Positions 1 to 55,319 of a stretch of DNA of 55,319 nucleotides are shown here, one piece after another. Both the position numbers and the translations under genes were made by a program. Location of the stretch: the NCBI GenBank assembly GCA_024710585.1, contig JANJUM010000146.1, positions 1 through 55,319 of the forward strand. Direction: 5' to 3'. The stretch's first letter is position 1; every line of letters begins with the position of its first letter. This stretch comes from Desulforhopalus sp. (GTDB lineage: Bacteria; Desulfobacterota; Desulfobulbia; Desulfobulbales; Desulfocapsaceae). The notes under the pieces were generated by a model. It saw only the letters and a program-made list of their open reading frames with translations. It searched no databases and had not been told where the DNA came from.

Positions 1-429
1 GAGGATCGCCGCCGTCTTCTTGACCAGCTTGAAGAGCACGTTGACGCACACCGACATGTTGGGCGCCTGCACGCAGGGAAAGTTCTTCGCCAGCTGGCGC
101 AGCTCGGCGAGGTTGTCGGCGGTGAGGCCGGTGGTGCCGATGACCATCGCTCGTCCATGGGCCGCCGCCAGCCGGGCGAACTCCATGGTCGCCTTGTGAA
201 AGGTGAAGTCGATGATCACCTCGCCCTGGTCGATGACCGCTTCCAGCCCGGCGGCGATGGTCACCCCGTTGGCCTCGCCCCGGGCGAGCAGGCCGGCATC
301 CTTGCCGATGGCCGGGTTCCCGGCCGCCTCGAAGCCTGCGGCATAGCTCAGTTGCGGGTGGCGGTGAACCATCTCAGCCACCCGCTGCCCCATTCGACCG
401 GCCGCGCCGGCGATTATCACCTTGATCAT
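1..429 (-). CDS. dapB: 4-hydroxy-tetrahydrodipicolinate reductase DapB (partial, C-terminus off left edge)
   Basis: Cytoplasmic enzyme that reduces the DapA product with NAD(P)H in the diaminopimelate/lysine pathway. The first 143 codons lie in the window and the rest runs off the left edge. Visible motifs in the family order are the Rossmann loop GAAGRMG (residues 8-14), VIGTTG and APNMSVCVN. The last usually reads APNMSVGVN, so a Cys replaces a Gly here. The start ATG at 429 lies 24 bases after the dapA stop, so it is the last visible gene of a dapF-dapA-dapB unit. The identification is firm; only completeness is unknown. Confidence 0.95.
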   Translation of the reverse strand, partial: MIKVIIAGAAGRMGQRVAEMVHRHPQLSYAAGFEAAGNPAIGKDAGLLARGEANGVTIAAGLEAVIDQGEVIIDFTFHKATMEFARLAAAHGRAMVIGTTGLTADNLAELRQLAKNFPCVQAPNMSVCVNVLFKLVKKTAAIL

Positions 430-453
430 ATCCGACTCTCCCCTGGCAGGCGT

Positions 454-1335
454 CTAGAGCAGCCCGAGGCGGCTCATCTCGGCCCGCAACTTGTCGACAT
501 TGGCGGCGCCCATCGGCGCCAGCGGCAGGCGCGGCAGCCCGCTGCGCACCTTGCCCATCATCTCGACGCCTTTTTTGGCCGGCACCGGGTTGGGCTCGAC
601 GAACATCAGTTTCATGAGCGGGAACATGCGGTAATGCCATTCATTGGCCCTGGCCAGATCGCCTCCCAGGGCGGCCTCCATCATCTGCGACATGCCCCGC
701 GGGTCGACGTTGGAAATCACCGAAATGACGCCCTTGCCGCCGATGCACACGGTGGGCATGGCGGTAAAGTCGTCGCCGGAGAGGACGATGAAGTCCTTGG
801 GGCAGCGGCGGATGACATCGGAAATCTGCTCCAGGCTGCCACTGGCCTCCTTGATGCCGATGATATTATCGATCTCCGCCAGGCGCGCCACCGTCTCCGG
901 CAGCATGTTGACCACCGTGCGCCCCGGGACGTTGTAGAGGAACATGGGGATGTCGACCTTCTCGGCGATCTCGCGGAAATGGAGGTACATGCCCTCCTGG
1001 TTGGGCTTGTTGTAGTAGGGCACCACCGACAGCACCGCGTCGGCGCCGCTTTCCCTGGCGCTCTCGGTGAGCTCGATGGCCTCAAGAGTGCTGTTGGCGC
1101 CGGTCCCGGCAACCACCGGCACCCGTCCGGCGACGGTCTTGACGGTGAGATCGATGACCCGCTTGTGTTCGTCGAAATCGATGGTTGCCGACTCCCCGGT
1201 GGTGCCGCAGGGCACGATGCCGTGGGTCCCCCCGGCGATCTGCATCTCGATGAGGTCGACCAGCCCCTGCTCATCGAGACGGCCGTCCACGAACGGCGTT
1301 ACCAGGGCCACCAGCGCTCCGTGAAATTTTTCCAT
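454..1335 (-). CDS. dapA: 4-hydroxy-tetrahydrodipicolinate synthase DapA
   Basis: Condenses pyruvate with aspartate semialdehyde, the committed step to diaminopimelate and lysine. The 293-residue length is normal for the family. Visible signatures are CGTTGESAT (about 43-51), the catalytic Tyr in YNVPGRT (about Tyr134) and the Schiff-base Lys in GIKEASG (about Lys162). The frame stays open upstream, but the ATG at 1335 is chosen because a GGGAGGAAC ribosome site sits just before it and MEKFHGALVALVTPF is the usual N-terminus. It lies between dapF (46-base gap) and dapB, and all three are probably co-transcribed. Confidence 0.97.
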   Translation of the reverse strand: MEKFHGALVALVTPFVDGRLDEQGLVDLIEMQIAGGTHGIVPCGTTGESATIDFDEHKRVIDLTVKTVAGRVPVVAGTGANSTLEAIELTESARESGADAVLSVVPYYNKPNQEGMYLHFREIAEKVDIPMFLYNVPGRTVVNMLPETVARLAEIDNIIGIKEASGSLEQISDVIRRCPKDFIVLSGDDFTAMPTVCIGGKGVISVISNVDPRGMSQMMEAALGGDLARANEWHYRMFPLMKLMFVEPNPVPAKKGVEMMGKVRSGLPRLPLAPMGAANVDKLRAEMSRLGLL

Positions 1336-1381
1336 AGTTCCTCCCGATGCTCTATTTTTTCTTGGAGTTACACCCCGGCCA

Positions 1382-2218
1382 TCAGAGCAGCGCCTCACCG
1401 GTGAACTCCCCGGTGTAGACCAGCCTGGTCGGTCCCTGCAAAAAGACCTGGTCCGCCGGTTCCCCGGCACTACCCTCGAACGCTATGGTCAGCGACTCGC
1501 CCCCGGAGGTGACAACGCCCACCGGCGAGGGGAGCCCGAGAGTTCTCGCGGCAATCAGGGCCGAAGCCACGGCACCGGTGCCGCAAGCCATGGTTTCCGC
1601 CTCGACGCCGCGCTCGTAGGTGCGCACCTGGAGGCGGCCGTCGGCGAGAAGCCGCACGAAGTTGGCATTGGTGCCCCGCTCGCCAAAGAGCGGATGGCGG
1701 CGCACCACCGGCCCCCACAGGGCCACCGGGACATCGTCTTCCTCGACCAGCAGCACCGCGTGGGGCACGCCGGTGTCGACGAAATCGACCTGGCGCATCT
1801 TCCCGCCCAGTTCCAGGGAGAGATCGAAGCAAAAATCGCGGGGCGGGGTGAGACGAACCTTGACCTGCGACTCGTCAGCGCCGATCTCCGCCGCGATGAT
1901 CCCCGCCAGGGTGGCGAAGGTCATTTTCTTCCCGGCTATGCCAAGGCGGTAGGCGAAGCGGGCGGCGCAGCGCGAGCCGTTGCCGCACATCTCCGCCACC
2001 GAACCGTCGGCATTGTAGAACTGCCACGAAAAATCGGCGACCTCCGAATCCTCGATAAGGATCAGCCCATCGGCGCCTACGGAGAACATGCGCCGGCAAA
2101 TGCGGCGGGCCAGCCCGGCCTGCTCTTCATGGGGCACGACCGTGCGGCGGTTGTCGATGATGATGAAATCATTGCCGGTACCGCTCATCTTGGTGAAGGC
2201 AATGGGAAACGACGGCAT
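1382..2218 (-). CDS. dapF: Diaminopimelate epimerase DapF
   Basis: Cofactor-independent epimerase converting LL- to meso-diaminopimelate for lysine and peptidoglycan. At 278 residues it has the normal length. Both catalytic cysteines are visible, in EMCGNGSRCAARF (about Cys77) and METMACGTGAVAS, and the N-terminus KMSGTGNDFIIID is canonical. The ATG at 2218 follows an AAGGAG ribosome site. It is the first gene of the dapF-dapA-dapB unit and has its own sigma-70-like promoter just upstream, so the dap genes can be expressed separately from the arg genes. Confidence 0.97.
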   Translation of the reverse strand: MPSFPIAFTKMSGTGNDFIIIDNRRTVVPHEEQAGLARRICRRMFSVGADGLILIEDSEVADFSWQFYNADGSVAEMCGNGSRCAARFAYRLGIAGKKMTFATLAGIIAAEIGADESQVKVRLTPPRDFCFDLSLELGGKMRQVDFVDTGVPHAVLLVEEDDVPVALWGPVVRRHPLFGERGTNANFVRLLADGRLQVRTYERGVEAETMACGTGAVASALIAARTLGLPSPVGVVTSGGESLTIAFEGSAGEPADQVFLQGPTRLVYTGEFTGEALL

Positions 2219-2238
2219 ACTGCACTCCTTCTCGATCT

Positions 2239-2266
2239 ATTGTAGCGGAAGCGGCGGCGATTGCAA
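2239..2266 (-). promoter_or_regulatory. Sigma-70-type promoter of dapF-dapA-dapB
   Basis: Read on the minus strand, TTGCAA (2266-2261), a 16-base spacer and TACAAT (2244-2239). The -10 box ends 20 bases before the dapF start, leaving a very short leader. Both boxes match consensus well and the position is right; there is no experimental support. Confidence 0.65.
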
Positions 2267-2297
2267 CCGCCTCATCAGTGCCGCTTGCCCAAGACGG

Positions 2298-2339
2298 CAG
2301 CGCCCCCCGGACCGCCATGGGGGCGGCGGGAGGGCGCTG
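2298..2339 (-). terminator. Possible hairpin after the arg-linked lipoprotein gene
   Basis: An 8-bp outer stem CAGCGCCC/GGGCGCTG encloses a second GC-rich stem (CCGCC/GGCGG with loop bases around ATGG). It lies between the stop of the FN3 lipoprotein gene and the dapF promoter, where a terminator is expected. No T-run follows on the minus strand, so intrinsic termination is uncertain. Confidence 0.3.
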
Positions 2340-2368
2340 TCGACGACCTGTTGCTCCTGCCCCGCTCG

Positions 2369-3427
2369 TCAGTTGCGGATGGTCGCTTCCCTCGACTTGC
2401 CGCTCTCGTTGGCGGGCGTGGCCGCATCATAGGCGGTCACCGCATAGTAGTAGCGCACGCTGTCGCCCGCCCCGCTGTCGACGAACAGGGTGTAGTTGGG
2501 CTCGACCGTGCCGATCATCTCGTAGGCGTCCTTGTCGGCGGCGCGGCGGTAAACCCGGTAGCCGGCAAGATCGGCGGCGTCGCTGCGGTCCCAGAAGACT
2601 TTGATGCCGGCGTCGGTACGCACCGCCGAGACCCCGGATGGCGGCAGCGGCGCGGTCATATCCTGGGGCATCGCCTCGACCGCCTTGCTCACCCCGCCCA
2701 GCGCCAGCTCGTTTTTGTAGTCGGTGATGGTCTGCACGGTGTAGAAGTACTTGCGGCCGTTGACGAGGTTACGGTCGACGAAGGCGGTGGTAGCCACCGG
2801 GTCGCCCTGCCGGGCATAGTCCTTGCCGTCCATGCTCCGCAGCACCTGATATTTGACGGTCATGTCGGTGGCCGGCGGTTTGAGGGCCACCGGCTGCCAG
2901 GCCAGGGAGAGCTGCCGGTCGCCCGGGGTAACTTTCACCTGCGCGGTGGCCGGGGCCGGCTCGAACCAGACGAAGGAGACGATGTTGGAGTCGTCGCTGT
3001 CGGCAAACCAGCTGTTGCGCGAGCGCACCTTGACGAAATATTTATGGCCTGGCTTGAGCGAACCCATGTCGAACGACGCCTGGCGCCGCGTGGTGCCGTC
3101 CATGGTCGCCCCGCCGCCCACGCCGATCGGCGCGGCAAAAGGCACCGGACAGCCGCCGCAGTACTCGGCCAGGGGTATCTCGGCGAGGAACAGCTCGAAG
3201 TCGGAGACATCCTCGAGCACCGAGCCGCGAATGGTGCGCACCGGATAAGACCAGGTGAGCTGCACCCCCTTGTCGCTGACGATATGGCGCAAGTCCTCGA
3301 TGGGCGCCGGGACGACGCTGGCCGGCGGCACCGGTTTGTTCTTGAACCCGCAGCCGCCGGAAAAAAGGAGCGCTGCCCCGAGTAATGCCATGCCCGCTCT
3401 GGCCAACATGCCTTTGCTTGCCATCAT
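2369..3427 (-). CDS. Fibronectin type III-domain lipoprotein
   Basis: Predicted lipoprotein of about 352 residues. A hydrophobic leader ends in the lipobox FSGGC (Cys26), followed by GFKNKPVPPAS. The rest looks like two or three fibronectin III-type beta-sandwich modules; typical spans are VQLTWSYPV, LSLAWQPV, KVFWDRSD, YRVYRRAAD and RYYYAVTAYD. It has no catalytic motif and is probably an extracytoplasmic binding or scaffold protein. Two ATGs (3427, 3424) abut the argH stop directly, so it is translationally coupled to argH. Its link with arginine synthesis is positional only. Confidence 0.85.
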   Translation of the reverse strand: MMASKGMLARAGMALLGAALLFSGGCGFKNKPVPPASVVPAPIEDLRHIVSDKGVQLTWSYPVRTIRGSVLEDVSDFELFLAEIPLAEYCGGCPVPFAAPIGVGGGATMDGTTRRQASFDMGSLKPGHKYFVKVRSRNSWFADSDDSNIVSFVWFEPAPATAQVKVTPGDRQLSLAWQPVALKPPATDMTVKYQVLRSMDGKDYARQGDPVATTAFVDRNLVNGRKYFYTVQTITDYKNELALGGVSKAVEAMPQDMTAPLPPSGVSAVRTDAGIKVFWDRSDAADLAGYRVYRRAADKDAYEMIGTVEPNYTLFVDSGAGDSVRYYYAVTAYDAATPANESGKSREATIRN

Positions 3428-4828
3428 CTAAATCCCCAGTTGTTGTTTCGCTGCCTTGAGCGCTTCCGTGACGCGCCGCAGACTGGTACCCCCGGTGGAA
3501 ATGCGGCTGTTCACCGATCCCTCGACCCGCAGGACTTCATAGACGTCGCCATCGATCTTCTCCGAGAAACCGCGCAGCTCGCCCAGCTCGAGATCGGGCA
3601 GCTCGCAGTCCCTGGCCAGGCAGAGGGCGACGGCCCGGCCGACGATGGCGTGGGCCTCGCGGAAAGGCACGCCCTTCAGCACCAGGTAGTCGGCGAGGTC
3701 GGTGGCGGTCATGCAGCCGCGGCCGGTCGCCTCCTCCATGCGCCCCGTGTTGAAAGTCAGATTGTCGAGCAGCTCGGTCATAATCGCCAGCGAGGCGCCG
3801 ACGGTATCGACGGCATCGAAGACCGGCTCCTTGTCTTCCTGCATGTCGCGGTTGTAGGTGAGCGGCAGGCCCTTGACCAGGGTGATCAGGGTCATCAGGC
3901 TGCCCACCACCCGGCCGCTCTTGCCGCGGATCAGCTCGGGAATGTCGGGGTTCTTCTTCTGTGGCATGATCGACGAGCCGGTGCAGAAGCGGTCGGCGAT
4001 ATCGACGAAGCCGAACTCCTGGCTCGCCCACAGCACCAGTTCCTCGGCCAGCCGCGAGAGATGGAGCTGGATCAGGGTGCAGCAGCTGGTGAACTCGATG
4101 GCGAAGTCGCGGTCGCCGACGGTGTCCATGGAGTTGGCGGTCACCCCGGCAAAGCCGAGGGCTTTGGCCACCTGCTCGCGGTCGATGGGCAGGCCGCTGC
4201 CCGCCAGGGCGGCGGCGCCGAGGGGCGAGAGGTCGAGACGGGCACGGCAGTCGCGGATGCGGCCGCGGTCGCGGCCGAACATCTCGAAGTAGGCCAGCAT
4301 ATGGTGCGAGACGAGCACCGGCTGCGCCCGCTGCAGGTGCGTATAGCCGGGCATGATGCTGCCGAGGTATTTCTCGGCCAGACGGACGAAGGCCCCGCGG
4401 ATATCGTCGAGCAGGGCGACCATGCGGTCGCACTGGTCGCGCAGGTAGAGCTTGAAGTCGAGGGCCACCTGGTCATTGCGGCTGCGGGCGCTGTGCAGCT
4501 TGGCGCCTGCCGGGCCGATGCGCTCGACCAGGGACTTCTCGATGTTCATGTGGATGTCTTCCAGTTCGCGGCGGAAGCGGAAGGTGCCCGCGGCGATCTC
4601 CTCCTCGATGGCCGACAGCCCGGCGGTGATCGCCGCCAGCTCCTCGGCGGAGAGGATGCCATTGGCGGCCAGCATGGCGGCGTGAGCCTTGCTGCCGGCG
4701 ATGTCGTAGGCGTAGAGCCTGCTGTCGTAGTGGATCGAGGCGGTGAAGGCCTCCACCGAGGCGGCGGTGTTCTCGCCGAAGCGACCGCCCCACATCTTCT
4801 GCGAACCCGCTGTCTTTTCCGTGCTCAT
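3428..4828 (-). CDS. argH: Argininosuccinate lyase ArgH
   Basis: Last step of arginine synthesis: splits argininosuccinate into arginine and fumarate. The 466-residue length is normal. The fumarase/aspartase superfamily signature GSSIMPQKKNPD lies near residue 284 and carries the catalytic Ser loop. SARSRNDQV (about 113-121) and GYTHLQRAQP are also present. It starts 9 bases after the argG stop and its stop abuts the FN3 lipoprotein start, so it belongs to the argF-argG-argH unit. No abnormal residue was noticed. Confidence 0.98.
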   Translation of the reverse strand: MSTEKTAGSQKMWGGRFGENTAASVEAFTASIHYDSRLYAYDIAGSKAHAAMLAANGILSAEELAAITAGLSAIEEEIAAGTFRFRRELEDIHMNIEKSLVERIGPAGAKLHSARSRNDQVALDFKLYLRDQCDRMVALLDDIRGAFVRLAEKYLGSIMPGYTHLQRAQPVLVSHHMLAYFEMFGRDRGRIRDCRARLDLSPLGAAALAGSGLPIDREQVAKALGFAGVTANSMDTVGDRDFAIEFTSCCTLIQLHLSRLAEELVLWASQEFGFVDIADRFCTGSSIMPQKKNPDIPELIRGKSGRVVGSLMTLITLVKGLPLTYNRDMQEDKEPVFDAVDTVGASLAIMTELLDNLTFNTGRMEEATGRGCMTATDLADYLVLKGVPFREAHAIVGRAVALCLARDCELPDLELGELRGFSEKIDGDVYEVLRVEGSVNSRISTGGTSLRRVTEALKAAKQQLGI

Positions 4829-4837
4829 CGCCTTGTC

Positions 4838-6043
4838 CTATTTGCTGCAGCGCCCCTGCAGGGCGTTGATCTTGAGACGCAGGCCATTGAGGCGGATAAA
4901 GCCGGTGGCGTCGCCCTGGTTGTAGACCGTGTCCTCTTCGAAGGTGGCGAAGTTGACCTGGTAGAGGGACTGCTCGGACTTCCTCCCCACCGGGGTGCAG
5001 TTGCCTTTGTAGAGCTTGAGGCGCACCACCCCGTTGACCGTCTTCTGGGTCTCGTCCATGGTCTTCTGGAGCAGCTCCCGCTCCGGCGAGAACCAGAAGC
5101 CGTTATAGATCAGCTCGGCGTAGCGCGGGATGAGGGAGTCGCGGATGCGCATCACCTCGCGGTCGAGGGTGATGGTCTCGAGGTCGCGGTGGGCGGTGCG
5201 CAGGATGGTGCCGCCCGGGGTCTCGTAAACGCCGTGCGACTTCATGCCGACGAAGCGGTTCTCCACCAGGTCGAGGCGGCCGATGCCGTTGGCTCCGCCC
5301 AGCTTGTTGAGCCTGGTGAACAGCTCGAGCGGCTCCATGGCCACCCCGTCGAGGGCGACGGCATTGCCGCCGGCGAAGGTGATCTCGAGGTAGACCGGCT
5401 TGTCCGGGGCCTTCTCCGGGGAGACGGTCATCTTGAACATGGCCTCGTCAGGCTCGTTCCACGGCTCTTCGAGGATGCCGCCCTCGAAGCTGATGTGGAG
5501 CAGGTTCTCATCGGAGCTGTAGGGCTTCTCCTTGGTCACCGGCACCGGGATGTTGCGCGCCTTGGCGAACTCCACCAGCTTCTGCCGGGAGTTGAGGTCC
5601 CAGACGCGCCATGGGGCGATGATCTTGAGCGCGGGCGCCAGGGCGATATAGGCGAGCTCGAAGCGAACCTGGTCGTTGCCCTTGCCGGTGGCCCCGTGGC
5701 TGACGGCGTCGGCCCCCTCGGCCTGGGCGATGCGCACCTGCTCCTTGGCGATCAGCGGCCGGGCCAGCGAGGTGCCGAGGAGGTAGGAGCCCTCGTAGAT
5801 GGCGTTGGCGCGGAAGGCCGGGTAGATATACTCCTCGACGAAGACCTTCTTGAGGTCGGAGACGATGACCTTCTCGGCGCCGGTGGCCAGCCCCTTGCGG
5901 CGCACCGCCTCCCAGTCCTCCTCCTGACCGATGTCGGCGGAGTAGGCGATGATCGGGCACTGGTATTCCTCGGCCAGCCACTTGAGAATGACCGAGGTAT
6001 CGAGACCGCCGGAGTAGGCGAGAACAATTTTATCGACACTCAT
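4838..6043 (-). CDS. argG: Argininosuccinate synthase ArgG
   Basis: ATP-dependent ligase joining citrulline and aspartate to argininosuccinate. At 401 residues it has the normal length. The PP-loop ATP motif [10 protein letters not shown] is at residues 9-18, [10 protein letters not shown] is in the middle and the C-terminal helical region is intact. The ATG at 6043 is 34 bases after the argF stop and gives the standard N-terminus. It is followed closely by argH on the same strand. Confidence 0.98.
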
Positions 6044-6077
6044 GAAGAAACCTCGTGTTCACGGGAGATTGGGATTA

Positions 6078-7007
6078 TCAGGGCAGGGCCTGGGAAGAGC
6101 CGAGGAGGCTCTCCAGGATCGCCTTGTGGATATGCATCTTGTTTTCCGCCTGGTCGAAGGCGACGCAGCGCGCACTCTCGAGCACCTCTTCGGTGATCTC
6201 CTCGCCGCGGTGGGCGGGGAGGCAGTGCAGCACGATGGCCTCCGCCGGGGCGGCATGGAGCAGGGCGTCATCGAGCTGGAAGCGGCTGAACACCCGCAGC
6301 CGCTCCTCGGCTTCGGCCTCCATGCCCATGGAGGCCCAGACGTCGACGTTGATGACGTCGGCCTCGGCCACCGCCGCCCGGGGGTCGTGGCCGAGGACGA
6401 TCGGCCGCGTCGCCACCGCTCTCGCGGCAGCGAGGATCTCCTCGTTCGGCCCGTAGCCCTCGGGGCAGGCGAGAACGAGGCGGAAGCCGAAGATGGCCGC
6501 CGCCTGAATCCAGGAGTTGGCCATATTGTTGCCGTCGCCGACCCAGGCGATGGTCCGCTCGGCGATCGGCCCTTTCTTCTCGATGACCGTCATGATGTCG
6601 CTCAGCACCTGGCAGGGGTGGTGCAGGTCGGTGAGGGCGTTGATCACCGGCACCGTGGCGTAGGCGGCCAGTTCCTCGACCACCTCCTGGCCGAAGGTGC
6701 GCACCACCATGCCGTCGACGTAGCGCGACATCACCCGCGACATATCCTTGAGCGGCTCGGAGCGGGCCAGCTGGGTGTCGCGCCCGGAGAGGAAGATGAC
6801 CTGGCCGCCAAGGCCGTACATGGCCGCCTCGAAGGAGACCCTGGTCCGCGTCGATGGTTTCTCGAAGATCAGGCCGACGGTCTTGCCGCGCAGCTGCCGG
6901 TGAATGACGCCGGCCCGCCTTTCCTGCTTGAGCACCATGGCCCGGTCGATCAGCGCCTGCAGCTCCTGGCGGCTGAAATCCTGTAACGATCTGAAATGTT
7001 TCGGCAC
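6078..7007 (-). CDS. argF: Ornithine carbamoyltransferase ArgF
   Basis: Makes citrulline from ornithine and carbamoyl phosphate. The carbamoyl-phosphate loop KPSTRTRVSFE, the HPCQVLSDI signature and the ornithine-site HCLPAHRGEEI are all present. The frame is open for 45 more codons upstream, but family members begin at PKHF. I therefore place the start at the GTG at 7007, preceded by a GAGGTGC ribosome-site-like stretch, giving 309 residues, the normal size. An ATG at 7142 would add a non-conserved extension. The 151-base gap to argD contains a hairpin. Confidence 0.95.
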   Translation of the reverse strand: MPKHFRSLQDFSRQELQALIDRAMVLKQERRAGVIHRQLRGKTVGLIFEKPSTRTRVSFEAAMYGLGGQVIFLSGRDTQLARSEPLKDMSRVMSRYVDGMVVRTFGQEVVEELAAYATVPVINALTDLHHPCQVLSDIMTVIEKKGPIAERTIAWVGDGNNMANSWIQAAAIFGFRLVLACPEGYGPNEEILAAARAVATRPIVLGHDPRAAVAEADVINVDVWASMGMEAEAEERLRVFSRFQLDDALLHAAPAEAIVLHCLPAHRGEEITEEVLESARCVAFDQAENKMHIHKAILESLLGSSQALP

Positions 7008-7131
7008 CTTGCGCACCTCGCCAAGGATGTGGGGGTACCCCCCGACCCTCTCCCCTTCGGCCCATCCGCGAAAATCGGGGAGAAAGAAGTAATTTTTACC
7101 TAAAAGGCTGGCGATTTGCAAAACATTTTCC

Positions 7132-7153
7132 CGGCCGCCCACCGGGGCGGCCG
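7132..7153. terminator. Hairpin between argD and argF
   Basis: A perfect 9-bp stem, CGGCCGCCC / GGGCGGCCG, with loop ACCG. On the minus strand it begins 5 bases after the argD stop and is followed by GGAAAATGTTTT, a poor T-tract. On the plus strand it is followed by CTTTTCT, but no plus-strand gene ends here. It may partially terminate or stabilise the argB-argD transcript, so argF-argG-argH could be set at a different level. Confidence 0.4.
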
Positions 7154-7158
7154 CTTTT

Positions 7159-8361
7159 CTACAGCTCCGCCAGCACCTCGGCCAGGACGGCGATCATCGT
7201 GTCGATATCAGCTCTTTCGACCACCAGCGGCGGGGCGAAACGCAGGGCGACGTTGCCGGCGAAGTTGAGCAGATAGCCACGCTCGAACATCCTGTTGACG
7301 ATCACCGTCCCCTGCGCCGACGTCGACTCGCTGAGCACCGCCCCGAGCAGCAGACCCATGCCACGCACGGCGACTATATGCTGCGGGAAGCGCTGCGCCA
7401 GTTCGCTCAGGCGCCCGCGCAGGTAGAGGCCGGTCTCCTCGACCCGGGGGAGAAAGCCATTGGCGAGGAGCGTCTCCAGGGTGGCCACGGCCGCCGCGGA
7501 GGCCACCGGGTTGCCGCCGAAGGTCGACGCGTGGGTGCCGGGGGTGAAGGCGGCGGCGGTCTCGGCGCGGGCCATCATGGCGCCGATCGGCAGACCGTTG
7601 CCGAGGCCCTTGGCGAGGGTGATGATGTCCGGGGTCACCCCCAGCTGCTGGTAGGCGAAGAGGGTGCCGGTGCGCCCCATGCCGGTCTGGATCTCGTCGA
7701 AGATGAGCAGCAGCCGGTGCCGGTCGCACAGCTCCCTGATGCCGCGCAGGTAGGCGCCATCGAGGGGCCGCACGCCGCCCTCGCCCTGCATCGGTTCGCA
7801 GAGCACGGCGCAGGTCTTCTCCGAGATCAGCCCGGCGAGCCCTTCGAGGTCCCCGAAGGGCGCATGGACGAAGCCCTCCGGCAGGGGCTCGAAACCCTTG
7901 TGGAACTTGCTCTGCCCGGTGGCGGCGACGGTGGCCAGGGTCCGGCCATGGAAGGAGCCGGAGAGGCTGATGACCTGATAGCGCCCGGCGCCACCGGCGA
8001 TGCGCGCCAGCTTGATCGCCGCCTCGTTGGCCTCGGCGCCACTGTTGCAGAAGAACACCTTGTCGGCGAAGCTGTTGGCGACGAGCATCTCGGCCAGCCG
8101 CACCTGGGGCTCTGTATAGTAGAGGTTGGAGACATGGACGAGGCGGCTTGCCTGGGCGGCGATGGCCGCGGTCACCGCCGGGTGGCAGTGGCCGAGGATG
8201 CACACGGCGATACCCGACAGAAAATCGAGATATTCCCTGCCATCGGCGTCGACCAGGCGACAGCCGCTGCCGCTGATCATGGCCGCCGGGTATCTGCTGT
8301 AGGTGCCGACAAAGACCTTGTCGCCCCGCTCCTTCCACTCCGCATTGCTGCACGTTTCCAT
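7159..8361 (-). CDS. argD: Acetylornithine aminotransferase ArgD
   Basis: PLP-dependent class III aminotransferase that converts N-acetylglutamate semialdehyde to N-acetylornithine; such enzymes often also act in lysine synthesis as DapC. The 400-residue length is normal. Visible motifs are FCNSGAEANEAAIKLAR, the cofactor-binding FDEIQTGMGRTG and the PLP-lysine segment ITLAKGLGNGLPIG. Its ATG shares one base with the argB stop (TGATG), indicating translational coupling. The dual role in the neighbouring dap pathway is inferred from the family. Confidence 0.95.
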   Translation of the reverse strand: METCSNAEWKERGDKVFVGTYSRYPAAMISGSGCRLVDADGREYLDFLSGIAVCILGHCHPAVTAAIAAQASRLVHVSNLYYTEPQVRLAEMLVANSFADKVFFCNSGAEANEAAIKLARIAGGAGRYQVISLSGSFHGRTLATVAATGQSKFHKGFEPLPEGFVHAPFGDLEGLAGLISEKTCAVLCEPMQGEGGVRPLDGAYLRGIRELCDRHRLLLIFDEIQTGMGRTGTLFAYQQLGVTPDIITLAKGLGNGLPIGAMMARAETAAAFTPGTHASTFGGNPVASAAAVATLETLLANGFLPRVEETGLYLRGRLSELAQRFPQHIVAVRGMGLLLGAVLSESTSAQGTVIVNRMFERGYLLNFAGNVALRFAPPLVVERADIDTMIAVLAEVLAEL

Positions 8362-9260
8362 CAGTAGATCTCCGTTCCCACCCCTTCCCGGGTAAACATT
8401 TCCAGCAGGATCGAATGCTCGACCCGCCCATCGACGATATAGGTCTTGGCCACGCCCTGGCGCAGCGCCTCCTCGCAGCAGCGCACCTTGGGGATCATCC
8501 CGCCGACGATGGTGCCGTCGTCGATGAGATCCGCCAGCCGCCCCTGGGGCAGCGTGGAGATGAGCTCGCCGTTCTTGTCCTTGACGCCGGCGACATCGGT
8601 GAGCAGGATGAGCTTCTCCGCCGCCAGGGCGCCGGCTATGGCCCCGGCGACGAGGTCGGCGTTGATGTTGAAGGCCTGGCCGTCCTCACCGACCCCCACC
8701 GGAGCGATCACCGGGATGAAGTCGTTGCGGCTGAGGCTCTCCAGCACGCCGGTGTTGATGCCGGTGACCTGGCCGACGCGGCCGAGGTCGATGAGTTCCG
8801 GCACCGTCTCGGCCGCCGTGTCGGTCTTTTTCGCCGGCACGGTCATCTTCTTCGCGCAGACCAGGTCGCCGTCGCGGCCGGACAGCCCCACCGCCTTGCC
8901 TCCGCAGTGGTTGATCAGCCCGACGATCTGCTTGTTGACCTGGCCCACCAGCACCATCTCCACCACGTCCATGGTCGCGCCGTCGGTGACGCGCATGCCC
9001 TGCACGTAGCTTGGCTTTATGCCGAGGCGGTCGAGCAGCTGATTGATCTGCGGCCCGCCGCCATGGACGATGACCGGGTTGATGCCGATCTGCTTGAGGA
9101 GGATGACGTCGAGAGCGAACTGGCGCTTGAGGTGGTCGTCGACCATGGCATGGCCGCCATACTTGATGACCACGGTTTTATTCCTGAATTCCTGCATATA
9201 GGGCAAGGCCTCGATGAGCACCTTGGCCTTCCTGATACATTCCTCGACGGTTTTCACCAC
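8361..9260 (-). CDS. argB: Acetylglutamate kinase ArgB
   Basis: Phosphorylates N-acetylglutamate, the second step of arginine synthesis and usually the arginine-sensitive one. The 299-residue length is normal. Key segments are KYGGHAM (about 34-40), [10 protein letters not shown], the LSGRDGDL region and [12 protein letters not shown]. An N-terminal helix precedes the kinase fold, as in arginine-inhibited hexameric ArgB. Translation probably starts at GTG 9260 after an AAGGGGGG ribosome site; a second GTG follows directly. It is the first gene of the minus-strand arg block. Confidence 0.96.
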
Positions 9261-9290
9261 GCCCCCCTTCCGATATCAGCGACAGTTATT

Positions 9291-9317
9291 AGTATAGTAC
9301 GTAATTTCAGCGAAATA
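9291..9317 (-). promoter_or_regulatory. Possible argB promoter
   Basis: On the minus strand TATACT (9296-9291) lies 30 bases before the argB GTG and is a good -10 box. No convincing -35 is seen 16-18 bases upstream (GCTATT region). An activator or an AT-rich upstream region may compensate. No clear ArgR box was recognised. Confidence 0.35.
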
Positions 9318-9410
9318 GCCGCCGACTCAGCGAGGCTGCGGCGCGACATATTGTACCGGCTCGCCCCCGCCAAGTAAAGCACTCTTTGCCCGCCAGGCCC
9401 ATACCATGGC

Positions 9411-9439
9411 TTTACATTTCCGTACCTTTACGCTACCAT
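9411..9439 (+). promoter_or_regulatory. Candidate lptA-lptB-rpoN promoter
   Basis: TTTACA (9411-9416), 17-base spacer and TACCAT (9434-9439), 52 bases before the lptA start. The -35 is good and the -10 moderate. It lies in the 231-base divergent region shared with argB. Confidence 0.4.
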
Positions 9440-9491
9440 GGGGCTCCGTAAACCGCAGCGCCGTCTCTTTCTGCCCCGGAGGATCGACCCG

Positions 9492-10082
9492 ATGACATAC
9501 AGGGTTCGCAATATTCTTTCCTTTTCGTCCGCCGCCATGCTCGTCCTCGCCCTCGCCCTGCCCTGGGCGGCGCGGGCCGCCGAGGCGCCGATCCATATCG
9601 AGTCCAACCGCATGACCTCCACCGAGAAGTCCAACTCGGTGGTGTTCTCCGGCGACGTCGACGCCAAACAGGGCGACGTGCGCATCCGCGCCGACGAGAT
9701 GACCGTCTTCTATCACGAGCTCGACAGCGGCCCCAAGGGCGGCAAGGACAAGGACAAGAAAAAGCCCGCCGCGCAGGGCGAGAAGAAGACCACGCAGCAG
9801 GTGGAAAAGCTCATCTGCGTCGGCAACGTCGAGGTTTCCCGCGGCGAGTGGCTAGGCACCGGCAAAAAAATGGTCTATCTCTCCAAGGAGAGACAGGTTA
9901 TACTGACTGATAACGCCAAGGCCTGGCAGGGACAGAACATGGTCAGCGGCGACAAGATCATCTACTATCTCGACGAAGGCCGCTCCGAGGTCGTCGGCGG
10001 CAGCAAGGCGACCACAGCCGGCAGCGGCGACAGCGACAAGAAGAAGCCCTCCCGGGTCAACATGACCATTCTGCAGAACTGA
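9492..10082 (+). CDS. lptA: Lipopolysaccharide transport periplasmic protein LptA (OstA family)
   Basis: Periplasmic bridge protein that passes LPS from the inner membrane to LptD. Signal peptide residues 1-30 end in ARAAEA. The OstA-like beta-jellyroll shows IHIESNRMT, VVFSGDVDAKQGDVRIRADE and YYLDEGRSEVVGG. A Lys/Gly-rich insert (about residues 80-101, with KDKDKKK) interrupts the usual repeat, and a second Lys-rich tail follows residue 180. The ATG at 9492 is preferred over one 18 codons upstream because GGAGGA precedes it and it begins the signal peptide. lptB follows 57 bases later. Confidence 0.88.
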   Translation: MTYRVRNILSFSSAAMLVLALALPWAARAAEAPIHIESNRMTSTEKSNSVVFSGDVDAKQGDVRIRADEMTVFYHELDSGPKGGKDKDKKKPAAQGEKKTTQQVEKLICVGNVEVSRGEWLGTGKKMVYLSKERQVILTDNAKAWQGQNMVSGDKIIYYLDEGRSEVVGGSKATTAGSGDSDKKKPSRVNMTILQN

Positions 10083-10139
10083 TTCGCCCCCCGTAACGCC
10101 GAACACCGGAGAAGGCCGCCACCGACGCCCGAGAGCTTC

Positions 10140-10862
10140 ATGTCAATACTGGAAACACGAAACATCGTCAAACGCTACGGCGCCAGGACGGTTGTCGACG
10201 GAGTCAGCCTGCAGGTCCAGCCAGGGGTGGTCGTCGGCCTCCTCGGCCCCAATGGCGCCGGCAAGACCACCACGTTCTACAGCATCGCCGGCTTCATCCG
10301 CCCCGACGGCGGCAACATCCTCTACGGCAACGAAAACATCACCGCCCTGCCCATCCACAAGCGCGCCCAGAAGGGCATCACCTACCTCGCCCAGGAGCCG
10401 TCGGTGTTCAAGAAGCTGACCGTGGAGGAGAACGTGCGCATCATCCTCGAGCCCCTCGGCCTGGGGAAGCGGGAGATCGACGAACGCATCGAAGAACTTA
10501 TGGAAGACCTCGGCATCACCCGCCTCCGCCACAACAAAGGCCACGCCCTGTCCGGCGGCGAGCGGCGACGGGTGGAGATCATGCGCGCCCTGTCCACCCG
10601 GCCGAAGTTCATCCTCCTCGATGAGCCCTTCGCCGGCATCGACCCGCTGGCGGTTATCGATCTGCAGAAGATCATCCGCAAGCTCAAGGAGAAGGGCCTG
10701 GGCATCCTCATCTCCGACCACAACGTCCGCGAAACCCTGCAGGTCTGCGATTTCGCCTATATCATGAACGCCGGCCAGGTGCTGACCAGCGGCGTCGCCG
10801 ACGATATCATCGAGAGCGAAGTGGCCCGCAAGATGTACCTCGGAGAAAACTTCCGCATGTAG
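10140..10862 (+). CDS. lptB: LPS export ABC transporter ATPase LptB
   Basis: Cytoplasmic ATPase of LptB2FG that powers LPS extraction from the inner membrane. At 240 residues it has the normal length. Visible are Walker A GPNGAGKTTT, the Q-loop in ITYLAQEPSVF, signature LSGGERRRVE, Walker B FILLDEPFAGIDP and switch His in ISDHNVRET. It lies between lptA and rpoN, a common proteobacterial arrangement. lptF, lptG and lptC are not in this window. Confidence 0.97.
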   Translation: MSILETRNIVKRYGARTVVDGVSLQVQPGVVVGLLGPNGAGKTTTFYSIAGFIRPDGGNILYGNENITALPIHKRAQKGITYLAQEPSVFKKLTVEENVRIILEPLGLGKREIDERIEELMEDLGITRLRHNKGHALSGGERRRVEIMRALSTRPKFILLDEPFAGIDPLAVIDLQKIIRKLKEKGLGILISDHNVRETLQVCDFAYIMNAGQVLTSGVADDIIESEVARKMYLGENFRM

Positions 10863-10875
10863 CCCCCGATCCCCT

Positions 10876-12354
10876 ATGGCCCTGGAACTCAAACAACAGC
10901 TCAAACTGGCGCAGAAACTGGTGATGACCCAGCAGCTGCGTCAGGCCATCAAGCTGCTGCAGTTGAACCGGCTCGAGCTCTCCGACGCCCTCCAGGCCGA
11001 AATCGAACAGAACCCCGCCCTCGAGGAAGACCTCTCTACCCCGGAGAATCTGGAGCCTTCCTTTTCCCTCTCCTCCACCGCCGAAGAGACCCTCCCCGCC
11101 CCGGAGCCGGAAGTCACCGAGAGCGTCAAGGTCAGCGAAGGGTTGACCGAGATCAACTGGGACGACTACACCAACCTCTACGAAGGCGGCGGCGACAGCC
11201 CCTACGAGTCGAACTTCTCCTTCACCCGCGAGGCCCCGCCCGAAGACGCCCCCTCGCAGTTCGACTTCATCTCAGAGAAACCCGGCCTCAGCGCCTACCT
11301 CAACTGGCAGCTGGCGCACAGCAACCTCGACACGGCGGAGTGGGAGATCGCCCAGTACATCGTCGGCAATCTCAACCGCTACGGCTTTCTCGAAGTCGAC
11401 CTGGAAAAGATCATGGCGGAGACCGGTTGCAGCCGCGACGACGCCGAGTACGTCCTCGAGGTCATCCAGGAACTCGACCCGCCCGGCATCGCCGCGCGCG
11501 ACGTCAGCGAGTCCCTCTTTCTGCAACTGGAGCGGCTCGGCAAGGGCGACAGCCTGGCGGCGGAGATCGTCCTGCACCACCTGCCGCTGCTCGAGACCCG
11601 CAACTACAAGGCCCTCGCCAGGGAGACCGGGCGCAAGAAGCCGGAGCTCGAGCGCGCGGTCAACTTCATCGTCGCCGAGCTCACCCCCTACCCCGGCCTG
11701 CCCTACTCCAACGAGGCCACCAACTACATCGTCCCCGACGTCTACGTGCGCAAGGTCGACGGCGAGTACGTCATCCAGCTCAACGACGACGACCTGCCGC
11801 GCCTCAAGCTGTCGTCGCTCTACCAGGAAATGCTTAAGAAGGACAAGACACTGGCCAAGGAGTCGCGCCAGTACATCCAGGACAAGCTCAAGAACGCCGA
11901 CTGGTTCATCAAGTCCCTCTACCAGCGGCAGCGCACCATCTACCGGGTGATGGAGAGCATCCTCCGCTTCCAGCACGACTTCTTCGAGCGCGGCCCGGCC
12001 CACCTCCGCCCGCTCATCCTCAAGGACGTCGCCGACGACATCGAGATGCACGAGTCGACGGTCAGCCGGGTGACCTCCAACAAATACGTGCACACCCCCC
12101 AGGGCATCTACGAGCTCAAGTACTTCTTCTCCACCGCCATCAGCCGCGACGGCGAAGACGACATGGCCGCCGAGTCGATCAAGACCATGATCCGCAAGAT
12201 GATCCAGGAAGAGGACAAGAACGACCCGCTGAGCGACAACGCCATCTCCGAGAAGCTCGCCACGGAGAATATCCGCATCGCCCGGCGCACCGTCGCCAAA
12301 TACCGCGAGCAGATGAAGATCCTGCCGGTCAAGCATCGCCGCCACGCGAGGTAG
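10876..12354 (+). CDS. rpoN: RNA polymerase sigma-54 factor RpoN
   Basis: Alternative sigma factor that binds -24/-12 promoters and requires AAA+ activators. The 492-residue length is normal. Region I begins with ELKQQLKLAQKLVMTQQLRQ, an acidic region II follows, and the HTH appears as MHESTVSRVTSNKYVHTPQG. The RpoN box reads ARRTVAKYREQM near the C-terminus. It starts 13 bases after lptB, so it is expressed with the LPS export genes. The hpf gene that often follows rpoN is absent; a WYL regulator takes its place. Confidence 0.98.
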   Translation: MALELKQQLKLAQKLVMTQQLRQAIKLLQLNRLELSDALQAEIEQNPALEEDLSTPENLEPSFSLSSTAEETLPAPEPEVTESVKVSEGLTEINWDDYTNLYEGGGDSPYESNFSFTREAPPEDAPSQFDFISEKPGLSAYLNWQLAHSNLDTAEWEIAQYIVGNLNRYGFLEVDLEKIMAETGCSRDDAEYVLEVIQELDPPGIAARDVSESLFLQLERLGKGDSLAAEIVLHHLPLLETRNYKALARETGRKKPELERAVNFIVAELTPYPGLPYSNEATNYIVPDVYVRKVDGEYVIQLNDDDLPRLKLSSLYQEMLKKDKTLAKESRQYIQDKLKNADWFIKSLYQRQRTIYRVMESILRFQHDFFERGPAHLRPLILKDVADDIEMHESTVSRVTSNKYVHTPQGIYELKYFFSTAISRDGEDDMAAESIKTMIRKMIQEEDKNDPLSDNAISEKLATENIRIARRTVAKYREQMKILPVKHRRHAR

Positions 12355-12360
12355 CCAGGC

Positions 12361-13359
12361 ATGAGCCTGCTCGAGCGGATCTTTTTCTTCGACCGCGAGA
12401 TTCGCCGCAACGCCTTCCCCAACGCCAGCTCCATCGCCAGCGCCTTCGAAATCTCGCCGGCCACCGCCAAGCGCGACATCGCCTACCTGCGCGACCGCCT
12501 GCTCGCCCCCCTGGTCTACGACAGCAAACGATACGGCTATCGCTACGAGGGCGACGACTTCCACCTCCCCTTCGCCGAGAGCCCGCGCCTCGTCCTGCTT
12601 CTTGCCATGCTCAACCGGCTGGCGCATCAGGCGGGCCTGGGCGGCCTGCCCGAGGTGCGGCGGCTGGAGAAGCGCCTGTCGTCGCTGATCGCGCCGCCCT
12701 ACCGGGAAATCTCCGACTCCCTGCACTGCCACTGGATCGAGGCGGAGGAGATCGAACCCAAGGTCTTCGAGACGGTGGTCGAGGCCCTGGCGCGCCGAAG
12801 GATGCTGTCCCTCGTCTACCGCTCCATCGGCGGAGCCGTCACCAGCCGCATGGCGGCGCCGCTGCAGCTAGTCAACCACCAGGGGCGCTGGTACCTCTAC
12901 GCCTTCTGCCAGCTGCGCCACGACCGCCGCCTCTTTCACCTCGCCCGGGTGAGGCAGGCCGAGGTCACCGTCAGCGCCGTGCCGGCGTCGCTGAAGTTCG
13001 ACCCCGACGAGCTGCTGCAGTCCTTCGGCATCTTCCAGGGGCCGCCGCGCTACCGGGCAACCATCCTCTTCACCTCCACCGCCGCCGACCTGGTGGCGCG
13101 GCAGCACTGGCACCGCGACCAGGTGATGCGCGAGGTCGAGGAGGGGCTGCTCGTCGAGCTGCCGGTGGGCGATGACCGCGAGCTGGTGATGCGCATCCTG
13201 CAATATGGCGCCATGGCCCGGGTATTGTCGCCGCCACAGCTGGCTCGTCGCGTACGCGACGCCCTGGCCGCCGCGCTAGGCCGCTACGAAGAGAGCGCGG
13301 GAGATGGCGAAACTCCTGAATTTCCATCATTTGACATCCCGGTGCGCGAAAAATACTGA
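12361..13359 (+). CDS. HTH-WYL domain transcriptional regulator
   Basis: Predicted DNA-binding regulator of 332 residues. Residues about 1-55 form a winged HTH of DeoR/HTH_11 type (ASAFEISPATAKRDIAYLRD). Residues about 135-310 contain the WYL ligand-sensing domain with GRWYLYAFCQLR and the arginine-rich HLARVRQ; a C-terminal extension follows. WYL proteins bind nucleic-acid or nucleotide-type ligands in other bacteria, but the effector here is unknown. It starts 6 bases after rpoN, so it is probably co-transcribed, an unusual partner for sigma-54. Confidence 0.88.
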   Translation: MSLLERIFFFDREIRRNAFPNASSIASAFEISPATAKRDIAYLRDRLLAPLVYDSKRYGYRYEGDDFHLPFAESPRLVLLLAMLNRLAHQAGLGGLPEVRRLEKRLSSLIAPPYREISDSLHCHWIEAEEIEPKVFETVVEALARRRMLSLVYRSIGGAVTSRMAAPLQLVNHQGRWYLYAFCQLRHDRRLFHLARVRQAEVTVSAVPASLKFDPDELLQSFGIFQGPPRYRATILFTSTAADLVARQHWHRDQVMREVEEGLLVELPVGDDRELVMRILQYGAMARVLSPPQLARRVRDALAAALGRYEESAGDGETPEFPSFDIPVREKY

Positions 13360-13544
13360 AAATGCCGGGCGATGTGTGATAGTATTGCCACAGCGAGTAC
13401 AGCCGACAGGGCGACCCGCCAGGGAGGCGGGCCCGTCACCGACCGCAACCGAACCGAAGCACGCCTCGGCCATACCTTCCAGGAGGAGCGGAGGGCACAT
13501 GACCGAGGCGACTCGATTACTTTTTGCACAAGGAGAGTGCCACG

Positions 13545-14477
13545 ATGAAATACGCCTTCATAGTTCTTGTCGCCTGTTACCTGCTGGTCTACGGCTGCGG
13601 CCCCGACAGCACCGAAAAGGCCGAGGAGAAGAAGAGCCAGGCTACAACCAGCGCCATACAGCAGCCAGCCGCCCCGGCAGAACAGAAACAGGCCGCACAA
13701 CCGGCCGAGAAGAAGCAGGCCGTGGCGCCGGTTGCCGCCGACAAGGCCCCGGCGGAAGCAGGAACCAAGCAGGATGCAGCCGCCGCCCCCGCTGAACAGC
13801 CCAGTGCAGCAGAGAAGGCTGTCGAGGCACCCTCGACAGCGGCCGTCACCGAACAACAAGCCGCGCCTGGCGCCGAGACCGCCCCGCCTCCCGCCGAAAC
13901 AGCGGCGCAGCCCCCCGAGGAAGGACAGCCGGCAGAGGCCGCCAGCGACCTCGTCACCCTGCCCTGTGGCATGGTGGTGCCGAGAAGCCACGTCCCCGCC
14001 GACGCGCCCTGCTTCCAGCCACAGATGCATCCCGGCCCGCCGATGGGCGCTCACCATCCCCCGCTGCCGGAGGATGTGGTGGTGATGCCCTGCGGCCGAG
14101 CTTTCGTCCGTCATCCGGGCATGGCCGAGGCTCCCGCCGACCTCGACCCGGGTCAGCCCGAGCCCCTGGCCGAGTTCGACGCGGCCCCCGCCAACGATCT
14201 CGCCGGATCCATGGAGAAGATGGTCGAAGCCACCAACGACATGGTCATGGTCACCAAGCAGCTCGTCGTAGCCACCCAGAAAATGGTCAAAGCCACCGAA
14301 GAAGCCACCCGCCGGCTGGAGCACGAGTCGACCGCCGCCGTCCTGCCCGCGGAGCCGCCCGCGACCGCCAGGGAAGAGAACGCCAACACTGCCATGCATG
14401 AGGCGATCCTCGCTACCCAGAAGGCCCTCGAAGCCCTCAACCAGGTCCTCCCCAAGGCCCCCGAGCAGCGCCAGTAA
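13545..14477 (+). CDS. Ala/Pro-rich lipoprotein with C-terminal heptad repeats, function unknown
   Basis: Unrecognised 310-residue protein. A short leader ends at LLVYGC (Cys18), a plausible lipobox despite the Tyr. Residues about 20-145 are low-complexity Ala/Pro/Gln/Lys/Glu, likely an extended wall-spanning linker. Two related Cys motifs follow, TLPCGMVVPRSHVPADAPC and VMPCGRAFVRHPG. Residues about 225-259 form five seven-residue repeats of the form xMVxATx (KMVEATN, DMVMVTK, QLVVATQ, KMVKATE, EATRRLE), probably an amphipathic coiled coil. The ATG at 13545 follows AGGAGAG; an in-frame ATG 21 bases upstream has no such site. It appears to be a single-gene unit. Confidence 0.8.
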   Translation: MKYAFIVLVACYLLVYGCGPDSTEKAEEKKSQATTSAIQQPAAPAEQKQAAQPAEKKQAVAPVAADKAPAEAGTKQDAAAAPAEQPSAAEKAVEAPSTAAVTEQQAAPGAETAPPPAETAAQPPEEGQPAEAASDLVTLPCGMVVPRSHVPADAPCFQPQMHPGPPMGAHHPPLPEDVVVMPCGRAFVRHPGMAEAPADLDPGQPEPLAEFDAAPANDLAGSMEKMVEATNDMVMVTKQLVVATQKMVKATEEATRRLEHESTAAVLPAEPPATAREENANTAMHEAILATQKALEALNQVLPKAPEQRQ

Positions 14478-14581
14478 GCCTCCCTCAATCCCTCGCCGGC
14501 CGGCCTCTCCCAGGCGGCCGGCGAGAGCTCCCCTGCCGCCCCGTGGCCGGTTGCGGCCCGGGCGGCATTGGAAAGTTCCCA

Positions 14582-14610
14582 TTGCCAAAGCGCCGCCAGC
14601 TAAGTACAAT
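14582..14610 (+). promoter_or_regulatory. Promoter of the TAtT/TRAP transporter cluster
   Basis: TTGCCA (14582-14587), 17-base spacer and TACAAT (14605-14610), a near-consensus sigma-70 promoter 69 bases before the lipoprotein start. A small dyad GGAAAGTTCC at 14570-14579 lies just upstream and could be an operator, but it is short. Confidence 0.65.
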
Positions 14611-14679
14611 CCTTGCCGATTTGTGCCTGCTGGCGATCACCGCCACCGCCGCCCCCCGCACCCGCCCGAGGGAGTCCCT

Positions 14680-15540
14680 ATGCTCACCCGTCCGGCCGCC
14701 AGGTCCCTGGCCTCTCTGCTCGTCATCATCCTCTGCTGCGGCCTGCCCTCCTGCGCCCGCATCCTCACCGGCACGGTGATCAAGCCGGCGGTGGGCAACC
14801 TGCAGCAGCAGGAAGACATCGCCCTGGTCTGCGAGGGGGCCCCGGCCTACCTCCTCATGCTCGACAGCATGCTGGTCTCGTCTCCGGACGACGAGAGCCT
14901 GCTGCTCATCGCCGCCCAATCCTACAGCGCCTACGCCACCGCCCTCGAGGAGTGCGGCGGCAGCGACGAGCGCATCGCGGCGATGAACGACAAGGCCAAG
15001 ACCTACGGCAGAAACCTGCTGCGGCCACTGCTGCCCATCGACAGCCCGGCTGGCGCCGATTTCGCGCGACGACTGGCGAGGCTCGACACCGGCGACGTAC
15101 CTGCCGCCTTCTGGGGGGCCTACGCCTGGCTCGGCTGGGTGATGGGCCAGAAAGGGGCCCCGGAGGCCATCGCCGACCTTGTGGTCATCGAAAAAATCAT
15201 GGCCCGCGTGCTCGAACTCGACGAAGCCTATCAGGGCGGAGCGGCCCACCTCTTCTTTGGCGCCCTGCACGCCGCCCGCCCCGAGCAGCTCGGCGGCCGG
15301 CCCGACCTCAGCAGGCAGCATTTCGACAAAGCCCTAGAGCTGTCCGAAAGGCGTTTTCTCCTCGTCCACACCACCTGCGCGGCAACGCTGGCCCGCTCGA
15401 CCATGGACCGCGAGCTGCACGACCGCCTCCTTCAGGAGGTCCTCGCCTTCCCCCTGGCCAGCGCCCGGGAATTCGGCTTGAGCAACCGCATCGCCGTCAA
15501 CCGGGCAAAACGCCTGCTCGCCGAAAATTATTTCGATTAA
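14680..15540 (+). CDS. TRAP transporter TatT-component lipoprotein
   Basis: Predicted lipoprotein of 286 residues with leader ending LPSC (Cys25), followed by helical TPR-like repeats. The start of the mature protein (ILTGTVIKPAVGNLQQQ), PAYLLMLDSML and ARVLELDEAYQGGAAHLFFG match the TAtT family, first described as TatT in Treponema pallidum. There TatT forms a trimer and associates with the TRAP binding protein. The gene is first in the cluster, 33 bases before the DctP-type gene. It probably docks or shuttles ligand with that protein in the periplasm; the substrate is unknown. ATG 14680 follows GAGGGAG. Confidence 0.85.
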   Translation: MLTRPAARSLASLLVIILCCGLPSCARILTGTVIKPAVGNLQQQEDIALVCEGAPAYLLMLDSMLVSSPDDESLLLIAAQSYSAYATALEECGGSDERIAAMNDKAKTYGRNLLRPLLPIDSPAGADFARRLARLDTGDVPAAFWGAYAWLGWVMGQKGAPEAIADLVVIEKIMARVLELDEAYQGGAAHLFFGALHAARPEQLGGRPDLSRQHFDKALELSERRFLLVHTTCAATLARSTMDRELHDRLLQEVLAFPLASAREFGLSNRIAVNRAKRLLAENYFD

Positions 15541-15573
15541 GCCACCGCCAAACCACTTCCGACGGAGCTCCCC

Positions 15574-16599
15574 ATGCAGCGCATCGCCACCCTCCTCCTC
15601 GTCACCCTGCTGCTCGCCTGCGGCCAGCCACTCCAGGCCGCCGCCCCGAAACACCTCTTCAAGATCGCCAGCCTCGCCCCTGCCGGGTCGGTGTGGGTTG
15701 AGCAATTCGAAAACTTCGCCAAGGAAGTTACCGAGAAAACCGGCGGAGCGGTGGGCTTTCGCATCTATGCCGGCGGGGTCATGGGCGACGACCAGGCGAT
15801 GTTCCGCAAGATGCGTGTCGGCCAGCTGCATGGCGGCGGCTTCACCATGACCGGCATGGCCACGGTGGTCCCCGATTTCCGCATCCTCGCCCTGCCCTCC
15901 CTGTTCTCCTCCTACGAGGAAGTCGACCATGTCGTCGCCGGCCTGATACCGACCTTCCGCGAGCGCTTTCACGAAAAAGAGCTGGAGCTGATCGCCGTCA
16001 CCGAGGTCGGTTTCATCTACTCGATGTCGACCAGGCCCATCACCACCCTCGACGAGCTGCGGCAATCAAAGAACTGGAGCCCCTCTGGGGACCCCATCTC
16101 GGAAAACTACTTGCAGAACCTCGGCATCACCCCGATTCAGCTGTCCATCCCCGACGTGCTCCCCTCGCTGCAGAGCGGCCTGGTGGAGACGGTCTACAAC
16201 TCCCTCTACGGGTCCATCGTCCTGCAGTGGTTCACCAAGGCCACCCACATCATCGACGCCCCTTATGGGTACGCCTATGGCGTCTTCGCCCTCGACAGCA
16301 AGAAATTCGCCGCCCTCAGCCCGGACCAGCAGCAGATCGTGCACCAGGCGGCGGCAACCCACTTCCCCATTCTCCTCGCCAAGACGCGCAGCAGCAATGA
16401 AGACTCGCGCCGGGTGATGGTCGAGCAGGGCATCAAGTTCGAGAAGATCGACGACGCCATGCTGCACGAGCTGCGCGAGAAAAGGCAGCAGCTCGTGCAA
16501 CAGCTCATCCCCGAGGCCATGTCGCAGGACATCTACGACCGCACCATGGCCTTGCTGGAAGAGTTCCGCGCCAAGGGCCCGGCAGGGAGCGGCAAGTGA
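15574..16599 (+). CDS. TRAP transporter substrate-binding protein (DctP family)
   Basis: Periplasmic solute receptor of 341 residues; signal peptide about 1-23 ends in LQAAA. Typical DctP segments are FKIASLAPAGSVW, GFRIYAGGVMGDDQAMFRKM and DVLPSLQSGLVETVYNS. It also has PSGDPISENYLQNLGI where the usual substrate-binding Arg segment (RVP...) lies, so the carboxylate-binding Arg may be absent or shifted. Pairing with a TAtT lipoprotein suggests a ligand other than a small C4-dicarboxylate. Its stop overlaps the next start. Confidence 0.9.
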   Translation: MQRIATLLLVTLLLACGQPLQAAAPKHLFKIASLAPAGSVWVEQFENFAKEVTEKTGGAVGFRIYAGGVMGDDQAMFRKMRVGQLHGGGFTMTGMATVVPDFRILALPSLFSSYEEVDHVVAGLIPTFRERFHEKELELIAVTEVGFIYSMSTRPITTLDELRQSKNWSPSGDPISENYLQNLGITPIQLSIPDVLPSLQSGLVETVYNSLYGSIVLQWFTKATHIIDAPYGYAYGVFALDSKKFAALSPDQQQIVHQAAATHFPILLAKTRSSNEDSRRVMVEQGIKFEKIDDAMLHELREKRQQLVQQLIPEAMSQDIYDRTMALLEEFRAKGPAGSGK

Positions 16600-17120
16600 C
16601 CTCGCCCGCTCCCCTGCAGGGCGGCAGCCCCATGCCACCCTTCATCGAGAGAATCGAGGAGGTGCTGCTGTGCCTGTTGCTGGCAGCGATGATCCTCCTT
16701 GCCTGTTTACAGATTTTTTTGCGCACCGCGGTCTCCGGCGGCCTGCTGTGGATCGACCCGCTGCTCCGCTACCTGGTGCTGTGGTCCGGGCTGCTCGGGG
16801 CGGTGGCCGCCACCGGCCAGGGCAAGCACATCGCCATCGACCTCTTCGGCGGGCGTCTGCCGGCGGCGCTGACGCCCTATCTCGACGCGGTGGTGCAGCT
16901 CTTCAGCTGCCTCGCCGCCGCCGGGCTGACCTGGGCCGGCTGGCTCTTCCTTGCCGGGGAGATCGAGTCTGGCGGGCAGGGTCCGCTCGACCTGCCGCTA
17001 TGGGCCTGGAACGCCATCTTCCCCCTGGCCTTCGCCCTTGTCGCCGCCAAGTCCTGCCTGCTGCTGGTGCTGCGGCTGCGGGACCTGCTCGCCAGCCATA
17101 GCCGCGGCACCACACCATGA
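16596..17120 (+). CDS. TRAP transporter small permease (DctQ family)
   Basis: Small inner-membrane subunit of 174 residues with four predicted helices (ILLACLQIFL, YLVLWSGLLGAVAATG, LFSCLAAAGLTWAGWLFL, FPLAFALVAAKSCLLLVL). LGAVAATGQGKHIAIDLF is the characteristic DctQ segment. I take the GTG at 16596, which overlaps the dctP-type stop (GTGA). The ATG at 16632 is an alternative that removes 12 residues and also has a purine-rich upstream. It overlaps the large permease gene by four bases. Confidence 0.88.
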   Translation: MTSPAPLQGGSPMPPFIERIEEVLLCLLLAAMILLACLQIFLRTAVSGGLLWIDPLLRYLVLWSGLLGAVAATGQGKHIAIDLFGGRLPAALTPYLDAVVQLFSCLAAAGLTWAGWLFLAGEIESGGQGPLDLPLWAWNAIFPLAFALVAAKSCLLLVLRLRDLLASHSRGTTP

Positions 17121-18379
17121 GCTTCCTCAAGATCCTCATCTTCGGCCTGGCCCTGCTGCGCACGCCGCTCTTTCTCGTCATCGGCGCCCTGGCCCTGCTG
17201 TCCTTCTCCTCGGCGGGCATCGACGTCTCGGTGGTGATCATCGAAATGGCCCGCCTCGCCGACACCCCGCTGCTGGTGGCGCTGCCGCTGTTCATCTTCG
17301 TCGGCATCCTCCTCTCGGAGAGCCGCGCCCCGGGACGGATGCTGGAGTTCTCGCGCGTCTTCCTCGGCTGGCTGCCGGGGGGCCTGGCGGTGGTCTCGCT
17401 GCTCGTCTGCGCCGTCTTCACCGCCTTTACCGGGGCTTCCGGGGTGACCATCTTCGCCCTTGGCGGGCTCCTCCTCCCGGCCCTCCTCGCAGAAGGCTAC
17501 GACGAGAGGTTTTCCATGGGGCTGATCACCTCGTCCGGCAGCCTCGGTTTGCTCTTTCCCCCGAGCCTGCCGCTCATCCTCTTCGGGGTCATCGCCGAGA
17601 CGCGCATCGACCACCTCTTCCTCGCCGGCATCCTCCCCGGCCTGCTCATGCTCGCCCTGCTCATCGGCTATGCCGTGGCCAAGAGCCCGCGCCGGGAGAG
17701 GCGACCGCGCCGCAGCGGGGCCGAAGTGTGGCAGGGCCTGAAGAGCATCGCCTGGGAACTGCCGCTGCCGGTGCTGCTCCTCGGCGGCATCTACGGCGGC
17801 GTCTTCGTCCCCGGCGAGGCGGCGGCGGTAACCGCCCTCTACGTGCTGGTCGTCGAGATGTTCGTCCACCGCGACATTCCGCTACGCCAGCTGCCGGCGG
17901 TTCTGGCCAAGTCAATGATGCTCTTCGGCGGCATCTTCGTCGTCCTCGCCACCTCCATGGCCTCCACCAACTACCTCATCGACCAGGAGGTGCCAACGCG
18001 CCTCTTCGCCTTCATCCAGCAGTATATCGACGACAAGTACACCTTCCTCCTGCTGCTCAACCTCTTCCTCCTCGTCGTCGGGGCGATGCTCGACATCTTC
18101 TCGGCCCTGGTGCTCATCGTGCCGCTCATCCTGCCCATCGCCCTGGGCTATGGCATCGACCCGATCCACCTCGGCATCGTCTTCCTCACCAACCTGCAGA
18201 TCGGCTATTGCACCCCGCCGGTGGGCATGAACCTCTTCCTCGCCTCCTACCGCTTCGAGAAGGGGATCACCGAGTTGTGCTTCGCCACCCTGCCCTTCCT
18301 CCTCCTGCTCTTCATCACCCTGCTGCTCATCACCTATCTGCCGTTGCTGAGCACGGCGCTCATCACCCTGTTCGGCTGA
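17117..18379 (+). CDS. TRAP transporter large permease (DctM family)
   Basis: Ion-coupled inner-membrane transport subunit, 420 residues, with about 12 hydrophobic segments. Family features include PLFIFVGILLSES, AFTGASGVTIFALGG, LITSSGSLGLLFPPSLPLIL and the C-terminal GYCTPPVGMNLFLASYRF. It overlaps the small permease by ATGA and is the last gene of the TAtT-DctP-DctQ-DctM unit. Transport is normally driven by a sodium gradient in this family. The substrate cannot be read from the sequence. Confidence 0.95.
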   Translation: MSFLKILIFGLALLRTPLFLVIGALALLSFSSAGIDVSVVIIEMARLADTPLLVALPLFIFVGILLSESRAPGRMLEFSRVFLGWLPGGLAVVSLLVCAVFTAFTGASGVTIFALGGLLLPALLAEGYDERFSMGLITSSGSLGLLFPPSLPLILFGVIAETRIDHLFLAGILPGLLMLALLIGYAVAKSPRRERRPRRSGAEVWQGLKSIAWELPLPVLLLGGIYGGVFVPGEAAAVTALYVLVVEMFVHRDIPLRQLPAVLAKSMMLFGGIFVVLATSMASTNYLIDQEVPTRLFAFIQQYIDDKYTFLLLLNLFLLVVGAMLDIFSALVLIVPLILPIALGYGIDPIHLGIVFLTNLQIGYCTPPVGMNLFLASYRFEKGITELCFATLPFLLLLFITLLLITYLPLLSTALITLFG

Positions 18380-18629
18380 ATTCGAGGGGCGATTAAAACG
18401 GGGGAGTAAGGCAGCGCAGAGGTGGCCCGCGCCACGCATCAGGCCGGGCCGAAAGAAACTGATCGATCGGCACATCCAGAAAAACCGCGCCGCAGCCGGA
18501 AACGCCTGCAGCCAGGGCAGGCAGCCCTCCCCAACGAAGCCCCCCTCCACGCCGAAGGCTGCGGGTGGCAATGGCTGGCTGCCGCCGGCTCACCCTGAAA
18601 AGAACGGTCTGCCGCGATCCGCAGGCCCT

Positions 18630-19166
18630 TCAGTCGGGCTGCAACACGCCGACATAGGGAAGGTGGCGGTAGCCCTGGGCGTAGTCGAGGCCGTAACCGA
18701 CAGCGAACTCGTTTGGGATGTGCACGCCGCAGAAATCGAGAGGGATGTCCACCACCCGCGCCTCGGGCTTGTTGAGGAAGGTGCACACCCTGAGCGAACG
18801 CGGGTTGCGGTTGCGCATCATGCGGATGACCTTGGCGAAGGTGCGCCCGGTATCGACGATATCCTCGACGAGGAGGACGTCGCGGTCCTCGATGGAGGAG
18901 TCGAGATCCATGACCACCTTGACGTCGCCGCTGCTCACCGTGCCGTCGCCGTAGCTGGACACGGTCATGAAATCGACCACCAGCGGCACCTTGATGCGCC
19001 GCACCAGGTCGGCCATGAAGATGAAGGAGCCGCGCAGCAGCCCGATGACCATCAGCTCTCTCTCCAGCCCCTGGTAAGTGGCGGTGATTTCGGCACCGAG
19101 ACGGGCCACCGTCTCGCGGATCTCCTCCTCGGAGACCAGCACCTTGGTAATGTTCTTTTCGTCCAC
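18630..19166 (-). CDS. hpt: Hypoxanthine phosphoribosyltransferase
   Basis: Purine salvage: transfers phosphoribose from PRPP to hypoxanthine or guanine. The PRPP loop is VLLVEDIVDTGRTF and the metal/pyrophosphate loop is GLLRGSFIFMADL. The frame is open further upstream, but the GTG at 19166 (VDEKNITKVLVSEEEI) is chosen because GGGAG precedes it and it gives 178 residues, the family size. The 250 bases on its downstream side (18380-18629) hold no gene I can support. Confidence 0.95.
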   Translation of the reverse strand: MDEKNITKVLVSEEEIRETVARLGAEITATYQGLERELMVIGLLRGSFIFMADLVRRIKVPLVVDFMTVSSYGDGTVSSGDVKVVMDLDSSIEDRDVLLVEDIVDTGRTFAKVIRMMRNRNPRSLRVCTFLNKPEARVVDIPLDFCGVHIPNEFAVGYGLDYAQGYRHLPYVGVLQPD

Positions 19167-19260
19167 GGGATCTCCCTGAATTGCGAGGTTTGCGCCGGGA
19201 AGGAAGTGGTTCCCAGGCGGTGTCGTTCCGCCCTTTCCTACCATGTCGCCACGCTTTTTT

Positions 19261-19286
19261 GAAGAAAAAGAGGCCGCCGTGGCGGG
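19261..19286 (-). terminator. Possible terminator after the GNAT gene
   Basis: On the minus strand a small stem CCGC/GCGG with loop CACG is followed by TCTTTTTCTTC. The stem is short but the T-run is good, and it lies 22 bases past the stop of the upstream gene. Confidence 0.3.
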
Positions 19287-19307
19287 GGAAAGAAGCATGA
19301 CTGCTGG

Positions 19308-20333
19308 CTAAAAATGGGGCGGCGGCTCGTCCCCGGCCCCCTCGCGGTAGAAGAGCGGCACCCCCGGGCTCTGCTCCTGGCGCCGTTTGTACTCGGGGCG
19401 ATCCCCGGCGACGAAGCCGAGCCGCTGCAGGAGCTCCTGCAGCCGCGGGTTGCGGGTCAGGGAGATGAAGCGGCGGAAGCCCGCGGCGCGCATGGCGTGC
19501 ATGAAGGCGTTGACCGTATAGACGCCGACGCGCTGGTTGCGAAAGCGGGTGGAGATGGCCAAGGCGCCGAGTTCGACGGTCTCCTCGTCGAAGGGCTTTT
19601 CCTCGACGCAGCCGACGACGATGCCGTCGATGACGGTGACGAAGAAGTTGTGGCGATGGCGGTCGAGATACTCCTTTCCACGGGGCTTGAGGAAGCCGCT
19701 GCGCTTGTAACTGGCGAGGATGCGGGCGACGATGGCCACCTCGTCGTCGGTGGCGACGCGGCGGAACTCCTCGGTGAAGTTGTTGGCGATCATCGTGCCG
19801 CTGCCCTCGACGGTGAACAGCTCGTGCTTGATGGTGTCGCGGCCGGCGGGGAGGATATGGACGCGGTCGCAGGAGCCGGCCTCGATCATCTCGCAGATGC
19901 GGTTCATGGCATCGCGGAAGTTGACGTTGGCGATGGCGTCGCCGAACTCGGCCAGCGACTGGCGCAGCCTGGTGGTGGTCAGGGCGTTGATCTTGTTGCC
20001 GGCCTTGTCGATGAGCGGGCGACGCTCGAGGAAGATCAGCTTGTCGAAGGGTTCGGGATGGTGCAGCACGGCGCGGTAGAAATCCACCTCCGGAACCACC
20101 CGCACCACCTCCGCCGCGGGCAGCTTGCGCTCCAGCTCCTTCTGCAGCTTCTGGTTGGCGAAACGGTTGGGGAGGTTGTGAAAGAAGGTGACGGCGATAC
20201 CCATGCGGCCGAGGAACTTGAGGTCGGCGACGATCTCCGCCAGGTGGTCGCGCAGGATCCCCTCGCGGCAGGCGATGCCCGCCCGCCTGCCGGCGAGATG
20301 TTTGGCGTATTCCTGGAGATAGAGCTGCGGCAT
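19308..20333 (-). CDS. N-acetylglutamate-synthase-like acetyltransferase (degenerate kinase lobe + GNAT)
   Basis: 341 residues from ATG 20333. Residues about 20-185 resemble the amino-acid-kinase lobe of N-acetylglutamate synthase, including LKFLGRMGIAVTFFHN and the tail CDRVHILPAGRD...ELFTVEGSGTMI, but without the GGGP-type phosphate loops. Residues about 195-320 are a GNAT domain with ELGALAISTRFRNQRVG (acetyl-CoA loop region) and FISLTRNPRLQELLQRLGF. It may supply N-acetylglutamate for the arg genes upstream. At about 340 residues it is shorter than classic ArgA (about 440). The upstream ribosome site is weak, so the start is less certain. Confidence 0.75.
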   Translation of the reverse strand: MPQLYLQEYAKHLAGRRAGIACREGILRDHLAEIVADLKFLGRMGIAVTFFHNLPNRFANQKLQKELERKLPAAEVVRVVPEVDFYRAVLHHPEPFDKLIFLERRPLIDKAGNKINALTTTRLRQSLAEFGDAIANVNFRDAMNRICEMIEAGSCDRVHILPAGRDTIKHELFTVEGSGTMIANNFTEEFRRVATDDEVAIVARILASYKRSGFLKPRGKEYLDRHRHNFFVTVIDGIVVGCVEEKPFDEETVELGALAISTRFRNQRVGVYTVNAFMHAMRAAGFRRFISLTRNPRLQELLQRLGFVAGDRPEYKRRQEQSPGVPLFYREGAGDEPPPHF

Positions 20334-20679
20334 GGGCGGGAGCGGCGGAGAAGGGTGGGCCCGGGGGCGATGAAGCGGCCGAAAGGCCGCGGTCTGCGGC
20401 AACAATGACCTATTCCCCCTTTTTGTCAAAGTAAAATACACGCCGCCTCGCTGTGAAGCAAAGATTACAGCTTTGTAATGTCTGCGCAAGGCTACGGTAA
20501 TGTTGAGCGCCTATAGTCGCCGCATGACCCGGCAAGAGGGCTTCCGCTCGCCGCGAGGAGAGAAAGCGACCGCGGACCCACGCCCTCGAAAGCGCTCAGC
20601 GGTACGGCCCCCCGCCGATGGCAGGAAATGGCGGCAAAGGCAGCCCTCAACGATAACTTCCAACCTCTTCGGACCTCAC
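20334..20679. other. Divergent intergenic region (346 bases)
   Basis: No gene is supported here. It separates the minus-strand GNAT gene from the plus-strand MoxR cluster. On the minus strand TTGACA at 20429-20424 could be a -35 box, with only a weak -10. On the plus strand it holds a dyad and a candidate promoter listed separately. The stretch 20520-20679 is open in one frame but lacks the character of the MoxR N-terminus. Confidence 0.5.
20465..20502 (+). promoter_or_regulatory. Dyad overlapping a candidate promoter of the MoxR/Bat cluster
   Basis: ATTACA-GCTT-TGTAAT (20465-20480) is a perfect 6-bp inverted repeat with a 4-base spacer. Its right arm overlaps a possible -35, TTGTAA (20474-20479), followed after 17 bases by GGTAAT (20497-20502). 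The layout suits a repressor site. TATAGT at 20512-20517 is an alternative -10. Motif-based only. Confidence 0.4.
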
Positions 20680-21716
<1,037 letters not shown>

Positions 21717-21720
<4 letters not shown>

Positions 21721-22649
21721 ACCTCGGCGCCTCTGGGGATAAGGGGAGCCTGCCCCGGGAGATCTTCGCCACGGTGCGGCAGATCGAGGTGCGCACCCGG
21801 CGCCTCGTTAACGACAGCCTGGCTGGCAACTACCACTCGGTCTTCCGGGGCCGGGGCATGAACTTCGACGAGGTGCGCGAGTACGTCCCCGGCGACGAAG
21901 TGCGCGATATCGACTGGAACGTCACCGCCCGCACCGGCATCCCCCATGTCAAGAAGTTCGCCGAGGAGCGCGAGCTGACCATCATGCTGCTCATCGATAT
22001 CAGCGCCTCCGGCGACTTCGGCTCGGGGAGCCGCAGCAAGCGGGAGCTGATGGCCGAGGTCGGCTCGGTGCTCGCCTTCTCGGCGGTGCGCAACAACGAC
22101 AAGGTCGGCCTGGTGCTGTTCACCGGCGACGTCGAGCTCTACATCCCCCCCAAGAAGGGTCGCGGCCATATCCTTCGCCTCATTCGCGAGATCCTCTACT
22201 TCCGGCCGCAGGGCCGGCAAACCGATATCGGCGTCGGCCTCGACTTCGTCAGCCGTGTCGTCAGGCGCCGCTGCGTCGCCTTTCTCATCTCCGACTTCTG
22301 CCTGCCCGGCAGCTTCGACAGAGAACTCACCCGGCTGCGCCCAAAGCTGCAGATCGGCGCGCGGCGCCACGACCTCATCACCGTCACCGTCGCCGACCCC
22401 CGCGAGATGGAGCTTGCCGACGTCGGCCTGCTGACCCTGGAAGACGCCGAAAGCGGGCTGCAGGTGGAACTCGACACCTCCGACCGGGGACTTCGCGAAC
22501 GCTACCGCCTGCTCGCCGAAGAGCGTCACCGGGTGCTCGCCAAAACCCTCGCCGCCGCCGGCATCGACCGCCTCGACCTGCGCACCGACAGCCCTTACCT
22601 GCCGCAGCTCCTCTCCTTTTTCCACGCCAGGCAGGGGCGGGCGAGATGA
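21717..22649 (+). CDS. DUF58 domain protein
   Basis: 310 residues, the usual partner of MoxR. The DUF58 signature region shows GRGMNFDEVREYVPGDEVRD and IDWNVTARTGIPHVKKF. A VWA-like fold with LLIDISASGDFG supplies a MIDAS-type D-x-S-x-S. No signal peptide is present, so the domain is cytoplasmic or peripheral. Four-base overlaps join it to both neighbours. The molecular role of DUF58 proteins is poorly defined; they probably act as a MoxR adaptor. Confidence 0.92.
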
Positions 22650-23281
22650 ACGGCAACATGCGCATCATCCCGGCAGCCGCCCCGCTCCTCGCCTCGGCAA
22701 ACCTGGCGAGAGAGGTCGCCGCCACGGATTCCAGCCAGACAGGGACACCCACGACCCTCGCCGCCGACGACGGCCTGCGCGATATCCACGGCCCCCTGAC
22801 GCTCGCCGGCGACTACCCCATGCTCCCCGTGGCCCTGGCGGTTTCGCTGACGCTGCTCGCTCTCCTCGCCGTCTTCCTTTTATGGCGCCGGCGGTCGCGA
22901 AAGGAATCGCCCATGACCATCGTCCCCCCCTGGGAAGAGGCCTTGCAGGCGCTGGGCGCCGCAGCCCCGCTCCGTGAAAAGGGCGACGGCCTCGGCTACC
23001 TGCAGAGCACCGACCACATCCTGCGCCACTATCTCGAGCGGCGCTTCTCCCTCCCCTCGACCCGCCAGACCCGCGGCGAGCTCGAGAGCGCCCTGCATAC
23101 CCTGGGAGAGGAGTGGCTGCAGGAGTGGCGCGGGGAGCTGCTGCGGCTGCTGCGCCTCGCCGACCTGGCCAAGTTCGCCCGCCAGGCTGGCGACCCCGGC
23201 CAATTGCAGGGGGTGGAGGACTCCCTGCGCCGCTTCATCGCCCAGACCACCCCAGCCGGCGACAGTGGAGGGCAGCGATGA
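22646..23281 (+). CDS. DUF4381-like membrane protein of the MoxR/Bat cluster
   Basis: 211 residues. A poorly conserved N-terminal part of about 60 residues is followed by one transmembrane helix (VALAVSLTLLALLAVFLLW), then a basic stop-transfer RRRSRK. A helical cytoplasmic domain follows (residues about 95-200) with YLQSTDHILRHYLERRF. Size, layout and place between DUF58 and VWA genes match DUF4381 proteins. Four-base overlaps on both sides imply tight co-translation. No catalytic motif is visible. Confidence 0.75.
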   Translation: MNGNMRIIPAAAPLLASANLAREVAATDSSQTGTPTTLAADDGLRDIHGPLTLAGDYPMLPVALAVSLTLLALLAVFLLWRRRSRKESPMTIVPPWEEALQALGAAAPLREKGDGLGYLQSTDHILRHYLERRFSLPSTRQTRGELESALHTLGEEWLQEWRGELLRLLRLADLAKFARQAGDPGQLQGVEDSLRRFIAQTTPAGDSGGQR

Positions 23282-24264
23282 GGTTTCTCTACCCCCAGTT
23301 CCTCTGGCTGCTGCTCCTGCTGCCCCTGCTGGCCGTTCTCCACGGACGCCGCGGCGCCGCGCCGTCCCTCTCCTTTTCTTCCCTTTCCCTTGCTGCGGCC
23401 TTGGCCGAGGCACGAAAGACGAGGCCAGGTTTCTTCCTCCTCCTCCCACGCCTGGCCGTCGTCGCCCTCCTCATCCTCGCCCTCGCCGGGCCGCAGCAGG
23501 GGAATTCCACCACCGAGATCACCGCCAGCGGCATCGACATCATCCTCGCCGTCGATGTCTCCGGCTCCATGGAAGCCATGGACTTCACCCTCGATGGCAA
23601 GCCTGCCAACCGCCTCGAGGCAGTCAAGAAGGTGGTCGACCGCTTCATCGACGGCCGCCCGGGAGACCGCATCGGCCTGGTGGCCTTCGCCGGCAAGCCT
23701 TACCTGGTGAGCCCGCCGACCCTCGACCACCAGTGGCTGCGCCAGCGCCTCGAGGCCTTGAACCTCGACATGGCCGAGGACGGCACCGCCATCGGCTCGG
23801 CCATCGGCAGCGGCATCAACCACCTGCGCGACCAGGACTCGAAATCGCGGCTGCTCATCCTCCTCACCGATGGCATCAACAACAGCGGCAGCATCTCGCC
23901 GCTGAACGCCGCCGAGGCCGCCGAGGCCATGGGCATCAAGATCTACACCATCGGCGCCGGCACCCGCGGCGAGGCGCCGCTGCCGGTGGTCGACCCCTTC
24001 GGCCGCCGCAAGCTGGTGCGCGCCCGCGTCGACATCGACGAGGAAACCCTGACCGCGGTGGCCGAGAAGACCGGGGCGGTCTACTTCCGCGCCACCGACA
24101 CCGCCTCGCTGGAAAAAATCTACGAGGACATCGACAAGATGGAGACCACCCGCAGGACCATAGAGGCCTTCCAGCTGCACCGCGACCTCTTCCCCTACCT
24201 GGTGGCAGCCGCCCTGCTGGCGCTGGCCTTCGAGCTCTATCTCAACAGGAGGCGGCTGCCTTAG
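23278..24264 (+). CDS. VWA-domain membrane protein, BatA-like
   Basis: 328 residues from ATG 23278 (ATGA overlap with the previous gene). The N-terminus MRFLYPQFLWLLLLLPLL and a second helix near residue 60-78 place the VWA domain in the periplasm, followed by a C-terminal helix. The MIDAS motif is LAVDVSGSM, completed by a Thr/Asp further on (LLTDGINN). This is the first of two VWA proteins, as in Bat (Bacteroides aerotolerance) operons. Confidence 0.9.
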   Translation: MRFLYPQFLWLLLLLPLLAVLHGRRGAAPSLSFSSLSLAAALAEARKTRPGFFLLLPRLAVVALLILALAGPQQGNSTTEITASGIDIILAVDVSGSMEAMDFTLDGKPANRLEAVKKVVDRFIDGRPGDRIGLVAFAGKPYLVSPPTLDHQWLRQRLEALNLDMAEDGTAIGSAIGSGINHLRDQDSKSRLLILLTDGINNSGSISPLNAAEAAEAMGIKIYTIGAGTRGEAPLPVVDPFGRRKLVRARVDIDEETLTAVAEKTGAVYFRATDTASLEKIYEDIDKMETTRRTIEAFQLHRDLFPYLVAAALLALAFELYLNRRRLP

Positions 24265-24277
24265 CCGGAGGAACGCC

Positions 24278-26326
24278 ATGGACTTCGCCCAGCCACTATG
24301 GCTTGCCGCCGGCATCTTCTCCTGCCTCGCCCTCGCCGCCACGCTCGTCGCCTGGGAGCGGCAGCGCCGGCAGAGGCTGGCTCGCTTTGCCGCGGAACAT
24401 CTGCTGCCCCGTCTCACCACCAGCCTCTCCCCGGGAAGGAGGCGGCTGAAGATGACGCTCATTGTACTGGCCGTCTTTTTTGCCTTCGTCGCCCTGGCCA
24501 GGCCCCAGTACGGCCACCACTGGGTCGAGGTGCAGCGACGCGGCATCGACCTGCTCTTCGCCATCGACACCTCGAAAAGCATGCTCGCCGAGGACATCAA
24601 GCCGAACCGCCTGCAGCGCGCCTCGCTGGCGGTGCTCGACTTCGTCCGCCAGCTGAGGGGCGACCGCGTCGGCCTGCTGCCTTTTGCCGGCAGCGCCTAC
24701 CTCCTCTGCCCGCTGACCATCGACTATCAGGCCTTCGCCCGCTCGCTGGCGGCGATGAACGTACACCTCCTGCCCCAGGGCGGCACCGACCTGGGGAAGA
24801 CCATCCGCAAGGCGGTCGAGACCCTGTCCTCCGGCAGCAACCACAAGATCCTCATCATCCTCAGCGACGGCGAGGACCTCGGCGGCGAGGCGGCAGCTGC
24901 CGCCGAAGATGCCGCAGCCAAGGGGCTGACCATCCATACCGTCGGCGTGGGCAGCAGCCGGGGCGAGCTCATCCCCCGGCCCGACGGCAAGGGCTTTGTC
25001 AAGGACGAGGACGGCAGCTACGTCACCTCGCGCCTCGACAGCGACACCCTGCAACGCATCGCCGCCACGACCGGAGGCCTCTACGTGCCCCTGGGGCCGG
25101 CCGGAGAAGGGCTGGAAACCCTCTACCGCGAGAAACTGGCCCTGGTTCCCAAGGACGAGCTGCTCGAAAAACGGCAGCACGTGCCAGTCGAGCGCTACCA
25201 GTGGCCCCTGGCCCTGGCGCTGGCCCTTCTCGTGCTCGAACACCTCCTCGGCGAGCGCCGCATCCCCCTTCGCCTGCCACGAGCATCTCTTGCCCGGTTG
25301 TGGCGGCGCGGCGGCGCGGCAGGACTCCTCCTTCTCGCCGTGACGCTCGCGCCGCCACACCGGGCCCTCGCTTCTCCAGGGGAAGAGGCATACATGCGTG
25401 GCGACTTTTCCGCGGCGGAGGAGTATTACCGCAAGCGGCTGGAAAAAGAGCCCGACAATCCGCAACTGCTCTATAACCTCGGCACCACCGCCTATCGCCG
25501 CTCACACTACGACGAGGCGGTCGCCCACTTCGGCGGGGCGCTGCAGACCGACGACCCGCAGCTGCAGCAGAAGGCCTACTTCAACCGCGGCAACAGTCAC
25601 TACCAGAAAGGCCGCGAGCTGCAGTCCAGCGACGGCCAGGCGGCGGCGCGCCAGTGGCGCCAGGCCCTTGAATCCTACGACGCCGCCCTTGGCCTCGATC
25701 CCGCCGACGCCGACGCCAGGGAGAACCAACGCCTGGTGGCGGCAAGGCTCGAGGAGTTGCAGAAGAAGCTGCAGGAAGAAAAGGCACAGAGTCAGGCAAC
25801 GCAGCAGAACGACAACGGCCAGGAGGGGGCGACGTCATCCCGGGGAAACAGCGGGCAGGCGGCCTCACCGGGCCAGGAAGATGAGAGGCGGCAGGATCAG
25901 AGGCCGGAGATGCAGCCGGGTACGGAACCCCAGGAAAGCGGGCGGGGCGCCGCCGACCGCCACGATCCGCAGCAGCACAAGGGCGGCCAGGGACAGGGGG
26001 ATGACCCCGCCGCCCAGGCCGACAAGGACAGGGCCAGCGGCGATAAACCGGCCGCCGCGCCGGAAGATATGGCAAAACGGCCAGCGCCGGGCGAAAGCGC
26101 TGAAGCCACGGCAGAAGGAGCCGACGTGCAGCAACCTCAGGCCCCCGCAGCTTCTTCCCCGCAGGCCGCGGGGGAGCCCTCCCGGGACGAGCGGCAACGA
26201 CGGCTTCTCGGCAAGATGACCAGGGAAGAGGCGGAGCGGCTCCTTGAGGCCCTGCGCGGCGAAGAAGCGACCCTGCACTTCGCCCCCTCTTCCGGCACGG
26301 ATCGACGGGTCGACAAGGATTGGTAA
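24278..26326 (+). CDS. BatB-BatC-like fusion: VWA domain plus TPR repeats
   Basis: 682 residues. Residues about 1-75 contain two membrane helices, and 85-280 form a VWA domain with MIDAS AIDTSKSM and ILSDGEDLGG. Another helix follows near 310-325 and a signal-like helix near 345-365. Residues about 370-500 carry TPRs (EEAYMRGDFSAAEEYYRKRL, NLGTTAYRRSHYDEAVAHF, SYDAALGLDPADADA). The remainder is a long Gln/Gly/Pro-rich disordered tail. In other operons the VWA (BatB) and TPR (BatC) parts are often separate genes; here they form one frame. ATG 24278 follows GGAGGAACGCC. Confidence 0.88.
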   Translation: MDFAQPLWLAAGIFSCLALAATLVAWERQRRQRLARFAAEHLLPRLTTSLSPGRRRLKMTLIVLAVFFAFVALARPQYGHHWVEVQRRGIDLLFAIDTSKSMLAEDIKPNRLQRASLAVLDFVRQLRGDRVGLLPFAGSAYLLCPLTIDYQAFARSLAAMNVHLLPQGGTDLGKTIRKAVETLSSGSNHKILIILSDGEDLGGEAAAAAEDAAAKGLTIHTVGVGSSRGELIPRPDGKGFVKDEDGSYVTSRLDSDTLQRIAATTGGLYVPLGPAGEGLETLYREKLALVPKDELLEKRQHVPVERYQWPLALALALLVLEHLLGERRIPLRLPRASLARLWRRGGAAGLLLLAVTLAPPHRALASPGEEAYMRGDFSAAEEYYRKRLEKEPDNPQLLYNLGTTAYRRSHYDEAVAHFGGALQTDDPQLQQKAYFNRGNSHYQKGRELQSSDGQAAARQWRQALESYDAALGLDPADADARENQRLVAARLEELQKKLQEEKAQSQATQQNDNGQEGATSSRGNSGQAASPGQEDERRQDQRPEMQPGTEPQESGRGAADRHDPQQHKGGQGQGDDPAAQADKDRASGDKPAAAPEDMAKRPAPGESAEATAEGADVQQPQAPAASSPQAAGEPSRDERQRRLLGKMTREEAERLLEALRGEEATLHFAPSSGTDRRVDKDW

Positions 26327-28191
26327 TGAAGCATCAAGGAACGTTCTTCGCGCTGCTCTTCGCGCTGCTCCTCGCCGGCCATCCGGCGCGGGCCGACATC
26401 ACCCTCGAGGCGGCCCTCGGCCATCTCTCCTTCCCGGTGGATCAGGGAACCCTGCTGACCATCACCATCAACGGCGCCAGCCGCCTCTCGGCCATCGAAC
26501 TGCCGCAGGTGGAGGGCATCGCCTTCCACAGCCGCGGCCAGTCGAGCCGGGTCAATATCGTCAACGGGTCGATGAGCTCGTCGCTGGTGCAAACCTATGT
26601 GGTGCAGGCGGAGCGGCCGGGCACCTACACCATCCCGCCCATCAAAGTCAGCGCCGGCGGGGAGAGCGCCACCACCAGACCGCTCAGCTTCGAGGTCACC
26701 GCCGCCGGCGGCTCGTCGGCAAACGGCACCGCCCAGGGCGACAGCGAGGTGGCGTTCATCCGTCTCGCCCCCCCCGGCCAGCACTACCCGGGAGAGGTCG
26801 TCCCGGTGCGCATCAAGGCCTATTTCCACAAGAACTACCGCACCGACATCAACTCCCTGCCAACCCTCAAAGGGGAAGGCGTCGCCATGCCGCCGCTCAG
26901 GGAAAAGCCGCAGCAGGGCGAGGAGCGTATCAACGGCATCGACTACCACGTGCTCTCCTGGGACACCACCCTGACCGGCCTCAAGGTCGGCGACCAGCAC
27001 ATCTTTTTTTCCATGGAGGCCTCCCTGATGCTGCCGCAGCGGCGCCGCCCCCTCTCCCCCTTCGGCGGCAGCCTCTTCAACGACCCGGCCTTCGACGACC
27101 CCTTCTTCGACAATTTCTTCGGTGGCGCGCAGCGCAAGCCCATCGAGGCACGCAGCCCGCAGATGGTCTTCTCCGTCATCCCCCTGCCCGAAGAAGGCCG
27201 CCCAGCCCAGTTCTCCGGGGCCATCGGCGACTTCACCCTGGCGGTGAGCACCGACCGCATGCAGCTGGAGGTCGGCGAACCGCTCAAACTGACCATGGAG
27301 ATCAGCGGCAAGGGCAACTTCCAGCGCATCGAAGCCCCGGTCTTCCCAGACAGCCCACGATGGAAGACCTATCCCCCGACCTCGTCCTTCAGCTCCCAGG
27401 GCAACGACTATACTGGCAGCAAGACCTTCGAGATGGCGGTGGTGGCCAGAGAGGCGGGGGTGGCGGAACTGCCCGGTCTCTCCTTTAGCTTCTTCGACCC
27501 GAACAAAAAGGAGTACGTCACCGTGCACAGCCCGCCCCTGGCGGTGCAGGTCAAGGGGAGCACGGCGGCGCCCCCTCCCGGCGAAGTTCCGTCAACCCCA
27601 TCGCCCTCTGCCGCGACGACCGGAAGCGAGGCGAGCACCTCGCCGACAGGAACGGCGGCTACCCCATCTTCCCCGGCGAACCCCGCAACGGGGCCAGCCG
27701 CCGCCGTCGCCCAGGCCCCGCCGATCCGCCTGGAACTCGGCCCCCTGTCGCCATCGCTGAAGCCGATCTTCCGGCACGGCTGGTTCCTGGCCACGGCCGG
27801 CGCCGCCGCGGCGGCATTACTCTTTGCCGCGCTGGTTGAGCTGCGCCGCCGCCACCTGCTGCGCCACCCTCACCAGGCGGCGCGGCGGCAGCGCGACCAG
27901 CATCTCGCCATTGACCTCGACGTCTGCCGCGACAAGTGCCGCCAGGGGGACGGCACCGCCTTCCTCGCCGCCGCCAGGACGACGGTGCAGAACCACCTCG
28001 GCCGGGCCTGGGACCTGCCTCCGCAAGCGATCACCGGCGCCACCCTGGAAGAGCGGCTCGGCCGGGGCACGGCCCTGCCGCAGCTCTTCGCCGCCGCCGA
28101 CGCCGCCCTCTACGGCGCTGCGCCTCCCACCCAGGGGGAGATGGAGCGGCTCTTCGCCAGCCTGAAAACCGCCCTGGAGGAACTGCCATGA
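26326..28191 (+). CDS. BatD-like protein (oxygen tolerance family)
   Basis: 621 residues with signal peptide 1-24 (LLAGHPARA). Several beta-sandwich modules follow, a Pro/Ser/Thr-rich stretch around 420-465, one transmembrane helix near 490-510 and a C-terminal cytoplasmic helical domain. LPQVEGIAFHSRGQS, GTYTIPPIKVSAGG and AGVAELPGLSFSFFDP are typical of BatD. The ATG shares one base with the preceding stop (TAATG). The family has been linked to oxygen tolerance in Bacteroides, but its mechanism is unsettled. Confidence 0.88.
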   Translation: MKHQGTFFALLFALLLAGHPARADITLEAALGHLSFPVDQGTLLTITINGASRLSAIELPQVEGIAFHSRGQSSRVNIVNGSMSSSLVQTYVVQAERPGTYTIPPIKVSAGGESATTRPLSFEVTAAGGSSANGTAQGDSEVAFIRLAPPGQHYPGEVVPVRIKAYFHKNYRTDINSLPTLKGEGVAMPPLREKPQQGEERINGIDYHVLSWDTTLTGLKVGDQHIFFSMEASLMLPQRRRPLSPFGGSLFNDPAFDDPFFDNFFGGAQRKPIEARSPQMVFSVIPLPEEGRPAQFSGAIGDFTLAVSTDRMQLEVGEPLKLTMEISGKGNFQRIEAPVFPDSPRWKTYPPTSSFSSQGNDYTGSKTFEMAVVAREAGVAELPGLSFSFFDPNKKEYVTVHSPPLAVQVKGSTAAPPPGEVPSTPSPSAATTGSEASTSPTGTAATPSSPANPATGPAAAVAQAPPIRLELGPLSPSLKPIFRHGWFLATAGAAAAALLFAALVELRRRHLLRHPHQAARRQRDQHLAIDLDVCRDKCRQGDGTAFLAAARTTVQNHLGRAWDLPPQAITGATLEERLGRGTALPQLFAAADAALYGAAPPTQGEMERLFASLKTALEELP

Positions 28192-28931
28192 CCTGCCGCG
28201 CCATCCTCCTCGCCCTGACCCTCTGCCTCTTCTCCGCCATGACCTGCGGCAAGGCCGCCGCCGCGGACGGCGACCAGCTCTTCAGCGCCGCCAACGAGGC
28301 CTACAGCCGTGGCGACTATCAGCGGGCGATCGCCCTCTACGAGGAGGTGCAGGCCACCGTCGGCTACTCGCCGCACCTCCTCTACAACCTCGGCAACAGC
28401 TACGCCCGGGCGGGACAGACGGGCCGGGCGGTCCTCGCCTACGAGCGCGGCCTGCGTCTTGCCCCGGACGACCCCGACCTGCAGGGCAGCCTGCAGCTGC
28501 TGCGCCGGGACAAGGGCCTCTTTTCCGACCCGCCGCAAGGCTGGCGGCCGATGGAACTGCTCAGCCTGGACCGCTGGGCGCTCCTCGCCCTGGCCGCCCT
28601 GGTGACCATGGCCGCCTGGCAGCTCCTCGCCCTGTGGAAGGCGCGGCTGCGGCGCGGTCGCCTGACAGCGAGCCTCTGCTGCCTGCTGGTCATGTCCCTC
28701 GCCGCGACTGCGGCGGCGGTGCGCCATCAGAGCTTCAACCCCTCGGTGGTCATCGCCGCCGATGCCCGCCTGCTGCTCTCGCCCTTCCCCTCCTCGGCCT
28801 CGCTGGGCATGCTCCAGGAGGGGCGGCTGGTGAGGGTGGAAAAAACCCATGGCGAGTATCTCTTCGTCGCCCTTGAGAGCGGCCGCCGCGGCTGGATGGA
28901 CAAGCGGCAGATCGAGGCGGTAGTGGAGTGA
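28188..28931 (+). CDS. TPR and SH3-domain membrane protein, BatE-like
   Basis: 247 residues: signal peptide or anchor 1-25, two TPR motifs (ANEAYSRGDYQRAIALYEEV and NLGNSYARAGQTGRAVLAYE), two transmembrane helices (about 127-147 and 158-175) and a C-terminal bacterial SH3-like domain (SVVIAADARLLLSPFP ... RRGWMDKRQIE). It is the last gene of the MoxR/Bat chain, overlapping BatD by ATGA. It ends 6 bases before the convergent mnmH stop, with no room for a standard terminator. Confidence 0.85.
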   Translation: MTCRAILLALTLCLFSAMTCGKAAAADGDQLFSAANEAYSRGDYQRAIALYEEVQATVGYSPHLLYNLGNSYARAGQTGRAVLAYERGLRLAPDDPDLQGSLQLLRRDKGLFSDPPQGWRPMELLSLDRWALLALAALVTMAAWQLLALWKARLRRGRLTASLCCLLVMSLAATAAAVRHQSFNPSVVIAADARLLLSPFPSSASLGMLQEGRLVRVEKTHGEYLFVALESGRRGWMDKRQIEAVVE

Positions 28932-28937
28932 GAGAGC

Positions 28938-29990
28938 TCAGGGAAGGAGCGAGCGGCGGAAAAGGGTAAGCTGCGCCGCCGCCTGGTGGAGGTCCTCGGC
29001 GGAGAGCTCCAGGGCATAGCGGTAGCCGCTCATGCTCTTGCCGTAGCGGCGGTCGTAGTAATGGACGAGAAGCAGGCGCACCAGCTCGTGAAGCTCGCCC
29101 CGGTGCAGCAGACGGCACATCTCCTCCACCAGCTCCGGGCCGAGGCCGCGCCGCATGGAGCGGAGGATGGCGTCGATCTGCCCCACCACGGTCTCGTCGC
29201 GCACCGGGTAGTCTTCGAGGATGCGGGCGATGCGCGTTTCGAGAGTGCAGTGGATCTGCACCATCACCGCGCTTTTCATGGCCATCGCCAGGGGCTTGGG
29301 GATGAAGACGCGGCCGATCTTGCGGCTCTCGCCCTCGATGAAGTAAGGCTCCTCGCCGAGGCCGGCGATCGAGCCGGCAAGCCGGTCCTCGAAGACCCGC
29401 TGCGAGCTGGGCTCTCGCTCCAGGGCGCCGAACAGCGAGGAGCGGTGGTTGGCGCAGTCCTCGAGGTCGATGGCCCCGTCGAGCAGGCCGAGCAGCCTGG
29501 TCTTGCCGGTGCCGGTGAGGCCATGGATGACGATCAGCCGCGGCGCAAAATGTTCCAGCCGCTCGAGGATGCCGCGGCGATACTCCTTGTAGCCGCCGCG
29601 CAGCTGACAGGCGGAAAAGCCGGCGCCGTTGAGGAGATTGACCACCGACAGGGAGCGCATGCCGCCCCTGGCGCAGCACACCGCCAGCTGGTGGTGGCGA
29701 TAGGGGGCGAACTGGGCGAGCAGGGACTCCAGCTTGCCCTCGGCCACCGCAAAGCCCTGCTGCACCGCCTCCTCGCGGCCGCCATGGCGGTAGAGGGTGC
29801 CGATCAGCCCACGCTCCTCGGCGTCGAAGAGCGGGATGTTGACCGCCCCGGCGATGCCGCCCTCGGCGAATTCCAGGGGGGAGCGCACGTCGATGATCGT
29901 CTTGCCGGCGGCGACCGCCTCGGCGAAGGTCAGCGACGGCACCTCGCGCTTGAGGATGCGCTCGCGCTTGACAGGTATCGGGCCAGCCAT
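28938..29990 (-). CDS. mnmH: tRNA 2-selenouridine synthase MnmH
   Basis: Converts 2-thiouridine at the wobble position of certain tRNAs to 2-selenouridine via a geranylated intermediate, using selenophosphate. 350 residues. An N-terminal rhodanese domain has the catalytic Cys in CARGGMRS (Cys106), and a P-loop domain has GLTGTGKT (about 155-162). The ATG at 29990 shares one base with the rsmE stop, so the two RNA-modification genes are coupled. Its presence implies selenophosphate synthetase (selD) elsewhere in the genome. Confidence 0.95.
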   Translation of the reverse strand: MAGPIPVKRERILKREVPSLTFAEAVAAGKTIIDVRSPLEFAEGGIAGAVNIPLFDAEERGLIGTLYRHGGREEAVQQGFAVAEGKLESLLAQFAPYRHHQLAVCCARGGMRSLSVVNLLNGAGFSACQLRGGYKEYRRGILERLEHFAPRLIVIHGLTGTGKTRLLGLLDGAIDLEDCANHRSSLFGALEREPSSQRVFEDRLAGSIAGLGEEPYFIEGESRKIGRVFIPKPLAMAMKSAVMVQIHCTLETRIARILEDYPVRDETVVGQIDAILRSMRRGLGPELVEEMCRLLHRGELHELVRLLLVHYYDRRYGKSMSGYRYALELSAEDLHQAAAQLTLFRRSLLP

Positions 29991-30718
29991 CACAGGTTCT
30001 CCAAGAGGTACTGGACGATGGCCACCGCCCCCAGGGTGGCGGTCTCCGCGCGCAGGATGCGCTCGCCAAGACTCACCGTCACCCAGCCTCCCTGCCGCAG
30101 CAGTTCCACCTCCTCCCCGGCGAGGCCGCCTTCGGGGCCGAAGAAGAGCGCCGCCGAGGCGGTCTCGCCCCAGTCGGCAAGCCCGCGCAGGTGCAACGCG
30201 CGCTCCTCCTCCCAGAAGAGCAGCCGCCGCTGGGCCTGGCAGTGGCTGGCCAGGTCGGCGACTGCCAGCGGCATGGCGATGTCCATCAGCACCGGGCGCA
30301 GGCACTGCTTGCAGGCGGCAACGCCTATGCGCCGCCAGCGCTCCAGGCGCCTGGCGTCGCGCTCGTCGTCCCTGCCGCCCTGGCAGCGTCTGCTGCGCAC
30401 CGGCACCAGCCGGCTGACGCCAAGCTCGGTGCACTTCTGCACCACGGTGTCCATCTTCTCGCCCTTGAGGATGGCCTGGTAGACGGTGAGCTGGCGGCCC
30501 GCGCCGCCAGCCGTGGCGACCGGGGCGACGATGCGCGCCGCCACCCGCCGGCCGAGGGAGAGGAGCTCCGCGCGATAGACCCCGCCACGGCCGTCGAGCA
30601 GCTCGATCTCGCTGCCCACCGGCAGGCGCAGCACCTTGACGATATGGTGCGACTCCTCTTCCGACAGGGTCACCTCCTCCCCGCTCACGCCTGCCGCCTC
30701 GACAAAAAATCTCCTCAT
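29990..30718 (-). CDS. rsmE: 16S rRNA (uracil-1498-N3)-methyltransferase RsmE
   Basis: SAM-dependent SPOUT methyltransferase acting on 16S rRNA U1498. The 242-residue length is normal. The N-terminal PUA-like part begins MRRFFVEA and contains HHIVKVLRL. The C-terminal knot shows FFGPEGGLAGEEVELL and LGERILRAETATLGAV, the SAM-binding trefoil signature. It is the first gene of the rsmE-mnmH pair and is divergent from the PilZ gene across 119 bases. Confidence 0.97.
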   Translation of the reverse strand: MRRFFVEAAGVSGEEVTLSEEESHHIVKVLRLPVGSEIELLDGRGGVYRAELLSLGRRVAARIVAPVATAGGAGRQLTVYQAILKGEKMDTVVQKCTELGVSRLVPVRSRRCQGGRDDERDARRLERWRRIGVAACKQCLRPVLMDIAMPLAVADLASHCQAQRRLLFWEEERALHLRGLADWGETASAALFFGPEGGLAGEEVELLRQGGWVTVSLGERILRAETATLGAVAIVQYLLENL

Positions 30719-30761
30719 CCCTTCCCGCTCAGCGCCCGCCGGGCGCGATCCCTGTTTGACG

Positions 30762-30789
30762 TTGACTTTCCCGGCTATTTCCGTAACAC
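30762..30789 (+). promoter_or_regulatory. Candidate promoter of the PilZ gene
   Basis: TTGACT (30762-30767), 16-base spacer, TAACAC (30784-30789), 49 bases before the PilZ start. The -35 is good and the -10 poor. A GCGCCC-GCC-GGGCGC hairpin lies just upstream at 30732-30746. Confidence 0.35.
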
Positions 30790-30837
30790 TGGCCCTTGAC
30801 CGACCACCGCATTCCCCGCCGCCACCAGGACAGGCCG

Positions 30838-31215
30838 ATGCCCAGCGAGAAACGACGTCAAGAACGCTTTTCCCTCAACCTCGAGGCGCAGCTCACCTAC
30901 CGCCATCGCCCCGGGGAGCAGCCGCTGATCGACACCGTCGCCGCCAACATCAGCGCCGGCGGCGCCTTCCTCAAGACCACCCACCCCTTTCCCCTGGCGG
31001 CCAAGGTGCGGGTGGAGTTCCTCCTCGACCTCGACGACCTGCGGCGACTGAAGTTCATCGTCTCCCAGGACGCCCTCAAGACCCTGGACAACAACCGGGT
31101 CCGCGTCGCCGCCAGCGCCATCGTCATCCGCCGTGACGCAGACGGCATCGGCATCATCTTCGACACCGACTACCAGCTCACCGCCCTGCGCCATCCCTCC
31201 CAACCGGAGGAGTGA
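30838..31215 (+). CDS. PilZ domain protein (likely cyclic-di-GMP receptor)
   Basis: 125-residue single-domain protein. The PilZ RxxxR element appears as KRRQERFSL near the N-terminus and the second element as NISAGGAFL, where the usual first Asp is Asn. It probably binds c-di-GMP and relays it to motility, polysaccharide or surface functions. The ATG at 30838 is preferred over one 14 codons upstream because AGGACAGG precedes it. Its 3-prime end overlaps the convergent prmA gene by 38 bases. Confidence 0.85.
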   Translation: MPSEKRRQERFSLNLEAQLTYRHRPGEQPLIDTVAANISAGGAFLKTTHPFPLAAKVRVEFLLDLDDLRRLKFIVSQDALKTLDNNRVRVAASAIVIRRDADGIGIIFDTDYQLTALRHPSQPEE

Positions 31216-32119
31216 GCCCCGCGCCAGCCCGGCACAGGGCCAAGGCCGCCCACTCGCCCCGCTGACGTTCCTCGGCCACCGCGAAGCCCCGCGCCGCGAA
31301 GTGGCGGGCGATGCTTTTCACCTGTTCGCCGGCAAGCAGCCCGGAGAGGATGAGGGAGCCCTCCTCGCCGGTGGCGCGATCGAGCGCAGGGGCAAGCTCG
31401 AGGAGCACGTCGTGGACGATATTGGCGACGACGATGCGATAGCGCCCTGCGAGCTCCGCCAGGGGGGTGAGGGATACCTCCATGGCTCCGGCGAGGCCGT
31501 TGGCAAGGGCGTTGGCCCGGGCCGCCGCCACCGCCTCGGGGTCGTTGTCGATGGCCGTGGCCCGTGACGCCCCGAAGAGCAGCGCCGCCATGGCGAGGAT
31601 GCCGGTGCCGGTGCCGACATCGAGCACCCTGGCCCCGGGACTGGCGCTAAGGGCGCCCTGCAAGAGCTCGAGGCAGAGGGTGGTGGTGGCGTGGTGGCCG
31701 GTGCCAAAGGCCATGCCCGGGTCCATGGTTATCACCTTTTCCCCCGGCTGCGGCCGGTATTCCTCCCAGGTCGGGGCGATGACCAGGCCGGGGACGATGG
31801 CAAAGGGGGAGAAGTGCTTCTTCCAGGTGGCGCCCCAGTCCTCCTCGGCGTAGAGCTCGGCGTTGACCTGCGGCGCGGCGACGCCGAAGACGGCGGCCAG
31901 CCGCTCGCCGGCGGCGGTGATGGCGGCGACACTCTCCGCCACCTCTTCCGGGCTCGGGTTGGGCCGTTGCAGGTAGCAGATCACCGTGCCGCTGCCGGGT
32001 TCGTCGGCGGCGGCGGTCTCCACCCCCGCCTCGAGCACCCCGACGAGGTAGTCGCTGATCGGCTCGACCAGGCGGGGGTCGCTCGCGATGGTTATCTTCA
32101 GCCAGGTGTTGTCGCCCAT
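31178..32119 (-). CDS. prmA: Ribosomal protein L11 methyltransferase PrmA
   Basis: SAM-dependent enzyme that methylates ribosomal protein L11. 313 residues from ATG 32119, after an AAGAGAGG ribosome site. The linker motif DPGMAFGTGHHATT, SAM motif VLDVGTGTGILAMAA and ANIVHDVLLEL (NPPY-like ANI segment) are all present. The last 15 or so residues (after ALALCR) are an extension beyond the normal end, and this tail is the part that overlaps the PilZ gene. Confidence 0.95.
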   Translation of the reverse strand: MGDNTWLKITIASDPRLVEPISDYLVGVLEAGVETAAADEPGSGTVICYLQRPNPSPEEVAESVAAITAAGERLAAVFGVAAPQVNAELYAEEDWGATWKKHFSPFAIVPGLVIAPTWEEYRPQPGEKVITMDPGMAFGTGHHATTTLCLELLQGALSASPGARVLDVGTGTGILAMAALLFGASRATAIDNDPEAVAAARANALANGLAGAMEVSLTPLAELAGRYRIVVANIVHDVLLELAPALDRATGEEGSLILSGLLAGEQVKSIARHFAARGFAVAEERQRGEWAALALCRAGAGLTPPVGRDGAGR

Positions 32120-32178
32120 GGTCCTCTCTTTCTGTGCCTCCCGGCCAGAGTCATGCCCTGACCGTGAAGAGTTTTCAT

Positions 32179-33588
32179 ATGACAAAGCCTTGCGGCGACG
32201 GTAGTATGGCAAAAAACTTCACAATGCCCGCCAGCCGGCGCCACAGGATGGATCTCGCCCCGTCGTCGAAGCACCTCGATCGCTATACCGCCTGCCCGGA
32301 TTGCGACCTGCTCCTCTACAACAAGAGGCCGCCGCCAGGCTACACCCTGCTCTGCCCGCGCTGCGGGCGGGCCATCAGCCGCGGCACCGCCGCCGCCTTC
32401 GCCAAGGTCCTGGCGCTGGCCCTCTCCGGCCTGCTCCTCTACCCCCCGGCAATGCTGCTGCCGCTGATGTCGCTCAACTCCTTCGGCTTCAGCGGCTCCG
32501 CCAATATACTCCAATCGATCCTAAACTTTTACCGAAATGAGTATTACCTCGTCGCGCTGATGGTGCTGCTCTCGGCGGTAGTCTTCCCCCTGCTGCTCCT
32601 CACCTGCAGCTTTTTCTTCAGTTTCCGTCTTCTGCGCCCGCCTGCCGCAGCTGCCTCCAGCAAAAAATGGAAGGCCCTGCTGCGCCTCTACCTGCACCTC
32701 GAAGAGTGGGCCATGGTCGAGGTGTACCTCATCGGCATCCTGGTGACCATCATCAAGATGTCGGGCACCGCCGCCATCGAGTACCGCCCGGGCCTGTGGT
32801 GCTTCGCCCTTCTCGTGGTCATCTCCCTGGCCATCTCGGTGATCGTCGACCGCAACCTCTTCTGGCAGGCCCTCGACAGGCGGGCCGACGAGGAAGAAGA
32901 GCCGCCGCCGGAAGGGCTCTCCCCCTTTCCCCAGGGGGCAAGCGCCGCCGCAGAGGGCCTGGTTCTCTGCCACACCTGCCACGCCCTCTCCCCCAGCAGC
33001 GAGAACGGCGGCCCCTGCCGCCGCTGCGGCGCCACCCTGCACCTGCGCAAGCCACACAGCCGCAGCCGCACCTGGGCGCTGGTGCTCACCTCGGCCATCC
33101 TCTTCGCCCCGGCCAACCTGCTGCCGATCATGGAGGTGGATTTCCTCGGCGCCCCGGACCGCTCGACCATCCTCGACGGCATCATCTACTTCTTCCGCGA
33201 CGGCTCGTACTTCATCGGCGTCATCATCCTCACCGCCTCGATCCTCGTGCCGTTGTTCAAGATCATCGGCCTGATCATCCTCCTTCTCGCCGCCCGGGAA
33301 GGCTGCGACCCGCTGGCGGCGACCAAGACCAGACTCTACCGTTTCATCTCCTTCATCGGACGCTGGTCGATGCTCGATATCTTCGTCATCGCCCTGCTCA
33401 GCGCGCTGGTGGATTTCGGCTTCTTCACCTCCATCCACACCGCCCCCGCAGCCACCTACTTCGCCCTGGTGGTGGCGACGACGATGCTCGCCGCCATCAC
33501 CTTTGACCCGCGCAGCCTCTGGGAGAGGACCCTGCCGGGAAACGACCTCTGCGCTCACCCCTCACCCCTTTCGCGCCAACAGCCATGA
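32179..33588 (+). CDS. letA: LetA/PqiA-family membrane protein
   Basis: Inner-membrane partner of a periplasm-spanning MCE lipid-transport tunnel. 469 residues in two homologous halves, each with a zinc-ribbon-like Cys group (CPDCDLLLYN...CPRCG and CHTCHAL...CRRCG) followed by four hydrophobic helices. Both halves contain the PqiA landmark (LLYPPAMLLPLMSL and LFAPANLLPIMEV). The pairing with a seven-MCE protein identifies it as LetA (YebS) rather than PqiA. Of several possible ATGs I chose 32179 for its GAAGAG ribosome site. It overlaps letB by ATGA. Confidence 0.88.
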   Translation: MTKPCGDGSMAKNFTMPASRRHRMDLAPSSKHLDRYTACPDCDLLLYNKRPPPGYTLLCPRCGRAISRGTAAAFAKVLALALSGLLLYPPAMLLPLMSLNSFGFSGSANILQSILNFYRNEYYLVALMVLLSAVVFPLLLLTCSFFFSFRLLRPPAAAASSKKWKALLRLYLHLEEWAMVEVYLIGILVTIIKMSGTAAIEYRPGLWCFALLVVISLAISVIVDRNLFWQALDRRADEEEEPPPEGLSPFPQGASAAAEGLVLCHTCHALSPSSENGGPCRRCGATLHLRKPHSRSRTWALVLTSAILFAPANLLPIMEVDFLGAPDRSTILDGIIYFFRDGSYFIGVIILTASILVPLFKIIGLIILLLAAREGCDPLAATKTRLYRFISFIGRWSMLDIFVIALLSALVDFGFFTSIHTAPAATYFALVVATTMLAAITFDPRSLWERTLPGNDLCAHPSPLSRQQP

Positions 33589-36296
33589 CCACCGCCAAAG
33601 TCCGCAAGAACCGCACCGTCTCCATCATCTGGATCCTGCCACTGATCGCCCTCGCCATCTCCGCCTGGCTCCTTTACTCGAGTCTCCGCGACGCCGGCAT
33701 CGAGATCACCATCCACTTCGGCGACGCCACCGGCATCGTCCCCGGCAAGACCCAGGTCATGGCCCGCGGCATCCCCGTCGGCCTGGTCACCAGGATGCAG
33801 CCCGACCTCAAGAACAAACAGATCGCCGCCACGGTGAGGATGGACAAAGCGGTCGCCGACCAGCTGGTCGATGACACCCTCTTCTGGGTGGTACGCCCGG
33901 AGCTTTCGGCCAGTTCCATCCATGGCCTCGACACCATCCTCTCCGGCAGCTATATCGGCATCCAGGTCGGCTCCTCGACGACCCCGCGCCGGGAGTTCGC
34001 CGGCCTCAACTCGATGCCGCCGGTGTCACCCGACACGCCCGGGCTGCACCTCAAGCTCCAGGCCGAGGAACTCGGCTCGATCCAGGTCGGTACCGGCATC
34101 TACTACCGCAACATCCAGATCGGTGAGGTGCAGAAATATCAGCTGCAGGGCGACAAAAACGTCTCCATCGAGCTCTTCATCCAGCCGCAGTTCGCCCACC
34201 TGGTGCGCGAGGGCAGCCGCTTCTGCAACGCCAGCGGCATCCATATCAGCGGCAAGCTGCCGGCGCTGAAGGTCCATGTGGAATCGCTGGCCTCGTTGCT
34301 GCGCGGCGGCATCCTCCTCCACACCCCGGAACAGCTGCAGACCACCCCGGTAGCGCGTAACGGACACGTCTTCAACCTCTATCCCGACCTCGAGGCCGCC
34401 GAGTACGGCATCCCCATGACCCTCACCCTGGCCTCCAGCGAGGATATCGTCAAGGGCTCGACGAAAGTCGTCTACCGCGGTGCTGAGGTCGGCTTTGTCA
34501 AGGATATCGCCTTCAACAACGACCTGGAACGCACCGTCACCGCCCATGTCCTCCTCGACCCCCGTGCCGAGGTGATTCTCCGCTCCGGCACGCGGTTCTG
34601 GCTGGTCAAACCGGAGATTTCCCCCAGCGGCATCGACAACCTGCAGCTGCTGCTGAGCGGCACGCAGATCACCTTCCAGGCCGGCGACGGGGACTTTCAG
34701 GACCACTTCGAGATCGTCAGCCAGCCGCCGCCACAGGTGCCATTGCGACCGGGGCAACTGATCTCGCTCAAGGCCGACTTCCCGCCGGAGCTGTCGGCGA
34801 ACTCCCCGGTGTACTTCAAGAACCTCCAGGTCGGCGAGGTGGTCGATGTCCGGCTGGAGGGAGCCGGGGCCGAGATCCGCGTCGACCTCTACATCTACCG
34901 CGAATTTCTCGACTACCTCGGCAAGAAGAGCCTCTTCTGGGTGCAGTCGGGGGTGGAGATGCGCGGCAGCCTGGCCGAAGGGGTCAGCGTCGCCACCGGG
35001 CCGCTGGCGCGGATGCTGCACGGCGGTGTCTCCTTTCTCACCCCCGATCTCGGCGGCAAGACCCGGCCGGCCCCGCCCCTCCGCGACCAGGTCTACACCC
35101 TCCACCGCAACTCCCGCGAGGCCGCGGCGGCCGCACCGGAGCTGCGCCCCCCGGGCAGACGGCTGACCCTGCGCGCCACCGAGGCGGAGTCGCTCTCCGT
35201 CGGGGCGCCCCTGCTCTACAAGAAGGTGCCCATCGGCGAGGTCGAGGGCTTCCGCCTCGCAGCCGACGGCCGCGAGGTGCTCGTCGATGTCCTCGTCCAC
35301 CCGCAGCACCAGCGGCTGATAGGCGAGCGGACACGCTTCTACAACATCAGCGGGGTGCAGCTCTCCGGCGGCCTCGACGGCATCAGCCTGCGCAGCGGCT
35401 CGCTGCAGTCGATCCTCGCCGGCGGCATCGGCTGCACCAACCCCGATGGCGAACCCTGGGCGGCGGCGGTCGAGCCTTTCCCCCTCTATGCCGATCTGCA
35501 CCGCGCCCTCCACGCCGACGAGGCCGAGCTGACCGTGCTGCTCGGCGAGGGCAGGGGCCTCAAGGTCGGCTCGCCGCTACGCCACCACGGCATCGACATC
35601 GGCAAAGTATCCTCCCTGCGCCTCGACGCGGGCGGCAAGGTCGCCGCCACGGTGCATGTCCCCGCCCGCCATAAGGGGCTGCTGCGCCGCCACAGCAAGA
35701 TCTGGGTGGAAGAGGCCGAGCTGTCGCTGGCCGGAATCAAAAACGCCGAGACGGTCATTTTCGGCTCCTACCTCAACCTGCTCCCCGGCGGCGGCGAGGA
35801 AACCCTCCGCTTCACCGCCCTCGACGAACCGCCACGCGCCGAACTCGCCAGAGGGGGCGGCCTGCCGCTGGTCCTCTTCGCCGACCGGCTCGGCTCCCTC
35901 GACATCGGCTCCCCGCTGTACTACCGCCAGGTACCGATCGGCGAAGTGGTCGCCTACGACCTCGCCCCGTCCATGCAGAAAGTGCGGGTGCACGTGCTCG
36001 TCAAGAGTCGCTACAGATGGGCGGTGCGCGAGAACAGCCGCTTCTGGCAGGTCAGCGGCACGCGCATCGAGGGCGGCATCTTCTCCGGGGTTACCGTCGC
36101 CGCCGAGTCGCTGACGGCGATCATCCGCGGCGGCATCGCCCTGGCCACCCCCGAGGAGGGGAGCGGCGCCGTTGTCCCCCCCGAGGCCAGCTTCATTCTC
36201 CACGACCGTGCCGAGGAGGAGTGGCTGGGCTGGCGCCCCGACCTGCGCCCGGAGGAGGAGCAGGCGCTGCGGGAAGGAGTGGAGATTACCCGATAA
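33585..36296 (+). CDS. letB: Seven-MCE-domain lipid transport protein LetB
   Basis: 903-residue membrane-anchored periplasmic protein. One N-terminal helix (IIWILPLIALAISAWLLY, about 14-31) is followed by seven MCE domains starting near residues 38, 154, 275, 392, 526, 648 and 757. Each has the pattern G-x-P(or N)-hydrophobic-Y..-x-P/Q-I/V-G-E/L-V, for example YYRQVPIGEVV. E. coli LetB (YebT, about 877 residues) likewise has seven MCE rings forming a tunnel between the membranes. No lipoprotein partner (PqiC-like) follows, as expected for the Let type. Confidence 0.93.
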   Translation: MTTAKVRKNRTVSIIWILPLIALAISAWLLYSSLRDAGIEITIHFGDATGIVPGKTQVMARGIPVGLVTRMQPDLKNKQIAATVRMDKAVADQLVDDTLFWVVRPELSASSIHGLDTILSGSYIGIQVGSSTTPRREFAGLNSMPPVSPDTPGLHLKLQAEELGSIQVGTGIYYRNIQIGEVQKYQLQGDKNVSIELFIQPQFAHLVREGSRFCNASGIHISGKLPALKVHVESLASLLRGGILLHTPEQLQTTPVARNGHVFNLYPDLEAAEYGIPMTLTLASSEDIVKGSTKVVYRGAEVGFVKDIAFNNDLERTVTAHVLLDPRAEVILRSGTRFWLVKPEISPSGIDNLQLLLSGTQITFQAGDGDFQDHFEIVSQPPPQVPLRPGQLISLKADFPPELSANSPVYFKNLQVGEVVDVRLEGAGAEIRVDLYIYREFLDYLGKKSLFWVQSGVEMRGSLAEGVSVATGPLARMLHGGVSFLTPDLGGKTRPAPPLRDQVYTLHRNSREAAAAAPELRPPGRRLTLRATEAESLSVGAPLLYKKVPIGEVEGFRLAADGREVLVDVLVHPQHQRLIGERTRFYNISGVQLSGGLDGISLRSGSLQSILAGGIGCTNPDGEPWAAAVEPFPLYADLHRALHADEAELTVLLGEGRGLKVGSPLRHHGIDIGKVSSLRLDAGGKVAATVHVPARHKGLLRRHSKIWVEEAELSLAGIKNAETVIFGSYLNLLPGGGEETLRFTALDEPPRAELARGGGLPLVLFADRLGSLDIGSPLYYRQVPIGEVVAYDLAPSMQKVRVHVLVKSRYRWAVRENSRFWQVSGTRIEGGIFSGVTVAAESLTAIIRGGIALATPEEGSGAVVPPEASFILHDRAEEEWLGWRPDLRPEEEQALREGVEITR

Positions 36297-36478
36297 AAGC
36301 GACGGGGACGGCGAAGGAAGGTTGCCCGCCGAGCGGCGACTGTGGTAAAGAACCAGGGTGGTCATGCAATGATGCGGTTCCACCAACCCCCTCGATATAG
36401 GGCGGAAGTTGTGGCGCAAGAGGGCTATTGCCCCCGGGCGGCACCTTCCCCCGGCAGCTTTTGCTGAAAGGAGAACTC

Positions 36479-37822
36479 ATGATGAAGAAAATCATCCTCC
36501 GCGATGACGAGATGCCCACCCAATGGTACAACGTCGTGCCCGACCTGCCGGGCGGCCTCAAGCCTCCCCTCGACCCGGAGACCAAGCAGCCGATGGGACC
36601 GGAGAAGCTGGCCAAGGTCTTCCCCATGGGCCTGCTCGAACAGGAGATGTCCAGCCAGCGCTTCATCGACATCCCCGAAGAGGTGCTCGAGATCCTCAAG
36701 ATCTGGCGGCCGTCGCCCCTGGTACGCGCCTCTAACCTGGAGAAGGCCCTCGGCACCAAGGCCAAGATCTTCTTCAAGAACGAGGGGGTGTCGCCGGTGG
36801 GCTCGCACAAGCCCAACAGCGCCGTGCCCCAGGCCTACTACAACAAGCGCGAGGGCGTCAAGCGGCTAACCACCGAGACCGGCGCCGGGCAGTGGGGCAG
36901 CGCCCTGTCCCTGGCCACCAGCAAGTTCGGCCTCGAATGCAAGGTCTATATGGTGCGGGTCTCCTTCGATCAGAAGCCCTACCGAAAATCGATCATGCAG
37001 ACCTTCGGCGCCACCGTGGTCGCCAGCCCCAGCCAGGAGACCAACACCGGCCGCCGCATCCTCCAGGAGATGCCCGACACCCCGGGCTCGCTGGGCATCG
37101 CCATCTCCGAGGCCCTCGAAGACGCCGCCACCCGCGAGGATACCAAGTACGCCCTCGGCTCGGTGCTCAACCACGTCATCCTCCACCAGTCAATCATCGG
37201 CCTCGAGGCCAAGAAGCAGATGGAAATCGCCGGGGAATACCCCGACGTCATCGTCGGCTGCTGCGGCGGCGGCTCCAACTTCGCCGGGCTGGCCGTGCCG
37301 TTTATCCCCGACTATCTTGAGGGGAAGAAGATCCGCTTCGTCGGCACCGAGCCCGCCTCCTGCCCAACGCTGACCGCCGGCGCCCTGGCCTACGATTTCG
37401 GCGACGTCGCCCAGACCACCCCGCTCCTCTACATGTACACCCTCGGCCACGACTTCATTCCCCCGGGAATCCACGCCGGCGGCCTGCGCTATCACGGCAT
37501 GGCGCCCATCGTCTCGGCGATGGTGCGCGAGAAGATCGTCGAGCCGGTCAAGCTCCATCAGCTCGAGTGTTTCCAGGCGGGGGTGCTCTTCGCCAAGACC
37601 GAGGGCATCATCCCGGCCCCCGAGACCTGCCACGCCATCCGTGGCGCCATCGTCGAGGCGATGCGCGACCCCAATGAACCGAAGACCATCCTCTTCAACT
37701 TCTCCGGCCATGGCCTGATCGACATGGGCTCCTACGACAAGTTCTACTCCGGGCAGCTGCACGACTATGACTACCCGGCCGAAGCCATCGCCAAGTCGAT
37801 GGCCAATCTGCCCAAGATCTGA
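36479..37822 (+). CDS. trpB: Tryptophan synthase beta chain, TrpB2 type
   Basis: PLP enzyme condensing serine with indole. 447 residues, the longer TrpB2 form, with the N-terminal extension [18 protein letters not shown]. The PLP-lysine segment is [23 protein letters not shown] follows, and the phosphate-binding [11 protein letters not shown] loop is intact. The start is at tandem ATGs (36479, 36482) after AAAGGAGAA. No trpA is adjacent, so it may scavenge free indole or act with a distant alpha chain. A perfect-stem terminator follows, and the gene is probably monocistronic. Confidence 0.95.
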
Positions 37823-37863
37823 GTCGACGCCTCAGCCGACGCCTGGGGTAGACACCAGACGAC

Positions 37864-37905
37864 ATCGGGCCCGGCGACCGCAATGGTCGCCGGGCCCGAT
37901 CGTTT
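37864..37905 (+). terminator. Strong intrinsic terminator after trpB
   Basis: A perfect 16-bp stem, ATCGGGCCCGGCGACC and its complement, with loop GCAAT, followed by CGTTTTATG. It sits 41 bases after the trpB stop. It also faces the end of the convergent omptin gene but lacks a T-run on that strand. Confidence 0.85.
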
Positions 37906-37927
37906 TATGTCTGGCGAAAAGCGCCGC

Positions 37928-38935
37928 TTAGAAGGTGAAACGCAGGCCCGCCGAGACCAGCGACGAGGTCTGGTCCATGCCGGCGCCATCGGGGGCGAAG
38001 ACAATGACCCCCTGGTCACGGTAGTGCCACTCCGAGTCGCCCTGCATCATGTCGTATTTCTGGTAGCTGTAGGCCGCCTCGAGGGCGAAGTTGGGGGAGA
38101 GGACGAAGGTGGCGGTGACATCGAAGGCGAGCATGTCGCCCTCTTCGGCATTGTCGTAGCTGACCAGGTTGCGCAGGTAATGATTGTCGGTGGCCTCCCC
38201 TTCGGCGATGGGCGAATAGATGAGCCGGCCGGCGAGTTCGAAAACCGGGGTCTGCACGCCGATGCCGACGCCGCCGTAGACTGCGGTGAAGGTCTGCTCG
38301 TAGCCGATGATGGCGGCACCGTCAGGGAAGGAGCCGGTGTAGTTGCGGAAACCGCCGCCCTCGGAATAGGTGTACTCGCCGCCGTAAGCCTCCCAGGCGA
38401 AGTTGTCACGCTTGTAACCGCCGATGGCCTTGAGCTGGAAGCCCTCGGCGCGGATGATGTTGAACTCGACGCTCAGGTCGACGATGCTTCCCTCGGTGAC
38501 GTCGGTATTCTCATGGGTCGACCAGTCGGTCCAGTCGCCGCCCACGTTGAGCCAGTCGTAGTCGTCCATGCTCCCTTCGCCGTCGGTGGCCTTGAACCAG
38601 CCGGTGAAGTTGACCGCCATGAAGTCGCGGATCTTGAGATTGGCGCCAACCCCGGCCATATAGAGGCTGTCGATATTCCAGGTCAGCTCGCTCGCCTTGT
38701 GGTTGCCGTATTCCGGCCAGAAGACCAGCTCTTTCGACTCTCCGCTGAGATATCCGGCGCCACCCTTGATACTGAACGACACCGGGGGGCCGCTCGGCGT
38801 CTCCATCAGGGTCGCCGAGGTTCCCGGCGCCACCGCCAGCGGTCCGGCCGCGAAAGCCCCCTGGGGCGAAGCGACACAGAGGAAGGAGGTGGCGAGCAGG
38901 CCACCGCCGCGCAGCAACATCGATCGTCTATTCAT
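37928..38935 (-). CDS. Omptin-family outer-membrane protease
   Basis: 335 residues with signal peptide 1-29 (PQGAFA/AG) and a ten-stranded beta-barrel pattern ending in SAGLRFTF, the usual terminal Phe. Omptin landmarks are SELTWNID, GSMDDYDWLN, WTDWSTHENTDV, GSFPDGAAIIGYEQTF and TDNHYLRNL. Catalytic residues of OmpT (Asp83, Asp85, Asp210, His212) are matched by Asp125, Asp127, Asp250 and His252. An LPS-dependent surface protease is therefore expected. A strong promoter lies upstream and GAGGAGG precedes the ATG. Omptins are best known from Enterobacteriaceae. Confidence 0.9.
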   Translation of the reverse strand: MNRRSMLLRGGGLLATSFLCVASPQGAFAAGPLAVAPGTSATLMETPSGPPVSFSIKGGAGYLSGESKELVFWPEYGNHKASELTWNIDSLYMAGVGANLKIRDFMAVNFTGWFKATDGEGSMDDYDWLNVGGDWTDWSTHENTDVTEGSIVDLSVEFNIIRAEGFQLKAIGGYKRDNFAWEAYGGEYTYSEGGGFRNYTGSFPDGAAIIGYEQTFTAVYGGVGIGVQTPVFELAGRLIYSPIAEGEATDNHYLRNLVSYDNAEEGDMLAFDVTATFVLSPNFALEAAYSYQKYDMMQGDSEWHYRDQGVIVFAPDGAGMDQTSSLVSAGLRFTF

Positions 38936-38990
38936 GAGAACCTCCTCTATAGTTCATAGTAACGAGAACTTACCGCACATCAATAGCCGT

Positions 38991-39019
38991 ATTGTACCCT
39001 AACCGAGACCATTTGCCAA
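38991..39019 (-). promoter_or_regulatory. Sigma-70 promoter of the omptin gene
   Basis: On the minus strand TTGGCA (39019-39014), 17-base spacer, TACAAT (38996-38991), 55 bases before the start codon. Both boxes are near consensus. Confidence 0.7.
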
Positions 39020-39173
39020 AGGTTGCGATGAAATTTTCCTTATCCTCCACGCGGAGCGGGCCCCGGCAGGTCCTGTCCCCACGCCGGGGCCAAAGGCGGC
39101 AGACCTTGCCAAGCGGCCGGGGAGTGTTACCGTTATGGCAGATCGTCACCGCGACCCCAGCCCTGGAGCCCCC

Positions 39174-39716
39174 ATGAAGGTCCCCAAACCGCACCATCTC
39201 ATCTACGGCACCCTCGCCGACTACCTCACCGGCGAGGAACTGACCGACACCGACGACGAGCGCATCCGCCAGCGGCTCTCCCGCCTGATGGTCGAGGAGA
39301 AGGGCTACCCCCCTGGCAGCCTGATGCCGCGCCTGCGCATCGAGACCCTCTTCTCGCGCTGTTTCGTCGTCTCGACCATAGAGCTCACCGCCATCGTCGA
39401 GGGCCGCATGGTGATGATCCTCCGTTACGGCCCCGGCTCCCTGGTCAGCCGCGAGCGGGCGGCCATCGCCGCCGCGCGGGTGCTCAACCCCCATTACCGC
39501 ATCCCCCTGGCGGTGGTGACAAACGGGCAGGATGCCGAACTTCTCGAGACAAAGACTGGCAAGATCCTCGCGTATGGGGTAGACTCGATTCCCGATTACC
39601 CCACCGCCGTGACCCTGCAGAGAGAGCTGGAGTTTCTTCCCCCCCTCGACGGCCCCCGCCGCGAGCGGGAGCTGCGCATCCTCAACGCCTTCGATGTCGA
39701 ACGGTGCTGCTTCTAG
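39174..39716 (+). CDS. Stand-alone HsdR N-terminal-like protein with degenerate nuclease site
   Basis: 180 residues resembling the N-terminal domain of type I restriction HsdR subunits, found alone in many related bacteria. The fold shows RLMVEEKGYPPGSLMPRLRI, IELTAIVEGRMVMILRYGPG and PLAVVTNGQDAELLET. Where PD-(D/E)xK nucleases have D...E-x-K, this protein has IEL...LRY, so cleavage is doubtful. There are no hsdM or hsdS genes nearby. The ATG at 39174 follows GGAG. It precedes the DAHP synthase by 93 bases, so the two may share a transcript. Confidence 0.7.
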   Translation: MKVPKPHHLIYGTLADYLTGEELTDTDDERIRQRLSRLMVEEKGYPPGSLMPRLRIETLFSRCFVVSTIELTAIVEGRMVMILRYGPGSLVSRERAAIAAARVLNPHYRIPLAVVTNGQDAELLETKTGKILAYGVDSIPDYPTAVTLQRELEFLPPLDGPRRERELRILNAFDVERCCF

Positions 39717-39809
39717 CGGGCGGTGACGCATAACCCTGCCCCAGGCCGACAGCCGGAAAGCCCGGCCCGCCCGGAGGCGTGGCTCACCCCCACCCCAGAG
39801 AACTAGACC

Positions 39810-41159
39810 ATGCCCAACAGAGAAAGCAACTGGAGTAAAAACAGCTGGAAGAACTTCCCCGCCCTGCAGCAGCCGACCTGGCCCGACGAGCAGGCGGTAG
39901 AGCGCGTCCTCGAAGACCTCGCCCTCCTTCCGCCGCTGGTTTTCGCCGGCGAGATCCGCTCGCTCAAGCAGCAGCTCGCCCAGGCCTCGCGCGGCGAGGC
40001 CTTCCTCCTCCAGGGCGGCGACTGCTCGGAAAACTTCTCGCAGATCACCGCCCCCAACATCCGCGAGACCCTCAAGGTGCTGCTGCAGATGGCGGTGGTG
40101 CTCACCTACGCCGGCGGCAAGCCGGTGATCAAGATGGGCCGCATCGCCGGTCAGTTCGCCAAGCCGCGTTCCTCCGACACCGAGACCATCGATGGGTTGA
40201 CCCTGCCCTCCTACCGCGGCGACATGGTCAACCGGGCCGAGTTCACCCCCGAGGCACGCACCCCCAACCCCAAGTACATGCTCAAGGGGTACAACATGGC
40301 CGCCTCGACCCTCAACCTGCTGCGCGCCTTCACCCGTGGCGGCTTCGGCTCCCTGCAGCGGGTCCAGGCGTGGAACCAGGAGTTCGTCGCCAACTCCCCC
40401 ATGGGCCGCTCCTATGACCGCATGGCCAAGCAGATCAGCCAGGCGATCAAGTTCATGGAGACCATCGGCATCTCCGCCGAGGCGCCGCAGATCAACCAGA
40501 CCGAGCTCTTCACTTCCCACGAGGCCCTTCTCCTGCAGTACGAGGAGGCCATGACGCGGGTCGACTCGATCACCGGCGACTGGTACGACTGCTCGGCGCA
40601 CATGCTGTGGATCGGCGAGCGCACCCGCCAGGTCAAGGGCGCCCACGTCGAGTTCCTGCGCGGCGTCCACAACCCGGTAGGGGTGAAGATCGGCCCGAGC
40701 TACGACCTCGACGATATCAAGCGGCTGGTGCAGGTGCTCAACCCCGCCAACGAACCGGGCCGCCTCACCCTGATCACCCGCTTCGGCCTCAAGAAAGTGG
40801 AGAAGGCCCTGTCGCTGCTGCTGCGCGAGATGAAGCGCGAGGGCTTCAACATCGTCTGGAGCTGCGACCCGATGCACGCCAACACCTATACCGCCAGCTC
40901 CGGCCACAAGACACGCAACTTCAACGATATCCTCTCCGAGATCACCTGCTTCTTCGAAGCCCACTGGTCGGAAGGGACGGTCCCCGGCGGCGTCCATTTC
41001 GAGATGACCGGCAACGACGTCACCGAATGCACCGGTGGCGCCCATAACATCCTCGACGAGCAGCTCTCCGCCAACTACCTCACCACCTGCGACCCACGCC
41101 TCAACGCCGAGCAGAGCCTCGAGGTGGCCTTCCAGATCGCCGATATGATCCGCAGCTGA
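39810..41159 (+). CDS. 3-deoxy-7-phosphoheptulonate synthase, class II
   Basis: First enzyme of the shikimate pathway, condensing phosphoenolpyruvate and erythrose 4-phosphate. 449 residues, the plant-like class II type. Visible are LLQGGDCSENF (metal-binding Cys), GRIAGQFAKPRSS, NPVGVKIGPS, WSCDPMHANT (metal-ligand His) and GVHFEMTGNDVTECTGG (Glu ligand), with a final Asp in CDPRLNAEQ. Start ATG 39810 after AGAGAA. A strong terminator follows. With trpB nearby, both genes serve aromatic amino acid synthesis. Confidence 0.96.
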   Translation: MPNRESNWSKNSWKNFPALQQPTWPDEQAVERVLEDLALLPPLVFAGEIRSLKQQLAQASRGEAFLLQGGDCSENFSQITAPNIRETLKVLLQMAVVLTYAGGKPVIKMGRIAGQFAKPRSSDTETIDGLTLPSYRGDMVNRAEFTPEARTPNPKYMLKGYNMAASTLNLLRAFTRGGFGSLQRVQAWNQEFVANSPMGRSYDRMAKQISQAIKFMETIGISAEAPQINQTELFTSHEALLLQYEEAMTRVDSITGDWYDCSAHMLWIGERTRQVKGAHVEFLRGVHNPVGVKIGPSYDLDDIKRLVQVLNPANEPGRLTLITRFGLKKVEKALSLLLREMKREGFNIVWSCDPMHANTYTASSGHKTRNFNDILSEITCFFEAHWSEGTVPGGVHFEMTGNDVTECTGGAHNILDEQLSANYLTTCDPRLNAEQSLEVAFQIADMIRS

Positions 41160-41190
41160 CCTGCCGCGCCATGCAGCTGCCGCCAGCGAC

Positions 41191-41230
41191 GGGCGGAGCG
41201 GGGCCCAGGCCCCGTTCCGCCCGTTTTTGT
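41191..41230 (+). terminator. Intrinsic terminator after the DAHP synthase gene
   Basis: Stem of 15 pairs, GGGCGGAGCGGGGCC against GGCCCCGTTCCGCCC (one G-T wobble), loop CA with likely opening of the last pairs, followed by GTTTTTGTT. It lies 31 bases past the stop. Confidence 0.85.
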
Positions 41231-41373
41231 TCAAGGATTACATTTTGGCAATCTTTCTTGACCGGCTGCGCTTTTCCCTTACTGTTGCTGCAGAACCACA
41301 GAGGTTTGCCCCTATGGGGGCGCGCCACGGGGCGCCCCTCCATATCCCCAGTCACGCCAAGGAGAAGACGAAC

Positions 41374-42843
<1,470 letters not shown>

Positions 42844-42864
42844 CAGACGGCACCGGCCGCATCC

Positions 42865-44169
42865 TCACTCGCCGGGTATCGGTGGGGATGCAGCCCGGTC
42901 TTCGGGGCGACCGGTCGCTGCGACCATGTCACGGCGGCGGCCGGTGGCGATGTGGCGCAGGATGTCCATGACCACCGGCAGGTTGATGAAGTCCTCGGTG
43001 CCGATCTTGCGCAGCACCACATCGCTTGCGGCGACCACCGTCGCCGTACGCCGCTTCTCGTCGGCGAAGTAGGCCATCTCGCCGAAGATCGACCCCTCCT
43101 CGATCACCGAAAGCAGTTCCCCCCTGCCATTGACGGTATGCGCCGTGCCGCTGTCGAGGTAGTAGATGCCGTCGGGGACGCTGCCGATGGTGATGATGTC
43201 CTCCCCCTTCTTGCGCCACTCCAGCTTGAAATACCGCTCCCAGGAAGTATCGACCACCAGGGCGTGGTAGAAATCCGGGTTCATCGCCCGCAGCAGCTGC
43301 CGCGACAGGTGGAAGAGGCGCTCGCCCATGGAGTCGCGCCTCTTTTCCATCAGCTTCATGCCAGTGACGACGAAGTCGGTATCGGGCTGGGGGGTCTCGC
43401 GGATATACTCGAGAATGCGTTCGGTGGCCAGGTCGTCGCGGCCGGTGAGCTGGCGAAAGACCTGCTGGGCGCACTGCAGCTCTTCGCGCACCCGCGGGAA
43501 ATCGGGGGTGATGCCGGTCAGCTGGTTGCCGCCGAAATACTCCATGGCCTGGTTTTTCATGGCGATGAAGGTGCGCAGCCCGGCCTGGTCGACCTCCCGC
43601 GGGCAGCGGTGCAGGCCCGGCCGGTAGATGGTGTAGAGGTTCATCGGGTGCTGCACGCTCTTCAGGCTGACCTTGGCGATGTTGACCAGGTCGGGAGCGA
43701 AGGAGGGGCAGTTCCTCGCCACTTCACGATCCATGAGGAAGCTGGTGCCGAAGTATCCGCACAGTTCCTCGAAGCGGTTGGCGACGGAGAAGCTTCCCCC
43801 GAACTTGAGGGCGCGGTTGCCGAGCCTGGCCTCGACGATGCGGCCGAGGAGCAGGCCCATGCGCGTCGGGATGAGGGCCCCGGAGCTGATCGCCTCCCCC
43901 GCCTGCACCACCGCTCGCAGAGCCCTGGTGCAGACCTCGACATTGTCGCCGCTCGGCCGCTTGTCGAAGACGGCCACGCAGCCATCCCCGGCGGAGGGCT
44001 CGAGCTCCATCGGAAAGCTCTCCCGCCGGCAGATGAGGCTCTCGATCTCGTGGTGGTAACCGACGAGGAAGTCGCGAATTTCCGCCGGCGTCATCCCCAG
44101 GGACTTGTGGGAGTAGTTGACCATGTCGGTCATGAGGATGACCACCTCCCGTTCTTCCCCCTGATCCAT
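42865..44169 (-). CDS. Class III nucleotide-cyclase-like domain plus cyclic-nucleotide-binding domain
   Basis: 434 residues. Residues about 6-190 form a class III cyclase homology domain with both metal Asp positions (Asp15 in ILMTDMVNYS, Asp62 in SAGDGCVAVF). In GGSFSVANRFEEL the transition-state Asn is Ser128, while the Arg is kept. The middle (about 190-300) is helical. Residues about 305-420 are a cNMP-binding domain with phosphate cassette FGEMAYFADEKRRTATV. It may be a cyclase with altered catalysis or a sensor. I prefer ATG 44169 (GGGGG upstream) over 44175. It follows a small membrane-peptide gene and radA on the same strand. Confidence 0.85.
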   Translation of the reverse strand: MDQGEEREVVILMTDMVNYSHKSLGMTPAEIRDFLVGYHHEIESLICRRESFPMELEPSAGDGCVAVFDKRPSGDNVEVCTRALRAVVQAGEAISSGALIPTRMGLLLGRIVEARLGNRALKFGGSFSVANRFEELCGYFGTSFLMDREVARNCPSFAPDLVNIAKVSLKSVQHPMNLYTIYRPGLHRCPREVDQAGLRTFIAMKNQAMEYFGGNQLTGITPDFPRVREELQCAQQVFRQLTGRDDLATERILEYIRETPQPDTDFVVTGMKLMEKRRDSMGERLFHLSRQLLRAMNPDFYHALVVDTSWERYFKLEWRKKGEDIITIGSVPDGIYYLDSGTAHTVNGRGELLSVIEEGSIFGEMAYFADEKRRTATVVAASDVVLRKIGTEDFINLPVVMDILRHIATGRRRDMVAATGRPEDRAASPPIPGE

Positions 44170-44186
44170 CGCCATCCCCCTGCCCC

Positions 44187-44300
44187 TCAGCCGATGAGGG
44201 CGATGAAGGTCACCATGGCCAGGACGGCGATGAAAAAGACCGCCACCTTGATATTGACGGAATGGTCCTCGTGGTGCTCGTGATGGCTGTCATGGCTCAT
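44187..44300 (-). CDS. 37-residue His-rich single-helix membrane peptide
   Basis: Not recognised. The product begins MSHDSHHEHHEDHSVN, with seven His among the first 13 residues. A lysine and one strongly hydrophobic helix follow (VAVFFIAVLAMVTFIALIG), running to the C-terminus. It has a very good ribosome site, AAAGGAG, seven bases before the ATG. It sits in the gap between radA (44 bases) and the cyclase gene (17 bases), all on the same strand. A coding role is supported by the ribosome site, the sharp soluble/hydrophobic split and the placement. The His cluster could bind metal; this is inference. Confidence 0.65.
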   Translation of the reverse strand: MSHDSHHEHHEDHSVNIKVAVFFIAVLAMVTFIALIG

Positions 44301-44344
44301 GGAAGCTCCTTTGATGAAGTGTGGGGCGGCAGGGCCGCCCGGGA

Positions 44345-45712
44345 TCAGGGAAAGAGGCGGCGCAGCAGCTCGGGGATGCCGGCCACGGGCAATAGCTCGA
44401 TATCCGGCGTCCAGGTGAGGCGGTCGCGGTTGCCGGCCGGGAGGACAAAGCGGGTGAAGCCCAGGCGCTGCGCCTCGCGGATGCGCACGTCCACCTGCCC
44501 GACGGCGCGCACCTCACCGGCCAGGCCGACCTCGCCACAGACCACGGTGGTGGGGGGGATGGGCCTTTCGAGCAGGCTCGAGGCCAGGGCGCAGATCATG
44601 CCAAGGTCGAGGGCCGGCTCCTCGATGCGGATGCCGCCGGCGATATTGAGAAAGATATCGTGGCCGTAGAGGTCGAGCCCGCCTTTTTTCTCGAGTACGG
44701 CGCAGAGCAGCGACAACCGCTGCTGGTCGGCGCCGATGGCGGTGCGCCGCGCCGTGCCCAGGTTGGTGGGGCTGACCAGGGCCTGCACCTCGACGAGGAT
44801 CGGCCTGGTGCCCTCAACGCTGGGCAGCACCACCGACCCCGGCTCGTTGAGGGGGCGCTCGGCGAGGAAGATCTCCGAGGGGTTGCGCACCTGCACCAGG
44901 CCCTCGCCCTTCATCTCGAACACGCCGATCTCGTTGGTCGAGCCGAAGCGATTCTTGACAGTGCGCAGGATGCGGAAGGCGTGGCTGCGATCGCCCTCGA
45001 AGTAGAGCACGGTGTCGACCATGTGCTCCAGCACCTTGGGCCCGGCGATGGCGCCGTCCTTGGTGACATGGCCGACGAGAACCACCGGGATGCCCTCCTT
45101 CTTGGCCATGCCGAGGAGGCGATAGGCCGACTCGCGCACCTGGCTGACCGAGCCGGGAGTCGAGGGGAGGTCGCCGCAGACCAGGGTCTGGATGGAGTCC
45201 ACCGCCACCAGGCTCGGCCGCATGGCGCAGGCCATGGCGATGATATGGGCGACCTCGTTCTCGGTGGCGAGAAACTGCTGCTCGCGGATGGCGCCGAGGC
45301 GCCGGGCGCGCATCTTGATCTGCCCCGCCGATTCCTCTCCGGAGATATAGAGGACCTTCCGCTCCTCGCCGGCCACCGCGGCGAGGAGGTGCAGGAGCAG
45401 CGTCGACTTGCCGATGCCGGGCTCGCCGCCGATGAGCACCACCGAGCCGGGGACGATGCCCCCGCCGAGGACGCGGTCGAGCTCTTCCAGGCCGGTGGCC
45501 AGACGAACCTCGTCGCCATCGGGAGCCAGGGCCAGCGGCACCGGAGCCCCGCCGCCGCCGAGGGCGACGGATGAGGCCGGGACCACCCGCTCTTCACGCA
45601 GGCTGTCCCATTCGCCGCAGCCGGGGCAGCGCCCCAGCCATTTGCCACTCTCGTAGCCGCAGTTGTGGCAGACAAACACCGACCGCCGCTGCTTTTTGCC
45701 CAGTTCCGCCAT
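44345..45712 (-). CDS. radA: DNA repair protein RadA
   Basis: RecA-like ATPase that promotes branch migration of recombination intermediates. 455 residues, normal length. An N-terminal zinc finger (CHNCGYES...CPGCGEW), Walker A GGEPGIGKSTLL, the RadA-specific KNRFGSTNE motif and a C-terminal Lon-like domain (LFAV-type region GGIRIEEPALDL, and SLLERPIPPTTVVCGEVGL) are present. It is first in a minus-strand group followed by the His-rich peptide and the cyclase-like gene. A 7-bp hairpin GGGCGGC/GCCGCCC at 44324-44340 lies just past the stop but lacks a T-run. Confidence 0.97.
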   Translation of the reverse strand: MAELGKKQRRSVFVCHNCGYESGKWLGRCPGCGEWDSLREERVVPASSVALGGGGAPVPLALAPDGDEVRLATGLEELDRVLGGGIVPGSVVLIGGEPGIGKSTLLLHLLAAVAGEERKVLYISGEESAGQIKMRARRLGAIREQQFLATENEVAHIIAMACAMRPSLVAVDSIQTLVCGDLPSTPGSVSQVRESAYRLLGMAKKEGIPVVLVGHVTKDGAIAGPKVLEHMVDTVLYFEGDRSHAFRILRTVKNRFGSTNEIGVFEMKGEGLVQVRNPSEIFLAERPLNEPGSVVLPSVEGTRPILVEVQALVSPTNLGTARRTAIGADQQRLSLLCAVLEKKGGLDLYGHDIFLNIAGGIRIEEPALDLGMICALASSLLERPIPPTTVVCGEVGLAGEVRAVGQVDVRIREAQRLGFTRFVLPAGNRDRLTWTPDIELLPVAGIPELLRRLFP

Positions 45713-45751
45713 AGATGTGCCGCAGGTTCCGGCTGCCGGAATCCGCTTCCC

Positions 45752-45779
45752 TTTACAGAGAGGAAAAAACGCCTATACT
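45752..45779 (+). promoter_or_regulatory. Promoter of the EI24-CYTH gene pair
   Basis: TTTACA (45752-45757), 16-base spacer, TATACT (45774-45779). It leaves an unusually long leader of about 140 bases before the start at 45928; no riboswitch fold was recognised in it. Confidence 0.6.
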
Positions 45780-45927
45780 CAAGAGGTGTCTGCCGCGACG
45801 GGCCCATGCCGCCGCACGCCTTGGCCTCGCCGGCCGACCCGCCGCGGGATAAGGCCGTCGCCACCCCGACCGGCCACGGCGCGCATGGTGCGGTCGGCCG
45901 ACCCACCCCGTTATACCAGGAGAACAA

Positions 45928-46731
45928 ATGAAAAGGCAACCGATTGTCAGCGCCACCCACCGCTACCGCCCCCTGTCGCGGGCGGTGGCGCTCATCGTGC
46001 ACAGCAGGGCCCTGCTGTTGCAGAGCTTCCTCCTCTTCGTGGCGACCGTCGCCCTCACCTGGCTGGGCTACTCGCTGGCGGTGAACGCCATCGACAACGC
46101 CACCGCCGGCTTCACCGCCGTCGCCCCGGCCACCACGGGCATCTGGGGCACCATCAAACATTCCGCCTGGGTGGCCGGCAGCTGGCTCCTGCAACTCATC
46201 TCACGGCTGGTGGCCTTCTACCTCTCCTTTCTCCTCGCCTACACCCTGACCTCGCCAGGCTACTCCCTGCTCAGCGCCACCGCCGAGCGTCTCGAGGCCG
46301 GCGAGCGCTTCGAGGCCGACGCCGCGCTGACCCTGAGCGGCATCCTCCGCGATATCGGCGAAGGCCTGAAAATCGCCCTCTTCGGTATCGCCGTCACCAT
46401 TGTCGCCATCATGGTCAACTTCCTGCCAGTCATCGGCCAGGTGCTTGCGGTTCTTCTCTATACCTTTTATTCGACGCTGATGTTCATCGACTACCCCACT
46501 TCACGCCGCCGCTGGTCCCTGGGGGAAAAACTCGACTGGCTGCGCTGCCACCGCCTTCTCGCCCTGCGCCTCGGCCTGATACCGACTCTGCTGGGCATGA
46601 TCCCGCTGCTCAACATCTTCGCGGTCGCCCTGCTCTTCCCGGTGCTGACCGTCTATGCCACCGTCAATTTCACCGCGACGCAGCTCGCCGAAAACGCCGA
46701 CGCCACCAGGGGAGGGGGCCAGCATGGGTAA
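45928..46731 (+). CDS. EI24/CysZ-family membrane protein
   Basis: 267-residue inner-membrane protein with about four to six hydrophobic segments (LLLQSFLLFVATVALTWLGY, SRLVAFYLSFLLAYTL, IVAIMVNFLPVIGQVLAVLL, LIPTLLGMIPLLNIFAVALL). The conserved EI24/CysZ core is seen as FIDYPTSRRRWSLGEKLDWL. CysZ imports sulfate in some bacteria, but many EI24 proteins have no assigned role. The start ATG follows CAGGAGAACAA. Its last codons overlap the CYTH gene by 8 bases, so the two are coupled. Confidence 0.85.
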   Translation: MKRQPIVSATHRYRPLSRAVALIVHSRALLLQSFLLFVATVALTWLGYSLAVNAIDNATAGFTAVAPATTGIWGTIKHSAWVAGSWLLQLISRLVAFYLSFLLAYTLTSPGYSLLSATAERLEAGERFEADAALTLSGILRDIGEGLKIALFGIAVTIVAIMVNFLPVIGQVLAVLLYTFYSTLMFIDYPTSRRRWSLGEKLDWLRCHRLLALRLGLIPTLLGMIPLLNIFAVALLFPVLTVYATVNFTATQLAENADATRGGGQHG

Positions 46732-47227
46732 GGAAATCGAGAGAAAATTCCTCGTCGGCGACAGCTCCTGGCGCGCGGCAGGCCAGGCCGTGCTCTATCG
46801 CCAGGGCTACCTCAACAGCGACAAGGGCCGCACGGTGCGGGTGCGCATCGCCGGCGAGCGGGCTTTTCTGACCATCAAGGGACCCAGCGTCGATGGCGTA
46901 CGGCGCGAATACGAATACCCCATTCCCCTAAGCGATGCCGCCGAGATGCTCGAACACCTCTGCACCCGCCCCCTCATCGAGAAGACGCGCACCGTGGTGC
47001 CCCACGACGGGCATATGTGGGAAGTGGATGAGTTTTTTGGCGAAAACGCCGGTCTAATCATCGCCGAGATCGAGCTCGAGGCCGTCGACGAGGCCTTTTC
47101 CCTGCCCCCCTGGCTCGGTGCCGAGGTCACCGGCGACAGCCGCTACTATAATGCCAGCCTGGTGCGCCACCCGTACTGCCAGTGGAAGGACGGGGAAAGA
47201 TCGGGCAACCGGCCGGCAGCCCGCTGA
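46724..47227 (+). CDS. CYTH domain protein (triphosphate-tunnel metalloenzyme)
   Basis: 167 residues. The N-terminal ExExK signature is EIERKF, followed by basic and acidic residues alternating along the barrel strands (RVRIAGERAFLTIKGPS, REYEYPIP, EKTRTVVP, WEVDEFFGE, IIAEIELEA). Members hydrolyse inorganic triphosphate or act on related phosphates in the cytoplasm; the substrate here is not determinable. The ATG at 46724 follows GGGGAGGGGG and overlaps the EI24 gene. Confidence 0.92.
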   Translation: MGKEIERKFLVGDSSWRAAGQAVLYRQGYLNSDKGRTVRVRIAGERAFLTIKGPSVDGVRREYEYPIPLSDAAEMLEHLCTRPLIEKTRTVVPHDGHMWEVDEFFGENAGLIIAEIELEAVDEAFSLPPWLGAEVTGDSRYYNASLVRHPYCQWKDGERSGNRPAAR

Positions 47228-47435
47228 AGGGGCACGCCACAAGCCAAGAAACTGCCAGGAAGAGCGGAGGGTGGCAGCCGCGCCCCTTGCCACGAGGTTA
47301 GCCGCAGAGGAACAGGCCGGGGCAAGGCTACGCCCTGGCGCAGGCGGCGGCGCTGGAACGGGCTCCACTTGTGTAGAGAAACAAAACATATTTTTGTTTA
47401 GCCAAAACTCTTTCCTGGGCTGGAGTTAAAACCAT

Positions 47436-47464
47436 TTTACTAATCGCCCGCAACGTTCTAGTAT
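47436..47464 (+). promoter_or_regulatory. Candidate dppA promoter
   Basis: TTTACT (47436-47441), 17-base spacer, TAGTAT (47459-47464), each matching four of six consensus bases. It lies 121 bases before the dppA start, so the transcript would have a leader of about 110 bases. Confidence 0.45.
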
Positions 47465-47537
47465 GGGAGGCGTTGTCAGCACTCCGTAGTTTTCAACGTT
47501 CGCACGTGTTTCACGCGACGGCGAACGACCATGGCGT

Positions 47538-47555
47538 AGGTCTGCAAAAAGACCT
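47538..47555 (+). promoter_or_regulatory. Leader hairpin upstream of dppA
   Basis: AGGTCT-GCAAAA-AGACCT, a perfect 6-bp stem 30 bases before the dppA start, followed by AAGGATTACCTTTTTT. It could stabilise the mRNA or attenuate transcription; too small to name. Confidence 0.3.
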
Positions 47556-47584
47556 GCAAGGATTACCTTTTTTACAGGAGATAC

Positions 47585-49192
47585 ATGACGATGAAAAAAA
47601 GCAGAAAGCTGATCGCAGCCCTGTGTGGGGCATCGCTGCTGCTCGCCTCGGCGAGCGCCTGGGCGGCGCCCAAGACCCTGGTGTTCTGCTCGGAAGGAAG
47701 CCCCGAGGGCTTCAACCCGGCCTTTTACACCGCCGGCACCACCTTCGACGCCTCCTCGCGCGCCCTGTTCGACAAACTGACCGCCTTCAAACGCGGCACC
47801 ACCGAGATCGAACCCGGCCTCGCCGAGAAATGGGACATCTCCGCCGATGGCCTCGAGTACACCTTCCATCTCCGCAAGGGCGTCAAATTCCATACCACCG
47901 CCAACTTCAAGCCGACCCGCGACTTCAACGCCGACGACGTCATCTTCACCTTCATGCGCCAATTCGACAAGAACCACCCCTACCATAAGGTCGGCGGCGC
48001 CAAGTACGAGTACTTCAACAGCATGTCGATGCCCGATCTCATCAAGGAGATCGTCAAGGTCGACGACTACACCGTGAAGTTCGTCCTCAAGCGCCAGGAA
48101 GCGCCGATGATCGCCAACCTCGCCATGGACTTCGCCTCCGTCCACTCCGCCGAATACGCCGACAAGATGATGAAAGCCGGCACCCCGGACAAGGTCGACT
48201 TCGAGCCGGTCGGCACCGGCCCCTTCCAGTTCGTCGCCTACCAGAAGGACGCTGTCATCCGCTACCAGGCCAACCCCAATTACTGGCGCGGCAAGACCCC
48301 GGTCGACAACCTGGTGTTCGCCATCACCCCCGACCCCTCGGTCCGCTACCAGAAGCTCAAGGCCAACGAGTGCCAGGTGATGTTCAACCCCAACCCCGCC
48401 GACCTCGAGGCGATGAAGAAAGACCCGGTGGTCAACCTGCTGCAGAAGGAAGGCCTCAACGTCGCCTATCTCGCCTATAACACCTCCATCGCCCCCTTCG
48501 ACAACCCCAAGGTACGCAAGGCGCTGAACATGGCCATCAACAAGCAGGCCATCCTCGAAGCCGTCTACCAGGGCTCGGGCAAGATCGCCAAGAACCCCAT
48601 CCCGCCGACCATCTGGTCCTATAACGACGCGGTCGTCGACGATGCCTACGATCCCGCCACCGCCAAGAAGATGCTCGCCGACGCCGGCGTCAAGGATCTC
48701 AAAATGAAGGTCTGGGCGATGCCGGTGCAGCGCCCCTACATGCCCAACGCCCGCCGCACCGCCGAGATGATCCAGGCCGACTTCGCCGCCGTCGGCGTCA
48801 CCGTGGAAATCGTCTCCTACGAGTGGGCCGAGTATCTCAAGCGCTCCAAGGAAAAAGATCGTGACGGCGCCGTCATCCTCGGCTGGACCGGTGACAACGG
48901 CGACCCAGACAACTTCCTCGCCGTCCTCCTCGGCTGCGATGCCGTCGGCAACGCCAACCGCGCCCAGTGGTGCCACAAGCCCTTCGACGAGCTGATCCAG
49001 AAGGCCAAGGTCACCGCCGACCCGGCCGAGCGCACCAAACTCTATCAGCAGGCCCAGGTCATCTTCAAGGACCAGGCCCCCTGGGCGACCATCGGTCATT
49101 CCGTCGTCTTCCAGCCCGTCCGCAAGGAAGTGGTCGACTTCCGCATCGACCCCTTCGGCGGCAACATCTTCTATGGTGTTGACCTGAAATAA
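47585..49192 (+). CDS. dppA: Dipeptide-binding protein DppA
   Basis: Periplasmic receptor of the dipeptide ABC transporter. 535 residues, signal peptide about 1-27 (SASAWA/AP). Cluster 5 binding-protein features run throughout. Several blocks closely match E. coli DppA: CSEGSPEGFNP, PVQRPYMPNARR, SYEWAEYLKR and GWTGDNGDPDNF. The last contains the Asp that holds the peptide amino group in DppA. AGGAG precedes two possible ATGs (47585, 47591). A terminator follows before dppB, so receptor should exceed permease. Confidence 0.95.
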   Translation: MTMKKSRKLIAALCGASLLLASASAWAAPKTLVFCSEGSPEGFNPAFYTAGTTFDASSRALFDKLTAFKRGTTEIEPGLAEKWDISADGLEYTFHLRKGVKFHTTANFKPTRDFNADDVIFTFMRQFDKNHPYHKVGGAKYEYFNSMSMPDLIKEIVKVDDYTVKFVLKRQEAPMIANLAMDFASVHSAEYADKMMKAGTPDKVDFEPVGTGPFQFVAYQKDAVIRYQANPNYWRGKTPVDNLVFAITPDPSVRYQKLKANECQVMFNPNPADLEAMKKDPVVNLLQKEGLNVAYLAYNTSIAPFDNPKVRKALNMAINKQAILEAVYQGSGKIAKNPIPPTIWSYNDAVVDDAYDPATAKKMLADAGVKDLKMKVWAMPVQRPYMPNARRTAEMIQADFAAVGVTVEIVSYEWAEYLKRSKEKDRDGAVILGWTGDNGDPDNFLAVLLGCDAVGNANRAQWCHKPFDELIQKAKVTADPAERTKLYQQAQVIFKDQAPWATIGHSVVFQPVRKEVVDFRIDPFGGNIFYGVDLK

Positions 49193-49203
49193 GGTCGCAC
49201 AGC

Positions 49204-49236
49204 AAGGCCGGGTGGACATTCCCACCCGGCCTTTTT
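49204..49236 (+). terminator. Terminator/attenuator between dppA and dppB
   Basis: A perfect 12-bp stem, AAGGCCGGGTGG / CCACCCGGCCTT, with loop ACATTC, followed by TTTC. It lies 12 bases past the dppA stop and 34 bases before dppB. Partial read-through would give high DppA and low permease levels. Confidence 0.8.
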
Positions 49237-49269
49237 CGTCAGCCGACACCTTCCCCGAGAGTACCCCTT

Positions 49270-50280
49270 ATGTTCGGTTATCTTCTCAAGAAACTGGTGG
49301 TCATCCTGCCGACGTTCTTTGGCGTCACCCTGGTGGCCTTCGTCTTCATCCGCACCCTGCCCGGCGACCCGGTGATGCTCATGGCCGGCGAGCGCGGCCT
49401 GAGCCCGGAGCGGCACGCCGAGCTGATGAAGGAGATGGGCTTCGACAAGCCCATCCTGATCCAGTACGGCCTCTACCTCAAGCAGCTGGCGGGGGGCGAC
49501 TTCGGCACCTCGATCATCACCAAGCAGCCGGTGCTGAAGGAGTTCGCCACCCTCTTCCCGGCCACCGTCGAACTCTCCCTGTGCGCCATCTTCATCGCCG
49601 TCTTCATCGGCCTGCCGGCGGGGATGATCGCCGCCACGCGGCGCGGCTCGGTCTTCGACCACACGGTTATGACCGGCGCCCTGACCGGCTATTCGATGCC
49701 CATCTTCTGGTGGGGCCTGCTGCTGATCATCTTCTTTTCCGGCATCCTCGGCTGGACCCCGGTCTCCGGGCGCATCTCGCTGATGTACTTCTTCGAGCCG
49801 GTCACCGGCTTCATGCTCGTCGACAGCCTGCTCTCCGGGCAGCCGGGGGCCTTCTCCTCGGCAGTATCGCACCTCATCCTGCCCGCCTCGGTGCTCGGCA
49901 CCCACCCGATGGCGGTCATCGCCCGCCAGACCAGGTCGGCGATGCTCGAGGTGCTCAGCGAAGACTACGTGCGCACCGCCAGGGCCAAGGGTCTCGGGCC
50001 GCAGCGGGTCATCGGCCTGCATGCCCTGCGCAACGCCATGATCCCGGTGATCACCGTCATCGGCCTGCAGATCGGCGTGCTCTGCGCCGGGGCGATCCTC
50101 ACCGAGACGATCTTCTCCTGGCCGGGGGTCGGCAAGTGGATGGTCGACTCCATCTTCCGCCGCGACTACCCGGCGGTGCAGGGCGGCCTGCTGCTCATCG
50201 CCGCCATCGTCATGGTCATCAACCTCCTGGTCGATCTCCTTTACGGCCTGATCAACCCGCAAATCCGCCATACCGAGTAA
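49270..50280 (+). CDS. dppB: Dipeptide transporter permease DppB
   Basis: Inner-membrane channel subunit, 336 residues with about six helices. The N-terminus MFGYLLKKLVVILPTFFGVT is typical of DppB/OppB. The EAA loop, which contacts the ATPases, reads EDYVRTARAKGLGPQRVIG. Length and gene order match E. coli DppB (339). It follows the dppA terminator and lies 5 bases ahead of dppC. Confidence 0.96.
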   Translation: MFGYLLKKLVVILPTFFGVTLVAFVFIRTLPGDPVMLMAGERGLSPERHAELMKEMGFDKPILIQYGLYLKQLAGGDFGTSIITKQPVLKEFATLFPATVELSLCAIFIAVFIGLPAGMIAATRRGSVFDHTVMTGALTGYSMPIFWWGLLLIIFFSGILGWTPVSGRISLMYFFEPVTGFMLVDSLLSGQPGAFSSAVSHLILPASVLGTHPMAVIARQTRSAMLEVLSEDYVRTARAKGLGPQRVIGLHALRNAMIPVITVIGLQIGVLCAGAILTETIFSWPGVGKWMVDSIFRRDYPAVQGGLLLIAAIVMVINLLVDLLYGLINPQIRHTE

Positions 50281-50285
50281 GCCCT

Positions 50286-51197
50286 ATGACTGAAACCGTC
50301 ACCCTCGAAGCCGTCGACAGCCGCCCCACCGGGACCCGGGCCATGCTCCTCGAGTTCTGGTCCTATTTCAGCGAAAACCGCGGCGCCGTCATCGGCCTGG
50401 CCTTTTTCATCGCCGTGGTGCTGGTGGCCATCTTCGCCGACTTCATCGCCCCACACGCCCCCAACGAGCAGTACCGCGACGCCCTGCTGCAGCCCCCCTT
50501 CTGGCAGGAAGGCGGCAGCCTCAAGTTTCCCCTGGGCACCGACGCCATCGGCCGCGACATGCTGTCGCGCCTCATCCATGGCGCGCAGTACTCGCTGTTC
50601 ATCGGCTGCATCGTCGTCTCGCTGGCCCTGGCCGCCGGGGTCATCCTCGGCCTCGCCGCCGGCTTCTTCCGCGGCCGCGTCGACACCTTCATCATGCGCA
50701 TCATGGACATTGTCCTCGCCTTCCCCAGCCTGCTCCTCGCCCTGGTGCTGGTTGCGGTGCTCGGCCCGAGCCTGATCAACGCCATGATCGCCATCGCCAT
50801 CGTCCAGCAACCCCACTACGTGCGCCTCACCCGCGCGGCGGTCATGGGGGCGATGACCAAGGACTACGTCACCGCCGCCCGGGTCATCGGCGTGCGCTCG
50901 CTGCGCCTGATGTTCGTCACCATCCTCCCCAACTGCATGGCCCCGCTCATCGTGCAGGCCGCCCTGAGCTTTTCCACCGCCATCCTCGACGCCGCCGCCC
51001 TCGGCTTCCTCGGCATGGGCGCCCAGCCGCCGACACCGGAGTGGGGCACCATGCTCGCCGAGGCCCGCGAGTTCATCCTCCGCGCCTGGTGGGTGGTGAC
51101 CTTCCCGGGCATCGCCATCCTCACCACCGTGCTGGCCATCAACCTCATGGGCGACGGCCTGCGTGACGCCCTCGACCCGAAACTCAAACGCTCGTAA
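50286..51197 (+). CDS. dppC: Dipeptide transporter permease DppC
   Basis: Second channel subunit, 303 residues. It has an N-terminal cytoplasmic segment, a helix ENRGAVIGLAFFIAVVLVAI, the conserved PLGTDAIGRDMLSRLIHGAQ, and an EAA loop KDYVTAARVIGVRSLRLMFV. The reading frame is open far upstream through dppB, but the ATG at 50286 gives the normal N-terminus and sits 5 bases past the dppB stop. dppD begins 5 bases after its stop. Confidence 0.96.
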   Translation: MTETVTLEAVDSRPTGTRAMLLEFWSYFSENRGAVIGLAFFIAVVLVAIFADFIAPHAPNEQYRDALLQPPFWQEGGSLKFPLGTDAIGRDMLSRLIHGAQYSLFIGCIVVSLALAAGVILGLAAGFFRGRVDTFIMRIMDIVLAFPSLLLALVLVAVLGPSLINAMIAIAIVQQPHYVRLTRAAVMGAMTKDYVTAARVIGVRSLRLMFVTILPNCMAPLIVQAALSFSTAILDAAALGFLGMGAQPPTPEWGTMLAEAREFILRAWWVVTFPGIAILTTVLAINLMGDGLRDALDPKLKRS

Positions 51198-51202
51198 GCC
51201 TT

Positions 51203-52198
51203 ATGCCGCTTCTCGAAATCGACAACCTCAGCGTCACCTTCCAGACCGCTGGCGGCCAGTTCACCGCCGTCGACCGGGTCTCCCTGCATCTCGAGCCGGG
51301 GGAGATCGTCTCCATCGTCGGCGAGTCGGGTTCCGGCAAGTCGGTGGCCATGCTCGCCCTGATGGGCCTCCTGCCTTGGACCGCCACCGTCACCGCCGAC
51401 GTGCTGCGCTTCGACGGCCACGACCTCACCACCATCAGCAAGGCCGAACTGCGCAAGATCATCGGCTGCCAGATGGCGATGATCTTCCAGGAGCCGATGA
51501 CCAGCCTCAACCCGTGCTTCACCGTGGGCTTCCAGCTCACCGAGACGCTCAAGATCCACCTCGGCATGGACAGCCGCCAGCGCCGGCGACGCGCCATCGA
51601 GCTGCTCGAGCAGGTCGGCATCCCCGAACCGGAAAAGCGCCTCGCCGCCTACCCCCACCAGCTCTCCGGGGGCATGAACCAGCGGGTGATGATCGCCATG
51701 GCCATCTCCTGCAACCCACGGCTGCTCATCGCCGACGAACCGACCACCGCCCTCGACGTCACCATCCAGGCGCAGATCCTCGATCTGCTGCTCACCCTGC
51801 AGAAGGACAAGGGCATGTCGCTGGTGCTCATCACCCATGACATGGGGGTGGTGGCGGAAACCGCCGAGCGGGTGGTGGTGCAGTACGCCGGCCAGCAGGT
51901 GGAACAGCAGCGCGTCAAGGGGCTCTTCTCCGACCCGCACCACCCCTATACCCAGGCGCTGCTCAACTCGCTGCCGGAGCGCTCGCACTCGCGCCTGCTG
52001 CCGTCCATCGCCGGCATCGTCCCCGGCCAGTTCGACAAGCCCGAGGGCTGCCTCTTCTCGCCGCGCTGCGGCTACGCCGTCGACCTCTGCCGCACCCGGC
52101 CGCCGGTCCCCGCCTCGGCAGAACTGGGCGGCGCCCTGTGCCACTTCCCCCTCGTCGCCGGGGTCCCCAGCAACCACCCCCAGGAGGTGCGCCCATGA
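51203..52198 (+). CDS. dppD: Dipeptide transporter ATPase DppD
   Basis: Cytoplasmic ATPase subunit, 331 residues. Walker A GESGSGKS, signature [13 protein letters not shown], Walker [13 protein letters not shown] and switch HDMGVVAET are present. The C-terminal oligopeptide/dipeptide extension has a Cys cluster ([14 protein letters not shown], and a later Cys in ALCHF) typical of Dpp/Opp ATPases. It overlaps dppF by four bases (ATGA). Confidence 0.96.
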
Positions 52199-53169
52199 AA
52201 GGCGATGTCGTGTTGACGGCTCAAAACCTCACCCGCCACTACAGTATCGACCGCGGCACCTTCCGCAGCCCGGCGATCCTCAAGGCCCTCGACGGGGCCT
52301 CCTTCACCCTGATCAAGGGCAAGACCCTCGCCGTGGTCGGCGAGTCGGGCTGCGGCAAATCGACCCTGGCGCGGCTGGTGACGATGATCGAAAGGCCGAC
52401 CTCGGGCTCCCTGGTCATCGGCGGCGTCGATGTCGTCACCGCCGACAAACAGACCCTGCAGGGGCTGCACAAGACGGTGCAGATCGTCTTCCAGGACCCC
52501 TACGGCTCGCTCAACCCACGGCAGAAGATCGGCCACGCCCTGGAAGAGCCGCTCCTCGTCAACACCTCGATGAGCAAGGCGGAGCGGCGCAGCGCGGCGG
52601 AGAAGATCATCAACCTCGTCGGCCTGCGCCCGGAGCACTATGACCGCTACCCGCACATGTTCTCCGGCGGCCAGCGGCAGCGCATCGCCGTCGCCCGGGC
52701 GCTGATGCTCAACCCGAGCATCGTCGTCCTCGACGAGCCGGTGTCGGCCCTCGACGTCTCCATCCAGGCGCAGATCCTCAACCTCATCGCCACCCTGCAG
52801 GAGCAGTTCGACCTCGCCTACCTGTTCATCAGCCACGACCTCTCGGTGGTCAGGCACATCGCCGACGAGGTCATGGTCATGTACCTCGGCAAGCCGGTGG
52901 AGGTGGGCAGCCGCGACACCATCTTCGAACGGCCGCACCACCCCTACACCAGGGCCCTGCTCTCGGCCACCCCGGTGGCCGACCCCTTCCGCGTCAAGGA
53001 GCGCATCGTCCTGCGCGGCGAGCTGCCCTCGCCCATCGCCCCGCCCTCCGGCTGCGCCTTCCACCCGCGCTGCCCGTCGATGACCGACATCTGCCGTGAG
53101 AAGTTCCCTGAGACGCGGGACATCGACGGCTGCCGCGTCGCCTGTTTCCACCCCAAGACCTACGAGTGA
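52195..53169 (+). CDS. dppF: Dipeptide transporter ATPase DppF
   Basis: Second ATPase subunit, forming the DppDF heterodimer. 324 residues from ATG 52195. Walker A GESGCGKSTLA, signature FSGGQRQRIAVARAL, Walker B IVVLDEPVSALD and HDLSVVRHI are visible. The C-terminal Cys group is CAFHPRCPSMTDIC with a further CRVACFHP. It completes the dppABCDF operon; the aldo/keto reductase gene starts 28 bases later and may be co-transcribed. Confidence 0.96.
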   Translation: MKGDVVLTAQNLTRHYSIDRGTFRSPAILKALDGASFTLIKGKTLAVVGESGCGKSTLARLVTMIERPTSGSLVIGGVDVVTADKQTLQGLHKTVQIVFQDPYGSLNPRQKIGHALEEPLLVNTSMSKAERRSAAEKIINLVGLRPEHYDRYPHMFSGGQRQRIAVARALMLNPSIVVLDEPVSALDVSIQAQILNLIATLQEQFDLAYLFISHDLSVVRHIADEVMVMYLGKPVEVGSRDTIFERPHHPYTRALLSATPVADPFRVKERIVLRGELPSPIAPPSGCAFHPRCPSMTDICREKFPETRDIDGCRVACFHPKTYE

Positions 53170-53197
53170 GCCCCATCACGCCAAGGAGGAAGAGTTC

Positions 53198-54157
53198 ATG
53201 AAACAGCTGCCGCTGACCGCACAGGCCTCCATGCCCGCCCTCGGGCTGGGCACATGGAAGTCCCCCAAGGGCGAGGTCGCCCGGGCGGTGACCGAGGCCC
53301 TGCGCCTCGGCTATCGCCATATCGACTGCGCCCCGATCTACATGAACGAGGAGGAGATCGGCACCGCCTTCGCGGCTGCCTTCAAGGAGGGACTGGTGAA
53401 GCGCGAGGAGCTGTGGGTGACCTCGAAGCTGTGGAACAACGCCCACGCCGCCAGGCTCGTGCAACCGGCCCTGGAGAAGACCCTGCGCGACCTGCGTCTC
53501 GACTATCTCGATCTCTATCTCATCCACTGGCCGGTGCACTTCCAGGCAGGGGTCATCTACCCGCGCCAGCCGGAGGACTATCTGCCATGGGAAGCCATCC
53601 CCATGGGCGAGACCTGGCAGGCCATGGAGAGCCTGGTGGAGAAGGGCCTGTGCCGCGCCATCGGCGTCTGCAACTTCCGCGTCGGGCTGCTGCGCGAGCT
53701 GCAGGGGCTGGCCGCCATCCCGCCCGCGGTCAACCAGATCGAGCTCCATCCCTACCTGCCGCAGCCGGGCATGATGACCTTCGCCAGGGAGAGCGGCCTG
53801 ACCCTCACCGCCTACTCGCCGCTGGGCTCCACCGACCGCCCGGCGGGGATGAAGAAGGCCGACGAGCCGCCGCTGCTCACCCACCCGCAGATCGAGGCCA
53901 TCGCCGCCGAGCGAGGGGCGAGCCCGGCCCAGGTGCTGATCGCCTGGGCCCTCGCCAGAGGCACCGCGGTCATTCCCAAGTCGGTGCACCCGGGCCGGCT
54001 CAAGGACAACCTCGCCGCCGCCGCATTGAGGCTCGGCGATGCCGAGCTGGCGGCCATCGACGGCCTTCGCTCGGGCTACCGCTTCGTCGACGGCCGCTTC
54101 TTCACCAGCAACGGCTCGCCCTACAGCCTATCCCACCTCTGGGACGACGAAGGCTGA
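53198..54157 (+). CDS. Aldo/keto reductase
   Basis: NADPH-dependent carbonyl reductase, 319 residues, a single TIM barrel. The catalytic tetrad is visible as Asp in HIDCAPIYMNEEEIG, Tyr four residues later, Lys in TSKLWNN and His in LIHWPVHF. The cofactor site shows AVIPKSVHPGRLKDN. It resembles the aldose-reductase branch (AKR1-4 type); the substrate is unknown. ATG 53198 follows AAGGAGGAAGAG. It ends the plus-strand block and is convergent with the oxidoreductase gene. Confidence 0.95.
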   Translation: MKQLPLTAQASMPALGLGTWKSPKGEVARAVTEALRLGYRHIDCAPIYMNEEEIGTAFAAAFKEGLVKREELWVTSKLWNNAHAARLVQPALEKTLRDLRLDYLDLYLIHWPVHFQAGVIYPRQPEDYLPWEAIPMGETWQAMESLVEKGLCRAIGVCNFRVGLLRELQGLAAIPPAVNQIELHPYLPQPGMMTFARESGLTLTAYSPLGSTDRPAGMKKADEPPLLTHPQIEAIAAERGASPAQVLIAWALARGTAVIPKSVHPGRLKDNLAAAALRLGDAELAAIDGLRSGYRFVDGRFFTSNGSPYSLSHLWDDEG

Positions 54158-54168
54158 GCAACCCTTGC

Positions 54169-54197
54169 CCAGGCGGCGGGAGATTCCCGCCGCCTGG
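54169..54197. terminator. Hairpin between convergent genes
   Basis: A perfect 12-bp stem CCAGGCGGCGGG / CCCGCCGCCTGG with loop AGATT. It lies 11 bases past the aldo/keto reductase stop. It is followed by CGCCTTCTCC, a weak T-tract; on the other strand it follows the oxidoreductase stop by 14 bases. It may serve both genes. Confidence 0.6.
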
Positions 54198-54211
54198 CGC
54201 CTTCTCCCCCC

Positions 54212-55319
54212 TCAGCGGGCGAAGACCCGCTGCACCACCTCCAGTGCCTCGTCGCGCATCTTGCCGGCGTAGCGGACGCGTATGCCCGCTTCGAGCATGG
54301 GGCGGGTCAACAGCACCCCTTCCCCGGCGAGCACCGCCAAGGCCGCCGTGGCCAGGCTCGCGTTCCGTACCCCGAGCGCGGCGAAGTCCACCTCGACCAC
54401 CCGCGCCCTGGTCTCGGGAATGGCGACGCGGCTGTCCCTGATGACCACGCTCTCTTCGGGCAGACCGGCGATGCTGCTCCCGCGCCGTGCCACACCCTCC
54501 CTGGCGAGGCAGACTACCGCCGCCGGCAGGCCCATACCGGTATACTCGACAGGCTCGCCGGAGAAGACCACCTCGGCGATGGAGTGGCCGCGCAGCACAG
54601 TGATCGGGTAGTCATTCTTCTGCGTCACCTGCAGGCCGCCGCTCATCCCCGCCAGGCAGAGCACCTCCCCGGCGGTGTTGACATACTGCCCGGCGGAGCC
54701 GAGGAGGAGGATGTCGCGGCGCTCCCTGGTGGGGGCGGCGCAGCACGGGTCCACCGCCAGCGGCTCCCCCGGCGCCGGAAGGGTGGCGGCGACGCGGCGG
54801 TAGTGGCGGCCGTACTCCTCGCGCTCGGCCGAGGCCACCGCCCCGCTGGGGGCGGCGAGGGCGGCAATGCCCTCGTCGAGCTGGGCCAGGGTGAGGCCGT
54901 TGCGCCTGGTGTAACGGCCGGGGCACAGGCCCCAGATATCCACCAAAGAGAACCCGGGGTAGCGGATGGCCGTGGCGAGGCGCTCGGCCAGGTCGCGGGA
55001 AGTGGCGCTCATCCGCTCGACATAGGGGGCGCCGGCGGCCACAGCCACCCGGCAGATATCGAGCGGGGCCTCGAGCTCGGCAAGAAATCCCGATGCGGTG
55101 CGGCCGTCGGCCGGGGTAGTGGCCGAGCACTGGCCGCCGGTCATGCCGTAGTTGAAGTTGTTGAGCACCAGCAGGGTGAGCTCGAGATTGCGCCGGCAGG
55201 CGCTGAGGACATGGGCGCCGCCGATGCCCAGGCCGCCGTCGCCCATGATGACGATCACCCGCATCTCCGGCCTGGCCATCTTGATGCCGGTGGCATAGGT
55301 CAGGGCGCGGCCATGCAGG
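54212..55319 (-). CDS. 2-oxoacid:ferredoxin oxidoreductase, beta-gamma (KorB-KorC-like) fusion, partial
   Basis: Incomplete: the N-terminus lies beyond the right edge. Residues visible from LHGRALTYATGIK through GDGGLGIGGAHVLSACRRN and NNFNYGMTGGQCSATTP match the TPP-binding beta subunit of 2-oxoglutarate-type ferredoxin oxidoreductases. After a linker near KorB-length, RRDILLLGSAGQYVNTAGE...GHSIAEVVFS resembles the gamma subunit. Its usual G-x-G-G-Q-G is changed to GSAGQY. Such enzymes make acyl-CoA from 2-oxoacids with ferredoxin in anaerobes. The alpha subunit is expected upstream of the missing end. Confidence 0.85.
   Translation of the reverse strand, partial: LHGRALTYATGIKMARPEMRVIVIMGDGGLGIGGAHVLSACRRNLELTLLVLNNFNYGMTGGQCSATTPADGRTASGFLAELEAPLDICRVAVAAGAPYVERMSATSRDLAERLATAIRYPGFSLVDIWGLCPGRYTRRNGLTLAQLDEGIAALAAPSGAVASAEREEYGRHYRRVAATLPAPGEPLAVDPCCAAPTRERRDILLLGSAGQYVNTAGEVLCLAGMSGGLQVTQKNDYPITVLRGHSIAEVVFSGEPVEYTGMGLPAAVVCLAREGVARRGSSIAGLPEESVVIRDSRVAIPETRARVVEVDFAALGVRNASLATAALAVLAGEGVLLTRPMLEAGIRVRYAGKMRDEALEVVQRVFAR

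Follow-up and report, generated by a model that had tools for sequence, protein, structure and literature searches.

Does the short reading frame in the gap between radA and a cyclase-like gene of Desulforhopalus sp. represent a genuine gene, and if so, what might its product do? Genes of such short length are easily missed by annotation and by function studies. The frame occupies positions 44187..44300 on the minus strand of the window, i.e., the whole 55,319-nt stretch of DNA that was analyzed, with its ATG at 44300 and its stop codon at 44189-44187; the plus-strand reading of the same interval is not the coding frame. Its translation, MSHDSHHEHHEDHSVNIKVAVFFIAVLAMVTFIALIG, is a 37-residue His-rich membrane protein with a single helix.

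A short gene under purifying selection

The initial annotation had described a 37-residue frame with a good ribosome site that fits between two same-strand genes, and the sequence bears this out. The ribosome-binding site AAAGGAG (44306..44312, minus strand) lies five nt before the ATG, and 69 of 76 upstream sequences, a set in which six loci occur twice, have an SD core. The upstream neighbor radA (44345..45712, minus strand) ends 44 nt before the small gene, and the gene for a class III cyclase-like/cNMP-binding protein (42865..44175, minus strand) starts 11 nt after it; both genes are given as context only. Taken alone, a frame in this gap is weak evidence, because about 5% of random gaps contain one: an ATG frame of at least 36 aa arose by chance in a fraction of 0.054 of 5000 random gaps having the same length (169 nt) and dinucleotide make-up as the real one.

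The frame was then compared with the same gap in related genomes, the check proposed with the initial annotation. A strong profile match to the small protein was obtained in 13 of the 15 genomes of the genus, and in all 13 carriers the gene sits between radA and the cyclase-like gene. The two exceptions are a genome whose radA contig stops 77 nt past radA (G014) and one that is 56% complete (G002). radA itself is present in 57 of 57 relatives, and a reading of 30 radA loci revealed the same small frame behind radA not only in the genus but also in certain other genera; in others it is missing there. Among 13 genus sequences (the window and 12 others), the median dN/dS was 0.14 (range 0.05 to 0.48, for the 47 unsaturated of 78 pairs), and pN was lower than pS in 78 of 78 pairs. 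Third codon positions were the most divergent (0.52 versus 0.22 and 0.12, from residue 11 onward). The 37-residue frame is a genuine protein-coding gene under purifying selection; the profile matches and low dN/dS values rule out a chance frame.

In a scan of positions 42700-46000, the only promoter-like site was on the plus strand, and terminator-like sites numbered two, with 1.2 expected; one of the latter falls within the small gene (44260..44243) and was given no weight. Patterns for sigma-54, FNR, CRP, Fur, and Rex occurred upstream in at most 1 of 83 sequences, with no excess, and sigma-70-like matches were no clearer than in shuffles. The 7-mers enriched upstream probably reflect shared ancestry. 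As the small gene lies close behind radA, co-transcription of the two is likely at the radA locus, with no functional link to radA or to the cyclase implied. In one genome, radA itself was split into three overlapping pieces, one of them with a TAG (G028:C1:3740346-3741690), probably through assembly frameshifts.

Distribution within one order

A profile search detected the small protein in 125 of 257 sampled genomes of the window's order. The profile was built from a 57-row alignment and matched 129 of the 257 genomes at an E value of ≤0.01, from which four were dropped because their matches were weak or lay within long frames (G038, G205, G076, and G122). Two of these, G076 and G122, were the only rows from family f12 among the matches, and the G038 stretch (L165) gave no frame. 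The carriers comprise 76 of the 93 genomes of the window's own family (f1), together with 21 genomes of f5, 11 of f3, 9 of f4, 3 each of f6 and f8, and 1 each of f10 and f11. Credible matches numbered 0 among the 73 genomes of f12 and 0 among the 379 genomes outside the order (395 drawn over the phylum), two hits outside the order having been dropped because they covered the helix part only, within frames of 259 and 649 aa (E values of 0.003 and 0.008). The small protein is lineage specific, occurring in several families of a single order. It is absent from some near-complete relatives, such as G161 (98% complete), G147, and G025, and such real absences indicate that it is dispensable. There is one copy per genome in all matching genomes but two; G204 and G218, with two copies each, are the sole such cases in the order at an E value of ≤0.01.

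A His/acid-rich head and a helix with a conserved face

The protein begins with a His/acid-rich head, residues 1 to 13 (44262..44300, minus strand), which contains six His residues and the pair E11-D12. The initial annotation was right about the His cluster, and its count of seven His in the first 13 residues is corrected here to six. This composition is a family trait: at least three His lie within the first 16 residues in 78 of 83 distinct members, the mean in this segment is 3.9, and only three His in total occur beyond residue 20 across the 83 members. Weighted conservation was calculated from 82 of the 83 distinct members (L161 was left out; effective number, 34). It reached 94% for H6 and 87% for each of E11 and D12, with the other head His at 70% or less. 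To judge from composition, the variable His positions in the head fit loose metal binding, without proving any.

As had been described, a single hydrophobic helix runs to the C terminus (residues 19 to 37; 44190..44246, minus strand; Kyte-Doolittle mean of 2.86), and a strongly hydrophobic stretch is present in 83 of 83 distinct members. The helix bears a conserved stripe whose family consensus is V19, G/A20, F23, V26, L/I30, I/L33, and A/G34, with V30, I33, and A34 in the window protein. The periodicity of conservation along the helix (82 sequences) peaks at 100 degrees per residue, and a peak as strong was seen in 13 of 5000 shuffles in a test that treats alignment columns as exchangeable. 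As 100 degrees is the angle of an alpha-helix, one face of the helix is conserved. This face, which a plain anchor would not need, is the chief new clue to mechanism and points to a specific contact with another helix. Self-association would account for it equally well. AlphaFold models of seven sequences placed a helix at residues 9 to 36, with a mean pLDDT of 95 to 97 at residues 21 to 37 and of 58 at residues 1 to 10, so that the membrane part is predicted with confidence and the head is loose. K18, at the helix start, is the only K/R in the window protein.

Comparison with known families and small subunits

The initial annotation recognized no known relative, and our family searches agree with it: neither Pfam nor NCBIfam yielded a convincing family. 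For 57 members, the best Pfam match was to DUF6480 (E value of 0.0051) and the best NCBIfam match was to KdpF (one member, E value of 0.0075); the window protein itself had no match in NCBIfam. DUF6480 (PF20088) was weakly matched by 10 of the 57 members; the window protein scored 12.3 bits against a gathering score of 25, and the likeness is likely a helix or low-complexity resemblance. A PDB profile search gave a best E value of 0.038, with hits that cover the start of unrelated proteins, and a literature search covering the starts of abstracts found nothing on this small-protein family. Thus, the small protein is a real, lineage-restricted membrane microprotein that, for the two libraries searched, has no family, and it is conserved in several families of the order without matching a family model in Pfam or NCBIfam.

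Known single-helix subunits were considered through the distribution of their large partners. CydX is a single-helix protein, the small subunit of cytochrome bd oxidase. It is described as a 37-aa protein in Escherichia coli that belongs to a membrane complex (PMC4325964). The window protein has the same length as E. coli CydX, but no CydX model was among the families listed at an E value of ≤1 for the 57 members in Pfam and NCBIfam, libraries that may contain none. A CydA profile matched 234 of the 257 genomes of the order, and CydA does not follow the small protein: in f12, 49 of 73 genomes have CydA at an E value of <1e-100 and none credibly has the small protein, and at least six carriers have no CydA match, including G054 (95% complete), G199 (99% complete), G060, G061, G154, and G166. 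A CydX identity was rejected on these grounds.

Some members of the aa3 oxidase subunit IV/COX4_pro group combine a His-rich N terminus with a single helix. The 15 Pfam families listed for the 57 members at an E value of ≤1 do not include this group, and 49 of 125 carriers had COX1 over the cut-off, as did 42 of 132 non-carriers (Fisher P of 0.24); with no co-occurrence with COX1, cytochrome oxidase subunit IV was rejected as well. KdpF, another tiny single-helix subunit, was matched by one of the 57 members (E value of 0.0075). In a hand-picked, nonrandom panel of 40 carriers and 25 non-carriers, all from genomes at least 90% complete, KdpA exceeded the cut-off in 11 of 40 carriers (one of them, G053, by a weak partial match) versus 3 of 25 non-carriers. 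The remaining 29 panel carriers had no KdpA over the cut-off, unlike what a Kdp small subunit would show, and this identity was also rejected. NqrA showed no pattern in this panel (16 of 40 carriers versus 7 of 25 non-carriers over the cut-off), and NuoH (65 of 65 panel genomes) and H+-PPase (0 of 65) were both uninformative. A larger partner was not found among COX1, CydA, KdpA, and NqrA, the profiles of which do not follow the small protein.

Changing gene neighborhoods and the downstream cyclase

Beyond the radA locus, the surroundings of the small gene change from family to family. Neighbor names were assigned by eye from sequences, except for the cNMP domain, which was a Pfam match. In genera g5, g7, and g10 of f1, the small gene is near an RNase HI-like gene and a gene for a radical-SAM fusion; in genus g22 of f5 its neighbor is mtnA-like, and a dGTPase-like gene is another neighbor type. 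In an f10 genome (G044), a weak member (E value of 5e-5) lies on the strand opposite to radA, and its end abuts the radA 3′ end. As neighbors differ between families, the small gene is not bound to one operon.

Several loci have further by-eye assignments. The protein of about 1050 aa encoded upstream of the small gene at L069, L084, L085, L087, and L090 (g5 and g7) and at L076 and L091 (g10) appears to have a radical SAM domain and a SAM methyltransferase fused together with a C-terminal part rich in Cys. In other f5 genomes (L156, L157, L158, L162, and L166), two genes precede the small gene, one for a PHP-domain helicase-like protein of about 1085 aa and a short one for a CxxC thioredoxin-like protein. 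Three loci, two in f3 and one in f8 (L099, L101, and L102), have TatA/B- and TatC-like genes no more than a few genes away from it.

The downstream protein in the window has 436 aa. Its cNMP-binding domain was identified by Pfam (E value of 6e-15), its class III cyclase domain is weakly recognizable (PDB 1yk9, residues 10 to 137, E value of 0.0029), and Pfam gave no cyclase family for it at an E value of ≤10. A second cyclase/cNMP copy, 45% identical, is encoded in the same genome (G000:C217:2004-3230). At an E value of ≤1e-30, the cyclase protein was found in 46 of the 257 genomes of the order, all in f1. The small protein accompanies it in 43 genomes, and three have the cyclase without the small protein (G029, G171, and G196).

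The initial annotation had proposed that the small protein may be a metal-sensing or membrane-tethering partner of this downstream protein, a proposal in line with their adjacency in 13 of 13 genus carriers and at other f1 loci, and with a co-occurrence above chance in f1 (43/33/3/14; Fisher P of 0.006, with relatedness ignored and no tree correction). It fails across the order, however. Of the 125 carriers, 82 lack the cyclase at this threshold, the cyclase stands alone in the three genomes just named, and the two genes are apart in eight of the genomes that have both. In seven of these, five from g5 (G018, G034, G180, G182, and G187) plus G016 and G140, they are on different contigs, which in draft assemblies could still be close together; in G018, G034, and G180, the 14-kb stretches around the small gene contain no cyclase of this family within five genes to either side. 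In the eighth, G169, a single contig carries both, about 1.75 Mb apart. With neither co-inheritance nor linkage holding across the order, a dedicated cyclase partnership was rejected as a general rule, and it is quite improbable as the function of the small protein.

Proposed function and alternatives

We tentatively favor, as the single most plausible reading, a lineage-specific membrane microprotein whose helix face docks on a larger membrane protein and whose metal-binding-type head tunes that partner. Because the helix ends at the C terminus, insertion into the membrane would occur after translation. The head would probably be cytoplasmic, given that the only K/R, K18, is at the helix start. 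The conserved face, from V19 to A/G34, may then dock on a larger membrane protein whose gene lies elsewhere, in the manner of CydX-type small subunits. The head resembles a metal-binding tail in composition and might stabilize or tune the partner; a transition metal is a possible trigger. Since the helix offers a testable interface, one tagged copy could reveal a new membrane-complex subunit. A narrower version, an order-specific regulatory subunit that would use its His/acid head to sense a transition metal and its helix face to adjust an energy-conserving membrane complex, for instance, one of sulfur or quinone redox, is unlikely.

The helix and the head would also suit a membrane-tethered metal buffer or metallochaperone that needs no larger partner: the helix would self-associate, and the paired His-rich heads would bind Ni, Zn, Cu, or Co and pass it on. 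The recurrence of three or more His near the N terminus and the conservation of E11 and D12 speak for this possibility, and the conserved face carries small residues (G/A20 and A/G34) of a kind favorable to helix packing. Against it, the number and spacing of the His residues vary, a Fur-type pattern, the sole metal regulator pattern tried, occurs in 0 of 83 upstream sequences, and the lack of a constant neighbor means that there is no constant metal transporter either; we consider it possible but somewhat unlikely. A hydrophobic toxin of a type I toxin-antitoxin pair, or a similar stress peptide, would match in size and single helix, and 1 of 57 members matches the PepG1 model (E value of 0.019). 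To our knowledge, though, a conserved His/acid head is no feature of type I toxins, and a gene that is single copy except in G204 and G218, widespread in relatives, and under purifying selection makes such a role very unlikely. Lastly, a short, His-rich frame behind a good ribosome site recalls a His-codon leader peptide for attenuation, an idea that retains almost no probability: no his operon was recognized by eye among the neighbor proteins examined, the downstream gene in the window being cyclase-like, the window copy never has more than two His in a row, and the helix is conserved at the protein level.
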